Source: Candidatus Sumerlaeota bacterium
GTDB taxonomy: Bacteria > Sumerlaeota > Sumerlaeia > SLMS01 > JAHLLQ01
Length of the DNA stretch: 64,000 nt
Assembly (NCBI GenBank): GCA_030156535.1
Contig: JASGMJ010000001.1
Location: 186,001 to 250,000, forward strand
Reading direction: 5' to 3'
Part shown: positions 1 to 64,000 of the stretch, in pieces
Layout: every line of letters begins with the position of its first letter
How positions within the stretch are numbered: the first letter of the stretch is position 1
Position numbers and translations under genes: made by a program
Notes under the pieces: model-generated
Seen by the model: the letters and a program-made list of their open reading frames with translations, nothing else
Databases searched by the model: none
What the model was told of the DNA's origin: nothing

Positions 1-133
1 CAGCCCGGCTGATCGCGAGTCCCGTGAAGTGCCGATCGCCGCGCCGGAGGGAACCGGGGGCCAAGGGTAAGGATTGCGTCGTGCTTCCGCTCCTCGCAAA
101 GTTGGTTTAAGATTCCGAAGGGATGGAACTTCC
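1..133. other. Left-edge stretch upstream of nuoE, no gene recognised
   Basis: This stretch carries no reading frame I can assign. The preceding complex I genes (nuoA-D) would be expected to the left, but the few codons visible before the first stop do not resemble the usual NuoD C-terminus, so I cannot say what ends here. A purine-rich GAAGGGATGGA run just before 134 may serve as the nuoE ribosome binding site. Confidence 0.4.
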
Positions 134-604
134 ATGCTGACGATTCTGAAAGAACGCACGGAAGAAATTGAAAAGGTTGCGGCCAAGTACCCAAGCCGCC
201 GCTCCGCCATGTTGCCCGTCCTGTGGATGGTCCAGCAGCAGGAGGGCTGGATTTCGCAGGAGGCGATGGAGGAAGTCGCCGAGGTGCTGGGTTCCACGGT
301 CGCCGAGGTATACGAGGTCGTTTCCTTCTACACCATGTTCCAGCAAAAGCCGGTGGGAAAGACGCATCTGGCTCTGTGCGACACGCTCGCCTGTGCGGTT
401 TGCGGTTCGATGGAAGCCGCCGAGTACCTGAAGACCAAGTATGGCATTCAGAAGGACAAGGTGACGCCGGACGGGCGTTTCTCGCTGGAGTACGTCGAGT
501 GCATCGGCGCCTGCTCCATCGCTCCTGCCATGCTGGTGGGGGAGGTGCTTCACGGCAACCTGACCCCCGAAAGCCTCGACCGGATTATCGCATCGTGTCC
601 GTAA
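134..604 (+). CDS. nuoE: NADH-quinone oxidoreductase subunit E (NuoE)
   Basis: This 156-residue protein is the thioredoxin-like [2Fe-2S] subunit of the NADH dehydrogenase module of complex I, located in the cytoplasmic arm. The N1a ligand pattern is complete: Cys82 and Cys87 (C-x4-C), then Cys123 and Cys127 (C-x3-C). The N-terminal three-helix bundle (residues 1-70) with the VSFYTMF stretch is typical, and the length is normal. The frame stays open upstream to a TTG at 74, but the ATG at 134 gives the standard family start. It opens the visible part of the nuo cluster, with nuoF 49 bp downstream. Confidence 0.97.
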   Translation: MLTILKERTEEIEKVAAKYPSRRSAMLPVLWMVQQQEGWISQEAMEEVAEVLGSTVAEVYEVVSFYTMFQQKPVGKTHLALCDTLACAVCGSMEAAEYLKTKYGIQKDKVTPDGRFSLEYVECIGACSIAPAMLVGEVLHGNLTPESLDRIIASCP

Positions 605-653
605 ACTCCAGATCCTCAATGTCTCGAAAGTATCTCCGCACGGGAGGGCTCAG

Positions 654-2021
654 ATGACCACCGCACCGGCCGATTGGGAGCGCGTTCTGCTTCCGAACAT
701 CGAAAAAGACGAGACCGAGTGGATCGACGCCTACATGGGAGGCGGGGGCTACGATGTGGCCCGCAAGGCACTCGACATGAAGCCCGCCGACATCATCGCC
801 CAGGTCAAGGACTCCGGTCTTCGCGGGCGCGGTGGCGCGGGCTTCCCCACGGGAATGAAGTGGGGCTTCCTTCCGCAGGGGCTGTATCCACGCTACCTCG
901 CAGTCAATGCCGACGAGTCGGAGCCGGGTACGTGCAAGGACCGCCCGCTGATGGAGCAGCGCCCGCACACGCTGATCGAAGGCGTGATCTGCGCCTGCCT
1001 CGCGATCGAATCGGAAAAGGCGTTCATCTACATTCGCGGCGAGTACTACAAGGCCGCGAAGGTGATGCAGAAGGCCGTCGATGAGGCATACGAGAAGGGC
1101 TTTCTCGGCAAGAACATCTTTGGCCAGCAGGGCCGCAACGTGGACCTCGTCGTGCATCGAGGCGCGGGAGCCTACATCTGCGGCGAGGAAACCGCGCTGC
1201 TGACGAGTCTGGAAGGCTATCGCGGCTATCCGAAGCTCAAGCCGCCCTTCCCTGCCGTCTCCGGCCTGTACGGCAAGCCGACGATCATCAACAATGTCGA
1301 AACGATCATCAACGTTCCCTTCATTCTGCGCAATGGCGCCGAATGGTTCAAGAAGTGGGTGCACGAGCGCACGACGGGCATGCGGTTGTACTCGGTCTCC
1401 GGGCATGTGAAGAAGCCGGGTGTCTACGAGTTGCCGCCGACGGTGACGTTGAAGCAGCTCATCTACGACATTTGCGGCGGTATTCGCAACGACCACGAAC
1501 TGAAGTTTGTGATCCCCGGCGGTTCATCGGTACCGTGGCTCAAGCCCGACCAGATCGACGTGCCGATGAGCCACGAGGGCGTGGCCGCGGCGGGTTCGAT
1601 GCTCGGTTCGTCGGCGGTGATGGTGATGGACCACACGGTCTGCCCGGTGTGGGCGGTGGCGAATCTGTCGCACTTCTACCACCACGAGTCGTGCGGGCAG
1701 TGCACGCCGTGCCGCGAAGGCTCGGCGTGGATGCACAAGATTCTGCGCCGGCTGGAAAAGGGCGGCGGCACGATGGAAGACTTGCAGACGCTGCGCGACA
1801 TTGCGGGCGAGGGCAAGCCGGGCTCGGGCATGATCAGTGGCAAGTCGATCTGCGCGCTGGGCGACGCGGCGGCATGGCCCGTCGGGTCGGCTCTCTCGCA
1901 GTTCTGGGACGAGTTCGTCGAGCACGTCGAAAAGGGCGGCTGCAAGTACGAGAACAAGCGCCATTGGATGGCGAACGGTAAATTCGTGAACGAGCGCTTC
2001 GAGAACATGCCGGTCCTCTGA
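654..2021 (+). CDS. nuoF: NADH-quinone oxidoreductase subunit F (NuoF)
   Basis: This 455-residue subunit binds NADH and FMN and holds the N3 [4Fe-4S] cluster. It oxidises NADH and passes electrons into the Fe-S chain of complex I. The glycine-rich NADH/FMN segment GLRGRGGAGFPTGMKW, the CGEETAL motif and the cluster motif (Cys347, Cys350, Cys353, with Cys400 as fourth ligand) are all present. Length matches the family. It lies between nuoE and nuoG in the usual E-F-G order, so it is presumably co-transcribed with them. Confidence 0.98.
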   Translation: MTTAPADWERVLLPNIEKDETEWIDAYMGGGGYDVARKALDMKPADIIAQVKDSGLRGRGGAGFPTGMKWGFLPQGLYPRYLAVNADESEPGTCKDRPLMEQRPHTLIEGVICACLAIESEKAFIYIRGEYYKAAKVMQKAVDEAYEKGFLGKNIFGQQGRNVDLVVHRGAGAYICGEETALLTSLEGYRGYPKLKPPFPAVSGLYGKPTIINNVETIINVPFILRNGAEWFKKWVHERTTGMRLYSVSGHVKKPGVYELPPTVTLKQLIYDICGGIRNDHELKFVIPGGSSVPWLKPDQIDVPMSHEGVAAAGSMLGSSAVMVMDHTVCPVWAVANLSHFYHHESCGQCTPCREGSAWMHKILRRLEKGGGTMEDLQTLRDIAGEGKPGSGMISGKSICALGDAAAWPVGSALSQFWDEFVEHVEKGGCKYENKRHWMANGKFVNERFENMPVL

Positions 2022-2068
2022 CGGGGCACCGGCCATTCTGAACGACCATTGAACGGGAACACGCATCC

Positions 2069-4777
2069 ATGACTATCGTGACGAAGGGTCCGGCTCCGGG
2101 GACGGGAGCAACCGTGGGGTACTCGACGGCGGCCAGCCGCGTGCGCCACCATCTTGATGGCGTCCCCGAAGAGGAACTGTTTTCCATCAATCTGAACGGG
2201 CGCGACGTGAAGGCTCGCAAGGGCGAGACCATCATGGAGGTCTGCCACCGCGAGGACGTCTATGTGCCGCATTATTGCTGGCACCCGTCGCTGAGCATCG
2301 CGGGCAACTGCCGCCTCTGCCTGGTGGAAGTCGAGAAAGTTCCGAAGCCCGTGATCGGATGCCAGACGCACGTCACGCCGGGCATGGTCGTGCGCACGCA
2401 GAGCGAGCAGGCCAAGGACGCCCAGCGCTGGATGATGGAGTTCCTGCTGGTCAATCATCCGTTGGACTGCCCTGTGTGCGACCGCGGCGGCGAGTGCCAG
2501 CTCCAGCGTTACTCCATGGAGTATGGCCGGGGCCACAGCCGCATGGCCGACAAGAAGCGCAAGTTCGTGAAGCCGCAGGCCGACCCGCTGATCGACATCG
2601 AGCGCAATCGTTGCATCATGTGCACGCGCTGCGTGCGTTTCAGCGACGAAATCGGTGGCGAGCACGTGATGGGCGTCTTCGATCGCGGCGCCGGCAACTA
2701 CATCGGAACGTTCGGCCAGGGGCCGGTTTCGAATATCTTCTCGGGCAACGTGATTGATTTGTGTCCCGTCGGCTGCCTGACGAACCGGCCGAACCGGTTC
2801 CGCGCCCGCCCCTGGGAACTGAAGCAGACCCAGAGCACGTGCGACTTGTGCTCGGCTGGCTGCAAGGTCGCCCATTGGACGCGCAACGACAAACACTACC
2901 GCACGACGCCGCCCTCGCGCCTCGCGCTTGATCGCTACACGATCAACGAGGACACCGAGGAGTTCATCTGCAATCAGGGCCGCTTTGGCAGCGACTACGG
3001 TCAGCACGCTTCGCGTCAGAGCGAGTCGATGATGATCAAGGCCGACCGGCTGGTGCCGACGTCGGCCGCCGAGGCCATCAAGGATGCCGCCGCGCGCCTG
3101 CGCGAAGTCGCTTCCCAGCATGGCCCGGAAAGCATCGCCGTCCTTGTCAGTCCGCGGGCAACGCTTGAAGAAGGCCTGTTGGCGCGCGATCTGGCCCGCA
3201 ATGTCATTGGCACGTCGTCGCTGGATTGGCGAGCCGGATGCGCGACAACAGAAGCAGCCAACGCCGTCTCGCTCGCCCTGCGCGCAGCCGACGGCGACCT
3301 GGAAGCCGACCACGATGTGGTCGTTGTACTCGGTGGCAAGCTGGTCTGGCAGGAGCCCGTGCTGGCGCTGCGCCTTCAGGAACTGGCGCGCCGTTTCCAG
3401 AAGAAGATCGTGATGATCGGCCAGCACAACGACGACTATCTGGTCAAGCACGCCGCCATGACCCTGTACCCTCGGGATGGGGCAATGGCGCCGGCGCTTG
3501 CCGTGCTGATGGACGCCGTTCGCGGCGGAGCCATCGCACCCGTGGCCGAGGCCTTCGGGATTGATGAAGCCAAGGCATTGGAACTGACTGAGCTGCTCAA
3601 GTCCGCCGGGCGCGGCTTGGTCGTGCATGGCCTGGACGAGCTCAACGGCCGGCGGGCTGCCGTGGAAGTTCCCGCTGCCGCTCGTTTCTCGCGCGAACTC
3701 GGCGAAACATGGAGCTACCTGCCTGCGATTCGCGACCGCAACGCCGTGGGGCTCAATGCACTCGGCGTCGAACCGGCAGCGGGCGGCGTTGCCGCTCCGG
3801 CTCTTCCCGACGCCCTGCAGTCCGGCCGCATCAAGGCCCTCGTCGTTTTCGGAGGCGATGCGCTCGCTGCCTTGAAGGATCAGGTGACGTTGCTGGAAGG
3901 CCTTGCCGCCGCGGAAGCCGTGATTCTTGCCGATCACTTCAAGTCCGAGTACACGGATCACGCCGACGTGTTCCTGTCACTGGCGACCAATCTCGAACGC
4001 TCCGGCACGTATGCGGACATCGAGGGGAACCTGGCGGTGCTGAAGGCCGCCGTGGCTTCGCCTGGAAATGCACGCCCGTGGACCCAGACGCTGACGGCCC
4101 TGGGCCGCGCGCTTGGCTCCGAGGATTTCGGCGCCGATTCACTCGCCGAACTCTTCCGGCTCGTGCGCGCGGAGCTTGCCCCGGAGTCCACCTGCGAGTG
4201 GGCTGAGCTCGAAATCGCGGGCAGCACCAACGAAGCCCACTATGTGGACATTCGCCGCAAGGGTGGCGCCCGTAATCGCAGCACCGAGGACAACCCGGGC
4301 AATTACCGCAAGGACGGGCTGCATCTTCGCGGCAGCCGTGCCGTGGCTCTCCCCGAGAGCGGCGCCGATGTGCCTACGGTTTCGCCGTCAGGGACGAAAG
4401 GCTTCGTTCTGCTGTGGGGGCCGCATGTCTCCGGCAAGGGGTACCTGACGGATCGTGGCTCGCAGGCGGACGTGCTGCTTCCCAAGCCGTTTGCCCATAT
4501 GAATCCGGATGATGCCAGCCGGCTCAATGCTCGCGACGGCCAGTTCGCCATTTTGTCGGTTGGCGGCGAGAAGGCCAAAGCCGGGCTGCGGCTTTCGGCG
4601 GGTGTTGCGCCGGGAACGCTTTATCTTCCGGCGGGGACTTACGGCCCCTTTGATGCGGCCTCCGTCGGCCTTCCTGCACGAGTCTCCGTGGAGTTGCTCG
4701 ACGAGATGGTGCCCGATCAGGGCGAGGCCCTGACCGAGGTGGAAGTGCCCGGGGAAACGTCCAAGGAAACGAATTGA
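2069..4777 (+). CDS. nuoG: NADH-quinone oxidoreductase subunit G (NuoG)
   Basis: This 902-residue iron-sulfur subunit wires electrons through the peripheral arm of complex I. Four cluster sites are visible: [2Fe-2S] at Cys70/81/84/98, the His-ligated N5 cluster at His130/Cys134/137/143, a ferredoxin-type [4Fe-4S] at Cys182/185/188/232, and Cys258/261/265/301 matching the off-path N7 cluster kept in only some bacteria such as E. coli and Thermus. The rest is a molybdopterin-oxidoreductase-like fold that does not bind Mo in this family. About 40 extra residues precede the [2Fe-2S] domain, so the true start could be slightly downstream of the ATG used here. Confidence 0.97.
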   Translation: MTIVTKGPAPGTGATVGYSTAASRVRHHLDGVPEEELFSINLNGRDVKARKGETIMEVCHREDVYVPHYCWHPSLSIAGNCRLCLVEVEKVPKPVIGCQTHVTPGMVVRTQSEQAKDAQRWMMEFLLVNHPLDCPVCDRGGECQLQRYSMEYGRGHSRMADKKRKFVKPQADPLIDIERNRCIMCTRCVRFSDEIGGEHVMGVFDRGAGNYIGTFGQGPVSNIFSGNVIDLCPVGCLTNRPNRFRARPWELKQTQSTCDLCSAGCKVAHWTRNDKHYRTTPPSRLALDRYTINEDTEEFICNQGRFGSDYGQHASRQSESMMIKADRLVPTSAAEAIKDAAARLREVASQHGPESIAVLVSPRATLEEGLLARDLARNVIGTSSLDWRAGCATTEAANAVSLALRAADGDLEADHDVVVVLGGKLVWQEPVLALRLQELARRFQKKIVMIGQHNDDYLVKHAAMTLYPRDGAMAPALAVLMDAVRGGAIAPVAEAFGIDEAKALELTELLKSAGRGLVVHGLDELNGRRAAVEVPAAARFSRELGETWSYLPAIRDRNAVGLNALGVEPAAGGVAAPALPDALQSGRIKALVVFGGDALAALKDQVTLLEGLAAAEAVILADHFKSEYTDHADVFLSLATNLERSGTYADIEGNLAVLKAAVASPGNARPWTQTLTALGRALGSEDFGADSLAELFRLVRAELAPESTCEWAELEIAGSTNEAHYVDIRRKGGARNRSTEDNPGNYRKDGLHLRGSRAVALPESGADVPTVSPSGTKGFVLLWGPHVSGKGYLTDRGSQADVLLPKPFAHMNPDDASRLNARDGQFAILSVGGEKAKAGLRLSAGVAPGTLYLPAGTYGPFDAASVGLPARVSVELLDEMVPDQGEALTEVEVPGETSKETN

Positions 4778-4823
4778 CAGCCCTGCCGGATGGTCGAAAC
4801 ACTTCGCGCCTTCTTGCGGAACC

Positions 4824-4839
4824 TGTGAAAAACGTCACA
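4824..4839. promoter_or_regulatory. CRP/FNR-type palindrome upstream of nuoH
   Basis: The 92-bp nuoG-nuoH gap contains TGTGA-N6-TCACA, a perfect match to the E. coli CRP consensus half-sites, ending 30 bp before the nuoH ATG. A TTGCGG 17 bp upstream of ACAAAT overlaps it and could be a weak promoter. Regulation by a CRP/FNR-family protein is an inference from the site alone; no such regulator is encoded in this window. Confidence 0.45.
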
Positions 4840-4869
4840 AATTAGCCCATTTTCTGTAGAGTCGACGGA

Positions 4870-6315
4870 ATGCCGACACTTGAAAGCCTGATCGAGACAC
4901 TCCAGTCTTGGCACCTTGATTTCGTCCAGTTCGCCGGCGGTTTCGTCGGCGGGCCGGAGAACGTGCTGGTTCTGCTTTTCGCCTTTGCGAAGATCGGCTT
5001 GGTGCTTGCCCACGTTCTGGGCTTTATCCCGCTGATCGTCTACGGGGAACGCCGCATTATTGGCCTGGTGCAGGACCGCCCGGGCCCCAATCGCGTCGGC
5101 CCGTTTGGTCTGCTCCAGGGCATCGTGGACGGCGTGAAGCTGTTGCTGAAGGAAGACTTTATTCCCGCGCACGCCGACCGCACACTCTACCTGATTGCTC
5201 CGGGACTTGTTCTGGTTCCCGCCTTTCTCGCGATGTGCATCATTCCGTTTGGTCCCGTGATCGACGGAGAGGCGCTGCTCGCTCTGTACACGATGCTGGG
5301 GTTGGAGTCGCTCTACACGCCGTCGTCGACTCTGCCGTTGGCCATCACGAATCCGAACATCGGTATCCTCTACGTGTTCGCAATGACGTCGGTGGCGGTG
5401 TACGGCATCACGCTGGCGGGCTGGTCGTCCGAAAACAAGTGGTCGCTGCTCGGCGGCATTCGCGCCTCGGCGCAGATGATCAGCTATGAAATCAGCATGT
5501 CGCTCTCGATTATCGGTGTGCTGTTGATTGTCGGCAGCCTGAACCTGTACGACATCGTTGGCAGCCAGGAGAGCATCTGGCACTGGAACGTCTTCGCCCA
5601 GCCCGTCGGGTTCCTGCTCTTTCTGACCGCGATTTTCGCGGAGACGAATCGTCTCCCCTTCGACCTTGCCGAGGGCGAGTCGGAACTCACGGGTGGCTTC
5701 CACACGGAATACTCCTCGATGAAGTTCGCGCTCTTCTTCATGGCCGAGTATGCGAACATGATCACGGCTTCGGCGATTTGCGTGACGCTGTTCCTGGGCG
5801 GCTATCATCTGATCCCTGCGGAGTTCGTTGAGGGAATCATCGCTTGGGTCTTGAATTTCATTTCGTCCTCCGAGGCCGGAATTCCGATTCTTCCGGGTAC
5901 GGCGGCACTGCTGGCGTCGGCTCTGGCTCCGCTGGGCATTGCAATCAAGATCGGTGCGCTTCTGGTGCTCTTCATCATGACGCGCGCCATCTGGCCGCGC
6001 ATGCGCTACGATCAGGTGATGAATCTTGGCTGGAAGCTGATGCTTGTCGCGGGATTGCTGAACCTGCTGATCACGGCGATTACCGTGGGCGTTTTGGCGG
6101 GAATTGGTGCCCGCCGGGCCCCGTCGCCCGCCGACGTGGGCGCCTCGATTGATGCAGCGATCCAGAACGGCAAGATTGTGTTGTTCTTCATCACGGGCGG
6201 GCTGCTGCTCCTGGTGGATCGTTGGTACGCAAGAAGGCGTCGCCGCAAGCTGGCGGCGGCCTATCCCTATTTCGGCAGGAGTATTGGCAAAACGGCTGGC
6301 GCTGCTTCGCCCTGA
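4870..6315 (+). CDS. nuoH: NADH-quinone oxidoreductase subunit H (NuoH)
   Basis: This 481-residue polytopic membrane protein joins the peripheral arm to the proton-pumping arm and lines the quinone chamber. Diagnostic stretches are ERRIIGLVQDRPGPNRVGP near residue 60 and EGESELTGGFHTEYSSMKF near residue 273; both belong to the conserved quinone-cavity loops. It is longer than E. coli NuoH (about 325 residues). Part of the surplus is a C-terminal extension with a further hydrophobic segment and a basic Arg/Lys-rich tail (YARRRRRKL). Confidence 0.96.
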   Translation: MPTLESLIETLQSWHLDFVQFAGGFVGGPENVLVLLFAFAKIGLVLAHVLGFIPLIVYGERRIIGLVQDRPGPNRVGPFGLLQGIVDGVKLLLKEDFIPAHADRTLYLIAPGLVLVPAFLAMCIIPFGPVIDGEALLALYTMLGLESLYTPSSTLPLAITNPNIGILYVFAMTSVAVYGITLAGWSSENKWSLLGGIRASAQMISYEISMSLSIIGVLLIVGSLNLYDIVGSQESIWHWNVFAQPVGFLLFLTAIFAETNRLPFDLAEGESELTGGFHTEYSSMKFALFFMAEYANMITASAICVTLFLGGYHLIPAEFVEGIIAWVLNFISSSEAGIPILPGTAALLASALAPLGIAIKIGALLVLFIMTRAIWPRMRYDQVMNLGWKLMLVAGLLNLLITAITVGVLAGIGARRAPSPADVGASIDAAIQNGKIVLFFITGGLLLLVDRWYARRRRRKLAAAYPYFGRSIGKTAGAASP

Positions 6316-6408
6316 CAAGAGCCGCACCTGCGCGGTGCCGTTCCCGCCAGAGCAAAGAGCAGTCTTCGCCTGATCGCGAAGCCAAGCCACACGGAGACGC
6401 CAACGACC

Positions 6409-6945
6409 ATGCTTGTCGAGTTGTTCAAAGGCTTCTACCTTGCCGGGAGGCATGTGTACCGCGCCGTTTTCAAAAACGGCATGGTGACCGTGCAGTATCC
6501 CGAGGTTCGCCGTTCCCAGCCCGTGTTCTTTCGCGGCCGTCACCGGCTGCAACGTTACGCCGATGGTCTGGAGCGTTGCGTTGGCTGCGCCCTGTGCGCG
6601 GCCGTCTGCCCCAGCGAAGCCATCTACCTTGAGGCCAAAGAGAACCAGCCGGAGAACCGAGTTTCGCCCGGCGAACGCTATGCAGAGATTTACCAGATTC
6701 ACCTTCTGCGCTGCATCTTCTGCGGTTTCTGCGAAGAGGCCTGCCCCGAGGAAGCGATCGTCATGGGGCCCGTTTACGAACTGGCTTCAGACCGGCGCAC
6801 CGACTTCATTTCGCAGAAGGACGACATGCTCGATCCCCCCGAAAAGGGGTTCGGCGATTATCATGTGTACGACCCCTATATCTCCCACGTGACTCCCGAG
6901 TCCGACAAGGAAGCCAAGGCCGACCCATGGGCGCTCAGTTCCTGA
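6409..6945 (+). CDS. nuoI: NADH-quinone oxidoreductase subunit I (NuoI)
   Basis: This 178-residue 8Fe ferredoxin-like subunit carries clusters N6a and N6b and hands electrons to N2. Two complete C-x2-C-x2-C-x3-CP motifs are present at Cys57/60/63/67 and Cys102/105/108/112. The N-terminal amphipathic segment that docks to the membrane arm is present. Its last 19 bp overlap the start of nuoJ, which indicates translational coupling. The 93-bp gap upstream holds no evident signal. Confidence 0.97.
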   Translation: MLVELFKGFYLAGRHVYRAVFKNGMVTVQYPEVRRSQPVFFRGRHRLQRYADGLERCVGCALCAAVCPSEAIYLEAKENQPENRVSPGERYAEIYQIHLLRCIFCGFCEEACPEEAIVMGPVYELASDRRTDFISQKDDMLDPPEKGFGDYHVYDPYISHVTPESDKEAKADPWALSS

Positions 6946-7475
6946 TTTACGGCATCCTCTACGTGGTGGCGGTTGTGGGGGGCCTGATGGTTCTCTTCAA
7001 CCGGGACACCGTTAAATCGGCGATGTCTCTTGTACTGGTGATGCTGGCTCTTGCCGGCCACTACTTCTACATGGGACAGGAATTCGTCGGTGCGATCCAG
7101 ATTATCGTCTACGCCGGCGCCATTATGGTGCTGTTCCTCTTCGTGATCATGCTGCTGAATATGCGCGAGCGCGAGGTCATGCCCTGGTATCTGCGCTCGT
7201 CGCGGTACACGGGCGCAGTGCTGGCACTTGCCTTCTTCTTCCTCATTGCATTTGGAATCAGCACGTTCGGCGCGGTCGAGGTGGCTTCCGCCACTGCCCG
7301 CCCAGCGCCTTCGAACAACGAGATTTTCTCGATGCTGATGACCAAGTATCTGGTGCCGTTTCTTCTGACTTCGGTGCTGCTGTTGGTGGCCGTGATTGGC
7401 GCCGTGGTAATGGGGCGGCGCCACGATCCGGAGACGGGCGAAGAGTACCTGATCGACGACGAGGAGATGGCCTGA
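6927..7475 (+). CDS. nuoJ: NADH-quinone oxidoreductase subunit J (NuoJ)
   Basis: This 182-residue membrane subunit has about five hydrophobic segments. The conserved third helix is visible around residues 50-75 (FVGAIQIIVYAGAIMVLFLF), the region that undergoes a pi-bulge transition during complex I turnover. Position between nuoI (19-bp overlap) and nuoK (4-bp gap), size and hydropathy all fit NuoJ. Confidence 0.95.
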   Translation: MGAQFLIYGILYVVAVVGGLMVLFNRDTVKSAMSLVLVMLALAGHYFYMGQEFVGAIQIIVYAGAIMVLFLFVIMLLNMREREVMPWYLRSSRYTGAVLALAFFFLIAFGISTFGAVEVASATARPAPSNNEIFSMLMTKYLVPFLLTSVLLLVAVIGAVVMGRRHDPETGEEYLIDDEEMA

Positions 7476-7479
7476 CCGC

Positions 7480-7785
7480 ATGGAGCCAACCTTTATCTAT
7501 ACTCTTGTTCTTTCGGCCACGCTTTTTACGTTCGGCATCATTGGCGTGATGTGGAAGCGCAATGCGATCTCGATTTTCATGAACGTCGAGTTGATGCTGA
7601 ATGCGGCGAACCTTGCGTTCGTGGCGTTCGCCCGCGAGTTTGGACTGATACAGGGCGGACCCCTGGTCTTGTTTGTGATGACGGTCGCCGCCGCCGAAGC
7701 AGGCGTTGGCCTTGCCATCTTTATCGCCATTTACCGCACGAGGCGCCATATTCGTGCGGATGAGATTGACCTGCTGCGCGGCTGA
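7480..7785 (+). CDS. nuoK: NADH-quinone oxidoreductase subunit K (NuoK)
   Basis: This 101-residue protein has three transmembrane helices, the normal size for this MrpC-like subunit. The conserved membrane glutamates lie in NVELMLNAANLAFVAF and AAAEAGVGLAIFIAIYR, both used in the proton pathway. The start is 4 bp after the nuoJ stop. Confidence 0.96.
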   Translation: MEPTFIYTLVLSATLFTFGIIGVMWKRNAISIFMNVELMLNAANLAFVAFAREFGLIQGGPLVLFVMTVAAAEAGVGLAIFIAIYRTRRHIRADEIDLLRG

Positions 7786-7830
7786 ACCCGCACGGCGTAA
7801 CGACGAACGAGCCCCCTTCGCGAGCCTTCG

Positions 7831-9525
7831 ATGATCGGACAATTTCAAACTTTCGTACCGCAGGTCGCCCTCGATCAGGTTTTGCCTTTCGCTATCCTGA
7901 TCGTTGGCGGGCTTCTGATTCTTGCTCTCGACGCGTTGCTCGAGGCCGTCGCGAAGATGACGCCCGAGCGCCGTGATCAAACCCTCACGCTTGTGACCGG
8001 GCTTGTCCTGGCCGGCGCTTTCGGAACGTTTGCCGTGGACATGCTGGGAGCGAACGCCCGGCCGTTTCTCGAAGGAGCCTTCCGAGCCGACGAGTTCGGG
8101 CACCTCGGTGCCTTGCTCATCATTGGGACGGCCCTCGCTTTCGTTCTCATGGCCCCCGCCCTCATCAAGCGGCGCAAGCTGCCAGCGGGGGAGATGTACA
8201 CGCTGCTGCTGTTCTCCGTCGCGGGGATGACGCTGCTCACCGTCGCCAACGAGTTGATCACCGCCTTCATCTGCATCGAGATCCTCTCGCTCTCGCTGTA
8301 TGTTCTGACGGGCATCGACCGGCGGAACCGGCGCAGCAGCGAGGCATCGTTCAAGTACTTCATCCTTGGTGCCTTCGCCTCGGCCTTCCTGGTTTTCGGA
8401 ATCGCGTTCCTCTTTGGAGCCACGGGAACCACCCAGCTCTTTGGCGATGGGCGCGCCTACGACGAAATGCAGACGGCTGAGAAGATCGGCCGCCCCGTTC
8501 AGTTGCCGACAGACATCGCCAACTACAACATGGGGATCAACGAGGTGCTCTATTCGGGCCAGCGCATCGTTTACGCGGCGCAACCGGTGAGCGAGGTCGT
8601 TGAAGGCCAGATTGTGACGCATCCGAACGTCATCGCCACGCTGGCTCCGCTGAACCCCATGTGGCTGTTCATCGGCTTTGCCCTGCTGTTCGTTGGCCTG
8701 TGCTTCAAGTTGTCGCTCGCGCCGTTCCACATGTGGGCGCCCGACGTGTATGAAGGGGCGCCGACGATCACGACGATGCTGATCGCGACGGCCTCGAAAG
8801 TGGCAGCGTTCGCGTTCCTGGTGCATGTGGTGGAGGCGCTGTCCTTCTGGCGCTTCTTCCCGGCGGGTGCCAGCTTCATCATCAGTGCTGTTGCCGTGAT
8901 CTCGATTGCCTGGGGTAACCTCGGAGCGATCGTGCAAACGAACTTCAAGCGCCTGCTTGCCTACTCCTCGATCGCGCACGGCGGGTATTTGACGATCGCC
9001 ATCGCCACGCTCATCCACCCCGAAGTGTTCTCGGACCTCGGGCGAATCGAGCGTGTTCGCGACGCCATCGTGTTCTATCTGTTCGCCTACACGCTGATGA
9101 ACGTGCTCGCGTTCGGAATCGCGGCGTACCTTGGGCGCCAGGGCGAGGGTGAGATCTCGAATTTCCGCGGGCTCTTTCATCGCCGCCCGGCCATTGCAGT
9201 GGCGATGTCCGTTGCGATGGTCAGCCTGATGGGCCTTGGCCTTCCGATCGTCGGGTTCTGGGGAAAGATTTACGTCTTCAAAGAGGCCGTTGACGTGGGC
9301 CTGATCGCGCTTGTTGTGATCGGTGCCTTGGGCAGTGTGGTTTCGGCCTTCTATTACCTGCGCGTCGTCGTGGAAATGTTCATGCGCGACGCCAGTGCGG
9401 ATGCCGAGGCGGGCACAGTGCCCCAGGGATTCGCGTATCCGTTGGTCATCGGGTTGAGTTGCGCGGCCATCGTGATCTTTGGCTTTCTGCCGCCACTCTT
9501 TTTCGTCCTCGGCGGCAGGGGATAA
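7831..9525 (+). CDS. nuoN: NADH-quinone oxidoreductase subunit N (NuoN), with an insertion
   Basis: This antiporter-like proton-pumping subunit has about 14 hydrophobic segments. Family-typical stretches include IEILSLSLYVLTGIDR, SEASFKYFILGAFASAF and KLSLAPFHMWAPDVYEGAPT. At 564 residues it is longer than usual (about 480). The extra length is a hydrophilic insertion at about residues 205-275, between the helix ending AFLFGATGTT and the one starting LFIGFALLF. Placement between nuoK and nuoL is unusual, since nuoN normally closes the cluster after nuoM; identity as NuoN rests on the motifs, not on order. Confidence 0.92.
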   Translation: MIGQFQTFVPQVALDQVLPFAILIVGGLLILALDALLEAVAKMTPERRDQTLTLVTGLVLAGAFGTFAVDMLGANARPFLEGAFRADEFGHLGALLIIGTALAFVLMAPALIKRRKLPAGEMYTLLLFSVAGMTLLTVANELITAFICIEILSLSLYVLTGIDRRNRRSSEASFKYFILGAFASAFLVFGIAFLFGATGTTQLFGDGRAYDEMQTAEKIGRPVQLPTDIANYNMGINEVLYSGQRIVYAAQPVSEVVEGQIVTHPNVIATLAPLNPMWLFIGFALLFVGLCFKLSLAPFHMWAPDVYEGAPTITTMLIATASKVAAFAFLVHVVEALSFWRFFPAGASFIISAVAVISIAWGNLGAIVQTNFKRLLAYSSIAHGGYLTIAIATLIHPEVFSDLGRIERVRDAIVFYLFAYTLMNVLAFGIAAYLGRQGEGEISNFRGLFHRRPAIAVAMSVAMVSLMGLGLPIVGFWGKIYVFKEAVDVGLIALVVIGALGSVVSAFYYLRVVVEMFMRDASADAEAGTVPQGFAYPLVIGLSCAAIVIFGFLPPLFFVLGGRG

Positions 9526-9538
9526 GGGAGAACGTGCC

Positions 9539-9850
9539 ATGATCACACGCTGTTCCCTGACGTTCGAGGCGGCCGAGAAGCTGCGTGAAGTGCTTGGGCT
9601 GCCGAAGGACATCGAAGTGGGCGCGGCATTGCTGGAATTCCGCGAAGTGCCGTACTTCATCGTTTCGCGGTCGCGCGACAAGTGGACGGAGGAGCAAGGC
9701 GACATCAACACCGTGCGCCTGATGGGGATGAACGACAAGGGGTTGCTGGCGGACCCGGACAACTCGGGGAAAGCCAAGCTCAGTGAAGTGGCGCGGCTGA
9801 CTTTGATTCCGTGGCCGAATGTTATCAGTCTGACGGTGGAGCGGGTCTAA
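9539..9850 (+). CDS. Small protein of unknown function inside the complex I cluster
   Basis: I do not recognise this 103-residue soluble protein. It starts at an ATG preceded by AAGGGAG nine bases upstream, sits 13 bp after nuoN and 29 bp before nuoL, and is clearly part of the operon. It has no signal peptide, membrane segment or cysteine pair that would suggest cofactor binding; Cys5 is the only cysteine. It looks like a small alpha/beta domain beginning ITRCSLTFEAAEKLREVLGL and ending with a basic-hydrophobic strand. A role as accessory subunit or assembly factor of complex I is inference from position only. Confidence 0.8.
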   Translation: MITRCSLTFEAAEKLREVLGLPKDIEVGAALLEFREVPYFIVSRSRDKWTEEQGDINTVRLMGMNDKGLLADPDNSGKAKLSEVARLTLIPWPNVISLTVERV

Positions 9851-9879
9851 GCCGCCGCCAATTGGAGACGCCTGAATAG

Positions 9880-12138
<2,259 letters not shown>

Positions 12139-12161
12139 ACAGGGCTTAAGGACCGCCGAGT

Positions 12162-13865
12162 ATGTTGCTGACGCTCATCATTTTCATTCCCCTGGTGCTC
12201 GGCCTGCTGGCGTGCGCGGTTGTTCCCGCGCGCCAGATGAAGTACGCCGCGCTGGGAATTCTCGTCTTGGACCTGCTGCTGTCTGTGTACGCGGCAGCTT
12301 TCGCGTTCGATTGGGCGGGCGCCACGCAAACGGTCGAGATCTTCGGCACGAGCGTGGAGACGGCCTTCCAGCTGCGCGCACACGTAGCGTGGCCGCTTCT
12401 CAGCCAGTTCGAGATCAGCTACAGTGTCGGCCTCGACCATCTCAGCATGTTGATGGTGCTGCTGACGACGGTGCTCGGCATCTTCGGCGTGCTCTGCTCG
12501 TTCAAGGCGATCGAGAAACGCGAGAAGGAATTCTACTTCCACCTGCTGCTGCTTCAGACGGGCATTCTGGCGACGTTCTCCGCGCTCGACCTGTTCGTGT
12601 TCTACATGTCGTGGGAATTGATGGTCGTTCCGCTGTACTTCCTCATCGGCATCTGGGGGTCGAAGGACCGCCTGTACGCGACGATGAAGTTCGTGATCTT
12701 CACGCTGGCCGGTTCGTTGATGATGCTGCTGGCGATTCTGTGGATGTACTACAACGGCGCGCAGACCTACTCCTACGAGAAGATGCTGACGTTGGGCATG
12801 GGAGAGCAGTGGCGCTTTGCGGTCTGGCCGTTCCTGGGGCTGATGGCTGCGTTCCTGATCAAGGTGCCGCTGTGGCCGCTGCACACGTGGCTGCCTGACG
12901 CGCACACCGAAGCCCCCACGGCGGGCTCGGTGATTCTTGCCGGCGTGCTGCTCAAGACGGGCGTCTACGGCATTCTGCGTTTCGCCATTCCGCTGTTTCC
13001 CTATGCGGCCGTTGCGCTGGCGCCGCTCTTCACCTGGCTGGCCGTCATCGCCATCATTTACGGCGCGATGTGCGCGATGGTGCAGAAGGACATGAAGCGC
13101 CTCGTGGCGTATTCGTCCGTCAGCCACATGGGCTTCATCATTCTCGGTGTGTTCTGCTTCAATGCGCAGGCGCTCAGTGGCGCCATTCTCCAGATGATCA
13201 ACCACGGCATTTCGACGGGCGGGCTCTTCCTCGCTGTCGGCATGATCTACGAGCGCCGGCACACGCGTCTGATGAGCGAGTTCGGCGGTCTGGCCGCACG
13301 GGTTCCCATCTTCGCCGCGCTTACGATGGTGATGGTGCTCTCGTCCGTTGGCCTGCCTGGCCTGAACGGTTTCGTCGGCGAGTTCCCCATCCTCGTGGGC
13401 TCGATGAGCAACGCGCCGATTCTGGCGGCTGCGCGCGAGCCGAACTCCATCTACGCGATCCTGCGCCAGACGAACTACACCTGGCTGGTCGCATCGCTGG
13501 CGGTGACAGGCGTCATCCTTGGCGCGGTCTACCTGCTCATCATGTACCAGAAGGTGTTCTTCGGCAAGCTCGACAAGCAGGAGAACAAGGAACTGCTGGA
13601 CCTGAATGGCCGCGAGGTTTTCCAGCTCGCCGTGTTGTCACTCGCCGCGCTCTTTATCGGCCTGTTCCCGCAGACGCTGCTCAAGCCGATCAACCATACC
13701 TCGCGCCACCTTCTTGAGGTCGTCTCCGTGCCGCTCTCCTTTGGGCAGGAGAACGAACCGATGCGCTACGAAGGCACCGAGGAGCACGGCGATGAGCACG
13801 ACGCCACGGGCGAGCACAACCACGCCAGCGCTCCGGCTTCCGACGAGCGTGCGGGCGAGAGCTGA
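12162..13865 (+). CDS. nuoM: NADH-quinone oxidoreductase subunit M (NuoM), His-rich tail
   Basis: This 567-residue antiporter-like proton-pumping subunit carries the family stretch KVPLWPLHTWLPDAHTEAPT and the helix SVILAGVLLKTGVYGILRF. The last 30 residues after the final helix are hydrophilic and acidic with four histidines (EEHGDEHDATGEHNHAS), which is not a usual NuoM feature. It is the last gene of the complex I cluster; a convergent glycosyltransferase ends 12 bp beyond, with no room for a separate terminator. Confidence 0.96.
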   Translation: MLLTLIIFIPLVLGLLACAVVPARQMKYAALGILVLDLLLSVYAAAFAFDWAGATQTVEIFGTSVETAFQLRAHVAWPLLSQFEISYSVGLDHLSMLMVLLTTVLGIFGVLCSFKAIEKREKEFYFHLLLLQTGILATFSALDLFVFYMSWELMVVPLYFLIGIWGSKDRLYATMKFVIFTLAGSLMMLLAILWMYYNGAQTYSYEKMLTLGMGEQWRFAVWPFLGLMAAFLIKVPLWPLHTWLPDAHTEAPTAGSVILAGVLLKTGVYGILRFAIPLFPYAAVALAPLFTWLAVIAIIYGAMCAMVQKDMKRLVAYSSVSHMGFIILGVFCFNAQALSGAILQMINHGISTGGLFLAVGMIYERRHTRLMSEFGGLAARVPIFAALTMVMVLSSVGLPGLNGFVGEFPILVGSMSNAPILAAAREPNSIYAILRQTNYTWLVASLAVTGVILGAVYLLIMYQKVFFGKLDKQENKELLDLNGREVFQLAVLSLAALFIGLFPQTLLKPINHTSRHLLEVVSVPLSFGQENEPMRYEGTEEHGDEHDATGEHNHASAPASDERAGES

Positions 13866-13877
13866 CTCCCGGCTCAA

Positions 13878-14792
13878 CTACAAGTAGAAAACCTTGTGCT
13901 TCCACGCGGCCTTCCAACGGCCCGCGAGGAAGCCTGTGAGCCAGAGCGTCTCGTAGACGGCCCACCGCTTGCCAAAGGAATCCCGAGCAACGAGTGCACG
14001 AAACGGGATGCGCACGGGCGCGATGGCAAGCAGGAAGAGTGCGCCCAGATCGAGGCGCGCGCGGCTCTTCATCTTCTTGCGATGCTTCACGAACAACGCG
14101 GTCGTCCCGGCGCCGTAGCCTACGGACTGATGGTAGAGGCCGGGGATGGTGCTGCGATGGCGATGGCGGACGACTGCGGCAGGATTGTAGGCAATGCTGC
14201 CGCCGCGTTCGAGCACGCGCCAACACAGATCGGCGTCCTCGCACATCCAGAGTTCCTCGTCGAAACCACCAACGGCAGCGAGAGCCTCGCGGCGGAAGGC
14301 GGCATTGGCCGTTGCGAAGTAGGGGGGAAACTCATCGCGGGCGAGGAAGAGTTTGCGCTGGTTGATGACGCCATAGACTTCGGAAAACAGAGCCGGACCC
14401 GTTTCGACGTCGAATGCTCTGATTCGTCCGCCGCTGAGCAGCACGCGCTCGTCACGGAACGGTTCGACGAGTTGCACAAGCCAGTTGCGACTGACAACGC
14501 AATCGCTGTCCGTCATGGCAACGATGCCGCCGCGCGCCGCCTTGATTCCCTCGTTGCGCGCTGCGGCTGGGCCGCGCCGGGCACAATCCACGACGCGGAC
14601 GGGAAAGTCTTCAAGTGCTTCCCGCGTGCCATCCGTTGATCCGTTGTCGATGGCGATCACCTCGAACGTGAATCCCTCGACGCGTTGGCGGAGGATTGAT
14701 TCAAGACAGGCAGCGACCTCGTTGCGCCGATTATAAAAGGGCACAATCACGGAGACGTCGGGAGCAGGGGAGGAAAGGCGTTTGGCCGTCAT
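13878..14792 (-). CDS. Family 2 glycosyltransferase
   Basis: This 304-residue GT-A-fold enzyme would transfer a sugar from a nucleotide-sugar donor, probably during surface polysaccharide synthesis. It shows the N-terminal VSVIVPFYNR strand, IDNGSTDGT loop, metal-binding TDSDC (DxD-type) and the downstream CEDADLCWRV catalytic-base motif. The C-terminal 70 residues contain one hydrophobic segment (FLLAIAPVRIPFRALV) that may associate with the membrane. The start overlaps the stop of the upstream 67-residue protein by four bases (ATGA). Donor and acceptor cannot be told from sequence. Confidence 0.9.
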   Translation of the reverse strand: MTAKRLSSPAPDVSVIVPFYNRRNEVAACLESILRQRVEGFTFEVIAIDNGSTDGTREALEDFPVRVVDCARRGPAAARNEGIKAARGGIVAMTDSDCVVSRNWLVQLVEPFRDERVLLSGGRIRAFDVETGPALFSEVYGVINQRKLFLARDEFPPYFATANAAFRREALAAVGGFDEELWMCEDADLCWRVLERGGSIAYNPAAVVRHRHRSTIPGLYHQSVGYGAGTTALFVKHRKKMKSRARLDLGALFLLAIAPVRIPFRALVARDSFGKRWAVYETLWLTGFLAGRWKAAWKHKVFYL

Positions 14793-14992
14793 AGCGGATT
14801 GCTCCTGCGTGCTCTTGCTTCAAGCAGAAAGACCACGAGCCGCATTGCCAGAATCGTCAGCAGTGCCACGGGCAGAAAGGCAATGGTGAACGCCGCGAGC
14901 AAGACGTGCTCAAGAAGCGTCCCTCTTCCAAGACGCCGGGGGCGCTTGCGCCAGAGGGTTTCCTTCCACGGCCTCTTGATCGTTCGGTTCAT
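14789..14992 (-). CDS. Small membrane protein between two glycosyltransferases
   Basis: This 67-residue protein has a basic N-terminus (residues 1-23), one long hydrophobic stretch (about 28-57) that could span the membrane once or as a hairpin, and a basic C-terminus. The four-base overlap with the downstream glycosyltransferase start and the 3-bp overlap or contact with the upstream one indicate tight translational coupling. I do not recognise a family; a membrane anchor for glycosyltransferase partners is inference. Confidence 0.6.
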   Translation of the reverse strand: MNRTIKRPWKETLWRKRPRRLGRGTLLEHVLLAAFTIAFLPVALLTILAMRLVVFLLEARARRSNPL

Positions 14993-16434
14993 GTCTTGTA
15001 GAAGTGGTAATCAACCTTGGATGGGCGCAGGCGCGTGGCGCGCAGAGTATACCAGGCAGCAAGGGCGACGGCGCGGGCACGGCGGAAGGCCAGACCCACA
15101 ACCTTCGTGAGGTCGCGCTTCTCCGCCGTCCAGGTCAGATCATCGGCAAAACGCAGGCTGTAGGGGGCGAACTCTTCGAAGAGAAAGCCGTGAAAGAAGG
15201 AGGGAGCGGCGAGAGCATCGTATTGCGTCGCAGCAATCCAAGCGACACGTGCGCGTTGGGGAAAGGTGCGGACACTGAAGAGGCGGCGGTTTGGAAGACG
15301 CTCGCGCAGCAGGGATTCCTTGTCCGCAAACAGCAGGACATCGATGCGGGCCCGGGGGAATTCCTGCTGCAGTTTCCGGCCAATGGTGCGCGTCACCTCC
15401 GGGTTGTCGAACATCATCAGACCGATTCGCTTGATCGCTCTCTTCTGGGCGCTGGTCATTGGCGGGGGAGGGGGTGCTGGTGCGCTTTTCTCGAAGAGCA
15501 CTTGCGGAGGCTTGCCCATTCGGCCATCGAGAAAATCCTTGATTGCCAGACGTAGTGCCTTTGCCTCGGCGGGACGGCCATCTGCTTCGAGGTTCTCTGC
15601 AGCAGAGAGAGCTAGGCGCATGTGGTAGAAGAACAAGCCGCGAAGTTTCTTCGGCGGTGCGAATCTCCAAGCGAAGTACAGGCAGTTTCGCTCGCAGAGG
15701 TACTTCACGGCCGGGCCCGATTTTGCGCGGCGGTTGTCGAAACTTTCGTGGCGAATCAGCGACTCTGTTGTTGCGACGACGCGATAGCCCGCACGCTTGA
15801 AGCGCACGCCCCATTCAACGTCATCCCATGTCACGAAATAGACGGGGTCCCAGATGCCGACTTTGCGTACGGCGGAAACGCGCGCCAGAAGCGAGCAGGC
15901 CGCAACGTAGTCGCTCTCGTAGAGATGGGGGCGGGGGATGTCCTCCAGAAAACCTTCGGCATTCTTGTCGAGTCCGACGGTCTTCCAGTTCATGCGTCCA
16001 CCGATTTCCTGGACCTCGGTTTCGTCATCGAGGACGAGAATCGTTGATCCGACGATACCGATCTTCTCGTCCTCCAGCATGGGTGCCAGCAGGCCGTCGA
16101 GTGCCCCCTTGTGGACGATCACGTCGTTGTCGAGCAGCCAGAAGAAGTCATAATCCTTCTCGCTTCTCAGGCCATAAGTCATCCCGGCATTGAATCCGCC
16201 CGTGCCGCCCAGGTTCTCCCCGGTTTCCACGAGTTCGCATTCGGGAAACTCGCTTTTCACCATCTCGGGCGAGCCGTCGGTGCTGGCGTTATCCACCACG
16301 ACAATGTCAAAGGGCGTCCCCCCCAACTCCCTGAGCGAGCGGAGCAGGTTCTGGAGGTAATCCCTTTTGTTCCAATTGACGATGATCGCGAGGATTTTTG
16401 GCGTTTGACGGCGCTCGGCGGTTGGATTAGACAT
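14989..16434 (-). CDS. Two-domain family 2 glycosyltransferase
   Basis: This 481-residue protein has an N-terminal GT2 domain of the rhamnosyltransferase-like type: IIVNWNKRDYLQNLLRSL, VDNASTDGS, GENLGGTGGFNAGM and the metal-binding LLDNDV. Residues beyond about 300, after a Pro-rich linker, form a second domain of about 150 residues (starting KRAIKRIGLMMFDNPEVTR) that I do not recognise. The ATG at 16434 starts immediately before the GT fold; the frame continues upstream but would collide with the divergent deaminase start. Divergent intergenic space is 85 bp. Confidence 0.85.
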   Translation of the reverse strand: MSNPTAERRQTPKILAIIVNWNKRDYLQNLLRSLRELGGTPFDIVVVDNASTDGSPEMVKSEFPECELVETGENLGGTGGFNAGMTYGLRSEKDYDFFWLLDNDVIVHKGALDGLLAPMLEDEKIGIVGSTILVLDDETEVQEIGGRMNWKTVGLDKNAEGFLEDIPRPHLYESDYVAACSLLARVSAVRKVGIWDPVYFVTWDDVEWGVRFKRAGYRVVATTESLIRHESFDNRRAKSGPAVKYLCERNCLYFAWRFAPPKKLRGLFFYHMRLALSAAENLEADGRPAEAKALRLAIKDFLDGRMGKPPQVLFEKSAPAPPPPPMTSAQKRAIKRIGLMMFDNPEVTRTIGRKLQQEFPRARIDVLLFADKESLLRERLPNRRLFSVRTFPQRARVAWIAATQYDALAAPSFFHGFLFEEFAPYSLRFADDLTWTAEKRDLTKVVGLAFRRARAVALAAWYTLRATRLRPSKVDYHFYKT

Positions 16435-16519
16435 AGCGTGCCCGGCTGGGTGGCCCCTGAAGAAATGCGGGCTGAGTGTGGAAAGCTTGAGAGACCGCCG
16501 CAAGGAAAGTTGCCGTCCC

Positions 16520-17956
16520 ATGACAACCTCTGAATCCCCCCTCCTCCTCATTGAAAACTGCCGCCATCTCGCGACCTTCGACGATCAGGACCGCGAACTC
16601 GAACACTGCGACATTCTGGTCGAGGGGCCGCGCATTGCCGCCATTGGCCCGAAACTGAGGGAGGCTCGCTCGCTTCCCCCCGACGTCCCGTTTGTTGACG
16701 CCACGGGGCATCTGGCCATTCCCGGGCTCGTCAACACCCACCACCATCTCTGGCAGGTGCTGACCCGCGTCATGCCGGAGGCCCAACACTTCACGCTCTT
16801 CAACTGGCTGCTGACGAACTATGAAGTGTGGAAGCACATGGACCCCGAGGCGTTCCATATCGGTGCACTCGTTTCGCTGTCCGAGCTCCTGCTCAGCGGC
16901 TGTACCACGGCCAGCGACATGCAGTACCTCTTTCCCGTGGCGCAGCCCGTGGAACTCATCGACGAGGAAATCCGCGCGGCCCGCGACCTGGGCATTCGCT
17001 TCCATCCCACCCGTGCCTCGATGACGCTGGGCAAGGACGACGGCGGTCTGCCGCCCATGAGTCTGGTGGAGCCGCCCGCGCGCGTGCTGGCCGACTACGA
17101 GCGCGTGATCGGAGCCTACCACGACGATTCGGACTTCTCCATGCTGCGCATTGCGCTGGCGCCGTGCGCTCCGTTCAATGCGAAGGAGGAGCTCTTCATC
17201 GAGACCGCGCAGGTTGCCCGCCGCCACGGCGTGCTTCTGCACACGCATCTTGCCGAAACCGAGGACGAGAACGTCTACTGCGAGGAGAAGTTCGGCTGCC
17301 GTCCGCTGGAGTACGTCTGCCGGCTCGGCTGGGAAGGCCCTGACGTCTGGTTTGCCCACGCCGTCCAGTTCAACGCGGACGAAATCCGGCGCTGTGCCGA
17401 AGCCGGAATCGGCGTGGCGCATTGTCCCTCGGCCAACGCCCGTCTGGGCAGCGGCATCGCTCCCGTGCCCCAGATGGTAAAGGCGGGGATGCGCGTGGGC
17501 ATTGCCGTGGATGGCACATCGAGCAACGACTGCGGCTCGATCATGGAGGAAGTGCGGATGGCCTTCATGCTGCACCGCGCGTCGCAGGGCGTGGACGCAC
17601 TTGATGCACGTGGAGCACTGAGGATCGCGACGCGCGGAGGCGCGGACGTGTTGCGCAATCCGATGATCGGCCGGCTCCAGGAAGGCTGCGCGGCGGACAT
17701 CGTGCTGGTGGACGAGGAGCGTCTGGACTGGGCAGGCGGCGCGAGTCTCGACCCGCTGGCCGCGCTGGCCTTCTGCGGGCTGCAACGCCCCGTCGACTAC
17801 ACCATCGTCAACGGCCGCATTGTCGTGGAGCGGGGGCAGCTTTGCCGCCAGACGGAGAAGACGTTGGTTCGCCGGGCGAATGCCATCACCGCTGCACTGG
17901 TCGAGAAGGAGCGCACGCGCCAGCGTGCCGCCGCTGCCATCACGAATCCCGGCTAG
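16520..17956 (+). CDS. 8-oxoguanine deaminase (amidohydrolase superfamily)
   Basis: This 478-residue amidohydrolase most resembles 8-oxoguanine deaminases (EC 3.5.4.32, as in Pseudomonas aeruginosa PA0142), which convert 8-oxoguanine to urate. Metal and catalytic motifs are NTHHHLWQ (HxH), LHTHLAET, the HAVQFN histidine and VDGTSSND. The family-specific stretch AHCPSANARLGSGIAPV and the pattern LLSGCTTASDMQYLFP match that branch rather than cytosine deaminase or atrazine hydrolases. AAGGAAAG lies about ten bases before the ATG. Role: purine salvage or clean-up of oxidised guanine. A different aminohydrolase specificity cannot be excluded. Confidence 0.82.
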   Translation: MTTSESPLLLIENCRHLATFDDQDRELEHCDILVEGPRIAAIGPKLREARSLPPDVPFVDATGHLAIPGLVNTHHHLWQVLTRVMPEAQHFTLFNWLLTNYEVWKHMDPEAFHIGALVSLSELLLSGCTTASDMQYLFPVAQPVELIDEEIRAARDLGIRFHPTRASMTLGKDDGGLPPMSLVEPPARVLADYERVIGAYHDDSDFSMLRIALAPCAPFNAKEELFIETAQVARRHGVLLHTHLAETEDENVYCEEKFGCRPLEYVCRLGWEGPDVWFAHAVQFNADEIRRCAEAGIGVAHCPSANARLGSGIAPVPQMVKAGMRVGIAVDGTSSNDCGSIMEEVRMAFMLHRASQGVDALDARGALRIATRGGADVLRNPMIGRLQEGCAADIVLVDEERLDWAGGASLDPLAALAFCGLQRPVDYTIVNGRIVVERGQLCRQTEKTLVRRANAITAALVEKERTRQRAAAAITNPG

Positions 17957-18242
17957 AGGGGGCCTCGCCCGCAGGGGGATTCAGGCGTGCAATCAGGGCC
18001 TCGATAAGCGCATGGCAGCTTCCACAGCCGATTCCCGCGCCACACGATCGGCTCACTTGCGAGACGTGCGTGGGTTTTTCGTCGCGGATTGTCTGGATCA
18101 CGACACATGCGGGGACGCCCTCGCAGAGGCACAGCAGCCCTTTGGGCTCCCGAATCAGTTGCTCCACAGCTTCGGGATTGGGGCCTTGGTACTCCGTGGG
18201 AATGCGTTCCAGCGTATCGTCGTTCGAGTCCAAGATCGGCAT
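17940..18242 (-). CDS. BFD-like [2Fe-2S] protein
   Basis: This 100-residue protein carries the bacterioferritin-associated-ferredoxin pattern: Cys38 and Cys40 (C-x-C) and Cys73 and Cys76 (C-x2-C) spaced by about 32 residues, with a helical GxGCGSC turn. Such domains bind one [2Fe-2S] cluster and either mobilise iron from bacterioferritin or act as electron-transfer modules in larger enzymes. Neither a bacterioferritin nor a nitrite reductase is nearby. The 3' end overlaps the convergent deaminase by 17 bp. Confidence 0.8.
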   Translation of the reverse strand: MPILDSNDDTLERIPTEYQGPNPEAVEQLIREPKGLLCLCEGVPACVVIQTIRDEKPTHVSQVSRSCGAGIGCGSCHALIEALIARLNPPAGEAPSSRDS

Positions 18243-18292
18243 CCTGTTGGTCTTCCGGCCGTTCTGTGCCGGGGAGGAATGAGGTTACAAAA

Positions 18293-18304
18293 AACTCATG
18301 AGTT
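18293..18304. repeat. 12-bp perfect palindrome in divergent intergenic region
   Basis: AACTCATGAGTT is a perfect palindrome between the divergent BFD-like gene (start 18242) and the HD-GYP regulator (start 18374), 70 bp before the latter. It could be an operator for either gene; there is no second copy nearby to support this. Confidence 0.3.
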
Positions 18305-18373
18305 CGCGCTTGTCCATCAAACTGCGATTACGCTATTGCATTGGCCGAAGGCTGCATCCCACCGAGCGATTCG

Positions 18374-19510
<1,137 letters not shown>

Positions 19511-19561
19511 CACGTGGCTTCCCGGTTGCGGCGCGCGGTCTGTTCGCCGACCCTCCCGCCC

Positions 19562-21001
19562 ATGAAGAGACGCGTCGCCATTTTGGGAACAGGTGTTTGC
19601 GGTCTGGCGATCGCACTGCGGCTGCGTGAGCTGGAGCCTGATGCCTCCGTCGTGCTCTACGAGTCCGAGGAGCGTGTTGGCGGGCTGGCGCGTTCGCTGA
19701 CGCTCGGCGATCAGGTCGCCGATCTCGGTCCCCACCGCATCCACACGGAACTGCCGGACGTGCGGGCGTTTCTGAATCAGATTGCCGGTGAGGAGATGGT
19801 GCGTGTCGAGCGCCAGTCGCGCATGTGGCTGCGCGGGCGCTGGATCGAATACCCACCGCGCCCCTTGGAGATTCTGCGGGTTCTCGGCCCCGCAGCGGTC
19901 GCCCGCGTGATGGGGTCTTTTGGTGTCGAGATGGCCGGCCGTCTGCTGGGCGGTGGCAAACGGCGTGGCCCGGAAAACTTCGAGACCGTAATGACGAGCG
20001 CATTCGGAACGGCGCTCTACCGCCTCATTGTTCTCGGCTACACGCGCAAGGTCTGGAAGGTCGATCCGCGCGAGCTCCACGCCGACATCGCCCGCGTGCG
20101 CGTTTCCGCGGGTGGACTCGACCGCATCGTGAAGCGTGTCCTGGTGGGGGAGAAGGAAGGCGAGGAAACGGCACTCAAGAAGTTCCTCTACATTCCGGGC
20201 GGCGTCGAGCGGCTCGTCGAGATCATGCGCGAGCGCCTTGGGGACGGAGTCCGTCTCGAGACGCGCCGCACGGTTGTCGATCTCGCGCCGCTTGACGATG
20301 GACGATGGAGCGTCGAGACGGAAGGCCCGCGTGGCGGCAAACGCACCGAAAAGTTCGACCGCGTCTACTCGACGATTCCAGTCACCGATCTCGTGGACAT
20401 GCTCCAGCGCCACCGTCCCGATCCCGCTGCAGACCGCGCCCGCAGCCAGATGCGCTTCATCGCCAACTTCCTGGTCGCCGTTCTGGTTGATCGCCCTCGT
20501 GTGACCGAAAACCACTGGTTGTACTTCCCGGGACGCGACACGATTTTCAATCGTGGCTACGAGCCCAAGAATTTCTCAACGTCCATGGGGGGCGAAAAGC
20601 AGAGCCTGCTCGTTCTGGAAATCACATGCCATCATGGCGACCGCATCTGGAACGCGAGTGACAAGGTTCTTGTGAAGAAGACGCTCGATGGCTTGGAGCG
20701 CACCGGCATTCTTAGCCGCGAGGCCGTGCGCGAGACTCTCGTCCACCGCATCCCGCACACGTATCCGGTCTACGATCTCGGCTACCGCAAGCGTCTCGCG
20801 CACGTGTGGCGCTACCTGGAGGAGTTCCCCGGTCTCATCAGCGTCGGGCGCCAGGGGCTGTTTCTGCACAACAACATGGATCACTCGATCCACATGGGAT
20901 TCCGCGCTGCCGACGTTTCCTTGCGCGAGCATCCCGACGCGCCTGAACGGCACTTCTACCACGAAGTCCGGCGCTTTCAGAAGTTCCGCATCGTCGATTA
21001 G
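19562..21001 (+). CDS. FAD-dependent UDP-galactopyranose-mutase-like oxidoreductase
   Basis: This 479-residue flavoprotein has an N-terminal Rossmann FAD motif (VAILGTGVCGLAIALRL) followed by the GG-doublet (VGGLARS) and the motif LGPHRIHTE. The C-terminal segment GRQGLFLHNNMDHSIHMG is the usual second FAD-contact region. The fold family includes UDP-galactopyranose mutase and protoporphyrinogen oxidase; the arrangement here is closest to the mutase-like set found in polysaccharide loci. Substrate is unknown. It begins 51 bp after the HD-GYP gene on the same strand, and several sugar genes follow in the region. Confidence 0.75.
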   Translation: MKRRVAILGTGVCGLAIALRLRELEPDASVVLYESEERVGGLARSLTLGDQVADLGPHRIHTELPDVRAFLNQIAGEEMVRVERQSRMWLRGRWIEYPPRPLEILRVLGPAAVARVMGSFGVEMAGRLLGGGKRRGPENFETVMTSAFGTALYRLIVLGYTRKVWKVDPRELHADIARVRVSAGGLDRIVKRVLVGEKEGEETALKKFLYIPGGVERLVEIMRERLGDGVRLETRRTVVDLAPLDDGRWSVETEGPRGGKRTEKFDRVYSTIPVTDLVDMLQRHRPDPAADRARSQMRFIANFLVAVLVDRPRVTENHWLYFPGRDTIFNRGYEPKNFSTSMGGEKQSLLVLEITCHHGDRIWNASDKVLVKKTLDGLERTGILSREAVRETLVHRIPHTYPVYDLGYRKRLAHVWRYLEEFPGLISVGRQGLFLHNNMDHSIHMGFRAADVSLREHPDAPERHFYHEVRRFQKFRIVD

Positions 21002-21022
21002 CCGCGTTCCTGGCGTTTGGCC

Positions 21023-21964
21023 TCACTGCCGGTCCGGGTGATGAAAGAGCGGCAGGCCCGGAGTCTCGACACGGGTGCGGTAGACGGAATTCGTTTCATC
21101 CTCGGTGAGGAACAGCGTCCTGAGATCGGGGCCGCCAAACTCGACGTTGCTCGGCTTCTTTCCGGGCGTCTTAATCTTGCGCAGCACGCTGCCGTCCGGC
21201 GCGACGACCCAGACATGGCCTCCGCCAAAGTGCGCAATGTAGAGATTGCCGTCGGCGTCGAAGTTCATTCCATCGGGATCGCCGCCGGGCATGTCGACGA
21301 AGACCTCGGGCTCGCCCAACGTTCCGTCGCTGTTGACAGCCATTCGGAGAACGCGCGTGCGGGCGGACTCGGCAAGATAGAGATGCGAACCGTCGGCCGA
21401 AAAAGCCAGGCCGTTGCTGAAGCAGAAACCGGCGCGCGCGATGCTGACGGCTCCGGTCGCATGGTCGATGCGATAGACAACGCCGTCAGGTTTGTCGGCC
21501 CCGTAGGAGTTGGGGTCGGTGAAGTAGAGATTGCCGTTGGGATCGAAGATCAAATCGTTGGGACGATTGTAGCGTGCTCCGTTGAAATCACGGGTGAGCG
21601 CACTGATCTGGCCGTCCGGCGTAATGCGCAGAATGGCGCCGCCGGTTTCCGCCCACTCGCAGGCATAGACGGCGCCGTCGGCGCCGACAGTGAGGCCGTT
21701 GGTGCGCTGCCACTTCTCGCGCTGCTCGTCGTGGGAAACGAAGACCGAGTAGCCGGACGCATCGACGCGGCCGAGGAACTCGCCAAGGCAGCTCGAAAAG
21801 TAGAGCGTGCCGCTGCCATCCCATGCGGGGCCCTCGGGGAAGTCGAGGTCGTTGGCGAGCAGCGTCCATTCGGGTTCGACGATCATGGGGGCGGGTTCCT
21901 GTGCGGAGAGAATCGAGGCGAGGGGAAGAGCGAGAAAGAGAAAGAGCCACGCGGAAAAGCGCAT
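21023..21964 (-). CDS. Exported SMP-30/gluconolactonase-like beta-propeller protein
   Basis: This 313-residue protein starts with a clear Sec signal peptide (basic Arg2, hydrophobic 4-17, likely cut after ILSA). The rest is a six-bladed propeller with family stretches FPEGPAWDGSGTLYFSSC, NRPNDLIFDPNGNLYFTDP and FSNGLAFSADGSHLYLAES, which supply the metal ligands Glu, Asn and Asp. Members hydrolyse lactones or related esters in the periplasm. It follows the membrane protein upstream with one base between stop and start (TGA-T-ATG). Confidence 0.85.
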   Translation of the reverse strand: MRFSAWLFLFLALPLASILSAQEPAPMIVEPEWTLLANDLDFPEGPAWDGSGTLYFSSCLGEFLGRVDASGYSVFVSHDEQREKWQRTNGLTVGADGAVYACEWAETGGAILRITPDGQISALTRDFNGARYNRPNDLIFDPNGNLYFTDPNSYGADKPDGVVYRIDHATGAVSIARAGFCFSNGLAFSADGSHLYLAESARTRVLRMAVNSDGTLGEPEVFVDMPGGDPDGMNFDADGNLYIAHFGGGHVWVVAPDGSVLRKIKTPGKKPSNVEFGGPDLRTLFLTEDETNSVYRTRVETPGLPLFHHPDRQ

Positions 21965-21965
21965 A

Positions 21966-22439
21966 TCAGTGCCAGACGGAGGAATCGTACTGCCAAGGGA
22001 GCATGTTCCAACAGACCACGGCGCCGACGACGAAGGCAAGTGCGGTTGATGCCGTACACAAACGAGGAAACGCGCCAAGTTTGGGGAGGAAGTCGTAGTA
22101 GGGGAGATCGGGGACGGGAAAAGTGACGAGACCGGCAAGGTACGCGCAACTGAGCGCGCCGAAGACGGTGAAGAGAAGGCGGGCCGCCTTGTGACTGCGG
22201 CGGGCGAGGTCCTTGAGATAGCCGAGGACGATGCCATCAATGGCACCAAGCCCCCCGCCGATCAGGATGCCCGGCCCCCACCAGCGGTCGCCGCCGGAGC
22301 CGGCATGGATTCTGAGCAGGATGATCGTGGTAAACATGATGCCGATGATTGCCCCGACAATGGCCATGATGACGGCAAATCCGAAATGCACGAGAGCTTC
22401 AGTGCTGTCGAAGCGACTGGCGGGTTGGCGCGGCGGCAT
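21966..22439 (-). CDS. Four-helix membrane protein, unknown
   Basis: About 157 residues with four hydrophobic stretches: residues about 19-45, 55-72, 82-105 and 130-150 from the chosen ATG. There is a Gly-rich loop (GILIGGGLGAIDG) between the first two. I do not recognise a family. The ATG at 22439 was preferred because upstream in-frame residues look non-coding; ATG 22478 is an alternative. It is translationally coupled to the SMP-30-like gene and is probably functionally linked. Confidence 0.6.
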   Translation of the reverse strand: MPPRQPASRFDSTEALVHFGFAVIMAIVGAIIGIMFTTIILLRIHAGSGGDRWWGPGILIGGGLGAIDGIVLGYLKDLARRSHKAARLLFTVFGALSCAYLAGLVTFPVPDLPYYDFLPKLGAFPRLCTASTALAFVVGAVVCWNMLPWQYDSSVWH

Positions 22440-22630
22440 GAAACATCCCGGAGAAGAGAATCGAAGATTGCCTCGCATCGAACAGCCTTCGACGCAAGCA
22501 GGACCGAGAGAGCGGGTTGCAAAGTGTCCCGGTTCCCGTGCCTTGTCCTTGTGTGCCGGCCTGAACGTTGTGTTGACTGGGCTCGTCATCTCAACAGGAA
22601 GCCTCTGCCCTGTTTACATCCCGCCCGCGC

Positions 22631-23830
22631 TTGCTTGGCCTGCCGCGTTTCGACGCCGGGCATCTGGACCGTGTTCCCGCTCCTCTGCGGGCATGGTATG
22701 CCTACGCGTTCCTTTACGAGTTGGCGCCGATCTATCCGCTGTACGGGATCATGTTTCTGGATGGCGGGATCCCGCCGGTTGGTTTTGCCGTGCTGCTGAT
22801 CTGCTGGAGCGTCGCGGCGATTGCGTTCGAGGTGCCAAGCGGCGCGCTGGCGGACCGCTTTCCGCGCAAGTGGGTTTTGGCCGCGGCGGCGGGGATGAAG
22901 GGAATCTGCTACGCGGTGTGGCTGGCGTGTCCGTCGTTTGCCGGATACGCCGCCGGGTTTGTGATCTGGGGGCTGGCGGGCGCATTGCGCTCCGGCTCGA
23001 CGGAGTCCTACGTCCACGATGTGCTGGCCGGTCTGGGACGCGAGCGTGAGTTCACGCTGTTCTATGGCCGCGGCCGTGCCTACGGCCGGGTGGGGGTTGT
23101 CGTGGCGCTGCTGGCGGGCGGAGCGCTGGGGGAGTTCGGGTACACGGTGCCGCTGGTGACAAGCATCATCGGATTGGCGGCGGCGACTGTGCTGGCCGCG
23201 GTTGGATTGGCGCGTGCAACGCCGTGCCATCATGAGGCCGGGAGAGGCTACGCTGCAGTGCTGAGGGACGGAGTGGTGGAGGCGCGGAGCAACCGGGGAG
23301 TGCTGTTGCTGGTGGGAATCGTGGCTGTGTTTCTTGCGATTCCGCTCGTGTTTGACGAGTTCACGGGGCCGCTGCTGGACGAGAAGGGATTCCGCCCGTT
23401 GCTCGTGGGAGCAGGCTTCGCGCTTTGCATGATCGCGAGCCTCTTCGGTCTCGCCTTCGCTCATCGCTTCGAGAGCAAGGGCGTGCGCGGCCTGTTATGG
23501 ATGCAGGTACCCGCGGGAGCCGCTCTGGTTTTGGCGGGCATCTGGCCGGGCGTGGGAGCACTCGTGTGCGTGATGGCGTACTACTTCTTGTACGGAGTGA
23601 CGGACGCTCTGGCGGCGGGGCGCTTGCAGCGGGAGATCCGTGGACGATCGCGGGCGACCGTCACGTCGGTGGCAGGGCTTGCGACGCAAGCCGTTTGCGT
23701 GGCGGGGTCACTGGCCATTGGCGTCGCCGCGACGGCTGGCAACGTCGCGGGAGGTGCGATGCTGCTCGGCGGGTTGACGGTGGGAGCAGCGGCTGCGTGG
23801 CTGGCGATGATGTCAGCACGTGCGAGATGA
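22631..23830 (+). CDS. Major facilitator superfamily transporter
   Basis: This 399-residue protein has about 12 transmembrane segments, with the MFS motif A variant GALADRFPRKWVL after the second helix and a charged central loop near residues 195-215. No ATG exists near the N-terminus: the only usual start is TTG at 22631, and the next Met lies inside the first helix, so the start is uncertain. Substrate cannot be predicted. The helix-2/3 loop type (EVPSGALADRFPRK) is common in DHA1-like exporters. Confidence 0.85.
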   Translation: MLGLPRFDAGHLDRVPAPLRAWYAYAFLYELAPIYPLYGIMFLDGGIPPVGFAVLLICWSVAAIAFEVPSGALADRFPRKWVLAAAAGMKGICYAVWLACPSFAGYAAGFVIWGLAGALRSGSTESYVHDVLAGLGREREFTLFYGRGRAYGRVGVVVALLAGGALGEFGYTVPLVTSIIGLAAATVLAAVGLARATPCHHEAGRGYAAVLRDGVVEARSNRGVLLLVGIVAVFLAIPLVFDEFTGPLLDEKGFRPLLVGAGFALCMIASLFGLAFAHRFESKGVRGLLWMQVPAGAALVLAGIWPGVGALVCVMAYYFLYGVTDALAAGRLQREIRGRSRATVTSVAGLATQAVCVAGSLAIGVAATAGNVAGGAMLLGGLTVGAAAAWLAMMSARAR

Positions 23831-23836
23831 GGGGGC

Positions 23837-24967
23837 CTACTCCCGGACGAGTCCCTTGCGGACGAGTTCCTGATGCGCCTGGAGAACCTTGTCGCTGGCC
23901 TCGACGCTTTCGCCCCATTCGACGAGTTCCCGCAAGCCGTCCTCGAGGCTGATCTCGTGGCGGAAGCCGAGTTCGTTTGCGCGCGTCAGATCGCCGTAGC
24001 AGTGGCGGATGTCACCGGAGCGGAACTTGTTCAGGACTTCCGGTTCGAGATGCGGACGGCCGTAGAGTTTCGCGAGCGTCCGCGCGATGTCGAGGATGCT
24101 GGTGGGGCGGCCGGTGCCGAGGTTGATGGCCTCGCATTCTGCTTTGGGATTTTCGAGCAGCAGCAGCTTGCCGCGAACGAGGTCGTGGATCGACGTGAAG
24201 TCGCGCATCTGAAGCCCGTCCTCGTAAATCAGCGGGGCGGCGTCGTTCTTGATGCGCGAGGAGAAGATGGCCGCGACGCCGGTGTAGGGATTGTTCAGAC
24301 TCTGGCGCGGCCCGTAGACGTTGAAGAAGCGGCAGGCCACCGTGGAGAGTTTGTGCGTCCGGCCCACGATCAGGCTGTACTCCTCCTGGTCCTTCTTTGA
24401 CTGCGCGTAGACGGACGTGCAGTAGAGGGGCTTGGATTCGGGAGTGGGGGCCGGTTCCAGGCGCTCGCCCGTTGTGGGGCAGCGCATCTCGTAGTCCTTC
24501 TTTTCGAGCTGCTCGTCGGGACGCAGGCGGGGCGTCACAAGAGCGCCGTCGGACGGACGGCGATAGAGCCCCTCGCCGTAGATGGACATGGAACTGGCGA
24601 CGAGCAGGCGCTCGACGGAGTTGCGTTCGTTGACGAGAACGTCGAGCAGCACGGCGGTGCCGCGGACATTGACGTCGATATAGCGGTCGATTTCGTACTG
24701 CGACTGGCCGACTCCCACGACACCGGCATCGTGGATCACGGCATCGACGCCATCGACGGCGCGCAGAACGGCCGCGCGGTCGCGCATGTCACCCCGGACG
24801 AATTCCGCCTCGCGGGAAAGATAGTCGGGGGGCGTGTCCGCACCACCGTGAACCTGGGGGTCGAGGTTGTCGAAAACCCGCACCTTGGAGCCTCGGGCGA
24901 GAAGGGCGTCGACAGTGTGGGAGCCGATGAATCCGGCGCCGCCGGTGACGAGTACGCGATTGAACAT
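23837..24967 (-). CDS. NAD-dependent epimerase/dehydratase, dTDP-L-rhamnose 4-epimerase-like
   Basis: This 376-residue extended SDR binds NAD through GGAGFIGSH at residues 9-17. It has Ser of SSMSIYGEG and the YAQSK catalytic Tyr/Lys. The insertion MRCPTTGERLEPAPTPESKPL just before the active-site Tyr is characteristic of the dTDP-L-rhamnose 4-epimerase branch (WbiB-like) rather than GalE. It would supply an activated 6-deoxyhexose for surface glycans. The 376-residue start at MFNRVLVTGG was chosen because the upstream extension is Pro/Arg-rich and non-conserved in look. Exact substrate unproven. Confidence 0.8.
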   Translation of the reverse strand: MFNRVLVTGGAGFIGSHTVDALLARGSKVRVFDNLDPQVHGGADTPPDYLSREAEFVRGDMRDRAAVLRAVDGVDAVIHDAGVVGVGQSQYEIDRYIDVNVRGTAVLLDVLVNERNSVERLLVASSMSIYGEGLYRRPSDGALVTPRLRPDEQLEKKDYEMRCPTTGERLEPAPTPESKPLYCTSVYAQSKKDQEEYSLIVGRTHKLSTVACRFFNVYGPRQSLNNPYTGVAAIFSSRIKNDAAPLIYEDGLQMRDFTSIHDLVRGKLLLLENPKAECEAINLGTGRPTSILDIARTLAKLYGRPHLEPEVLNKFRSGDIRHCYGDLTRANELGFRHEISLEDGLRELVEWGESVEASDKVLQAHQELVRKGLVRE

Positions 24968-25148
24968 GGTTGGGCGGTGGGTCCTAAGGGGGAATTGACG
25001 AACGTGCTTTGACGGTTGGGGACGAGGGGCGGGGGGCCAAGGGGGAAATCGGTGTCCAGTAGGGGGCGTTGTCGGGGGAGGGCTTGACGCGGGGTTGAAG
25101 TCCCCCGATGGTCGGGATGAGGGGACGAGTCCTCTGCCGGAGATTGTC

Positions 25149-26693
25149 ATGCGTGTGCGGTCTGCCCGAAACTCTGTTTTTCTTGGCGCGCTGCTGGGGA
25201 TTTCCGTGCCGCTGGTGGCGCAGACGTTCACCGAAAATGGCCTCGCGCTGCTGGGCACCTCCCAGGGCGAGGCGCGTAGCGCATCGTTTGCCGACATCGA
25301 CAACGATGGGGACCTCGACCTGCTGTTCAACGGCCAGCAGACCTCCCGGCGGCTCTACCGGAACGAGCTGGCCGAGACCGGCACCGCTTCCTTTACGGAC
25401 GTGACCATCGCCTATGGCTTGCTCGCGAACGATACGACGGGATGGAGCGCCGCGTGGGCGGACATCGACGGCGACTGGGACGTCGATGTGTTTCTTGGCG
25501 AGAGCAACCTGAACGGCGCCACCGGCGACCTGTTCGAAAATCGCGGCGTCGAAGGCTTTGCGGATGTCAGCGCCACGACAATCGACGATCCCGGCTTTCA
25601 CCAAAACGTCGCATGGGTGGACATCGACAACGATCTGGACCTCGACCTGGTGATCGGGATGGAGGGGCCGGAGATGCACGAAATCTATTTGCAGGAGCCG
25701 ATGGGGACGTTCACCCCCGTGGGCCAGCAGGTCGGCCTGCACGTCGGTTTCGGATCGAAAGCCTATGGCATGGCGATCGGCGATGCCGACGCCGACGGCG
25801 ACCTCGACATCTACATCGCAACATGCCGCGCGGGCGGAGACATCCGAAACAATTTCTTCGAAAATCGTCTCGTTCCCGACGGGACGCTCTCCTTCATCGA
25901 CATTGCCGATTCCAATGGCACGCAGTTTCGCGGCAACGCCTACGCCAGCGAGTTCGCCGACTTCGATGACGATGGCGATCTCGATCTCTACATGACGGGC
26001 GCCGATGGCGAGGAAACAAAACTGTGGCGCAACAACGGCGATGGCACCTGGACAGACGTGGCGACGTTGCTTGGCAAGCCCCTGCTCTCTTCCCCGGGGC
26101 GCGACCTCAACGGCGGGCGCGCCATTGATTACGACAACGACGGCGACCTGGATTTGTGTTTTCAGGAGCACTTCATCACGGGGGCCACGGCCTCACATCA
26201 ACTCTATCGCAACGATGGGAACTGGAACTTCACGCTGGTGAGTTCGGAGGAGGGAATCGATACGGCGGGCCGTGGCGGATACGACAGTGCCTGGGGCGAC
26301 TTCGACAACGACGGCGATCTCGACATGGCTGCCTCAACGGGCTCCAGTTACAACCGCCGCTTCTATGTGAGCAATGCGTCGACGAATGGCAATCACTGGC
26401 TCTTCGTTCGATTGAAGGGCCGCGTGCCCAACACACGAGCCATTGGTGCACAGCTCTACGCAACCGTTCACGCGGGCACGCCGCAGGAGCGAACCCTGCG
26501 CCGTGATGCGAACACGAACGCGGGCGCTTTCAATCAGAGCGACGTGCCCGTGCATTTTGGACTGGGTGATGCCAGCAGCATCGACCGTCTTGAAATCCGC
26601 TGGCCCTTTGGCGAAGTGACGGTGCTGACGGATGTGGCGGTGGATCGTTATCTCACTCTCTCGGCGGACAGCGACACTTGGAGTGTGCACTAA
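25149..26693 (+). CDS. Exported FG-GAP/VCBS repeat protein with UnbV (ASPIC) domain
   Basis: This 514-residue secreted protein has a signal peptide (residues 1-24, cut after LVAQ or nearby). Seven calcium-binding loops of the DxDxDGDxD type follow (for example DIDNDGDLDLLF and DFDDDGDLDLYM), consistent with one integrin-like seven-bladed propeller. The C-terminal 90 residues (from VRLKGRVPNTRAIGAQ to YLTLSA) are a UnbV/ASPIC domain. Such proteins are common exported products of Planctomycetota and relatives; function is usually unknown. The pentaheme cytochrome begins 21 bp later and is presumably co-transcribed. Confidence 0.9.
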   Translation: MRVRSARNSVFLGALLGISVPLVAQTFTENGLALLGTSQGEARSASFADIDNDGDLDLLFNGQQTSRRLYRNELAETGTASFTDVTIAYGLLANDTTGWSAAWADIDGDWDVDVFLGESNLNGATGDLFENRGVEGFADVSATTIDDPGFHQNVAWVDIDNDLDLDLVIGMEGPEMHEIYLQEPMGTFTPVGQQVGLHVGFGSKAYGMAIGDADADGDLDIYIATCRAGGDIRNNFFENRLVPDGTLSFIDIADSNGTQFRGNAYASEFADFDDDGDLDLYMTGADGEETKLWRNNGDGTWTDVATLLGKPLLSSPGRDLNGGRAIDYDNDGDLDLCFQEHFITGATASHQLYRNDGNWNFTLVSSEEGIDTAGRGGYDSAWGDFDNDGDLDMAASTGSSYNRRFYVSNASTNGNHWLFVRLKGRVPNTRAIGAQLYATVHAGTPQERTLRRDANTNAGAFNQSDVPVHFGLGDASSIDRLEIRWPFGEVTVLTDVAVDRYLTLSADSDTWSVH

Positions 26694-26714
26694 CGGGCAA
26701 GGGAGCGGACTCTG

Positions 26715-28433
26715 ATGCGTGGTCTCCGATCAGCGGAAAAACGGGCAAAAACCTTGGGTCTGGCAGGCGTCGCTGCCTTGCTGGCATCCTCGGGCCTGTT
26801 GCTTGGCTCGACGGCGAAGGAGTTCGCCGTGGGATACGGTTTCGCAAAGGCCGGGCGTGATTTGCCTCTGTTCCGCACGTCGCTCTTCGCGGGTTCGGGC
26901 GAATGCGCGGTCTGCCACTCGTCCGACGGCGAGGTGCTGCGCGACAGCCAGGGCAACGACCTCGGCATTCCGAAGGACTGGCGCGCCACGATGATGGCGA
27001 ACGCTTTCAAGGACCCGTATTTCCAGGCAGTGATCGAACACGAAGTGGCGCTTCGCCCCACCCGGCAGGCGGAAATCGAGGACCTGTGCCTGAAGTGCCA
27101 CGCCCCAATGGGGAGAACACAGGCGTACCACGATGGCGCGACCGGCTATACACTGGCTGAGGCGCGTCAGTCTGCGCTGGCAAACGAAGGGGTCAGCTGC
27201 ACACTGTGCCATCAGATTCAGCCAACGAATTTGGGGACGGAGCAAAGTTTCGACGGCGGGTACATCATTACCGACGCGCGGGAAATTTATGGGCCGTACG
27301 ACGGCGTGTACGAGTGGGCGATGGTCAGCGGCCTGAATTACCGTCCCGCCTTCGGGGCGCACATGCTGACCTCGGAGCACTGCGCGACATGCCACACGTT
27401 GTTCACGCCGGTTCTCGACGATGAGGGAAACAACGTTGGCCGGTTCCCCGAGCAGACCCCGTATCTGGAATGGCAGAACAGTGTCTTCGCACAGGCGGGC
27501 GACGAGGCGATGACGTGCCAGGAATGCCATATGCCGGTGTTGAACGAGGGGATCTACATCTCGCAGGATCCACCGGTGGCCCCGCGTTCGCCGTTCTTCG
27601 AGCATCACTTCGTCGGCGGAAACACGTTCATGCTCTCGATGCTGCGCGAGAACATCGACGCGCTTGGCGTGACGGCGGACGAGGAACACTTCGACCTCGT
27701 GATTGCGCGGACGCGCGCGCAGTTGCGGGAACGCACGGCAGGACTGAGACTGCTCGAAGCCGAAGTCAGCGCGGACACCGCGTCAGTGACTCTTCGCATC
27801 GACAACCGGACCGGGCACAAGTTTCCCACGGGGTATCCCTCGCGGCGCGCCTGGATTCACTTCAAGGCAAGCGACCAGATGGGGAACGTCTTGTTCGAGT
27901 CGGGCGCCTGGAATGCGTTGGGCGAAATCTCCGTGCCTCCGCAGGGTTATCATCCGCACTATGAGACAATCGACACAACGGAGAAGGTGCAGGTGTATGA
28001 AGCGATCATGGGCGACCGCGCGGGAGGGCAGACGACTTCGTTGCTCTCGGCGGCACAGTATCTGAAGGACAATCGCCTTCCGCCGCGCGGGTTCGTTGCT
28101 TCCCACGAGTCCTATGACGACACCGCAATTGCGGGCGCTGCGGCATTGGACGGGAACTTCAACGTCGATGGCTCCGGTGAAGGCTCTGGGAGCGATTCGG
28201 TGACGTATCGGTTCGCGCTGGGCGGAGTCGCGAAGGAGGACGTGCGCCTGGAGGCCGAACTTCTCTACCAGAGCGTGAGCCCGAATCACATCGCGGGACT
28301 TGCGGTTTCCGCAACACTGCCGGCGGTCGATAGCTTCCTGACAATGTACAACGGGATCGAGAATGCCCCCGAACTCGTGGCGCGGGTGGAGCGCAATCTG
28401 GTGCCAACGGGAAGCAAGTGGATGGTTTACTGA
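26715..28433 (+). CDS. Exported pentaheme c-type cytochrome
   Basis: This 572-residue protein begins with a signal or anchor segment (basic 1-11, hydrophobic 14-32). Five CXXCH heme sites start at Cys64, Cys125, Cys162, Cys223 and Cys268, spaced 37-61 residues apart. Residues about 290-572 have no hemes and look beta-rich, including DNRTGHKFPTGYPSRRAWIHF, a stretch seen in multiheme cytochromes of the octaheme/nitrite-reductase-like group. It should act in periplasmic or extracellular electron transfer. AAGGGAG precedes the ATG. No cytochrome c maturation genes are in the window. Confidence 0.9.
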   Translation: MRGLRSAEKRAKTLGLAGVAALLASSGLLLGSTAKEFAVGYGFAKAGRDLPLFRTSLFAGSGECAVCHSSDGEVLRDSQGNDLGIPKDWRATMMANAFKDPYFQAVIEHEVALRPTRQAEIEDLCLKCHAPMGRTQAYHDGATGYTLAEARQSALANEGVSCTLCHQIQPTNLGTEQSFDGGYIITDAREIYGPYDGVYEWAMVSGLNYRPAFGAHMLTSEHCATCHTLFTPVLDDEGNNVGRFPEQTPYLEWQNSVFAQAGDEAMTCQECHMPVLNEGIYISQDPPVAPRSPFFEHHFVGGNTFMLSMLRENIDALGVTADEEHFDLVIARTRAQLRERTAGLRLLEAEVSADTASVTLRIDNRTGHKFPTGYPSRRAWIHFKASDQMGNVLFESGAWNALGEISVPPQGYHPHYETIDTTEKVQVYEAIMGDRAGGQTTSLLSAAQYLKDNRLPPRGFVASHESYDDTAIAGAAALDGNFNVDGSGEGSGSDSVTYRFALGGVAKEDVRLEAELLYQSVSPNHIAGLAVSATLPAVDSFLTMYNGIENAPELVARVERNLVPTGSKWMVY

Positions 28434-29227
28434 GTGGGGGAGGCGTCCTCACGGCGTGTGCATGATGTCGACGACAAGGCTGCGCGGGTCGGAGAGTTGT
28501 GGGGAGTGACGACATGCGGATCGTGGACGGTGAGATGCTCGCTCGTTCATATCGAATCAATGTGCGAGACCGGGAACTCGTTGGCGAATTGTTCAGACGA
28601 GGCAGGAGCCCGCAAAGTGGGCGATGGGCGGGAGGACTCGCCACAATTATGTGGTTTGCCTCCTCAATGTGGACGACAAGGCACCGATTTCCGGGGCGAG
28701 GGCATTAGTTGATCCGCCGGATTTCCTTCGAGAGCGAATTCTTGATTCATCAGGGTGACAGGCGAATTCGGGCGTTCGATACTACGAAAAGCTGGGTGGG
28801 AGGGTGGTGGATATGCCCGGCTCTGGGGGGAGGGGAGGAGAGATGGCCCTCCGCCAGACACCTCCCGGGGACTGAAGGATCGAGCAGCGGACACAACTTG
28901 CCTGCCGGTGGTGGAACTCTTCCCGGACACCACCACTGTGTGCCGGGACCCAGCCCGGCCACGACCGGCAAACGGGTTGCACGTTCTTGCCGATCCCGAA
29001 GCCCCCGGGAGGAAATGGCAGAGTGTGGGAGGATGGCTGCATTTGAAACAGTGTGGCCACGACGACGCATCGGAACAACATCAGATAGCTCGGTTTTGCG
29101 ACTCAGAGGCCCTGTCTGGCGCTTCGGAGCGGGTTCTCGGGGTGGCGCGCTGTTTGCGTATATAGCGATACAATGCAGGATTTGGTTGTCCTGTGTCCCG
29201 AGAATCCCGTGGAAGCGAGTCTCCCCC
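28434..29227. other. Long intergenic stretch without a recognisable gene
   Basis: About 0.8 kb with open frames on both strands but none with convincing protein character. It contains a 16-nt direct repeat (ATGT[C/G]GACGACAAGGC at about 28465 and 28667, one mismatch) and a G-rich purine tract near 28795-28850. At about 28900-28970 there are self-complementary GGTGGTGG/CCACCACC and GCCGG/CCGGC segments that could form hairpins. It may hold a structured RNA, a decayed gene or only spacer. Confidence 0.5.
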
Positions 29228-29467
29228 ATGCACTTGAAAGACCTCCTCCTGAACCTTTCGTCGACCTCCCCTCTGTTGACCCGGGTCAACCCCTTGTCGC
29301 CCACCGCGTACGGTCGTGGTCCGGCCAGCGGTTCTTTCTTCGGTGTGCCGATGCAGTTGGCACTCGTCCCCGTCCGGGTTGAGGAAGCCGCACCGTCGCA
29401 GGCTGCCAGGGAGATGACGCGGCGCGATTCACTGAGCTTTAGGAGCTGGGCGCCCGAGAAGGGCTGA
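29228..29467 (+). CDS. Possible small protein, unknown
   Basis: A 79-codon frame starts ATG with GGAAG 13 bases upstream and ends 32 bp before a terminator-like hairpin, so it could be a short transcription unit. It begins MHLKDLLLNLSSTSPLLTRV, has no signal peptide or cysteines, and ends Arg/Ser-rich. I recognise no family. Support is positional; it may not be translated. Confidence 0.35.
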   Translation: MHLKDLLLNLSSTSPLLTRVNPLSPTAYGRGPASGSFFGVPMQLALVPVRVEEAAPSQAAREMTRRDSLSFRSWAPEKG

Positions 29468-29498
29468 GAATCGCTTCGCCAACAGATCGCCGTTCAAT

Positions 29499-29540
29499 GC
29501 GGCCGGTGCCCGATGCGGATGCCGGCCGTTCTGTGTTTTT
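29499..29540 (+). terminator. Rho-independent-terminator-like hairpin
   Basis: CGGCCGG (29500-29506) pairs with CCGGCCG (29522-29528) around a 15-nt loop that can pair further. It is followed by TTCTGTGTTTTT. It lies just after the 79-codon frame and before the GNAT gene. Confidence 0.55.
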
Positions 29541-29648
29541 ACAGATGCAAAAAGCCGAGAGGCTGACCAGGGAAACGCATTGGCGTTGCCCCGGGGAGTC
29601 GGGCTGCGGGGGATGGATGTGGGTTTTCGCGGTGGAGGCATGCGTTCG

Positions 29649-30197
29649 ATGATCAATCCCTTCGTAGTGGGCGAGACGGTTTATCTGCGGCCGATGGAGC
29701 CGGCGGACGGACGTCTGTTGGCGGCGTGCAACAACGACCCGACGGTGAGGGTGTCGTTCTTCACACACACACCAACGTCCGTTGCCATGCAGGAGGATTT
29801 CCTGCGGACGGTCTACGCGAAGGGGAGCGACTATCTTCCCTTTGCCATCTGCCGGGTGACGGACGACCAGGCGGTCGGTGTGACGGCGCTCCACCGGGTT
29901 GATCTTGTCAGCCGTGCTGCTGTCTTTTCGGTTTGCCTGTGCGATGGTCATTCGCGCGGCAAGGGCTTTGCGAAGGAAGCAACGCACCTGATGATGCGCT
30001 ACGCGTTCGACGTGTTGAACCTGCATCGTGTGCAGTTGCACGTATGGACGGAGAACCAGGGGGCGATTCACATCTACGAATCCGCCGGTTTCCAGCGCGA
30101 GGGCCTGCTGCGCGAGGCCATGGCGCACGACGGCAAGTACTGCGATTTCCTCGTCATGGGTTTGCTGGAGGACGAGTGGCGGAGCAGAAAGCGGTAG
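29649..30197 (+). CDS. GNAT-family N-acetyltransferase
   Basis: This 182-residue acetyltransferase of the RimJ/RimL-like type has the acetyl-CoA pyrophosphate-binding region around SRGKGFAKEATHLMMRYAF. The typical C-terminal pattern follows: NLHRVQLHVWTENQGAI, then YESAGFQREGLLREA. The start was set at ATG 29649 because GGAGG lies ten bases upstream. The ATG at 29640 is only one base from that GGAGG. Substrate (amino group of a ribosomal protein, sugar or antibiotic) is unknown. It is convergent with the sigma-54 activator, which ends 58 bp later. Confidence 0.88.
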   Translation: MINPFVVGETVYLRPMEPADGRLLAACNNDPTVRVSFFTHTPTSVAMQEDFLRTVYAKGSDYLPFAICRVTDDQAVGVTALHRVDLVSRAAVFSVCLCDGHSRGKGFAKEATHLMMRYAFDVLNLHRVQLHVWTENQGAIHIYESAGFQREGLLREAMAHDGKYCDFLVMGLLEDEWRSRKR

Positions 30198-30255
30198 GCT
30201 GCGTCCTCTCTTCGTCATCTCAATCCGTGCGTTTTGTTGTCCCTCGCTCTGCTTT

Positions 30256-31887
30256 CTACTCCTCGCCATACTGTCTCAGGCGCCTCCAGAGCGTTGTCTC
30301 GCCGATCCCAAGAATGCGGGCGGCCTTGCGGCGGTTGCCATCCGTTGAACGCAGGACCGTCAGGATGTGATCGCGTTCGACGTCGGCCAGAGGGCGGTCC
30401 TCGTTGGAGCGCGGGAAGGCTATTGTGGCCGGTTCGTGGAGGTGGGAGGGCAGGTGGTCGGGATGGATGGTGCCGCTGCGCGTGAGGAGCAGCGCACGCT
30501 CGAGCGTGTTGGCGAGTTCGCGGATGTTGCCGGGCCACGGATAGGCGAAGAGAAGATCGTGGCATTTGGGGTCGAGCCGCGGATTGGCAATCGAATGACG
30601 ATGAGCGATTTCGTTCAGCAGCAGCCGCGCGAGGGGAAGCAGGTCCTCGTGGCGTTCGCGCAGCGGCGGCAGTTCGAGTTCCACGACGGCAAGCCGGTAG
30701 AAAAGATCGTCGCGGAACTTCCCCGTCCGAATGTCCGTGGCTAGACGGCGGTTCGTCGCGGAGAGCACGCGGATGTCGATCTTGCGGGGCTTGTTGCCGC
30801 CGACGGGAATGATCTCCTTTTCCTGGAGAGCGCGCAGGAGCTTGACCTGCATGGAGGGCGGCATTTCGCCGACCTCGTCGAGAAACAACGTCCCGCCCGA
30901 GGCCTGCTCGAACAGCCCCAGACGGTCGTGCACGGCACCGGTGAAGGCACCGGCGCGATGCCCAAAAAGCTCGCTCTCCAGCAACGTTTCGGGAAGTGAC
31001 CCGCAGTTGATGGCCTGAAACGGGGCCGCGGCGCGGCGGGACTGGCGGTGAATGTGGCGAGCCAGAACCTCCTTTCCGGTGCCGCTCTCCCCCGTGATCA
31101 GAATCGCAGTGTCGTAGGGAGCAACGCGGTCGGCAACATCGAGAATGCGCTGGAATGCCGGGTTGCGCGTTTCGATGAACGGAGTGCCCGGTGCGTTGGG
31201 GCGGCGGAGGCGTTCAAGGCGCCGGCGCTGGCGATCGATCTCGTCCTGCTGGCGTTTGAGTTCGCCCGTGAGGTTCTGGATCTTGCCGATGATGTCGTCG
31301 GATTGGTAGAAAGGAAGGTGGGGCGTGATTGCCTCGCCCCAGGAAGCCTCATCGCGCCCCGTGGCACGGCACACGCGGCATCCGGGTTGGCAGCGGCATT
31401 GGCTCTCGATGAAGTAGACCGGTGTTCCGAGACAAAAGGACGCGTAGCCCGAAGCATAAGCGGTAAGCATCCAACAGATCGGCTCTTCACTGGAGCCGAG
31501 TTCGAGCTGGTGTTCCTCGGCCTCACCCGAACCGCGCCAGGTGATCTCCATTTCAAAGCGTTTCGTCTCTGGCTCCCACGTCATGGAGCGAATATGCGTG
31601 CGCACCACGCCGACCAACGCATGCACGCGTGGTCCCGCCAACAACCATTCGTCGAGCGAATCCCAGTTGTAGACGCGCTTCATCGCGGCGGCATCCGCCT
31701 GCCCCGAATAGTAGCCGTAGCGCGTAAGCAGGCGGCGCGTTTGCTCGAGCCCAATCGAACGCACCAGGTCACCGCGCAAGTGGGCAAAGGCATGAAGGGA
31801 GTGGATGACGAGACGGCGGCCATGAAGGGAGAGCTGGCCGTCGGAGAAGGAAACGAGTTCGTCGAGAGTGAGGTCTTCCGCGCGCAT
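30256..31887 (-). CDS. Sigma-54 activator with XylR-N and V4R sensor domains
   Basis: This 543-residue NtrC-type enhancer-binding protein has an N-terminal XylR_N segment (about 1-95) followed by a V4R small-molecule-binding domain (about 100-210, with Cys cluster QCRCQPGCRVC). A coiled-coil linker comes next. The AAA+ domain has Walker A GESGTGKE, the sigma-54-contact GAFTGA loop and Walker B TLFLDEVGEMP; the C-terminus is a Fis-type helix-turn-helix (RRKAARILGIGETTLWRRL). In XylR/DmpR relatives this sensor pair binds aromatic effectors. It is divergent from the M20/acetokinase operon, its likely target. ATG 31887 starts directly before XylR_N. Confidence 0.93.
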   Translation of the reverse strand: MRAEDLTLDELVSFSDGQLSLHGRRLVIHSLHAFAHLRGDLVRSIGLEQTRRLLTRYGYYSGQADAAAMKRVYNWDSLDEWLLAGPRVHALVGVVRTHIRSMTWEPETKRFEMEITWRGSGEAEEHQLELGSSEEPICWMLTAYASGYASFCLGTPVYFIESQCRCQPGCRVCRATGRDEASWGEAITPHLPFYQSDDIIGKIQNLTGELKRQQDEIDRQRRRLERLRRPNAPGTPFIETRNPAFQRILDVADRVAPYDTAILITGESGTGKEVLARHIHRQSRRAAAPFQAINCGSLPETLLESELFGHRAGAFTGAVHDRLGLFEQASGGTLFLDEVGEMPPSMQVKLLRALQEKEIIPVGGNKPRKIDIRVLSATNRRLATDIRTGKFRDDLFYRLAVVELELPPLRERHEDLLPLARLLLNEIAHRHSIANPRLDPKCHDLLFAYPWPGNIRELANTLERALLLTRSGTIHPDHLPSHLHEPATIAFPRSNEDRPLADVERDHILTVLRSTDGNRRKAARILGIGETTLWRRLRQYGEE

Positions 31888-31893
31888 GGCAAG

Positions 31894-31931
31894 TCTTTCA
31901 TTATGAAAGAGGAGTCTTTCAGAATGAAAGA
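31894..31931. promoter_or_regulatory. Two 17-bp palindromes at the sigma-54 activator start
   Basis: TCTTTCA-N3-TGAAAGA occurs at 31894-31910 and again at 31915-31931. All seven arm bases are identical in both copies; only the central three bases differ (TTA and GAA). The centres are 21 bp apart, two helical turns, so a dimeric protein could bind both on one DNA face. They lie 7-44 bp upstream of the activator ATG and 136-173 bp before the divergent M20 start, fitting an autoregulatory or shared operator. Confidence 0.7.
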
Positions 31932-32066
31932 ACCAAGAGGTGGCGTTTGTCAATTCCTCTCTTGTGTAATGTTGTTGAATATGGGGTTGTCGATTTCTTC
32001 GCTGCTGAGCCCGGTTCTGGCGATAGGAGAGGTGCGTCAAGGCGCATCCAATCAGGAGAGAGCACC

Positions 32067-33296
32067 ATGTATTCACTTCTACGCCGGGCAGCCAATGCCC
32101 TCGCTCAGGACACCATGGAATTTACCCGCGACCTGCTGCGCACGCCCAGCCCCAGCCTCGGGGAAAAGGGAGTTGCCGCGCTCGTCGAGCAGAAGATGAA
32201 AGAGTATGGCTATAACGAGGTCTTTAGCGACGAGTGCGGCAACGTTGTTGGCATTCTTCATGGCCGTGATGACGAGCCGACGATCGTTCTGAACTCGCAC
32301 ATGGACACCGTGAACGCGGATTGTTCAGGCGAGTGGACCGAGAAGCCCTACGAAGCGACACTGCGCGACGGCAAGCTGTACGGGCTTGGCGCGGCGGACT
32401 GCAAGGGTGGCTTGGCGGCGCAGGTCGCTGCCGGTGCGATTCTTCGCCGCAGTCTTTTGCCTCTGCGCGGCAATCTCGTTGTCGCCGCCACGGTGGCTGA
32501 GGAGAATGGGGCCAGCGTCGGCACGCGCGCTCTGCTTGCCAAGACGCTTCCGTCGCTGGACCTGCGCCCGCAGGCCGTGATCCTGGGCGAGCCCACGAGT
32601 CTTGGTCTTTACTACGGACATGATGGATGGGTGGAGCTTGAACTGGTCGTCGAGGGCGAGGAAAAGCAGGCCGTGGAGCAGGCGGCGCGCACGATCTACG
32701 ACGGATTGCTGCAGGAAGAAGTGCAGGCAACCATGCACGCACCGAACCAGGAGATGCAGGTCCGCGAGCCCGTGTACTCGGGTGGAGCCGACGCGCATCA
32801 GGCTCGCTTGCGGGTGCATCGCCGCCTTGGTGCACCGCTGCAACTGGAGCATGTGCGCGGTCAGCTTCATCGTCACGCCCAGCTCGCAGCGAGCTCGGGA
32901 AGCAAACTGGTCATCAACGTCGGTGTCACCGAAGAAGCCCAGACCCTGTACAATGGGACGCAGGCGTTTGTGCAGCGCGTAACTGACGCCTGGCAGACCG
33001 ATCCCTTCGATCGCAGCTTCGAGCGCGCCCGCCAGTGCCTCGGCAGTGCCGGTTGCCCTGTGCGTCCCGGCAAGTGGCGCCTCAGCAGGCTCGGCATGGG
33101 AACGGCCGGCGGCGTCATCACTCGCGAGTTTGGAATTCCGGTCTTCGGCTACGGCCCTGGCGACGAAGAGCAGGCGCACCAGCCCAACGAGTACGTGGAC
33201 ACGAACATGCTTGCGGAGGCCGCCTACGGCACCGCCGCCATCGTTCACGGCTTGATCGGCGTGCCGGTGCTTGGCTGGACCGCGGACGAAATCTGA
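32067..33296 (+). CDS. M20-family metallohydrolase with an altered central domain
   Basis: This 409-residue protein has all the zinc-site landmarks of the ArgE/DapE/CPG2 family: SHMDTVN, GAADCKGG, the catalytic AEEN pair, LGEPTS, and near the C-terminus GYGPGDEEQAHQPNEYVD supplying the last His. Such enzymes cleave N-acyl or peptide amide bonds. The central lid domain lacks the usual G-x-S-A-H-x-S-x-P signature: after VELELVVEGE the chain goes straight into a helix (KQAVEQAARTIYDGLL). AGGAGAG sits seven bases before the ATG. It heads an operon with acetate kinase, so acetate release by a deacetylase is plausible but unproven. Confidence 0.85.
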   Translation: MYSLLRRAANALAQDTMEFTRDLLRTPSPSLGEKGVAALVEQKMKEYGYNEVFSDECGNVVGILHGRDDEPTIVLNSHMDTVNADCSGEWTEKPYEATLRDGKLYGLGAADCKGGLAAQVAAGAILRRSLLPLRGNLVVAATVAEENGASVGTRALLAKTLPSLDLRPQAVILGEPTSLGLYYGHDGWVELELVVEGEEKQAVEQAARTIYDGLLQEEVQATMHAPNQEMQVREPVYSGGADAHQARLRVHRRLGAPLQLEHVRGQLHRHAQLAASSGSKLVINVGVTEEAQTLYNGTQAFVQRVTDAWQTDPFDRSFERARQCLGSAGCPVRPGKWRLSRLGMGTAGGVITREFGIPVFGYGPGDEEQAHQPNEYVDTNMLAEAAYGTAAIVHGLIGVPVLGWTADEI

Positions 33297-33333
33297 GCGC
33301 GCTTCCTCGCGTGTTCCGAAGCATGGACGGACG

Positions 33334-33420
33334 ATGAGCAAACGGGAAATGATTGAAACCGAACAGACCAATCCCGCCCGCCGGAAGGCGGAGCCGGATG
33401 CAACGGGAGGCGTTACGTGA
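33334..33420 (+). CDS. Possible 28-residue leader peptide before ackA
   Basis: A short frame (MSKREMIETEQTNPARR...) ends ACGTGA, its TGA overlapping the GTG start of ackA (GTGA). A small CCGCC-GGAA-GGCGG hairpin with a GNRA loop lies inside it, upstream of the ackA GGGAGG. It could couple translation to ackA, but its own start has no good ribosome binding site. Confidence 0.25.
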   Translation: MSKREMIETEQTNPARRKAEPDATGGVT

Positions 33421-34631
33421 AAGTTCTTGTCTTCAACTGTGGCAGTTCGTCATTGAAGTTCCGATTGTACGAGATGCCAGGCGAGAAAGAACGCCTGGCG
33501 GGAGAGGCCCAGCGCGTCGGTACCAAGACCGCAGAGCCCCCGCGCATCGTTTATCGCGTGGACGGCGTCGAGAAGGTCCACCAGGCCGACATGCCGTCGC
33601 AGGAAGCGGCGTTGCGCGAAGTGATGGGGTTGCTCGACAGCCTCGATGGAATGACGCCCGATTTGCTGGGCCATCGCATGGTGCATGGCGGCCAGCGTTT
33701 CACGACTCCGGCCGCGAAAGTGGACGCCAAGGCCCTGGTGGACTTGGATGCCGTGGCCGGTTTGGCTCCGATTCACAATCCACCGGCAATCCGCGTGGTG
33801 CGTGCCTGCCACGATTCTTTCCCTGGCTTGCCGCAGTTCCTGGTTTTTGACACGGCGTATCACTCCACGATTCCCGATTACGCGGCGAACTATGCACTGC
33901 CGAAGTACATGCGGGAGGACATGGGGCTGCGCAAGTACGGCTTCCACGGAACAAGCCATCAGTTCGTGGCCCAGGAAGCCGCCACGATGCTTGGCAAGCC
34001 GATGGAGGAGTTCAACGCGGTGAGTTGCCATCTGGGAAGCGGTGGCGCGAGCCTGTGCGCGATCATCAATGGCAAGTCGGTGGATAACACGATGGGGTAC
34101 TCGCCTCTGCAAGGGCTCGTGATGAGCACGCGCAGCGGCGACATGGACCCCGCGGTCGTGCTGTCACTCGTATCAACACGGGGCGGCGATGCAACGGCAG
34201 TCGAGCAGTATCTGAACAAGAAGGCCGGCGTGCTGGGGTTGTCGGGTGTTTCTTCGGACATTCGCGACGTGATCGTTCATTCGCGGGAGGAAACCGAGGA
34301 GGGCGAGCGCGCGAAGCTGGCGCTCCACGTCTACCTCTGGCGGCTTCGCAAATACCTTGGGGCCTACCTCACTGTCGTGGGGCGGGCGGATGCCGTTCTG
34401 TTCACCGACACGATTGGCGAACTCGTTCCCTATGTACGCGGCGCAGTTTGCGAGGGGATGGAGGCGTTTGGTATCGCCGCCGATAGCGGGTTGAACGAAG
34501 CGGCCACGGGCGACGCCCTGCCCGCGGATTTCGCCTCGGCGGCCAGCAGCGTTCACCTTCTCGCCATTCGTACCAACGAAGAACTCTCGATTGCACGGCA
34601 GGCCTTCGCCCTGGCGGCGAAGGCAGCTTGA
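33417..34631 (+). CDS. ackA: Acetate kinase
   Basis: This 404-residue ASKHA kinase interconverts acetate plus ATP with acetyl phosphate plus ADP. All key motifs are intact: N-terminal FNCGSSSLKF, HRMVHGG with the substrate Arg, FDTAYH, GFHGTSH, CHLGSGGAS, STRSGDMDP with the second essential Arg, and RTNEELSIARQ with the metal-binding Glu. Length is normal. GGGAGG precedes a GTG start. No phosphotransacetylase is encoded here, so the acetyl-phosphate source lies elsewhere or the acyl substrate differs (propionate or similar is possible). Confidence 0.95.
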   Translation: MKVLVFNCGSSSLKFRLYEMPGEKERLAGEAQRVGTKTAEPPRIVYRVDGVEKVHQADMPSQEAALREVMGLLDSLDGMTPDLLGHRMVHGGQRFTTPAAKVDAKALVDLDAVAGLAPIHNPPAIRVVRACHDSFPGLPQFLVFDTAYHSTIPDYAANYALPKYMREDMGLRKYGFHGTSHQFVAQEAATMLGKPMEEFNAVSCHLGSGGASLCAIINGKSVDNTMGYSPLQGLVMSTRSGDMDPAVVLSLVSTRGGDATAVEQYLNKKAGVLGLSGVSSDIRDVIVHSREETEEGERAKLALHVYLWRLRKYLGAYLTVVGRADAVLFTDTIGELVPYVRGAVCEGMEAFGIAADSGLNEAATGDALPADFASAASSVHLLAIRTNEELSIARQAFALAAKAA

Positions 34632-34664
34632 ACAACACAACGACCAAGGCAGAGGGAAACAATC

Positions 34665-35741
34665 ATGCTGACTGTTCTCGTATGCGTGCCGAGTCTCACT
34701 CGCAGTACGCTGGAAGTGTTTGAAGTTCCCGAGGCCCCCGGGGCCGTGGGATCGCGTCGCATTTTCGATGCTGGCGTTCTGGAGACGCCGGCCGAGCTCG
34801 ATGCCGCCATCAAGGGGCTGACGGGCAAAGTGCCTGGTATCGACCTGGGTGTGTTCTATGGCCCCTTTGGAGGGACGGAGGTGTGCAGCCCTGTCCTGGT
34901 TGACGAAAGCGTCTTGAAGCGTGTGGAGGAATTGACGCCGCGCTCGCCGATGACGCTGCCTGCGGTGAGCGGCGCGATGAAGGTGTTCGCCGAACACAAT
35001 GTCGGCGTGCCCGCCGTGTTTGACTACGGTTCGGGTTTCTTTGCCCGCCTGCCGCGCCGCGAACGTTTCTACGCCATCGATCCCGAAGCCGCCCGCAAGC
35101 TCGGCCTCGAACGCACGGGCTTCCACGGCTTGTTCCATGCTGCTGCCGTGGCGGGCTTGCGCCAGGACGCCACGGGAGACACGCGCCCCCCGATTCGGAC
35201 GTTGTCGATCTGCCTGGAGCCCCGCCCCGAGGCCGCCGCAGTTCTCGATGACCGCCCGCTGATGGTGACGGGTGGAGCGACCCCGCTCGAAGGGCTGCCG
35301 GGTCAGACAACGTGCGGCGAGATCGATCCCGGCATGGTGCTGATTCTGGCCCAGGAACAGCACTGGAGCCCCGAACAGATCGCCGACTCGCTGACGCGCG
35401 AGAGCGGCCTTCTTGGCCTTGTCGGCCGTCCCACGACATTGAGCGAGTTGTTTGCGTCGAAGGAACCGTCGGCGAATCTCGGCCGCGAGATGATGCTCTA
35501 CCGCCTGCTGCTGGCGACGGGAACGGCCATCAGTGCACTGGGTGGTCTGGACCGCATCGTGTTCAGTGGCCGCCATGCGGCGCTTGGCGAGGAGATCGGC
35601 GCTTGGCTGTGCGAGCGCCTCGCACGCCTGCCAGGCGACGTGAAGCCTCGCGTCGAGCTGCTCGAGCGTGGCTTCATGGAGTTGCTTCTTGAAGACGCGC
35701 TCAGGTTCCGCCTTGAGATGTTTCCCACGGTGCCGATCTAG
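34665..35741 (+). CDS. Degenerate acetokinase-family paralogue
   Basis: This 358-residue protein follows ackA by 33 bp and keeps the acetokinase backbone: VTGGATPLEGLPG, GEIDPGM, TGFHGLFH at 151-158 and the FD pair at 119-120. The catalytic residues are largely gone. N-x-G-S-S-S-x-K is replaced by VPSLTRST, HR-x-VHGG by FYGPFGG (substrate Arg lost), the FDTAYH stretch by FDYGSG, the CHLGSGG phosphate loop by CLEPRPE and TRSGD by TTCGE (second Arg lost). It is probably not an acetate kinase. It may be a regulatory or structural partner of AckA, or an enzyme of altered chemistry. Confidence 0.8.
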   Translation: MLTVLVCVPSLTRSTLEVFEVPEAPGAVGSRRIFDAGVLETPAELDAAIKGLTGKVPGIDLGVFYGPFGGTEVCSPVLVDESVLKRVEELTPRSPMTLPAVSGAMKVFAEHNVGVPAVFDYGSGFFARLPRRERFYAIDPEAARKLGLERTGFHGLFHAAAVAGLRQDATGDTRPPIRTLSICLEPRPEAAAVLDDRPLMVTGGATPLEGLPGQTTCGEIDPGMVLILAQEQHWSPEQIADSLTRESGLLGLVGRPTTLSELFASKEPSANLGREMMLYRLLLATGTAISALGGLDRIVFSGRHAALGEEIGAWLCERLARLPGDVKPRVELLERGFMELLLEDALRFRLEMFPTVPI

Positions 35742-35772
35742 TCCGGTAATCGGAGGCTGGCGGAGGGACAGA

Positions 35773-35810
35773 AAATCGCCCCGGAGAGTGAAGGCTCTCC
35801 GGGGCGATTT
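35773..35810. terminator. Strong bidirectional terminator hairpin
   Basis: A perfect 16-bp stem (35773-35788 with 35795-35810) encloses the loop TGAAGG. The arms begin and end AAATCG/CGATTT, so a short A/T run flanks the stem on both strands. It sits between the convergent acetokinase-like gene (ends 35741) and the DHODH-like gene (ends 35840), as expected for a shared terminator. Confidence 0.9.
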
Positions 35811-35839
35811 GCGTTCGGGTGAAGGGGGGAAGAGCAGGG

Positions 35840-36850
35840 TCAACTGGTGGCTGACGATCCGGCGTAGGAACTGAGAACCTTCAGGTAGTTGGCGCGCTCG
35901 TAGGCCGTTGCATTGGGGGCGCTCTTCATGCTGAGCGAGCCCTGCATCTGCTGGATGGACTCGTACTCGTTTTCCTCCAGCCAGTCGAAGAGCTGGCGGC
36001 GCACCGTGGCGATGTGCCCAATGCCGTGGCGAAGAAGGGCGGAAGTCATCATGGCGACCTTGGCACCCGCCATCATGGACTTCAGTACATCGGTGAACTC
36101 ATGCACGCCGCCCGTGATGGCCATGTCGGCCTTGATGCGGGAGTAGAGAATCGCCACCCAGCGCAGGCGAAGGCGCAGTTCGAGCGAGTTGCTGAGCTGC
36201 AGGTTGGGAGTGACTTCGAGGTATTCGAGATCGAAGTCCGGTTGATAGAAGCGGTTGAAGAGGACGAGAGCGTCGGCGCCTGCCTCGTCGAGTTTGCGCG
36301 CCATGTTGGCCATGGAGCTGAAGTAGGGCCCGATCTTCACGGCCACGGGGATCTTGACGGTTTGCTTCACCGACTTGACGAGATCGACGTAGGTGGCTTC
36401 GACGGCCTCACTGGTCATGTTCATGTCAGTGGGGGTGAAGTAGATGTTGAGTTCGAGCGCATCGGCTCCCGCTTCGGCCATGAGGCGGGCATAATCCGTC
36501 CAGCCGCCGGGGGAGACGCCGTTGAGGCTGGCGATGATGGGAATGTCCACCGCTGCCTTGGCCTTGAGGATATGTTCAAGGTAGGCATCGGGCCCGATCT
36601 TGTAACTCGGGAGGTCGGGGTGATAGCTTGTTGCCTCACCATAGCTCTCGGAGCCCTGCGAGAGATACGTATCGAGGGTGTTGGACTCGATGTTGATCTG
36701 TTCCTCGAAGAGCGAGTGGAGAACGATGGCCGAAGCACCGGCGTCCTCCATGCGGCGGATGTTCGCAATCTCCTGACACAGCGGAGAAGCGGAGACGACA
36801 AGGGGGCTCTGGAGTTCAAAGCCGAGGTAGTTGGTGGTGAGATCGCCCAT
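35840..36850 (-). CDS. Dihydroorotate dehydrogenase-like flavoprotein
   Basis: This 336-residue TIM-barrel FMN protein begins LTTNYLGFELQSPLVVSAS and carries the PVAVKIGPYF and AITGGVHEFTDVLKSMMAGA phosphate-binding segments of class 1 DHODH. The active-site Cys region (N-x-S-C-P-N in true enzymes) reads ELNIYFTPTD with no Cys or Ser base, so orotate synthesis is unlikely. Such DHODH-like proteins are known as neighbours of pyruvate:ferredoxin oxidoreductase. Here it lies 32 bp downstream of that gene on the same strand. An electron-transfer or ferredoxin-linked role is inference. Confidence 0.85.
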   Translation of the reverse strand: MGDLTTNYLGFELQSPLVVSASPLCQEIANIRRMEDAGASAIVLHSLFEEQINIESNTLDTYLSQGSESYGEATSYHPDLPSYKIGPDAYLEHILKAKAAVDIPIIASLNGVSPGGWTDYARLMAEAGADALELNIYFTPTDMNMTSEAVEATYVDLVKSVKQTVKIPVAVKIGPYFSSMANMARKLDEAGADALVLFNRFYQPDFDLEYLEVTPNLQLSNSLELRLRLRWVAILYSRIKADMAITGGVHEFTDVLKSMMAGAKVAMMTSALLRHGIGHIATVRRQLFDWLEENEYESIQQMQGSLSMKSAPNATAYERANYLKVLSSYAGSSATS

Positions 36851-36882
36851 GAGAGATGCTCCTGGATGCGGGAGAGTGTGGG

Positions 36883-39800
36883 TCAGGTGTTGGAGGGGCC
36901 GGTTTCGCCGCTGGCAAGAGGCATGGTGGAGAGGTGTTCATACAGACGCCAGCGCTGGCCGACATCGTTCTGTGCCTGGTCCATGAGAGCGCGGGCCGCT
37001 TCGGGCTTGCTGTGGGTAAGCATCGAGTAGCGGGTCTCGTTGTAGGCGTATTTCTCAAGGGGGAGCTTGGGCGCCCTCGAATCGAGCTGCATGGGATTGA
37101 GCCCTTCTGCGGCGCGTGCCGGGTTGAAGCGGAAGAGAGGCCAGTGCCCGGAGGCGACGGCGTTCTTCTGCTGCTCGAGCCCATGGGAGAGATCGAAACC
37201 GTGGGCGATGCAGTGTGCGTAGGCCAGAATCAGCGATGGGCCGTCCCATGCCTCGGCTTCCACGAACGCCTTGGCGGTGTGGGCATCGTTCGCACCCATT
37301 GCGATGCGGGCGACGTAGGCCGTGCCATACGTCATGGCGAGCAGCGCGAGGTCCTTCTTCGCGGCGCCCTTGCCGGCGGCGGCGAACTTCGCGACGGCCG
37401 CACGGGGCGTTGCCTTGGATTGCTGGCCACCGGTGTTTGAGTACACTTCGGTGTCGAGCACCAGGATGTTCACGTTGCGGTTGGACGCGAGGACGTGATC
37501 GAGACCGCCGTAGCCGATGTCGTAGGCCCATCCGTCACCGCCGAGAATCCAGACGCTCTTGCGGACGAGGATATCGGCGATGGGAAGAAGAAGCTTCGCT
37601 TCGTTGGAGGAAAGCTGGGTGAGCTTCTTCTTGAGTTCGACGATGCGGAGGCGCTGTGCGGCGATCCCCTCCTCATCCCGCTGGGCTGCTTCGAGAATCT
37701 CGGAGACGAGAGCGGAACCCACTTCTGATTCGAGCTTCTTCAGCAACTCGCTGGCGAACTCGATCTGCTTGTCGATGGTGACGCGCATTCCGAATCCGAA
37801 CTCGGCGTTGTCCTCGAAGAGCGAGTTCGACCAGGCTGGACCGCGTCCGCACTTGTCGACAGCCCAGGGGGTTGTCGGCAGATTGCCGCCATAGATCGAC
37901 GTGCAACCCGTGGCGTTGGCGATCATGGCGCGGTCGCCGAAGAGTTGGCTGAGGAGTTTGACGTAGGGCGTTTCGCCGCAGCCGGCACAGGCGCCAGAGA
38001 ACTCGAAGAGAGGTTCGAGAAGCTGAAGGTCCTTCACGCGGGTGCGGTCAACTTTGGTACGATCCATCTCGGGAAGATTCAGGAAGAACTCCCAGTTGAG
38101 ACGTTCGGTTTCGAGCGTCGCCTCGACGGGCTCCATGTTGATGGCCTTGCGTCCGGCTTCGCGCTTGTTCTTCGCGGGGCAGGCCTCAACGCACAGATTA
38201 CAGCCGGTGCAGTCTTCGGGTGAAACCTGGATCGTGTAGAGGTGGTCTTTGAAGTCGGGTGTCTTGGCTTTCGTGGACTTGAAGGTCTCGGGGGCGCCGC
38301 ACGCGGCGGCTGGCTCGTACAGTTTGCCACGGATCACGGCGTGCGGGCAGACCATGACGCACTTGCCGCACTGGATGCAGACCTCGGGATCCCATACGGG
38401 CGCCTCCAGCGAGATCGTGCGCTTCTCCCATTTGGTCGTGGCTGAGGGGAAGGTGCCGTCGATTGGCAGTGCGCTGACGGGCAGGTCGTCGCCTTCACCA
38501 AGAGTGATCTTGCCGATGACGCTGCGGACGAATTCGGGGGCGTCTGCGGGAACGGGCGGACGCATCTTCACCGTTCCGTTGGCCGTGGCCGGCACCTTGA
38601 TCTGGTGCAGATTCGCGAGGGTCTGGTCGACGGCGGCAAAGTTCTTGTCCACGACGGCCTGGCCGCGCTTGCCATACGTCTTCTTGATGGCCTGTTTGAT
38701 CTTGGTGATGGCTTCCTCGCGGGGAAGCACGCCGCTGATGGCGAAGAAGCACGTCTGCATCACCGTGTTGATGCGCCGTCCCATACCCGTTTCGTGGGCC
38801 ACGGCGTAGGCGTCGATCACGTACAGCTTCAGTTCCTTGGCAATGATTTGCTTCTGGACGGTGGCAGGAAGGTGGTCCCATACTTCATCCGGCCCATAGG
38901 GCGCGTTGAGCAGGAACGTGGCACCCTTGTCCGCCTTGCTCAGAACGTCGATGCGGTCGATGAACGTAAACTGGTGGCAGGCCACGAACGAGGCGCGGTC
39001 GATGAGGTACGTCGAGCGGATCGGACGCGGCCCAAAGCGCAGGTGCGATGTCGTGATGGAGCCGGACTTCTTCGAGTCGTAGACGAAGTAGCCCTGGGTG
39101 TAGAAGTCCGTCTCCTCGCCGATGATCTTGATGGAGTTCTTGTTTGCACCGACGGTGCCGTCGGACCCGAGTCCGTAGAAGATGGCGCGGACTGTCTTGG
39201 GATCGACCGTCGTGAAGGAGGTGTCGACGTCGAGGCTGGTGAAGGTGACGTCGTCCTTGATGCCGACGGTGAAGTGATTGCGCGGCGTCTCGGCGCTCAG
39301 GTTGTCGTACACCGCCTTGACCATCGCCGGGGTGAATTCCTTGGAGGAAAGCCCGTAGCGGCCTCCCACAACGCGGGGCATTTGCTGGAAGGGCGAGTTG
39401 CCTGTGGCAGCCGATTCGTGCAGGGCCGTCACCACGTCGATATACAACGGCTCGCCAACGGCACCGGGTTCCTTGGTGCGGTCGAGCACCGCGATGGATT
39501 TGACGGTTGCGGGCAGGGCATTGAGGAAGTGCTCGATGCTGAACGGGCGGTAGAGGTGGACTTTGAGGAGGCCGACTTTCTCTCCGGCGGCGGTGAGAAC
39601 TTCCAGGGCTTCCTCGGCTGCCTCTGCGCCCGAGCCCATCATCACGATGACGCGCTCGGCATCCTCAGCACCAACATAGTCGAACAGATGGTAGCGCCGG
39701 CCTGTGAGTGCCGCGAACTGGTCCATCGCGTTTTCAACGATGGTGGGGCAGGCGTTATAGAAGGGATTGCAGGCTTCGCGGGCCTGGAAGAAGACGTCGG

Positions 39801-40461
39801 GATTCTGGGCCGTGCCGCGGATGAAGGGGCGGTCAGGGCTAAGGGCGCGCTCGCGGTGCGCGCGCACGAGGTCCTGATTGATCATGGCGCGGACCTCGTT
39901 TTCGCCGACGGGATCAATCTTCGCCACCTCGTGGGAAGTGCGGAAGCCGTCGAAGAAGTGCAGGAAGGGGATGCGCGCTTCCAGAGTGGCGGCATGGGCG
40001 ATGAGGGCCATGTCCATCGCCTCCTGCACCGAGTTGGAAGCAAGCAGGGCGAATCCCGTCTGACGGGCCGCCATCACATCGCTGTGGTCTCCGAAAATGG
40101 AGAGTGCGTGGGTGGCGACGGTGCGGGCCGCCACATGAATGACGGCGGGGGTGAGTTCTCCCGCGATCTTGTACATGTTCGGAATCATCAGCAACAGGCC
40201 CTGGGAGGCCGTGAACGTGGTGGCGAGAGCACCGGCCTGCAGCGCCCCGTGGATGGCGCCGGCCACGCCAGCTTCGCTCTGCATCTCCACGATTGTTGGG
40301 ACGGTATCCCAGAGGTTCGGTGCTTCCTCCGAGGCCCATTGGTCTGCCCATTCGCCCATGGGTGACGAGGGCGTGATGGGGTAAATGGCGACGACCTCGC
40401 TGGCGAGGTAGGCGACCTTTGCCACAGCTTCATTTGCATCAAGGGTTACTTTGGAACCCAT
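36883..40461 (-). CDS. nifJ: Pyruvate:ferredoxin (flavodoxin) oxidoreductase
   Basis: This 1192-residue single-chain enzyme converts pyruvate and CoA to acetyl-CoA, CO2 and reduced ferredoxin. Domain order: pyrimidine-binding TPP domain (IYPITPSSPMGEWAD), domain II, gamma-domain, two [4Fe-4S] motifs (CIQCGKCVMVCP and CTGCNLCVEACP), and the C-terminal TPP domain with CAGCGE, the proximal-cluster Cys and GGDGWAYDIGYGGLDH. The pattern YSNTGGQQSKATPRAAVAKF is typical. Start ATG 40461 has GGAGG eight bases upstream. It supplies acetyl-CoA that could feed acetate kinase, and low-potential electrons. Confidence 0.96.
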   Translation of the reverse strand: MGSKVTLDANEAVAKVAYLASEVVAIYPITPSSPMGEWADQWASEEAPNLWDTVPTIVEMQSEAGVAGAIHGALQAGALATTFTASQGLLLMIPNMYKIAGELTPAVIHVAARTVATHALSIFGDHSDVMAARQTGFALLASNSVQEAMDMALIAHAATLEARIPFLHFFDGFRTSHEVAKIDPVGENEVRAMINQDLVRAHRERALSPDRPFIRGTAQNPDVFFQAREACNPFYNACPTIVENAMDQFAALTGRRYHLFDYVGAEDAERVIVMMGSGAEAAEEALEVLTAAGEKVGLLKVHLYRPFSIEHFLNALPATVKSIAVLDRTKEPGAVGEPLYIDVVTALHESAATGNSPFQQMPRVVGGRYGLSSKEFTPAMVKAVYDNLSAETPRNHFTVGIKDDVTFTSLDVDTSFTTVDPKTVRAIFYGLGSDGTVGANKNSIKIIGEETDFYTQGYFVYDSKKSGSITTSHLRFGPRPIRSTYLIDRASFVACHQFTFIDRIDVLSKADKGATFLLNAPYGPDEVWDHLPATVQKQIIAKELKLYVIDAYAVAHETGMGRRINTVMQTCFFAISGVLPREEAITKIKQAIKKTYGKRGQAVVDKNFAAVDQTLANLHQIKVPATANGTVKMRPPVPADAPEFVRSVIGKITLGEGDDLPVSALPIDGTFPSATTKWEKRTISLEAPVWDPEVCIQCGKCVMVCPHAVIRGKLYEPAAACGAPETFKSTKAKTPDFKDHLYTIQVSPEDCTGCNLCVEACPAKNKREAGRKAINMEPVEATLETERLNWEFFLNLPEMDRTKVDRTRVKDLQLLEPLFEFSGACAGCGETPYVKLLSQLFGDRAMIANATGCTSIYGGNLPTTPWAVDKCGRGPAWSNSLFEDNAEFGFGMRVTIDKQIEFASELLKKLESEVGSALVSEILEAAQRDEEGIAAQRLRIVELKKKLTQLSSNEAKLLLPIADILVRKSVWILGGDGWAYDIGYGGLDHVLASNRNVNILVLDTEVYSNTGGQQSKATPRAAVAKFAAAGKGAAKKDLALLAMTYGTAYVARIAMGANDAHTAKAFVEAEAWDGPSLILAYAHCIAHGFDLSHGLEQQKNAVASGHWPLFRFNPARAAEGLNPMQLDSRAPKLPLEKYAYNETRYSMLTHSKPEAARALMDQAQNDVGQRWRLYEHLSTMPLASGETGPSNT

Positions 40462-40557
40462 CAGGGAAACCTCCAAAAAGAGCTGCCCGGGAGCGGGACG
40501 GGGATCGATTTCCTGGGGGGGCGCGAGAAAACAGCCTCCCTAAAGAAGACAATATAG

Positions 40558-40587
40558 AGAATAGGAATCGGCTTTAGTGAGGGTCAA
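40558..40587 (-). promoter_or_regulatory. Candidate nifJ promoter
   Basis: On the minus strand TTGACC (40582-40587) and TATTCT (40558-40563) are separated by 18 bp, in an A/T-richer patch about 100 bp before the nifJ ATG. It resembles a sigma-70-type promoter; no mapping evidence is available. Confidence 0.4.
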
Positions 40588-40645
40588 GCGGCAATATGGA
40601 GGATTCGTGTCGGAGCGCCGGATGGAAGATAAAAGGCGTGAAAGA

Positions 40646-40687
40646 TGTCCAATTGCCTCAATCAAGCGCTTTTGATTGGGCTGGACA
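40646..40687. repeat. 42-nt imperfect inverted repeat
   Basis: Nested arms TGTCCA/TGGACA, GCC/GGC and CAATCAA/TTGATTG pair with two small bulges around a GCGCTT loop, giving about 16 bp of stem. On the minus strand it is followed by a T-rich stretch, so it could be a terminator or part of a structured RNA. Confidence 0.55.
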
Positions 40688-41062
40688 AGCCGATGCTCTC
40701 TGTGGAATGTAATCTCGTAGACACGGTAGGAGAGCGTTTGCGCGCTTGGAAAAGCGTCGGTTTTTGGGGTGCCGTCTCGCCGGGGGGATTATGGATGTGG
40801 GATGCCCGAAATCGTTGTTGGGGGCATTCGCTGTGTATCGGTATCTATTTGGGACTCGCTGTTTTGTCCGGTCTGCCTCCCTGAGCGGTCTGGGAGCAGA
40901 GGCGTAGGTAGTATCCTGATGCGTTCTACTGCTTGAGGTGAAGGTTGCGCTTCACTGGCATTTGGCAGGTCTCCGCTCAGGCAGCAGATCCCCTCCTCGT
41001 GTGTTGGAACGACGCTGGCGAGGCTGTACTCTTTAAGATACTATCAATGATGACGGCTTATC

Positions 41063-41911
41063 ATGCATTTTATCTATCTTCAACAATCGGGCAAGCCGGT
41101 CGAAGGCACTGCGGGTAACTTCTGGGTCCTTGCAGGTGTTTCGGTTGCGGAACATCACTGGAAGGCGTTGCAGCTCCGGCTCAACGGCCTTCAGCGCTCC
41201 TTCCAGAAGGAGAACTACAGCGCGGTTTCCAGTCTCATCGATGCGAATCGTCTGTTGCACCCACGAAACGCGGAGCAGCGCTGGACACGCGCAATCTGCA
41301 AAGGGCTGGAGAAAATCGTCTCCGGCCTGGATGCCCAGTTTTTCCTCGTGGTGGTGGACAAGCGAGCGACGGACAAGCCCGCGAATTCCCGCTGGTTGCT
41401 GCCGTTGACCTACGGGTATCTTATGAAGCCACTGACGCAGTTTCTGCGCGAGGTGGACGACGTCGGAGCGCTGGTTGTTCCACCAGGGCGCGAGGAAGAG
41501 CTCCGGGTCATCGAAGAGATACAGGTGGAAAACCTTTTTGGCCATCATGGCCGGACGAGTCCAGTGATCGCCTCTCCCATGGTGCAACGTCCCCAGGACT
41601 GCTGCGGCCTGCAGGTGGCGGATTTCGTGGCCACCGTGGCGCGGCGCTATCACGAGACGGTCTATCCCCGGCTCTTTGCCAAGGAAATCCTGACCGGTTA
41701 CGACGCCGTGATCAATTCGCACTATCAGGGCTTCGTCAAACCGGGAACGTATCAGTCGCCCGTAACGGATCAAAAGGGCTACCGGATTCGCGGCTACATT
41801 TATCTTTGGCGCCGGGATTCCCGGGGCGCCATGCGCGACGATCAGGCGAGTAGCATGGAAATCCAGATCCCGCGCCTGGACGAGAGTGACGAGGCCGTGG
41901 AGCAGCAGTGA
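41063..41911 (+). CDS. DUF3800 domain protein
   Basis: This 282-residue protein matches the DUF3800 layout: N-terminal strand MHFIYLQQSG in place of the usual Y-x-D-E-S-G, a FWVLAGVSV strand, and the C-terminal QDCCGLQVADFVATVARR helix with the conserved LQ-x-AD. DUF3800 is a predicted RNase-H-like fold often found in accessory or defence regions; its function is not settled. The first acidic residue of the motif is replaced (Gln-Gln), so catalytic activity is doubtful. It stands alone 152 bp before the pilT-like gene. Confidence 0.75.
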   Translation: MHFIYLQQSGKPVEGTAGNFWVLAGVSVAEHHWKALQLRLNGLQRSFQKENYSAVSSLIDANRLLHPRNAEQRWTRAICKGLEKIVSGLDAQFFLVVVDKRATDKPANSRWLLPLTYGYLMKPLTQFLREVDDVGALVVPPGREEELRVIEEIQVENLFGHHGRTSPVIASPMVQRPQDCCGLQVADFVATVARRYHETVYPRLFAKEILTGYDAVINSHYQGFVKPGTYQSPVTDQKGYRIRGYIYLWRRDSRGAMRDDQASSMEIQIPRLDESDEAVEQQ

Positions 41912-42063
41912 CATTTCCGGCGGCCCAACCCACCGCTCTTCACAATCGCTTTCCTGCTTGAGATCGTGATCGCTGGCAGACAGAGTTGGTCGAAACCCGG
42001 CGAAACCGCATGGCATGTCCGCTTTCCGGGTGCGGACTGGGCTTTGCCCTCAAGGAGTTCGCG

Positions 42064-43194
42064 ATGGGTATCTTGCGTCTGGACGACCTCTTGCAGGAAA
42101 TGGTGGAGAAAGGGGCTTCCGACCTTTTCATTAAGGCGGGGGTGCCGCCTCACATCAGGGTGGATGGGCGGATTCAGCCGCTGCCTTATGGCGAGATGAA
42201 CATGCAGGACGTTCAGGACCTCGCGTGCGGCATGATGACCGAGGATCAGATCGTCTCGTTCGAAAAGTATCCCGAGATGGACCTGGCGATTGGCGTCAGC
42301 GGAGTCGGGCGATTCCGTGTGAACCTCTTTCGCCAGCGGGGGAGCACGGCCATGGTGTTCCGCCACATCACCCGGCCGAACTTCAGCTTCGACGACTTGT
42401 TGCTCCCTCCCGCAGTTCGCAAGCTCTCCGAGCAGCCTCGCGGCCTTGTTCTCGTCACGGGGACAACGGGTTCGGGCAAGTCCACGACGCTGGCCGCGAT
42501 GATCAACCATATCAACCACAGCCGGCGCTGCCACATCGTGACGATCGAGGATCCTATCGAGTTCCTCCACAGTGACAAGCGCGCGATCGTCAGCCAGCGC
42601 GAAGTCGGCTTCGACACCAAGACTTTCGAGGACGCACTGCGTCACGTTCTGCGCCAGGCCCCCGACGTCATTCTGATCGGCGAGATCCGCGACCTGGAAA
42701 CCGTGAAGACTTGCGTGGCGGCGGCAGAGACCGGGCACTTGGTGCTTTCGACGCTGCACACGATCAACGCGGTGCAGACCGTCGAACGCATCATCAACCT
42801 GTTCCCCGCTTATCTGCACGATCAGATTCGCATGGAATTGGCGCTGGGCTTGCAGGGCGTCATCAGCCAGCGCCTCTTGCCGCGCAAGAAGGGCGTCGGG
42901 CGTGTTCCGGCGGTGGAAGTCATGATCGGCACGCCGTTGGTCAAGAAGCTGATCAACGAGGGGAAGACTCTGGAACTCCTCCCGGCAATCGAGGACGGCG
43001 GGCACTGGGGGATGCAGAGCTTCAACCAGTCGCTTTATTGGCTGATCAAGAACGAAATCGTGAAGTACGAGGACGCCCTGCAGTACGCGACGAGCCCGGA
43101 AGAGCTTCGCCTCATGGTCGAAGGCATCACGACGGGAACGCGCAAGGAACAACAATCCATGCAACAATCCATGCCCGACCACGAGATGGCGTAG
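42064..43194 (+). CDS. Type IV pilus retraction ATPase (PilT/PilU family)
   Basis: This 376-residue hexameric ATPase powers pilus retraction at the inner face of the cytoplasmic membrane. It has the PAS-like N-domain (LLQEMVEKGASDLFIKAGVPP), Walker A GTTGSGKST, the Asp-box IEDPIEFLH, Walker B LIGEIRDLET and the His-box GHLVLSTLHT. The C-terminus diverges from the PilT AIRNLIRE signature and ends in a Gln/Met-rich tail, which resembles PilU more. AAGGAG lies just before ATG 42064. No other pilus genes are adjacent, which is common for pilT-like genes. Confidence 0.92.
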   Translation: MGILRLDDLLQEMVEKGASDLFIKAGVPPHIRVDGRIQPLPYGEMNMQDVQDLACGMMTEDQIVSFEKYPEMDLAIGVSGVGRFRVNLFRQRGSTAMVFRHITRPNFSFDDLLLPPAVRKLSEQPRGLVLVTGTTGSGKSTTLAAMINHINHSRRCHIVTIEDPIEFLHSDKRAIVSQREVGFDTKTFEDALRHVLRQAPDVILIGEIRDLETVKTCVAAAETGHLVLSTLHTINAVQTVERIINLFPAYLHDQIRMELALGLQGVISQRLLPRKKGVGRVPAVEVMIGTPLVKKLINEGKTLELLPAIEDGGHWGMQSFNQSLYWLIKNEIVKYEDALQYATSPEELRLMVEGITTGTRKEQQSMQQSMPDHEMA

Positions 43195-43204
43195 GGGGCG
43201 TGTG

Positions 43205-44860
43205 CTAGGTGTAGTCGATCAGTGACTTTTCGTCTTCCCGGCTGGACTCTCGATAGAAGATCGGGAGTGTGAAGTAGCTGTGCCGGAGGAGTTCGAGGCG
43301 TTCAATGCCCTCGGACTGCCGGGCCGACGAGGAGAGTGCGGCCACCATCTGATTGTTGACGATGCCGCGCAGGGTTTGGCGGCATTCCTGCGCCAGTTCC
43401 CAGGCGTTCGCAGGGTCGTTTCCTTCAAGCAGGGCACGGGCATCGTCGAGTTGCTGGCGTGCAAGAGCAATGATCGCTTCCTGGCGCTGGCCGGTGGCGA
43501 GTTGGGCGAGTTCGCTTTCAACGAAGCTCACTTTTTCGAGACGATGGCCAGTGCCTTCGAGCAGGGTGGCGCAGGCTTGTGGGAATGCCGTACGCATCGA
43601 TGCCTCGATTTCCTCGATGCGGGTGCGTGAAGAGGTGAGGAGAACGCGGGCGCTGATGTCGATGGATTGCAGGCGCAGACGGAGCGTCCCATTGCCGTCG
43701 CGCGTAAGGGAAACGGGAGTGGGTGCCGGAAAGTCGATGCGCCAGGCGTCGTAGCCGAAAGAGGCAGGGAGGCTCAGGCTGACTTCGACGCGATGCATGC
43801 GTGATGGATCGATCCAGTATTCATCCCCCTGGGCGGAACGCCAGAGGAGCAGAAGAACGTCGTCGCCGTGAGCAAGCAGCGCGGCGCGCAGGCGGGGATG
43901 CCCGGTTTCCACCTCGGCGTCGATGAATCGGCCTTCGGAATAGAACTCAGAACATGTTTGGATTTCCCGCGCGATGAGCGAAAGCTCCGCGAGGCGGTCG
44001 CGGCCGGTGGTTGGCGGTGGGCCGAGCAGAAACTCGTAGCAATCGGCCAGGAGCCCGCGAACGCGCTGGGCAAGAATCTCGTAGATCCGGACGCGGAGGA
44101 GATCGGCGTCGGGGGGAAGGAAGTCGTTGCGTGGAGTTTCGGCAAGGTTGGCGAGGAAGGGGAACCAGCGTTCGATCTGGGCGGGCAGATGGCGCACGAC
44201 GGGGTCGGAGTCGAAGAGGCCGGCACGCCGTGCCTCGTCGCTGATGCTTGCCTGGAAACGGTAGCAGATGAAGGGGCGGTCCACGGCCCTCTTGGCCGTG
44301 ATTTCCTTGCGCACGAGGTCGAGCGTTTCAGCTCCCTGGGAGAGAGGCGCCCGGGGGAGTGGCCCACCCACTCCCTGCTGAACGGCGTAGAAATCCCCGG
44401 ATTCCAGCCAGAGGTCCAGCGGATAGCCGGGGCGGAAGGGCGTCCAGATGGGATGAAAAAGGTCCTGGGTGCGGAGGCGGTCACGCTCGCGAAAGTACCA
44501 GAGGAGAGCTTCGCGGGTGTCGCCGGGTGTTGGAATACAGTAGGAGTGCAGCGACTGGCGGTGGCGGAAGGAGCGTGCGAGATAGGCGCTGGGTTCGGGG
44601 TCGAAAGGCTCGGTGGCGACGATGACCATCAGGCCGTGGCGCTCGGCGGCATCGAACACGAGGTCGATCAGCGGGAGGGTGCCGAGGCTGGCTGGTGGCG
44701 TGATGACGGTATTGAAGCCGTTGGCGGCGATGTGGGCGGCGGCTTCCTCGATGCGGTGCGCGGGAGTGAGAAGAATGCGCGTGCCGACGGCAAAGAACGG
44801 CCGTCCGTCGAGACGGATGACCGACCGGTCGAGAAGAATGCGAGTGCTGGATTCCGCCAT
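43205..44860 (-). CDS. Hypothetical protein with glycosidase-like N-terminus
   Basis: This 551-residue soluble protein has no signal peptide. The first 100 residues (RSVIRLDGRPFFAVGTRIL, then EEAAAHIAANGFNTVITP and ERHGLMVIVAT) follow the beta/alpha pattern that opens many TIM-barrel glycosidase-like domains. No catalytic acid pair can be named, so I do not assign activity. The C-terminal 150 residues are predicted helical with many Arg/Glu/Gln. It starts 32 bp after the stop of the giant CHC2-TPR gene and is probably co-transcribed; it converges on the PilT-like gene with a 10-bp gap. Confidence 0.75.
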   Translation of the reverse strand: MAESSTRILLDRSVIRLDGRPFFAVGTRILLTPAHRIEEAAAHIAANGFNTVITPPASLGTLPLIDLVFDAAERHGLMVIVATEPFDPEPSAYLARSFRHRQSLHSYCIPTPGDTREALLWYFRERDRLRTQDLFHPIWTPFRPGYPLDLWLESGDFYAVQQGVGGPLPRAPLSQGAETLDLVRKEITAKRAVDRPFICYRFQASISDEARRAGLFDSDPVVRHLPAQIERWFPFLANLAETPRNDFLPPDADLLRVRIYEILAQRVRGLLADCYEFLLGPPPTTGRDRLAELSLIAREIQTCSEFYSEGRFIDAEVETGHPRLRAALLAHGDDVLLLLWRSAQGDEYWIDPSRMHRVEVSLSLPASFGYDAWRIDFPAPTPVSLTRDGNGTLRLRLQSIDISARVLLTSSRTRIEEIEASMRTAFPQACATLLEGTGHRLEKVSFVESELAQLATGQRQEAIIALARQQLDDARALLEGNDPANAWELAQECRQTLRGIVNNQMVAALSSSARQSEGIERLELLRHSYFTLPIFYRESSREDEKSLIDYT

Positions 44861-44892
44861 GATGTCAATGGCCTCTCAGGCGAGGACGTACT

Positions 44893-47800
44893 TCATGACT
44901 TCGGTGTCAGATTTGGAGAATCGCCATCCTCGTCCTCGAACCAGATGGCGGATTCAAGGGCTTTCATGGCGTCTCGTTTGTTTACGGCCTGCTTGAGCCG
45001 GACGCGGGAACGCTGATCGGCCGGGCGTGCCTTGAGAATGCGCTCGCAGACGGCGATGCAGGGATTGATTTCGCCTTTCTGGAAAAAGTGTTCGCTGGCG
45101 GTGACGAGTTCCTCGATGGCCTCGTCCTGACTGCCGAGTTGTTCGAGGAGATCGGCGAGCTTGACGCGGACACTGGCGTTCTGGGGATTGATGCCGAGGA
45201 TGTCGCGATAGTTCTGGATCACCTGTTCCAGCGCCTGACGCTCTTCCTCTTCATCCATGCTTTCCATTTCGTCGGCAAGGAAGCTGGCGGCCGTGGCGGC
45301 GTGCCCGCGAGGCGTGCCGGTTCCCGTGCCATCGGGACGGCGCTCGGGGGACTTGGCGCCTGCTGCCGGCTTGGGGAATTTCGTTTCGTGGGGGCGTTCC
45401 GTCGGAGGCGCGTCAATGCGAGGCGGAGCAACGCGCTGGCCCTTGCGGCGCGCCTGGGTCTCCGAGAGACGGTCGCGGGCCTTCTTGTTCTCCGGATCGA
45501 GCGACATCACCTTGCTGAAGAGCTTGATGCCATCGTCCACGCGGTCGGCGGCGATATAGAGATCGGCGAGGACAAGGTAGTCGTCGCACAGATCGATTTC
45601 GGTGCCAAGGCGCAGGTAGGCTTCGATGTACTTTTCGCGGGCCGGAATGCTCCAGGGATTGAGGCGAATCACCATGCTGATGTAGTGCAGGGCCTCGTTC
45701 GTGTCGCCGCGGCGTGCGAGGATATCGGAATAATCAAGGTACTCCTGTTGGAGGTCCTTCTCCTCGCCGTATCCGAGTCGCGCCTCGAAGAGAGAGCGCC
45801 ACGCGCGGTCGCAATCGGAGTCGAGCTTGATGACCTGGCGGAATTCCTTTTCGGCAAGGTCGGCAAGCCCACGCTCCATGTAGGCATCGGCAAGCAGAAG
45901 CTGCTGCTCGACGGCTTTGGATATCGCTTCCGTGGCGGTAAGGGCTTCGACGAGTTCCCGCCGCATTTCGAGATTCTGGGGGTCGAGCTCGACAGCCATG
46001 CGCAGCACGTCGGCGCGCCTCGTGTCGTTCTTGTTCTCGCGGTAGAGCTTGAGGGCCTGCTCGATTTCAATCAGCGCCATGCCACGCGCATTGCGGGCCT
46101 TGTGAACCTGCGCCTGGGCGAGATGGAAATCGGCGTTTCCCTTTCCGATGCGCTCGACCTTTGCGAGCGCATCGCCGGCTTCGCGGAATGCCCCGAGATC
46201 GAGAAGAATCTGAACGAGTTGCTGATTCTGGGCGAGGGCGTCTTCATTTTGCTCGGCCGCGACGAGGGCGTCGATCAAGGCCGTGCGAATCTGCGGGTCT
46301 GCGGGATCGAGTTCGACGGCGGTCCTAAGACGCTCGATCGCTTCATCATGGGAGCCCCTCTCGCGAAGAAGACGGGCGAGTTCGACGAGATTGGGAATCC
46401 GGCGGCGTGGTGTTCTGGTGTCGCTGAGCGCGTCGTCGAGCGCGGTGCGTGCAATCATGTCGCCGGGAACGGTCTCGATCAGTTGCTCCAGCACGCGTGC
46501 CGCCATTTCACTGTCGCCCTGCTGGCGGTGGATTTGGGCAAGACGGGCCAGCTCTTCGCCCGCTTCCCTGGTCTTGCCGAGGCGCTGGTAAATGTTCGCG
46601 AGTGCCTGTGCGTGCCCGGGAACATTCGGTTCCATGGCACTCAGTGCCTCGTAGACCTCCTGTGCCTTCTCGAAGGCTTCGGCTTCGCGCAGCGTTTCTC
46701 CGACTTCGAGAAGCGCCTCGCACGCCTCGGCAATCTCACCGAGACCCTTGCACGCGGTCGCGAGGATTTCGCGTGCTTCGAGATCGCGTGGCTTGATTTC
46801 GAGTGTCTTGCGGCACCAGTGCTTGGCCTGATCGAACCGTCCGGCGCCGGCATGGAGTTCCGCAATCGCCGTGTATTCCTGGGCTGCCGCCTCGGGAATA
46901 TCGTTTTCAACGAAGAGTTGGGCGATGCGCGAGCGGAACTTCTCGTTGGTGGATTCGGTCTCGTAGATCCCGCGAAGAAGGTTGCTGCTTTCCTCGATCA
47001 TGCCGCGGGAAAGTTGCGTACGAACGACTGCGGTGAATTCGTCGAGTGCCTCGTCGATGCGGCCTGCACCGTACAGTTCGTGAGCGACGCGGGTACGCAT
47101 GTCGAGGTCTTCGGGGACGAGCGACGCGGCGAGGCGCATGGTGGCTGCCGCCTCACCGGGATCGCCCGCGTCGCGATAGCGCTGGGCCGCATCGGCATAC
47201 GCGGCCGCAGCCCCTTGCTGGTCGCCGGCAGTCTCCAGGAGACGCGCGCGTGCCAGTGCAATGTCCGTGGACTCAGGAAGAAGAGCCGTGGCCTTTTCGA
47301 GAGCACTCTGGGCAGCGGCAATGTCGCCGCCATCGCCCGCGTGGCTTGCAATCCAGAGAAACTCCTCAGCCGCGTTCTGTTTGTCTCCCTGTGTGGCAAG
47401 GAGTTCGGCTAGGAGTTCGTGGGGCCGGAAGCTTGCCGGATCGAGTTCGATTGCCTTGCGCAGGGCGGCGATTGCCTCGTGCGGGGAGTCAGATGCCAGC
47501 GATTCGCCGAGATTGGCATAATCGATCGCTGCTTCGCGGGTGTCGCCGAGTTTTTCGCGCGCCGTGGCGAGTTGCGTGCGGTTGGCAGTGCGCGAGGGAT
47601 CGAGCCGCACCAGTGCTTCGAGGATACGGGTGTGTTCGCGCGGGAAGGCCTCCACACGGGGAAGGGCTTTCTCGAGTTCCTGGATGGCTTGTGTCGTCTT
47701 GCCGAGGTCTTCAAAGAGTATGGCCCGGAGTTCCAGTACTTCGACATCGGCAGTGGCGCTGGCCATGATGATGTCGGTGACGCGGAGGGCATTGGCAGAT

Positions 47801-50800
47801 TCGCCGTCAGCGCGATAGAGCTTGGCGGACTGAATGAGATGGGTGAAGGCCTCCGTTTCGTTGCCGAGCAGGAAGTAGACCCTGCCGGATGCCTCGTGGG
47901 CCTTGGGGCCAAGGGGCTGGAGCTTTTCAAGCCGAGCAAGAACTTCGCGCGCCTTGCTGGTGTCGCCCGTGTCAGCAACGGCTTCCGCAGCGTCGATGTA
48001 GACGCCAAGGGCACGAGCCTTCTTGCCATCGCGCACGAAATAGGACGCGAGAAGAAGACGCGCTTCGATATTCGTGGGATCTGCCTGGACAATCCCCTCG
48101 CAAACGGAGATCGCATCGGCGAATGCACCGGCCTTCTCGAAGACCGAGGCAAGACGGAGCGAACATGCTGTGACGAGATCACTGCGCTCTTCCGCGAGAG
48201 CGAGGGCTATTTGCTCGCGAAGAAGAACGGGACTTTCGGGATCGAGCTCGAGTGCCTTCTCGTAGTAGTCGATCGCCGTCTTGTTGTCCTTGCGTGCAAT
48301 AGCACTCTTGGCCAGCAGGGCGAACTCATCGCGGGCAGCGCTGATTTCGCCTTCATCGCACAACATGGTGGCAAGGCGCTGGCGAATGTCCTCGGCCTCG
48401 GGATCAAGTTCGAGAAGCTGGCGGAGTACCTCGATGAGCTCGCGCGCGGTGTGGTCGCCGTCATCAAGGGCAAGAAGCTCGCGCAGATACTTGACGGCGT
48501 CCGGCTTGCGGCTCTCGTCGTGGGCGATCAGGCTCGCAAGTGCTTGGCGTGCCTCGCGATTATCGCTGTCGATGTCGAGAAGTTCCTTCCAGGTGGCTTC
48601 GGCTTCGGCCTCCTGGTCTTCTTCGGTCTGCCGCCTTGCGATGCGCGCGAGGGTCTGGACGGCGTCGCGGTCCTTCGCGGCGGCAAGCTGGGCACGGACG
48701 AGTTCGCGCAGCAGCACGATGCTGCCACTGAAGCGGGCGATTCCCCATTCGAGCAGTTCGAGAGCGCAGTCGGGGTCGGGCTTCTGAAGCTGGGCGGTAG
48801 CGGCCTGATGAATCGTTTCAATGGCCTCTTCGCTCTGGCTTCTGGAGGCGAGAAGTTCGGCGATGGCGACCTGATGGTCCACGGAAAGGGGGACGAGTTG
48901 AGCGGCGCGGGCGCAAAGCTCGCGGCCCTTGGCGGCGTCGTTGCGCTCGAAGCTGCGGCGGGCAAGAGCAAGCGCCTGCTGGGCTGCGGATTCGCGGGCT
49001 CCAATGGCGAGGAGGAAGTCGAGGTACTCGCTGCCGATCCCGATGTCATCGGGGGCAAGCTGAAGAAGGCGGTCGTAGATCGGTTTTGCTTCGAGGGGGT
49101 CGGAGCCGTTGGCAATGATGCGGGCAACGCGGGCGTATTCACGTCCGGCCTCTTCGGTCATGCCGAGTTGTTCGAGGACTTCGGCGTGCGCAAACCCGAT
49201 GTCGATGTTGTCAGGGACGAGTTGGCTGGCGCGTTCGAGATAAGTGCGTGCCTCGTCGAGGTCCTCCGTTTCGAGAGCTTCCTTGGCGAGCTTCAGGAGC
49301 TCCGTGCCACCCTTGGATGGCTGGCCGTTCCGGTTGTGGAGTTCGACGAGCAGCAGGCGTGCCCGCTTGTCATTGGCGTCGAGGGAGGCGAGATGACGGA
49401 GCAGGCGCTCGGCAGCCGGAAACGCCTCCAGCTCGATGCGGGCTTCGGCGATCAACAGCCCGTGGGTGATGGCATCCGCGGGACGCCCGAGGGCCTCGCA
49501 AAGCTCGGCAAGGCGCGTGCGAAGTTCCGTGTCGGAAGGATCAAGTTCGAGCCCGAACTCGCAGATGGAGGCTCTGAGCGTTTGCTCGGCATCGTTGGTG
49601 CGCATGTCGAGGAACGCGCGCACCCCTTCGATGGCGCGCTGCTTGTGCTCGTGATTGGCCAGCAGGCGATAGAGATTCCGCAGGAACTCCCACTCCGCGA
49701 TGCGCTCGCAACGTTCCACGAGCTCAAGGGCGCGCGTTGGCTGCTTGGCGAGAAGCTGCCCCTCGACGCACGTGTGAAACTCTTCGAGCGCGTTGGCAGT
49801 CTGCCCGGCGGCTTCGAGCATCAGGGCGCGCTTCTCACGCAAGTCGAGCCGGCCGGGTTCGAGGACAAGCGCGCGCTGAAGTGACTCAGCGGCCCGGCGG
49901 TGGTCCTTCGCCTCTTGGAGACGCAGGGCGAGCTTGATCCAGAGGTCAAGGGCGGCAGCGGTATCGCCCCTCCCAATCAGGAGTTCGGAAATCCTCCCGG
50001 CAATCGCCATGTCGCTGGGCATCAATTCATGGAGCTTGCGCAGCTCGGCGAGACAGTCGTCGATGCGGTCCTTTTCCTGATACCATTCCGCGAGGCCGAG
50101 AACTTCCTCGCGCAGTTTGACGTTCTGGCCCGTGCGGGTGAAGAGAGCGACAAGCGCCTGGCGGGGTTTCTCGTTGTCGTCGCGGAGTTCAGCCACTTTG
50201 CGATAGCTGATCTCGGCGTTGATGGTGTCGCCGGCTTCTTCGGCCAGCGTCGCCGCCTGCTCGTAGTGATCCGCCGCAGCGAGAACGTCGCCCTTTTTCT
50301 CGAGTGCTTCCGCGAGTTTCATGCGGATGGAAGCGTCGGTGGGGTCGAGTTCGAGCGCCCGGTTTGCTGCCCGCAGAAAGATGGCTGGGTTGTCATCTTC
50401 GGTGCGTTTCACAACAACCCGATAAGCCTCGAGTGCCTCGCTCTTCTTCCCTTCGCGATGGCAAAGATCGGCGTAAAGAAGCCGGGCGGGAACGTCTTTG
50501 GGACGCTCCTCGACGAGTGGGAGAAGCACCTTGGAATCGAGTTCGATGGAGGCGTCCTCGGGGAGGGCCTCGGCCATGGCGTCGAGTTCGTGAAGCGCCT
50601 CGGCGGTCTTGCCCAGCGCGAGGAAGGCGCGAAGCCGCAGAACCTGAAGAGGAGCATGGGAAGGATCCGCCTGGAGGCCACGGCGGCAAAACTCCAGTGC
50701 CTGTTCGGGGTCCTTGCGGTCGAGCCACGCGGCTGCCGCATCGTGCCATGTGCTGATGGCGTCCTGGACGCGGTCGGCCTGGAGATAGCAATCGGCGATC

Positions 50801-52221
50801 AGATTTCGGAGCGATTCGTCGGCAGGGGAGAGCTCGAGCAGGCGCGCGATGAGAGCGAGAGCTTCGTCTTCCTCTTTTCTTATCAGGAAGCAGCGCAGTG
50901 CTTCGAGGAATTCCGGAGAGGCCATGGCCACATCGCCTGTGGCAAGCAGGGCGTCGGCGACAAAGAGATGATGGGCGGGATTATCCGGTTCGAGTTCGCG
51001 GGCTTTTGCCGCTTCTTCGATCGCCTGATCTTCGAGTCCGCTTTCAAGAAGCGACCTGGCGATGGCGAGGCGCTCGGTGGCTTCCTCGCGACGCATTCCC
51101 TGGCGGGCAAAGAGCGACGCCAGGCCCTCATGCGCGGAGACGCTGCCCGCGTCGGATTCGAGAATGCGGCGGAAGTAGGTTTCGGCTTCGGCAAACTTGC
51201 CCTGTGCGGCCAACTCCGTCCCGATGGCGGCGAGGAGGGAACCCGCGTCCACGGAGCGCCCGGCCTTCTCGTACAGAGCCGCGAGTGCTTCGCGCCGGGC
51301 GATGTCGCCCGGATGAAGACGGACCAGCGTTTCGTGGATTTCAATGCTGAGTTCGGGGTCCTCGTCCCCCGCGATTTCGGCCGCTTTTTCGTACTCGGTG
51401 AGAGCCGCCTTTGTCTGGCGGGCTGCCTCCAGTGCCCGGGCATGGCGCAGGCGCAGGCGATAGTCGGCTTCGATGGCCTCCTTGAGGCGCTCGAAGAGGG
51501 GCACATTGAGGGCGGGTTGGTCGCGCTTCTCGCGCAGCTCGATGACCTTCAAGAGACATTCCTGCTGCTGGGCGGCGTCTTCGACGGCGTCGGCCAGTTC
51601 CAGCAGTGCCTGCTCATTGTCCGGATCGGCGCGCAAGGCCTCCTCGCGGAGAATGCGTTCGGCTTCGGAGCGGTCGTCCTTCTTGCGTGCGAGGCGGGCT
51701 GCGGCGGTGAAGTGCCCTGCTGCCTCGGCGGCATTGCCTCCCTCTTCGGCAAGGCGCCCGCTGAGCAGAGCGACGGAGACGCTCTCGGGGTCGAGTTCGG
51801 CGGCGCGTCCGATGGATTCGCGGGCGGCCGCAAGATCGCCTTCTTCGAGGGCTTGGCGGGCATTGTCGAGATGCTCGCCCGTCGCGCGGCCACGCATCCC
51901 CTCGTCAACCTCCAGGCCGCACAGGCGCGCCGCCTCGAAGGCCGCGTCCAGGCCTTGCAGGCCCAGGTGCAGTCCCACCAGTTCGACGAGGGTGATCTCG
52001 CGGCTGGCTTCGCAGGACGCCACCATGCACTTGCAGGTGTTCTTCTTGGGCTGCACGAGCAGCGTCGAGAAGCGGTCGTCCTTGTGGATCATGCATGGCG
52101 TCTTCAGCGTTCCGCCCAGGACCACCATTTTGTCCGTGCGGAACCCGATCGCCTCGATGAGGCGGCGAGCATCAAGTTGCTGATTTATTGCCTGAACAGG
52201 ATCTTTTTCTTCGGCTGTCAT
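44893..52221 (-). CDS. Giant CHC2-zinc-finger/TPR protein (2442 residues)
   Basis: Residues 1-110 resemble the DnaG-type CHC2 zinc-binding module: Cys43-x2-His46, then Cys63/Cys65/Cys70 and the following helices (ITLVELVGLHLGLQGLDAAFEAARLCGLEV). The polymerase part of primase is absent. From about residue 115 to 2400 the chain is almost entirely TPR helices with recurrent LxPxNxxxRxxLAxLxxxxGxxxEA patterns, several dozen units in all. A low-complexity Pro/Arg/Lys linker lies near residues 2255-2310. There is no signal peptide or membrane segment, so it is cytoplasmic. A scaffold role is the obvious reading; nucleic-acid binding by the finger is inference. Confidence 0.85.
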   Translation of the reverse strand: MTAEEKDPVQAINQQLDARRLIEAIGFRTDKMVVLGGTLKTPCMIHKDDRFSTLLVQPKKNTCKCMVASCEASREITLVELVGLHLGLQGLDAAFEAARLCGLEVDEGMRGRATGEHLDNARQALEEGDLAAARESIGRAAELDPESVSVALLSGRLAEEGGNAAEAAGHFTAAARLARKKDDRSEAERILREEALRADPDNEQALLELADAVEDAAQQQECLLKVIELREKRDQPALNVPLFERLKEAIEADYRLRLRHARALEAARQTKAALTEYEKAAEIAGDEDPELSIEIHETLVRLHPGDIARREALAALYEKAGRSVDAGSLLAAIGTELAAQGKFAEAETYFRRILESDAGSVSAHEGLASLFARQGMRREEATERLAIARSLLESGLEDQAIEEAAKARELEPDNPAHHLFVADALLATGDVAMASPEFLEALRCFLIRKEEDEALALIARLLELSPADESLRNLIADCYLQADRVQDAISTWHDAAAAWLDRKDPEQALEFCRRGLQADPSHAPLQVLRLRAFLALGKTAEALHELDAMAEALPEDASIELDSKVLLPLVEERPKDVPARLLYADLCHREGKKSEALEAYRVVVKRTEDDNPAIFLRAANRALELDPTDASIRMKLAEALEKKGDVLAAADHYEQAATLAEEAGDTINAEISYRKVAELRDDNEKPRQALVALFTRTGQNVKLREEVLGLAEWYQEKDRIDDCLAELRKLHELMPSDMAIAGRISELLIGRGDTAAALDLWIKLALRLQEAKDHRRAAESLQRALVLEPGRLDLREKRALMLEAAGQTANALEEFHTCVEGQLLAKQPTRALELVERCERIAEWEFLRNLYRLLANHEHKQRAIEGVRAFLDMRTNDAEQTLRASICEFGLELDPSDTELRTRLAELCEALGRPADAITHGLLIAEARIELEAFPAAERLLRHLASLDANDKRARLLLVELHNRNGQPSKGGTELLKLAKEALETEDLDEARTYLERASQLVPDNIDIGFAHAEVLEQLGMTEEAGREYARVARIIANGSDPLEAKPIYDRLLQLAPDDIGIGSEYLDFLLAIGARESAAQQALALARRSFERNDAAKGRELCARAAQLVPLSVDHQVAIAELLASRSQSEEAIETIHQAATAQLQKPDPDCALELLEWGIARFSGSIVLLRELVRAQLAAAKDRDAVQTLARIARRQTEEDQEAEAEATWKELLDIDSDNREARQALASLIAHDESRKPDAVKYLRELLALDDGDHTARELIEVLRQLLELDPEAEDIRQRLATMLCDEGEISAARDEFALLAKSAIARKDNKTAIDYYEKALELDPESPVLLREQIALALAEERSDLVTACSLRLASVFEKAGAFADAISVCEGIVQADPTNIEARLLLASYFVRDGKKARALGVYIDAAEAVADTGDTSKAREVLARLEKLQPLGPKAHEASGRVYFLLGNETEAFTHLIQSAKLYRADGESANALRVTDIIMASATADVEVLELRAILFEDLGKTTQAIQELEKALPRVEAFPREHTRILEALVRLDPSRTANRTQLATAREKLGDTREAAIDYANLGESLASDSPHEAIAALRKAIELDPASFRPHELLAELLATQGDKQNAAEEFLWIASHAGDGGDIAAAQSALEKATALLPESTDIALARARLLETAGDQQGAAAAYADAAQRYRDAGDPGEAAATMRLAASLVPEDLDMRTRVAHELYGAGRIDEALDEFTAVVRTQLSRGMIEESSNLLRGIYETESTNEKFRSRIAQLFVENDIPEAAAQEYTAIAELHAGAGRFDQAKHWCRKTLEIKPRDLEAREILATACKGLGEIAEACEALLEVGETLREAEAFEKAQEVYEALSAMEPNVPGHAQALANIYQRLGKTREAGEELARLAQIHRQQGDSEMAARVLEQLIETVPGDMIARTALDDALSDTRTPRRRIPNLVELARLLRERGSHDEAIERLRTAVELDPADPQIRTALIDALVAAEQNEDALAQNQQLVQILLDLGAFREAGDALAKVERIGKGNADFHLAQAQVHKARNARGMALIEIEQALKLYRENKNDTRRADVLRMAVELDPQNLEMRRELVEALTATEAISKAVEQQLLLADAYMERGLADLAEKEFRQVIKLDSDCDRAWRSLFEARLGYGEEKDLQQEYLDYSDILARRGDTNEALHYISMVIRLNPWSIPAREKYIEAYLRLGTEIDLCDDYLVLADLYIAADRVDDGIKLFSKVMSLDPENKKARDRLSETQARRKGQRVAPPRIDAPPTERPHETKFPKPAAGAKSPERRPDGTGTGTPRGHAATAASFLADEMESMDEEEERQALEQVIQNYRDILGINPQNASVRVKLADLLEQLGSQDEAIEELVTASEHFFQKGEINPCIAVCERILKARPADQRSRVRLKQAVNKRDAMKALESAIWFEDEDGDSPNLTPKS

Positions 52222-52498
52222 CCGGTATCGTTCCGGGCTATGGGTACGTTATCGTATATCAGGGGAGGGCATATAATAACTTACTGTCTATGCAGGAGGA
52301 TTCTCCCGCAATGCATCTGCTGAAACACATCACGGGGGGGCAATCGGACGCGAGTGATTTCTTGCGAATCCTCGGAGTTTCGAACGGGGCAAATAAAAGA
52401 TACAGTTCCAACTTTCGACACTACAAAGAGTTGATATCAGGGTATATGATTGATGTTTTTCAAAGCGTTGCTTTAGCGCTGGGCGCCATGGGCGTGGC
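52222..52498. other. A/T-richer intergenic region between envelope operon and TPR gene
   Basis: This 277-bp gap separates the end of the lipoprotein gene from the start of the CHC2-TPR gene, both on the minus strand, so it should hold the promoter of the latter; I cannot pick one with confidence. On the plus strand there is TTATCG-N17-TATAAT (52249-52277) followed by AGGAGG and the short frame listed next. Confidence 0.45.
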
Positions 52499-52601
52499 TT
52501 ACTTCCGGCCTTCCTCTTCGCGCAGCCGGTCGCGCCGGTCCATGTTGCCGAAGCGGTTGAGCCCTTCCCACTGCTCGGCCGTCTTGAACGAGAAGGAGTA
52601 G
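52311..52601 (+). CDS. Doubtful small ORF with promoter-like upstream elements
   Basis: A 96-codon frame starts ATG 11 bases after AGGAGG and 33 bases after a perfect TATAAT. Residues 1-60 (MHLLKHITGGQSDASDFLRI...) look protein-like. The last third is antisense to the 3' end of the lipoprotein gene and is Arg/Ser-rich, which argues against it. Kept as a candidate only. Confidence 0.25.
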   Translation: MHLLKHITGGQSDASDFLRILGVSNGANKRYSSNFRHYKELISGYMIDVFQSVALALGAMGVAYFRPSSSRSRSRRSMLPKRLSPSHCSAVLNEKE

Positions 52602-54454
52602 GGGATGTTCGTGATGCGGTCGCCGGTCAGAGTCTTGACGCGGCCGCGGATGGTGATCGTGTATTCCTCGTCGGCCTCGAAGACGCCGCTGATATTCAGG
52701 TGCCCCCAGCCGGTTTTTCCATCGGTGCCAAAGTAAACGTTGGGGTTGAGTGCCAGCGCCGGACGGATGCTCACGTCGCGCGGCTCGAAGCCCTCGCCGT
52801 CCACCGGGGCATTGAAGAAGACGCGAACGGGGCTTGTGGTGTGCGGGAAGACACTCGTGTCTCCGTCCTCGGGCCAGGTTCGGACGATCTTGGCTTCTCC
52901 TGTCGTCAGGTTCATGGAGAAGGGTTCTTTGAGCGCAACGCCTTCGGCGCTTCGAGCCTTGGTGCTCAGGCGGATCGTGTACTTCGTGCCATAGCGCAAC
53001 GGCGTGCCCGAGCGCGTGTAGCCCGCGAGGCGGATCTCGAAGCGGTCATCTGAGGGAGTGGAAGCAGAGTATTCGACGTCGGGGGCGATGGCCAGGGCAT
53101 CGAGCAGGGAGGCCCGGTCCATCTTGGTGCTGAAGATGATCAGGACCCTGGTTGGGTCCTCGATGCTGATGTCGCTGGCTCCACTGGCCGGGCGTGTGGC
53201 GACGATGCGCGGGGCCTCGATGGCGAGCTTGAGTTCGATGGGCGGCGCGACGGTTTGTTGCTCGGCGGCCACGGTGATGCCCTTTTCGATGACGGGTTCG
53301 TAGCCCGTGCGGCTTGCCGTGAGTTCGTAGGTGCCGGGGGGAACATCTTCCAGGGCGAAGAAACCCTCGTCGTCTGTGGTGGCGAGGAAGTTTGTGCCGC
53401 TGAGGGCCACGGTGATGCCGGAATTTCCACCGCCCTTGGAGTCTTCGAGGGTAGCCTGCCCGATCACAGACCCCACGAGCGCGCCCTCGGGAATCTCAGC
53501 GCGCAGAGTCAGCGAAACCTCCGCGATGTCCAGGGCTCCGAGGTCCACCCGGTAGGCGCGGTCGAGGGTGTAGCCTTCAGCAGTGGCAACGACCGTAAAG
53601 ACATCGGGTTGCAAGTTGGAGAACTCGAAAATTCCCGTTCCGTCGGGGCGTGTGCTGAACGTCGTTCCTTCGAGAGAGACAAGCACCGAGTTGTAGTCCG
53701 TGACGGCCTCGCCCTCGGGGCCGAACAGCGTCACCGTGCCCAGGATCGTGCGGCCCAGGACCGTGCCGGGGTCGCGGGGTGCCAGCAGCACTTCGGCGAG
53801 ATCGGTTGTCTGGCCCGCGAAAATTTCGACAGGGCGCTCCTCGTCCAGATAGCCCGGCTTGCGAAAGCGCAGCGAGTAGCGCCCCTGGGGGACGTTGAGC
53901 AGCAGGAAGGAGCCGGATTGATCGCTGACGGTGCGGAAAGACGTGCCGACAAGGTCGATCACGATGCCGCCGGCATCGAGCGGGTTGTAGGGATTGATGC
54001 GCCCTTGGAGCGTGCCGAGTCCGGCTCTCTCCAGAGGCGATTTGACGGCGGCGATGAAACCGCCGGGCTTCATGGTGAACTCGCCCAGATCAAGGAATGG
54101 CTGTTCGCGTTGAAGGTCCTCCGGAGCCACGATCACATCGCCGAGCTCCAGCGTTTCGAGGTCGGCACGCAGCGCACGCAGAATGTAGGCGCGGTCGTCC
54201 AGTTCCGAGAGTTCAAAGAACCCCGTGCGGTCGGTCACGGCCAGATGCGAGGTGCCCTCCGCATAGACAATGATCCCACCGGGATCGTTGCCGTTTTCCA
54301 GTGTGATCGTGCCGGTGACACTCGCTTTGGGAACGGGCACGTACTGCACGATCTCCCGGGCAGGCGTTTGCTGCGGTTGTTGCCGATCGCAGGCAGTCAG
54401 ACCCAGCAGTACGGCAAGGAGAACAGGGACGAGTTGGAAGAGGCGTGAAGTCAT
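52499..54454 (-). CDS. Lipoprotein with carboxypeptidase-regulatory and Ig-like domains
   Basis: This 651-residue protein has a lipoprotein signal with lipobox LTAC and lipidated Cys22. Four carboxypeptidase-regulatory-like beta-sandwich repeats follow (each with the motif YxLxxxxxGY or similar, for example VPPGTYELTASRTGYEPV). Two Big_5-type Ig-like domains come after about residue 400 (PASGASDISIEDPTRVLIIFS and WPEDGDTSVFPHTTSPVRVFF). It is thus an exported adhesin or structural lipoprotein. One base separates its ATG from the NamZ-like stop upstream (TGA-C-ATG), so the two are translationally coupled. Confidence 0.9.
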   Translation of the reverse strand: MTSRLFQLVPVLLAVLLGLTACDRQQPQQTPAREIVQYVPVPKASVTGTITLENGNDPGGIIVYAEGTSHLAVTDRTGFFELSELDDRAYILRALRADLETLELGDVIVAPEDLQREQPFLDLGEFTMKPGGFIAAVKSPLERAGLGTLQGRINPYNPLDAGGIVIDLVGTSFRTVSDQSGSFLLLNVPQGRYSLRFRKPGYLDEERPVEIFAGQTTDLAEVLLAPRDPGTVLGRTILGTVTLFGPEGEAVTDYNSVLVSLEGTTFSTRPDGTGIFEFSNLQPDVFTVVATAEGYTLDRAYRVDLGALDIAEVSLTLRAEIPEGALVGSVIGQATLEDSKGGGNSGITVALSGTNFLATTDDEGFFALEDVPPGTYELTASRTGYEPVIEKGITVAAEQQTVAPPIELKLAIEAPRIVATRPASGASDISIEDPTRVLIIFSTKMDRASLLDALAIAPDVEYSASTPSDDRFEIRLAGYTRSGTPLRYGTKYTIRLSTKARSAEGVALKEPFSMNLTTGEAKIVRTWPEDGDTSVFPHTTSPVRVFFNAPVDGEGFEPRDVSIRPALALNPNVYFGTDGKTGWGHLNISGVFEADEEYTITIRGRVKTLTGDRITNIPYSFSFKTAEQWEGLNRFGNMDRRDRLREEEGRK

Positions 54455-54455
54455 G

Positions 54456-55844
54456 TCAGTACAGGAGTGACCGGAGTCGCCAGTTTTCGAGCTGCTGGTA
54501 TGGTTCAAGTCCCTGCCAAAGACGCTGAATCGTTGGAGCATCCCGGCCCTCCCTGAGCAGCTCGAAGATGAGGGTTGTATTGTATGCGCCCGTATTGCCG
54601 CCCGATGGCAAGAAAGAAGGATCCGAATCGGCAAAGATCGACCACAGGGTGATGGAGTCCGTCACGGGTGTGTCGAGCAGACGGACGGGGGTCAGCAGCA
54701 CGGTGGCCGGGTCTTCGGAGGCCACCGTGCAGGTGAAGGAGGAAAGACCGGCGCCCTGCACTTTGGCGCGAAAATCCGCAGCAGTGAGCGGAGCCGTTCT
54801 CAGGAGAAGGCCTGCGGTTTTGTCTTTTGGCGTCTCAATGCCCGCCACCTTGTCCGATGGCAGCAGGCTGCGCACCAGACGAAGCTGCCCGGCGATGGGG
54901 TCGCGGGGGAGGTACTCGTCCCACTCGTCGAGCCCCTGCCACGGTTGAAGGCCGAGGCGGTCGTAGACTTCGTAGACGGGACGCATGCCTGAACGGCGGT
55001 CCCAGTTTTCCATGCTGACGACTGTGATGCGGGCTCCCATGCCGAAACGCATGTTGAGCATTCGGACGTACTCGCCCGGTGTCAGTCCCGGCAGAAGCAG
55101 GCCGGGGCGGAAGGAAGTTGCTTTGCCGAAATTTCCGGGGTCGGCCGGTGGGCCTTCGAAGACGAGTCCGTTGATCGGATGCGGGCGGTCGAGAACGAGA
55201 ACTTCGATGTCGTTGAGTGCGGCGTCCTCGATCACGCCGCCAAGAAAGCCGTACTCGGGGTTGAAGCTCCCGGGGCGCAGCGGAAGATCGATCAGGATGA
55301 GGTCGACTTCCTCGATCATGCCGGGGGTCAGGCGGAAGTTGGAGGGCGTACGCTCGAAGACGCGCACGTTGGGGTAGGAAGCGAGGGAGCGCTCCAGCGC
55401 TGCGCTGCGTGCGGGCGCAGGCAGCTCATCGTTGAAGAGAACAACGCGGCGAACGATCGGCTTGCGCAGCGGCAGGAGAAGCTGGACCAGGTGATTGCCT
55501 TCACCATCGAGCGCGAGGCGATTGGTGACGACCAGCACGTGACGGTGGTCGAGCAGTTGGAAATCCTCGCGCTTCAGGACATCGACGCCGAGCGAGAAGG
55601 TCTTGCTGGCGTCGAGTTGCGGCAGCACCTTCTCGTTCAACAGGATGGCCGTGCGGTCGGGATCGAAGCGATCGGGGCGCACGCGCTGGGAGGGCTCTTG
55701 CAGTGCAATGGGTGGCGGGAAATCCGGCTGTGGTGCCGGGGCAGTTGCGCTGGCGGGCGGGGTCTTCGACGCGCAGGCCAGTGCCAACGCCGCAAAGAGG
55801 GCGGCGACGGTGAAAGTTCTGAGGATTCTGGCGGGCATTGTCAT
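54456..55844 (-). CDS. NamZ/DUF1343-like lipoprotein
   Basis: This 462-residue lipoprotein (lipobox LALAC, lipidated Cys24) carries the DUF1343 framework of exo-beta-N-acetylmuramidase NamZ: HVLVVTNRLALDGEGNHLVQLL, RPHPINGLVFEGP and GLTPGEYVRMLNMRFGMGARITV. The S-P-E-H-G stretch that follows in typical members reads FNDEL here, so activity on muropeptides is uncertain. If active it would trim N-acetylmuramic acid in the periplasm. ATG 55844 was chosen; GTG 55847 and ATG 55838 are alternatives. The coupled downstream gene encodes another lipoprotein. Confidence 0.78.
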   Translation of the reverse strand: MTMPARILRTFTVAALFAALALACASKTPPASATAPAPQPDFPPPIALQEPSQRVRPDRFDPDRTAILLNEKVLPQLDASKTFSLGVDVLKREDFQLLDHRHVLVVTNRLALDGEGNHLVQLLLPLRKPIVRRVVLFNDELPAPARSAALERSLASYPNVRVFERTPSNFRLTPGMIEEVDLILIDLPLRPGSFNPEYGFLGGVIEDAALNDIEVLVLDRPHPINGLVFEGPPADPGNFGKATSFRPGLLLPGLTPGEYVRMLNMRFGMGARITVVSMENWDRRSGMRPVYEVYDRLGLQPWQGLDEWDEYLPRDPIAGQLRLVRSLLPSDKVAGIETPKDKTAGLLLRTAPLTAADFRAKVQGAGLSSFTCTVASEDPATVLLTPVRLLDTPVTDSITLWSIFADSDPSFLPSGGNTGAYNTTLIFELLREGRDAPTIQRLWQGLEPYQQLENWRLRSLLY

Positions 55845-55895
55845 CACAGGTTCGTTGCTTCCCTTCCAGTGGAGCCATTGTTTCGGAGTGATATC

Positions 55896-57887
55896 TCAGG
55901 GCAAGGAAAAGCCCGTCGGGGAGGACGGCGGCGCGGGTTCAAGACGCCCGGCGACAGCCTGGTAGCGGCCGGGAAACTGCTGGGCGAGCCCGGGCTGGCG
56001 GCGGAAAACCTCGGTCCAGGCATCGAGTGCCTGTTCCGGGCGGCCAAGCTGCTCCAGCGAGAGCGCCTCGCGCAGGTAAACCTCGTAGGCGTTCAGGCGA
56101 GCTTGGACGGCGGGGAGTTCCGCCAGGGCCTGCTCGTATTGTCCCGTGCGCACCAAAACGTCCGTCAGAGCGGAACGGCAGTCAACATTGGCGGGGTTTG
56201 CCTCCAGAGCCCGGTGCGCCTGACTCACCAGTGCGGCGACTTTCGTGGGGCTTTCGAGAACGCCGGGCATCCGCACTCCCTCGTAGACCGGGCGGAAAAG
56301 AACGCTGCTGCGCAAGGGCCCGGTTGAGCACCAGGCTGCGGCCAGCCCACCACCGGCGAGCAGCACCGCGGCAACGATGCGAACGGGTACCGGGCCGTCG
56401 ATGCCCACGTGAAACTCCGTGGGAGCCCGCATGTTCTTCAGCATGATGCCAAGGCGCAGCGGGCCGTAGTCGCGCCAGACGGGCATTAGCAGATCACGAA
56501 CCCCGCCGCGTTGGGGCAGTACGATGGGGACGCCAAGCAGCGTGACGAAAAGAAACGACGAAAGCGGCAGTTCCAACGGGAACGTCATCTGGGCCTGAAC
56601 GCACAGCGCCGCGAGCATGGCGGCCGCCGTGGCGAGGATGAGGCGGTTGCCCGCGGAGTGCTCCCCGCGGCGGCGGTGCTCCATCTGGAGGAACGCCCCG
56701 CCCACGAGCGCCACCAGCAGGAACACGCCGGGGATGCCGGTTTCGCTCCACGTCTGGAGGACCGAGTTGTGCGCGGCGTTCGTCCACGAGGCGCCGTAGG
56801 CAGCAAGCTCGGGATCGTTCAGGACGATCTCGGACTGGACGGCGGGGTAGGCGTAGGTGAAGTTGCCCGCTCCGGCGCCGAGCCAAACGTTCTCGCGCAC
56901 GATTTCCAGCGTTGTGTACCAGATCGCCAAACGCGTGGAGCCCCCCACTTTCCAACGGCCGGAAGAGAACGCCTGGGCGAAGATTCCCCCCGTCTCGCCG
57001 CTCTCCGCAGCCCAGACGCGCGAGCCGTGCGGGTTTGCGGGATGGTCGATCACGTAGAAACCAACGACCAGCGCCCAGACCACACCAAGAATGGCAAGGC
57101 GGCGCTTGAGCAGCCGCCGCAAAGTGGGTTCCTCCCACCAGTCGCGCAGAAGAATCGCGAGAAGCACAGCCGCCACGATGAGCGAGAGATTCGAGTGCAC
57201 CGACCATGCAGCAATCAATGCGGCTGCCATCAGTGCGAGCACTGCCGCACCCAAGGCGAAGAACCGCCACCGCCGCGTGGAAAGCGTCATCGCCAGAACG
57301 ATCAGGAATCCAGCCACGATGGCATCGGCCACATGCCCCGAATTGCCCATGCTGGCCGTGCCGACGGCATCGCGCCAGTCGAACAGAATGGCACGGATGG
57401 GAAGTACGTGCGGGGCAAAGGCAGCGAGGAAGTCAGCGATGACCGCCCAGGCCGCGACCCCGGCAGCGGCAACAGCATAGCAGAAGCCCAACGCCAGCAA
57501 GCGGTCGCGCCGGTGCATGAGGATGCTTTGTGCGACCAACGCAAAGAGCACCAGCATCCCCGTCCACGCAACTTGATCGCGGGCAAGCGCAGGCGATTGG
57601 CTCCACAGAATCGACAGCGTCTGCCAGCAAAGAAACGCCAACAGAAATCCATTCACGGGATTGAGAGGGAAACGCAGGAGCGCACCGCCGGTGGAAATGG
57701 CGAGTGCGGACGCCAGCAGCAACCATGTGCCCGCATGGAGCAGCACGGTCTTGGGGATGACGAAGGAATCCTGGGCGGGAAACCAGACGAAGAGCGGCGC
57801 GGCAAGCGCGAGCAGGGAGAGCAGCCAGAAGGGAATCGGGGCCCAGCGGGGCTTTTCGTTCCAGGTGCGGGGGAGAGCGAGGGGCAT
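55896..57887 (-). CDS. O-antigen ligase/polymerase (Wzy_C) with C-terminal TPR
   Basis: This 663-residue membrane protein has about 12 helices and the Wzy_C signature LGAGAGNFTYAYP followed by AHNSVLQTWSETGIPG, with the long periplasmic loop between. O-antigen ligases join lipid-linked glycan chains to an acceptor; related enzymes glycosylate proteins. Residues about 560-650 after the last helix form TPR-like helices (ALEANPANVDCRSALTDVLVRTGQ). ATG 57887 (MPLALPRTW) was selected since the upstream extension is Arg-rich and frame-shadow-like. It lies in the middle of the envelope operon. Confidence 0.88.
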   Translation of the reverse strand: MPLALPRTWNEKPRWAPIPFWLLSLLALAAPLFVWFPAQDSFVIPKTVLLHAGTWLLLASALAISTGGALLRFPLNPVNGFLLAFLCWQTLSILWSQSPALARDQVAWTGMLVLFALVAQSILMHRRDRLLALGFCYAVAAAGVAAWAVIADFLAAFAPHVLPIRAILFDWRDAVGTASMGNSGHVADAIVAGFLIVLAMTLSTRRWRFFALGAAVLALMAAALIAAWSVHSNLSLIVAAVLLAILLRDWWEEPTLRRLLKRRLAILGVVWALVVGFYVIDHPANPHGSRVWAAESGETGGIFAQAFSSGRWKVGGSTRLAIWYTTLEIVRENVWLGAGAGNFTYAYPAVQSEIVLNDPELAAYGASWTNAAHNSVLQTWSETGIPGVFLLVALVGGAFLQMEHRRRGEHSAGNRLILATAAAMLAALCVQAQMTFPLELPLSSFLFVTLLGVPIVLPQRGGVRDLLMPVWRDYGPLRLGIMLKNMRAPTEFHVGIDGPVPVRIVAAVLLAGGGLAAAWCSTGPLRSSVLFRPVYEGVRMPGVLESPTKVAALVSQAHRALEANPANVDCRSALTDVLVRTGQYEQALAELPAVQARLNAYEVYLREALSLEQLGRPEQALDAWTEVFRRQPGLAQQFPGRYQAVAGRLEPAPPSSPTGFSLP

Positions 57888-57916
57888 GGAGAAATCCGGA
57901 CGGAAATTCGGAACGA

Positions 57917-58873
57917 TCAGGATTCGGTGTTTGGCGCGGAGGCGACGTGCTCGCGCTGCTCGTCGAGCACGGCACGCAGCGTGTCGTCGAGCGCGATGGA
58001 AGGCGTCCAGCCGGTTGCGTCGTGCAAACGCGAGAAATCCCCGTGGACGACCGAAGGCTTCTCGCCGCGGGCGCGCCGCTCGTCGAAGTGCGTTGCGACG
58101 GGCGTTTTCGCCATGGCGCACAAGGCTTTCAGGATCGACGCGATCTCGACGCTCCTGCCCGAGCAGATGTTGTAGATGCCACTGGCCGAAGATGTTTCCA
58201 CGAGCAGCCGGTAGGCGCGAACGACATCGGCGACGTTGAGGAAGTCGCGGTGCGAACGCAGGTCGCCGTGCTCGATGCGTTCGGCCTTGCCGCACTCGGC
58301 GAGTGCCACCTGGCGTGCGAACGCGGGAACAACGAAGCGCGGCGTCTGCCCCGGCCCCGTGTGGCTGAACGGGCGCGCGATCAGCACGTCAACGTCCAGG
58401 CGTGCGCCGTACAAGCGTGCGCAGTTCTCCGCGGCGATCTTGCTCACCCCGTAGGGGTTCATGGGATTGAGAGGCGACATCTCCGTGAGCGCCTCGCCTC
58501 CTGCCGGAATGCCGTAGACGTCCGAGGAGCTGACGTAAAGGATGCGGGGCGGATGAGCAAGACGTGCGGCGGCCTGAACGAGCTCGATGGTCAGGATGAC
58601 GTTGGCGTCGAAAGTTTCGTGCGGGATTTCCCAGCTCAGCGCGGGGTTGCTCTGTGACGCGAGATGGATGACTGCCTGAGGCTCGGATTCACCGAGCACG
58701 CGATCCCAGTGCCCCGGACGTCCGAGGTCGCCGAGAATCATGCGGTCGGGCGGGAGGGCCGCGTCGGGAGACGCAGTGAGTCCCGCTCCCCAGACCGTGT
58801 GGCCATGGGCTTGGAGTTCGCGTACAAGATGGGGAGCGACAAACCCCCCGATGCCGGTGACGACAAGACGCAT
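57917..58873 (-). CDS. GDP-6-deoxy-D-mannose-reductase-like SDR
   Basis: This 318-residue extended SDR has the NAD(P)-binding GIGGFVAPHL at 7-16, SSSDVYG with Ser115-117, and catalytic Tyr141/Lys145 in NPYGVSK. The branch-typical LIARPFSHTGPGQTPRFVVPAF follows. These match the RMD/GDP-mannose 4,6-dehydratase group, making GDP-D-rhamnose or a related sugar, but the exact reaction cannot be fixed. It starts 20 bp after the TPR gene and ends 29 bp before the O-antigen-ligase gene, consistent with supplying a precursor for the same glycan. Confidence 0.78.
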   Translation of the reverse strand: MRLVVTGIGGFVAPHLVRELQAHGHTVWGAGLTASPDAALPPDRMILGDLGRPGHWDRVLGESEPQAVIHLASQSNPALSWEIPHETFDANVILTIELVQAAARLAHPPRILYVSSSDVYGIPAGGEALTEMSPLNPMNPYGVSKIAAENCARLYGARLDVDVLIARPFSHTGPGQTPRFVVPAFARQVALAECGKAERIEHGDLRSHRDFLNVADVVRAYRLLVETSSASGIYNICSGRSVEIASILKALCAMAKTPVATHFDERRARGEKPSVVHGDFSRLHDATGWTPSIALDDTLRAVLDEQREHVASAPNTES

Positions 58874-58893
58874 GATTGATCCTGGCTGTTCCT

Positions 58894-59979
58894 TTATTGG
58901 GGACGGAGTTGACGGATTTCCTCGAAACGACTCTCTTCGAGGAGACGCCTGTACTCGCCGGGGTTCTTGTTGAAAGCGAGCTCGGCCGTGGACTTGGCGG
59001 CCTGAATGCGCCCCAGGCGCGATTCCAGCAGGGCCCTTTCCATCAGCATCATGATGTTGTTGGGTTGGATGGCCAGAGCAGTCTCCAACGCATCAAGCGC
59101 CTTCTGCCACTCTCCCGCCTGATAGTACAACCCCGACGCCCGATGGAATCCTCCGGCCTCCCTGGCCTGAGCTGCGTTTACGTTCTCGACTATCCAGTCG
59201 CCGCCTTCAACAAAGCGTTCCTGCTGCCAGAAGAGATCGAAGGCCGTCCCAATCCATTCCTGGCGGCCGGGCTCCATCTCCAGAGCCTTCTTGATAAGAT
59301 CAAGCGCCTCGCTGCCGTGTCCCTGGGAAAGCGCGAGATTCCCGCGTGCCCACCAGGAGACGGCGCTGTCGGCGACTTCGGGGGGCGCCGTGGCGAGAAG
59401 CGCTTCGGCGCCCTGCCAGTCCTTCCGTTCGACCGCGAGATCCAGCAGCGCGCGAAGCACGCTGGTGTCTTCGGGTGCCAGTTCCCGTGCAGCGGCAAGC
59501 TCGATGCGCGCGAACTCCAATTCTCCGCGCACGCGGTGCTCGCGGGCGAGATGGTAATGCGCCATGGCCTCGTCGCCGGACCACCAGGCGAGATCGGCGA
59601 GATACTCATGCACGCCCGCGAGGCTTGGGCAAAGGCGCGCTGATTCTTCGAGAATCGCCGTTGCTTCCCCCAGGCGTTCGTTGTCCGCGAGCGAACCGAG
59701 TGTGGAGTCCATGCGCGTGGCTCCTTCGCGGGAAACCGCCAACTCATCCGCGAGCTGGCGCCAGATCTTCCGGCCGGCGTGAAAGCGAACCTCCGCAACG
59801 GTACAGGCGTCGGCCTCTGCCAAAACGCCGGATTCGAGATAGTGCACGCCGTTGAAGCGAATGAGCAGGAGTGAGGCCACCACAATGCCCGCCACAATGC
59901 CCCACACGGGGGCGATGCGGCACAACTCTCCGGCCAAGGAGGAATGCGGTGGTGCGGCGCACTCCGCACGGTCAGTCAT
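58894..59979 (-). CDS. Membrane-anchored TPR protein
   Basis: This 361-residue protein has a single transmembrane helix at residues about 22-40 followed by roughly eight TPR-like helical pairs (for example ALDLIKKALEMEPGRQEW and ALDALETALAIQPNNIMMLM). The repeats most likely face the periplasm and bind a partner. Its ATG overlaps the stop of the C25 peptidase gene by four bases (ATGA). The domain arrangement suggests a scaffold for the secreted or surface proteins of this operon. Confidence 0.85.
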   Translation of the reverse strand: MTDRAECAAPPHSSLAGELCRIAPVWGIVAGIVVASLLLIRFNGVHYLESGVLAEADACTVAEVRFHAGRKIWRQLADELAVSREGATRMDSTLGSLADNERLGEATAILEESARLCPSLAGVHEYLADLAWWSGDEAMAHYHLAREHRVRGELEFARIELAAARELAPEDTSVLRALLDLAVERKDWQGAEALLATAPPEVADSAVSWWARGNLALSQGHGSEALDLIKKALEMEPGRQEWIGTAFDLFWQQERFVEGGDWIVENVNAAQAREAGGFHRASGLYYQAGEWQKALDALETALAIQPNNIMMLMERALLESRLGRIQAAKSTAELAFNKNPGEYRRLLEESRFEEIRQLRPQ

Positions 59980-62900
59980 CTGGGCGCCTCGGCGATTTTC
60001 CGGGAATCCTTGGGAAACACGAGGCGGACATTACCGAGAGCGGGAAGATTGGTGCCATCACCTCCGAGAGACGCGCGCCACTGGATGAAGTGCGCGTAGG
60101 GGTCGGCCTTGATCAGGTTTCCGTTCTCGATGGGATACCACGGATCGAATTCGGGATCGTCGATTGTGCCATAGCCAATGCGGAAAGCGAATTCGACATG
60201 GGAATAGCCGGGTGCCTCGAATTGCGCTTCAAAGCGCGCGGCGGGGAGCTCGCTCACTTCGTAGGCAGGAGACTCGAAGCTGCCCGAGAGGGGCACGACG
60301 ACGACACCGAAGATCGAGTTGTTGGATGGGATGCCTCGGGGGGAAATGCTCAGATCAAGGTAGTCGTCACGTGTTTCCACGCGGGCTGCATACGCCGTTG
60401 AATTGGAAAGATCGCTCATCACTTTCCAGTCAGGATCGTCTTCGAGTGCGTAGCGATAACGGTTGACCGGAACACCTGATACTGTGGAAGTGCCGAATTG
60501 CTGGAAGGAAACGTCGTAGAGAGTCGTCCCGTCGTCGGTGGGCATTGGGAGACGGAAGCGGACTTCGCCCGGCATTTCGTAAACGGTCCAGATCAGCGTT
60601 CCATCCACGATGGACATGCGGTTGTCCTGTTCGTGGCGGAAAACATCTTCGGGTAAGGGATCGCCAATGACGTACTCGTTGCTGAAGGCGATCCGTGTCT
60701 CCTGTTCTGGGTACTCCTTCAGGATCAACGTGTCGTCCGGGGCATGGGAAAGGGACTTGAGGACCCCATAGCGATACGTTGGCTGGAAGTCCCAGTCGCC
60801 CGTGGACGTGCGGAGATACTTCTCGTTGATCACATGGGTGAGTGGAAGATCGGCAACGTTGTCGTTCACCTCCTGCTCGCCGTAATCGCGGTCATCATTG
60901 AGCGAGATATGGATCGTGTCCCTGATGCCATCGGCACGCCAGGCAATCTGCACGAGGCCTTCTTCGCCGGAATCGAGGCGCTCCAGCGTGCTGCGGTGAA
61001 TGAGATCCTCGGGTTTGCCTCCACCCTGGGCAGCGATGTGAATGACAAAGGGATGCGCGAAGTCGAACGGCGAATCGTTCCGGTATGGAATATCGACGGC
61101 GACAACGTCGCCGGGACGCACAAACTTCGGCTTCGGCTCGATCAACTCCTTGTCCAACGCCAGATTTGGAAGACGCATCAGCGGCACGGTCACATCGCCG
61201 ACATTGTTCTGGAACGTCGCCTCGGGAATGGCGCGGTCGGAGTTCGTCACGACATAGAGCCGTACGTTCAGGTTGGACGAGTCCACCGGGTCCCAGCGCA
61301 GGCGCACATCGCGCTCCTCGCCGGGTTCGAGTGGCGTGTCGAAGACGATCTCACTTTCATCAACGATGCTCTTGGCTTTGCTGTCCGGATCCCACGGAAA
61401 ATCGAGATACAATGTTGTGCGGAGTCCCGAGACGGGGCGCGCGCCGCGATTGCCGATGGTCGCACGCACATACACTGTCTCGCCCTTGACGTAGTCGTCG
61501 CGTTCAGTGCGCGTCGAACCTGGCACGACGTACAGGTCCTGTCCGCCTGGTATGTCGATCAGCAAATCGAGCGACTGGGCGAACGGCTCGTTGCTCTCGG
61601 TGATCGTGCCTTCCACGTCGACGCGAAAGCGAAGTGGCTGGGCTGGAAAGCGCGTTGTCGCACGGAACTCAAGGTCAGTGGACTCGCCGGGCTCGATGGA
61701 AAGTCTTCCGAGCCGGGTTCCGACGGGAGTACCCTCCTCGGTATCCATGAGAAGAAGCGCCGCGGACAAGTTGTCGAGCGATGCCGAGCGCATATTGTAG
61801 AGGGGGATGGTAAAGGTCGTTTGTTCGGGGGCGGCCAGGCGTTCCACATCGACCAGTTGAGCCGATGCCGCCACCACGGGAAGGGCGGGATCAAGCGCCA
61901 GAAACTCGATGGCTTCTTCGGCGATTGGCAGCATCCCTGCGGCCGCGTTCGCATATTCCACGCGTGCTTCCAGACGGTTGATCCCGGCTGGCGCGGGGAA
62001 AGCAAAGCGCACGGTGCGCTCCTGTCCCGGTTCGAGGATGAGACGCGAATCCCGCAGGTCCTTGCCCTGCGCCGCATCACGCAGCGTCAGAACCAGGTTG
62101 TCCATGTAGCCTTCGCCACGATTCAGCGCCCGAAGCTCCATTGTCACTGTTTCGCCGGCGTCGATACCCGTGGAGGCATCCGGCGTCATCGTCCACGCGA
62201 GATCGACCTTGGGCTCAAGAACGGGAATCTCGACATTGAGTGAATCGAAAACTCCCAGTCCCTCGTTCCACGCCTGGATCAGCAGGCGGTAATCGCCCTT
62301 GGGCACAAACGGGGGCAGCGGCAGCTCCAGTGCAAACTTGCCAGCCTGAACCGGACCCCGAAGTGGGCCGGCAACCGAGATCCCCTCCTTGTTGAACATC
62401 TCCACCTGTGCCACGCCCCAGTCGGTGCGCGGGGAGGTGCCATTGATTTTCAGCGAGTCTCCCTGATTCGTGAACAGTTCGGAAGGCTCGATCAACAACG
62501 ACAGATTCTCCGACGGACGGGGAATCTTCAGTGCCGGATCTCCCAGAAGGATGAATTGATCGGGCACGTAGCGTTGATTGCGGGTGAGAAGGTACTGCAC
62601 TTTGGCGTACAGCGATGCACGGCCAAGCTCCGCAAATTTCTTCTTCAGCAGGGCCTCGTAAAATGGCCGGAGAAGGAAGTCGTGCTCGTAGGAACTCGTG
62701 CCGGCAACGGGAGCGAACAGTGCGATGCCGCCGCCATTTTCCGCGAGAATGAACTGCTCGCCGATGCTCTGGCGAACGGGGGCGATAGGATAGTCCACCC
62801 ATGCCGTGTCGCATGACGCCGCCGCCATGATGGGACGGCCGCCGCGCAACTCGATGGCGGGGATGTCGCGATAGTGAAAGATGCGCTCGGCGGACCACAG

Positions 62901-64000
62901 ATTCGGGCCACCGTGCCCGAAGTACGTCGCCGTCAGTGCGCCACGCGACATTGCGTCCACGATGGCATCGGTCATTGCGGGGCTGCGCTTGCGGGCGAAT
63001 ATCCTGAAGTAGTCCTCGTAGGGATACTCCTGCAGGAAGTGGCGTTCCGGTTCGCCGGCTTGATCGAGTTGCGTTTCGATGATACGATTGGCGACGCGTG
63101 CAAACTCGGGTTCGTCATCGCTGAAGAACACGTGCCGGTTGATCCATGGTCCGGCGGGCGGGTTCTTTTCGTAGTCGAAGATGCGGCGCGTGTAGGCGAG
63201 AACTTCCTCGCCCGTTGCGGCGGAGATTCTTCCGATCTCCAGGTCAGCGAACATGTCTTCGCCGGCGATCTGGGCGTAGCCATCGTCCCCACGAATGGCG
63301 ATGCCTGGCTCGCCGTAACCGTAGATGGGGATCATGTTGGGGGAGACGTCGCTACGTGGCTGCCGCTCCTCCCACCAGAACTCGCTCGCCTCGCCCACGA
63401 GCAACACCTGGGTCAATCGCTTGCCCGGCCAGGCGGTGAAGGCGTGGTGGAGGAAGTCCTTGATGGGGAGGTAATCCTTGGTGCCATACCCGAATGTGTT
63501 GTAGACATCGTCCACGCTGACGAGCCGGATGCGCTTTCCCTCGAGCTGGCGAGTCTGCCCAAGCTCGTGAACGGCATAGAGGAGCTCGGGATGAGCGATG
63601 ACAAGATAATCGGCTCCCTCTTCGGGTGCGAGAAGGTCCGTGGGCGCCGCAGGAATGAATCGGCCGAAGGAGCGTGTGCTATCTGAATCAGCGTAAGTGA
63701 TAGTCAGGTCCTGCGAGGACAGGGTGATGCGCGTCGCGAAGGCCATGCGGCCGGTGACACCACGGGTATTGTAGCCGCCATACGTCTTGGGGGCGAAGGG
63801 ATCAGAGACGTCGAGAAAAAACGGCTGGGTCTGATAGCTGGCCTCCGGGCGATTAGCCCGAAGATCGACGATGGCGTTCTCGGGACCAGTGATTGCAACG
63901 GGAGTCTGGAGAGGGAAGTCGAGTGGATCGATGGGGTACTGAAGCTCAGCCCAGTAGATGGCGAGCTTGTCGTCGAGGCGCTCTTCCTTCACTTCTGGAT
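59976..64000 (-). CDS. Caspase-fold (C25, gingipain-type) peptidase with CARDB domains, 5'-truncated
   Basis: The frame runs off the right edge; about 1340 codons are visible. The first 450 residues form a Peptidase_C25 domain. The catalytic His is in TYFGHGGPNLWS (codon 62913-62915) and the Cys in AAASCDTAWVDYP (codon 62811-62813). The remaining 850 residues are beta-rich: several CARDB-type Ig-like modules, for example around VDLAWTMTPDASTGIDAGETV and LYVVPGSTRTERDDYVKGE. A discoidin- or jelly-roll-like C-terminus follows. I see no type IX secretion C-terminal domain. It is probably exported, but the N-terminus is outside the window. It leads the six-gene envelope operon. Confidence 0.88.
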   Translation of the reverse strand, partial: PEVKEERLDDKLAIYWAELQYPIDPLDFPLQTPVAITGPENAIVDLRANRPEASYQTQPFFLDVSDPFAPKTYGGYNTRGVTGRMAFATRITLSSQDLTITYADSDSTRSFGRFIPAAPTDLLAPEEGADYLVIAHPELLYAVHELGQTRQLEGKRIRLVSVDDVYNTFGYGTKDYLPIKDFLHHAFTAWPGKRLTQVLLVGEASEFWWEERQPRSDVSPNMIPIYGYGEPGIAIRGDDGYAQIAGEDMFADLEIGRISAATGEEVLAYTRRIFDYEKNPPAGPWINRHVFFSDDEPEFARVANRIIETQLDQAGEPERHFLQEYPYEDYFRIFARKRSPAMTDAIVDAMSRGALTATYFGHGGPNLWSAERIFHYRDIPAIELRGGRPIMAAASCDTAWVDYPIAPVRQSIGEQFILAENGGGIALFAPVAGTSSYEHDFLLRPFYEALLKKKFAELGRASLYAKVQYLLTRNQRYVPDQFILLGDPALKIPRPSENLSLLIEPSELFTNQGDSLKINGTSPRTDWGVAQVEMFNKEGISVAGPLRGPVQAGKFALELPLPPFVPKGDYRLLIQAWNEGLGVFDSLNVEIPVLEPKVDLAWTMTPDASTGIDAGETVTMELRALNRGEGYMDNLVLTLRDAAQGKDLRDSRLILEPGQERTVRFAFPAPAGINRLEARVEYANAAAGMLPIAEEAIEFLALDPALPVVAASAQLVDVERLAAPEQTTFTIPLYNMRSASLDNLSAALLLMDTEEGTPVGTRLGRLSIEPGESTDLEFRATTRFPAQPLRFRVDVEGTITESNEPFAQSLDLLIDIPGGQDLYVVPGSTRTERDDYVKGETVYVRATIGNRGARPVSGLRTTLYLDFPWDPDSKAKSIVDESEIVFDTPLEPGEERDVRLRWDPVDSSNLNVRLYVVTNSDRAIPEATFQNNVGDVTVPLMRLPNLALDKELIEPKPKFVRPGDVVAVDIPYRNDSPFDFAHPFVIHIAAQGGGKPEDLIHRSTLERLDSGEEGLVQIAWRADGIRDTIHISLNDDRDYGEQEVNDNVADLPLTHVINEKYLRTSTGDWDFQPTYRYGVLKSLSHAPDDTLILKEYPEQETRIAFSNEYVIGDPLPEDVFRHEQDNRMSIVDGTLIWTVYEMPGEVRFRLPMPTDDGTTLYDVSFQQFGTSTVSGVPVNRYRYALEDDPDWKVMSDLSNSTAYAARVETRDDYLDLSISPRGIPSNNSIFGVVVVPLSGSFESPAYEVSELPAARFEAQFEAPGYSHVEFAFRIGYGTIDDPEFDPWYPIENGNLIKADPYAHFIQWRASLGGDGTNLPALGNVRLVFPKDSRKIAEAPR

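Follow-up and report, generated by a model that had tools for sequence, protein, structure and literature searches.

A conserved operon with an Entamoeba-type acetate-kinase-family enzyme and its catalytically dead paralogue suggests an undescribed two-subunit enzyme

What might a bacterium do with an acetate-kinase-family gene that is followed by a dead version of the same enzyme and lies beside a divergent sigma-54 activator? In this study, we analyzed such a locus in a Candidatus Sumerlaeota genome. The window, a stretch of 64,000 nucleotides (contig C1:186001–250000 of a 4.3-Mb assembly), contains a divergent pair of transcription units at 30256–35741.

A divergent activator and a three-gene operon

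The plus strand encodes an M20-family hydrolase resembling YgeY (32067–33296; Pfam Peptidase_M20, 1e-27; NCBIfam YgeY, 193 bits), an acetate-kinase-family enzyme designated AckI (33417–34631; TIGR00016, 364 bits), and a catalytically dead acetate kinase paralogue designated Psi (34665–35741; Pfam Acetate_kinase, 3e-27). The minus strand encodes the activator (30256–31887). A sequence-only reading of this DNA had described a divergent XylR/V4R-type sigma-54 activator with an operon of M20, AckA, and pseudo-AckA genes, and this layout was confirmed. M20 and AckI are separated by 120 bp (33297–33416) in the window, and the two genes almost touch in several other units. Downstream of the unit, the opposite strand carries a dihydroorotate-dehydrogenase-like gene and pyruvate:ferredoxin oxidoreductase, neither of which is beside units L034 and L105, the loci with annotated neighbours. 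Elsewhere in the window, a 2442-residue open frame is located at 44893–52221 on the minus strand.

The activator starts at ATG 31887, as judged by alignment with homologues, and is 49–51% identical to the divergent regulators of L034 and L035. All domains of the XylR/DmpR/MobR architecture were detected, namely XylR_N (3e-23), V4R, the sigma-54 AAA+ domain (Sigma54_activat, 1e-68), and a Fis-type helix-turn-helix (HTH_8, 1e-14); the V4R match is weak, under the gathering score, in the window regulator and over it in the L105 regulator. Between the activator and M20 lie two perfect palindromes (31896–31929, no strand assigned): TTTCATTATGAAA at 31896–31908 and, 21 bp after it, TTTCAGAATGAAA at 31917–31929. 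The TTTCANNNTGAAA motif is conserved before M20 in homologous units, and two such palindromes spaced 19–23 bp apart are present in eight of the ten units read, compared with a shuffling expectation of 0.03. The pair occurs at a single place in the whole window genome and at a single place in a second genome (G023), and the reversed control gave 0. Because the paired palindrome is unique in the genome and kept in the units, the activator looks like a dedicated regulator of this operon. A –24/–12 type match with at most two mismatches is located 50–93 bp upstream of the M20 start in nine of the ten units read; in the window, a good match was not found (31930–32066) despite the perfect activator palindromes. 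Paired upstream palindromes and, in most units, candidate –24/–12 promoters are reminiscent of XylR, DmpR, and MobR. However, the activator differs from MobR (357 bits versus a cut-off of 999), and these relatives go with aromatic catabolism, whereas the activator described here adjoins an M20/kinase operon.

The M20–AckI–Psi order is kept in 15 loci, which belong to Sumerlaeota and to two or more further groups at phylum level. The divergent regulator is visible in 14 of them, and the remaining locus, L071, starts at a contig edge. A search of 61 genomes gave Psi matches, at 45% and 40% identity, in two genomes from another family of the same class, both Sumerlaeota (BRC1), in which all four genes have the order and orientation seen in the window; on comparison of the units, identities are 46–58% for the regulator, M20, and kinase, and 37–38% for Psi. 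In a contig scan, a three-member Psi alignment used as a profile retrieved four loci, and a single Psi sequence as the query retrieved none. The profile scan additionally gave L041 in a Phycisphaerae-labelled MAG and L043 in an Omnitrophota-labelled MAG. The unit is present in 6 of 14 genomes of the phylum-level group of L043 and in 5 of 44 genomes of a further group. L041 is a 4.2-kb contig, and one of 392 genomes of that phylum has the unit; since this copy may be mis-binned, it was left out as evidence of spread. Within the class of the window genome, 3 of 39 genomes carry the unit, and Psi had no match in the four other genomes of its family. This patchy occurrence, with absence from the nearest relatives, suggests that the unit was acquired by horizontal transfer.

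The same gene order in 15 loci of several phyla is more than a chance arrangement. The inter-unit distances of AckI, Psi, M20, and the regulator correlate at 0.69–0.89 (0.36–0.71 with near-copies removed), and those of Psi correlate with M20 and AckI at r = 0.89 and 0.87, respectively; the four genes co-evolve. On the sequence evidence, the unit is real, being conserved, co-regulated in appearance, and co-evolving. These 15 loci bear out the earlier reading of the genes as one unit that holds an AckA/pseudo-AckA pair, and they show it to be conserved and controlled by a regulator of its own. Where the unit occurs, the paralogue is neither lost nor scattered, being in position in 15 of 15 cases; the closest relatives of the window genome are without it (0 of 4 family genomes). 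The statement that no described system has this gene set also stood, as a published description of the M20/AckI/Psi/regulator set was not found in open-licence papers.

The kinase, its dead paralogue, and their pairing

Residues of AckI and Psi, numbered according to the Methanosarcina acetate kinase, were tabulated for ten of the M20-containing (type I) units. The acyl-side residues N7, R91, H123, D148, H180, R241, and E384 are kept in AckI of the window and of the nine other units; Arg285 is Ser in three AckI proteins, and the other acyl-site residues are unvarying. In the nucleotide site, the PHOSPHATE2 motif of the window AckI is CHLGSGGAS (N211→S and a Gly insertion) versus CHLGNGxS in canonical enzymes, and its ADENOSINE motif is FTDTIGE (Asp, G331→T, and N335→L) versus FTxGIGEN. 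The extra Gly and the Asp are present in 15 of 15 type I units. This combination has been reported only for the Pi/PPi acetate kinase of Entamoeba and for four sequences from Anaerolineaceae, and the authors did not settle whether bacterial enzymes of this kind work with ATP, with PPi, or with neither of the two (PMC5517563). The four Anaerolineaceae entries are WP_075061087.1, WP_075074878.1, WP_062279690.1, and WP_062422928.1. The "intact acetate kinase" of the sequence-only reading is thus intact on its acyl side but carries a nucleotide site like that of the Entamoeba PPi kinase.

In a phylogenetic tree that included the Entamoeba sequence taken from the PDB alignment (4h0o), this protein forms one clade with AckI and AckII, the kinase of a second operon type described below, against 28 other enzymes (99/98), and it pairs with AckII at 100/99. 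By motif and tree position, AckI belongs to the clade of the Entamoeba Pi/PPi acetate kinase and is not an ordinary acetate kinase. Its PDB matches indicate that it is overall most similar to the Methanosarcina and Thermotoga ATP enzymes, not to the Entamoeba enzyme. AckI resembles the E. histolytica enzyme and its Anaerolineaceae homologues in the extra Gly, the Asp, and the replaced Asn211. It differs in having a dead partner, which is not described for those proteins, and in its location within a regulated operon with M20. Moreover, Gln323–Met324, the proposed ATP block in the Entamoeba enzyme, is Thr–Ile in type I and Asp–Ile in type II. The ATP-dependent acetate/propionate kinases AckA, TdcD, and PduW share the fold and every acyl-side catalytic residue with AckI, whereas AckI has other nucleotide-site motifs, a downstream dead paralogue, and no pta linkage.

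Psi retains the fold and has lost the active site. The AlphaFold model is an acetate kinase fold (pLDDT 88, pTM 0.88), and its best PDB matches are acetate kinases (TMq about 0.8). Aligned with ATP-type enzymes, the window Psi has N7→V, S10→L, S12→R, R91→Y, H123→T, and D148→G; the N211 loop CHLGNG is replaced by ICLEPRP, R241 by T, and D283/R285 by T/S, so that only H180/H184 remain. The phosphate loop, N7, and R241 are lost in all ten type I Psi proteins tabulated, and H180 is mostly kept. The residue table and the model agree with the claim that the paralogue keeps the fold and lost the Asn/Ser motif, the arginines, and the phosphate loop, and no alignment with the intact active-site residues of a known kinase subfamily was found. 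The Psi proteins are monophyletic at 100/100, with the window copy on the longest branch. They have conserved sequences of their own across phyla (TPLEGLPG..TCGE.D, GFHG.FH, and FSG.Y). The reading frame is open in all loci, and dN/dS values of 0.16–0.25 for close pairs indicate purifying selection.

Across all loci read, a dead paralogue follows 22 of 22 kinases with the signature motifs and none of the 58 other genes of the acetate kinase family; owing to the shared ancestry of the kinases, the counts are not statistically independent. In a 386-genome sample, motifs were read in the best 30 loci, and weaker signature kinases may exist beyond these. The 22 comprise 15 type I, 5 type II, and 1 type III loci plus one script count that groups identical sequences, with L041, which the script missed owing to an ORF overlap, counted by eye; the listed loci alone give 21 of 21. 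Type II consists of AckII, PsiII, and a FolE2-like protein, without M20, tightly packed in five loci (L039:5760–8858, L036:847–3927, L106:6793–9818, L122:5073–8171, and L123:5124–8225). AckII has the motifs CHLGTGGSS and FTDDIG, and the Entamoeba enzyme is its top hit in the PDB (365 bits, with 308 for the runner-up). Of the bacterial proteins seen here, AckII is the one most closely related to the Entamoeba PPi acetate kinase. The FolE2-like protein is without the Cys, His, and Glu metal ligands of FolE2. Type III (L107:6077–10269) consists of an HTH-cupin protein, a degenerate M20, a signature kinase, and a dead paralogue. Its M20 relative lost the Asp, Glu–Glu, and His ligands and kept the C-terminal FGWxxDEI motif.

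The M20 hydrolase and the housekeeping pta-ackA pair

An alignment of 13 M20 proteins indicated that the two-metal ligands and the catalytic Glu are kept in the window M20. The lid-domain His is lost in every M20 member of the units, an NPFxVED-like sequence replacing the His motif. The second metal-site Glu is replaced in L072 and in both M20 copies of L073, and the metal-site Glu changes seen in some M20 proteins are to Gln, Asn, or Lys. L073:4066–6668 is a tandem M20 duplicate, the second copy of which reads AEKDG in place of the metal-site Glu pair motif and lost the conserved C-terminus. The closest curated M20 family is YgeY, which belongs to a purine/uric acid degradation cluster and cleaves a ureido group (PMC12507026). 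However, the unit's M20 falls below the cut-off of the YgeY model (321 bits), is without the lid His, and is accompanied by no other gene of the YgeY pathway.

Phosphotransacetylase is absent from the unit. In the window genome, phosphotransacetylase and a canonical acetate kinase are adjacent on another contig (C21:15585–17827), apart from the unit. The proposal that the AckA/pseudo-AckA pair handles the energy of an acyl group that has been freed is unsupported: the product of M20 hydrolysis is a free acid, with no energy conserved, and the genome already contains a pta-ackA pair. Two readings were rejected on these grounds, namely energy capture through the hydrolysis by M20 and, in view of the separate pair, a plain pta-ackA function.

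A proposed two-subunit acyl kinase

The gene set suggests an undescribed two-subunit enzyme. In our main reading, to which we give roughly an even chance (about 0.5), the unit is a small-molecule-induced enzyme set around an acyl kinase composed of AckI and Psi, probably Pi/PPi-linked, with M20 as a partner. A small-molecule effector would act on the V4R/sigma-54 activator to induce M20–AckI–Psi expression. We infer that AckI and Psi form an obligate heteromer, with AckI as the catalytic subunit and Psi as a structural or allosteric one, a division of roles known from other enzymes with dead paralogues; the main argument is that the kinase–Psi pairing is constant across different contexts. The phosphoryl donor or acceptor of AckI may be PPi/Pi rather than ATP/ADP, as the nucleotide-site motifs hint. 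More speculatively, M20 might act on an inducer-related compound of the amide or ureido type, and AckI–Psi might interconvert the released carboxylate and its acyl phosphate. The activity of M20 is itself uncertain, because no member has the lid His and some have also lost a metal-site Glu. An AlphaFold model of a read-through AckI–Psi fusion was of low confidence (pTM 0.48, with only two sequences aligned for the AckI half) and weighs on neither side. TsaD–TsaB in t6A synthesis (PMC9654439) is a known case in which a catalytic ASKHA protein is partnered by a degenerate paralogue from the ASKHA superfamily; the chemistry and family differ, and the likeness to the putative AckI–Psi complex is one of principle. 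The Entamoeba enzyme is functional although no dead partner is known for it, which counts against the heteromer.

Psi might instead stand alone as a binding or sensor protein whose co-transcription with the kinase is incidental; it could, for instance, carry the acyl compound or sense it allosterically and act on M20. Its own conserved sequence and its co-variation with M20, as strong as that with AckI, would fit such a role. We nevertheless regard it as unlikely: type II Psi follows the same kind of kinase where there is no M20, so the constant partner is the kinase, and the normally dimeric state of the acetate kinase family also counts against it. That Psi is a decaying duplicate, a pseudogene in progress within an ordinary operon, is hardly credible. 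Among the enzymes, Psi evolves most rapidly, and the window copy has the longest branch, but its dN/dS and its residues invariant across phyla rule out decay, as do its open frames, its presence in every unit, and its monophyly.

Other explanations concern the catalysts. AckI could be an ATP/GTP acetate/propionate kinase with a modified nucleotide loop, in a catabolic module that feeds the M20-released acid to the housekeeping phosphotransacetylase. This is possible, if rather doubtful. Every acyl-side residue of AckI is intact, its overall similarity is to the Methanosarcina and Thermotoga ATP enzymes, and pta is present in the genome; moreover, altering Asn211 or Gly331 singly in the Methanosarcina enzyme lowered its activity but left it able to use ATP (PMC4390882). 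On the other hand, the combined Gly and Asp are reported only for Entamoeba-type enzymes (PMC5517563), the AckI clade excludes the sampled ATP enzymes, and such a module leaves the obligatory dead twin unexplained. It is quite improbable that all three enzymes have been retired as catalysts into a sensing or scaffold complex, with M20 becoming non-catalytic like Psi. The loss of the lid His in all type I M20 proteins, the altered metal-site Glu in some, and the missing ligands of the L107 M20 and the type II FolE2-like protein point in this direction, but the acyl site of AckI is kept in the ten tabulated type I members, only Arg285 varying, and most M20 proteins keep their metal ligands.

The two-subunit acyl kinase reading bears on the Entamoeba Pi/PPi acetate kinase, which the literature describes as the sole known example and whose role and acetyl phosphate source are open questions (PMC5517563, PMC9983610). 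The bacterial relatives seen here, each accompanied by a dead paralogue in a conserved operon, offer testable hints on substrate, partner, and origin. A bolder version, which we would bet against, posits a bacterial class of PPi-linked acyl kinases that work only as heteromers with a dead twin, in at least two operon types (with M20 or the FolE2-like protein), from which the solitary Entamoeba enzyme descended. The unit could also serve as a simple model for how an enzyme may come to depend on an inactive twin. Family models label these bacterial proteins as plain acetate/propionate kinases, a label by which metabolic reconstructions of these uncultivated phyla would be misled.

Two further members of the acetate kinase family were observed. 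L048:203–1405 encodes a degenerate acetate-kinase-like protein (D148→G, phosphate-loop His lost, and no signature motifs) in a gene series that also includes a 2-hydroxyacid dehydrogenase and an FGGY-like kinase, both named by eye. L046:4996–8028 is a 1010-residue open frame containing an acetate kinase domain.

Follow-up and report, generated by a model that had tools for sequence, protein, structure and literature searches.

In the window, the whole 64,000-nucleotide stretch of DNA that was analysed, the gene at 44893..52221 on the minus strand encodes a protein of 2442 aa in which a zinc ribbon of the DnaG type is joined to a giant TPR solenoid. The homology of this ribbon to the DnaG ribbon is secure at the level of the family, as judged from sequence profiles and a predicted fold, and the combination of known parts, together with its phylum-wide presence, appears to be new. 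A literature search found no description of the architecture or of its pairing with a SPOR-domain protein, which is weak evidence considering that the search covered mostly the open literature, and the main Sumerlaeota genome paper does not mention the terms of the architecture. Our tentative reading, to which we give slightly less than an even chance, is that the window protein acts as a hub in the cytosol, comparable to FimV/HubP, and docks to a membrane protein anchored in the cell wall. The results indicate that the DnaG zinc ribbon is a module freely reused outside replication, in a family present in nearly all genomes examined of a phylum with little-charted cell biology, and they provide a specific candidate partner as well as a paralogue joining the ribbon to a DnaA-type AAA+ domain.

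The reading frame starts with ATG and comprises 2442 open codons with coding-type codon usage (GC by codon position 0.74/0.43/0.73). The nearest orthologue, from a Candidatus Sumerlaeia genome, showed 55% identity to the window protein over 2438 aligned residues and 81% in the zinc domain alone; the first 200 and the last 400 residues of the window protein were the best-kept stretches and the middle was the most variable. Orthologues are longer, with open frames of up to 3127 aa and one of 3845. No signal peptide or transmembrane (TM) helix was evident in the window protein (maximal 19-residue hydropathy 1.36), its net charge is -137, and it is probably cytosolic. Chance or artefact as the origin of the architecture was ruled out by the orthologues, the predicted fold and the shuffled controls described below. 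A role in anti-phage defence was also rejected; PADLOC returned nothing for the window protein, and class B (the DnaA-type paralogue, below) gave one weak PrimPol match inside the TPR region. A phage or plasmid origin was likewise dismissed: nothing from phages was matched, and the two hits to plasmids, annotated CHC2, were weak (E 0.2). In PHROGs, weak DNA-primase matches were obtained for a few zinc-ribbon family members only.

The zinc-ribbon domain, delimited by the family profile, Pfam and the predicted fold, spans residues ~9-112 (51886..52197, minus strand). Its predicted metal ligands form the pattern CxxH-x18-C-x4-C (52012..52095, minus strand) and are C43 (52093-52095), H46 (52084-52086), C65 (52027-52029) and C70 (52012-52014), all of which are retained in the window protein and align with those of DnaG. 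Across the family the three ligand Cys are invariant and the ligand His is nearly invariant. The window protein alone gave no match to Pfam CHC2 (PF01807), a profile that was matched by 32 of the 44 family members (best E 1.6e-7); the link to DnaG is firm because these 44 members were pooled, the window member by itself lying below Pfam detection. The family profile matched two sequences only in the PDB, both of them DnaG (2au3, E 1.2e-6; 1d0q, E 0.0027), with CxxH...C...C aligned in the two matches, and it also recovered the DnaG encoded in the window's genome (E 3.4e-8), as well as DnaG-sized frames of ~600 aa in many other phyla. The AlphaFold2 model of the zinc domain (pLDDT 92, pTM 0.85) had 2au3 (E 4.5e-5) and 1d0q (E 1.1e-3, TM 0.60/0.66) as its only significant structure matches. 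The original prediction had placed a primase-type zinc domain in the N-terminal ~110 residues, and this was borne out by the family profile, PF01807 and the predicted fold; the structure prediction that it proposed as a check led to DnaG structures and not to an unrelated fold.

The family ribbon shares with the DnaG zinc domain (PF01807, Zn_ribbon_DnaG; 1d0q, 2au3) a homologous fold, the CxxH with two more Cys, a GG motif and the N-terminal position. It differs in having C-x4-C where DnaG has C-x2-C and, in the alignment with DnaG, in lacking the DnaG-specific TPSF and FGCG motifs. In the ribbon tree, DnaG ribbons and TPR-family ribbons formed two separate sets (support 100/99); classes C and D, defined below, each formed one clade, and with few columns the deeper branching order is not settled. 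A truncated primase or DnaG pseudogene was rejected, since an intact DnaG is encoded elsewhere in the genome and the ribbons form a separate clade. Unlike DnaG, the window protein has no TOPRIM or primase core and its ribbon is fused to TPRs; beyond the ribbon, Pfam showed only TPR and similar helical repeats. The TPR-like solenoid of about 57 units, detected by Pfam and a family-trained HMM, extends over residues ~121-2402 (45016..51861, minus strand) and contains a Pro/charged low-complexity break, seen in the sequence and the repeat scan, at residues ~2246-2325 (45247..45486, minus strand). Counting with the HMM trained on the family at a threshold of 0 bits gave 57 units above 0 bits in residues 121-2402, 40 of which exceeded 5 bits, as against 0-1 matches in 20 shuffled copies used as control. 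The earlier statements that there is no primase core and that the remainder consists of TPR repeats both held.

We searched 386 genomes, 40 of them Candidatus Sumerlaeota, and the N-domain was matched in 37 of these 40, mostly in several copies each. Class A, to which the window gene belongs, consists of the giant zinc-ribbon TPR proteins; class B carries the zinc ribbon, TPRs and a C-terminal DnaA-type AAA+ domain (PF00308); class C proteins have ~440-620 aa, few TPRs and a conserved tail; and class D is a stand-alone ribbon of ~140-170 aa. Searching other phyla for the same fusion, as had been suggested, was productive. Class A-like giants were detected beyond Sumerlaeota in two species of one other phylum, G304 (ribbon-TPR proteins of 3058 and 967 aa) and G167 (a ribbon-TPR protein of 1257 aa and a ribbon-GGDEF protein of 293 aa), and a short form (280-296 aa) was found in G221 and G076, two species of another phylum. 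In G340 and G201 the ribbon was joined to a DnaB-like domain, Pfam-tested in the protein of G201. Since the ribbon occurs alone in class D and is fused to GGDEF and DnaB-like domains, it can be regarded as a mobile module. At the level of single loci, L157 6883-7764 (-) encodes a family ribbon with a GGDEF-like domain attached, and a ribbon with a DnaB/KaiC-like ATPase (757-764 aa) lies in two genomes at L158 5892-8186 (-) and L159 5921-8194 (-), the latter Pfam-tested.

In 16 of the 24 class A loci, the gene directly upstream on the same strand encoded a homologous exported protein, separated from the class A gene by 1-230 bp or slightly overlapping it. SPOR domains were found in all eight of the upstream proteins scanned with Pfam, and the giant-form loci of G304 and G167 had the same SPOR-domain neighbour upstream. 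These proteins begin with a signal or TM segment, followed by SPOR domains that are accompanied by NHL or Con A-like domains, then by a TM helix and, after a linker, by a C-terminal domain of ~188 aa. The latter is Con A-like with weak Laminin_G_3 similarity and showed 45-72% identity to a reference member in a set of 16 drawn from the two phyla. The C-terminal domain was present in 40 of the 386 genomes, namely in 38 of the 40 Sumerlaeota (once each) and in G304 and G167 only; because the last two are one lineage, the co-occurrence outside the phylum represents one event. Eighteen partners were examined; almost all of them had a single strong TM helix after the SPOR region, and in 15 of the 18 K/R was commoner after this helix than before it, which by the positive-inside rule would put the C-terminal domain in the cytoplasm. 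Hydropathy and this rule together suggest a partner with periplasmic SPOR domains and a cytoplasmic Con A-like domain. Some observations speak against a docked pair. The C-terminal domain was undetected in the upstream protein of L097. In the window's own taxonomic family the partner gene was present and unlinked to class A (G000:C48), its protein showing no SPOR domain in a Pfam scan, and in the Sumerlaeota draft genomes G010 and G034 the partner was present and the zinc-ribbon TPR protein undetected. DamX and FtsN are inner-membrane proteins with a periplasmic SPOR domain, as the partner would be; unlike them, the partner has its SPOR domains before the TM helix, a C-terminal domain predicted to be cytoplasmic and additional NHL or Con A-like domains.

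We propose that the zinc ribbon, which shares common descent with that of DnaG, caps the ~2300-residue TPR solenoid of a cytosolic scaffold, and that this scaffold may form the cytoplasmic part of a hub anchored in the envelope. The partner would bind the cell wall via its periplasmic SPOR domains, cross the inner membrane and expose its conserved Con A-like domain to the cytoplasm, where the scaffold could dock on it, as the gene pairing, the co-occurrence and the conserved ends suggest. The ribbon itself would most likely serve as a protein- or ligand-binding head and not as a reader of priming sites. The polar hubs FimV/HubP combine a periplasmic peptidoglycan-binding LysM domain, a TM helix, a large acidic cytoplasmic part and TPR (PMC12918733). 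The Sumerlaeota pair is alike in outline (peptidoglycan-binding domain, TM helix, acidic cytoplasmic part and TPR), and the likeness concerns the working principle only: nothing beyond generic TPR indicated homology to FimV/HubP, and the window protein gave no Pfam match to LysM or FimV domains. The features that FimV/HubP unite in one polypeptide are split over two proteins in Sumerlaeota, with SPOR in place of LysM, a Con A-like cytoplasmic domain and a primase-type ribbon. Gene adjacency can also reflect co-regulation without contact. Since the family is phylum-wide and the gene most closely associated with it in the genomes encodes a cell-wall-binding membrane protein, an envelope scaffold is likelier than a DNA-replication protein.

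The gene upstream of the window gene encodes a predicted lipoprotein in which Pfam detected CarboxypepD_reg and Big_5 domains (52499..54634, minus strand); it takes the upstream place of the SPOR partner in the window's own taxonomic family, where a gene of 666-720 aa stood at this position in three of the four loci read. The next upstream gene matched NamZ_N, of the exo-beta-N-acetylmuramidase family, in Pfam (54456..55847, minus strand). Downstream lies a 551-aa gene (43205..44860, minus strand) whose product had no curated Pfam match and had a predicted glycoside-hydrolase-like TIM-barrel fold, with GH66, GH5 and GH30 among its best fold matches, in agreement with the original description of it as TIM-barrel-like. 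This gene adjoined class A in all four loci of the window's taxonomic family read there, and its homologues were found in 11 of the 12 genomes of the order and, among the genomes searched, in that one order only. We rejected it as an obligate partner, as it is linked to class A only in the window's own taxonomic family, yet present across the order.

The suggestion that the protein is a nucleic-acid-responsive scaffold is not favoured. We consider it unlikely that the zinc ribbon has retained DnaG's reading of single-stranded DNA, with the TPR array coupling replication state to other proteins. Homology to the DnaG ribbon and the two outlier members with a DnaB-like domain are consistent with such a role, as is class B. 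In most genomes of the phylum PF00308 matches just two proteins, of which one is the true DnaA and the other class B. In class B the DnaA AAA+ domain was matched with E values of 1e-59 to 1e-66; Walker A is visible, the Walker B and sensor motifs are retained, and so, for the most part, is Box VII. However, the DnaG signature residues TPSF and FGCG are gone. The N-domain also differs in net charge between classes: the value is ~0 in class A, -4.5 in class B and -7 in class C, compared with +1 in DnaG, so that classes B and C are acidic, while the near-neutral charge of class A, similar to that of DnaG, is uninformative as proof of DNA binding by the window protein. Class B resembles DnaA/Hda in its AAA+ domain, but it has ribbon and TPRs in front and lacks the DNA-binding domain IV, the protein stopping ~35 aa past sensor II. 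In G304 and G167 a DnaA-type AAA+ domain carries MshEN instead of ribbon-TPR, a setting outside replication, and the neighbour of class A is an envelope protein; taken with the pilus ATPases next to short forms, this genomic setting points to the envelope. In the window's own genome, class B (ribbon, TPR and DnaA AAA+ without domain IV) is located on contig 21 at L036 6441-10793 (+). The MshEN-DnaA AAA+ fusions of two species of another phylum are at L185 3340-4953 (-) and L186 2145-3728 (+); a literature search found no paper on this fusion. MshEN is a c-di-GMP-binding domain.

A similarly improbable reading is that the protein regulates, from the cytosol, the ATPases of type IV pili or type II secretion, perhaps as part of c-di-GMP signalling. 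In two genomes the class C gene immediately precedes two PilT-like genes, with a T2SSE match among these; the short ribbon-TPR genes of G221 and G076 lay between a TPR-protein gene and genes for an AAA and two PilB-like proteins, one of which was tested and matched T2SSE and MshEN; and one family member is fused to GGDEF. In view of the pilus-ATPase neighbours and the links to MshEN, the ribbon may act as a regulatory or docking head. A PilT-like gene homologous to those beside class C of the same genome also lies two genes from the window gene (41986..43194, plus strand), but on the opposite strand and with one gene in between, and no pilus ATPase gene neighboured the remaining loci of classes A and B, nor class C in three other genomes. 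The class C gene and the two PilT-like genes share one strand at L035 3000-7193 (-) and L038 4112-8195 (-).

A more speculative form of the envelope hub, which we hold to be quite doubtful, is that it was assembled from replication parts (DnaG ribbons, a DnaA AAA+ switch, TPR and a septal SPOR protein) and relays chromosome state; if true, chromosome state would be relayed to cell division or envelope growth phylum-wide. That the ribbon is a mere structural cap without a binding role, the TPR array doing all the work, is very unlikely: zinc ligands and core hydrophobics are its main conserved features and it abuts the first TPR, but it also stands alone at ~140 aa in class D and is fused to GGDEF and DnaB-like domains. 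A gene that by eye is NadC-like (quinolinate phosphoribosyltransferase) accompanied class B at L042, L052, L098, L104, L105, L106 and L118, directly upstream in six loci or very near.
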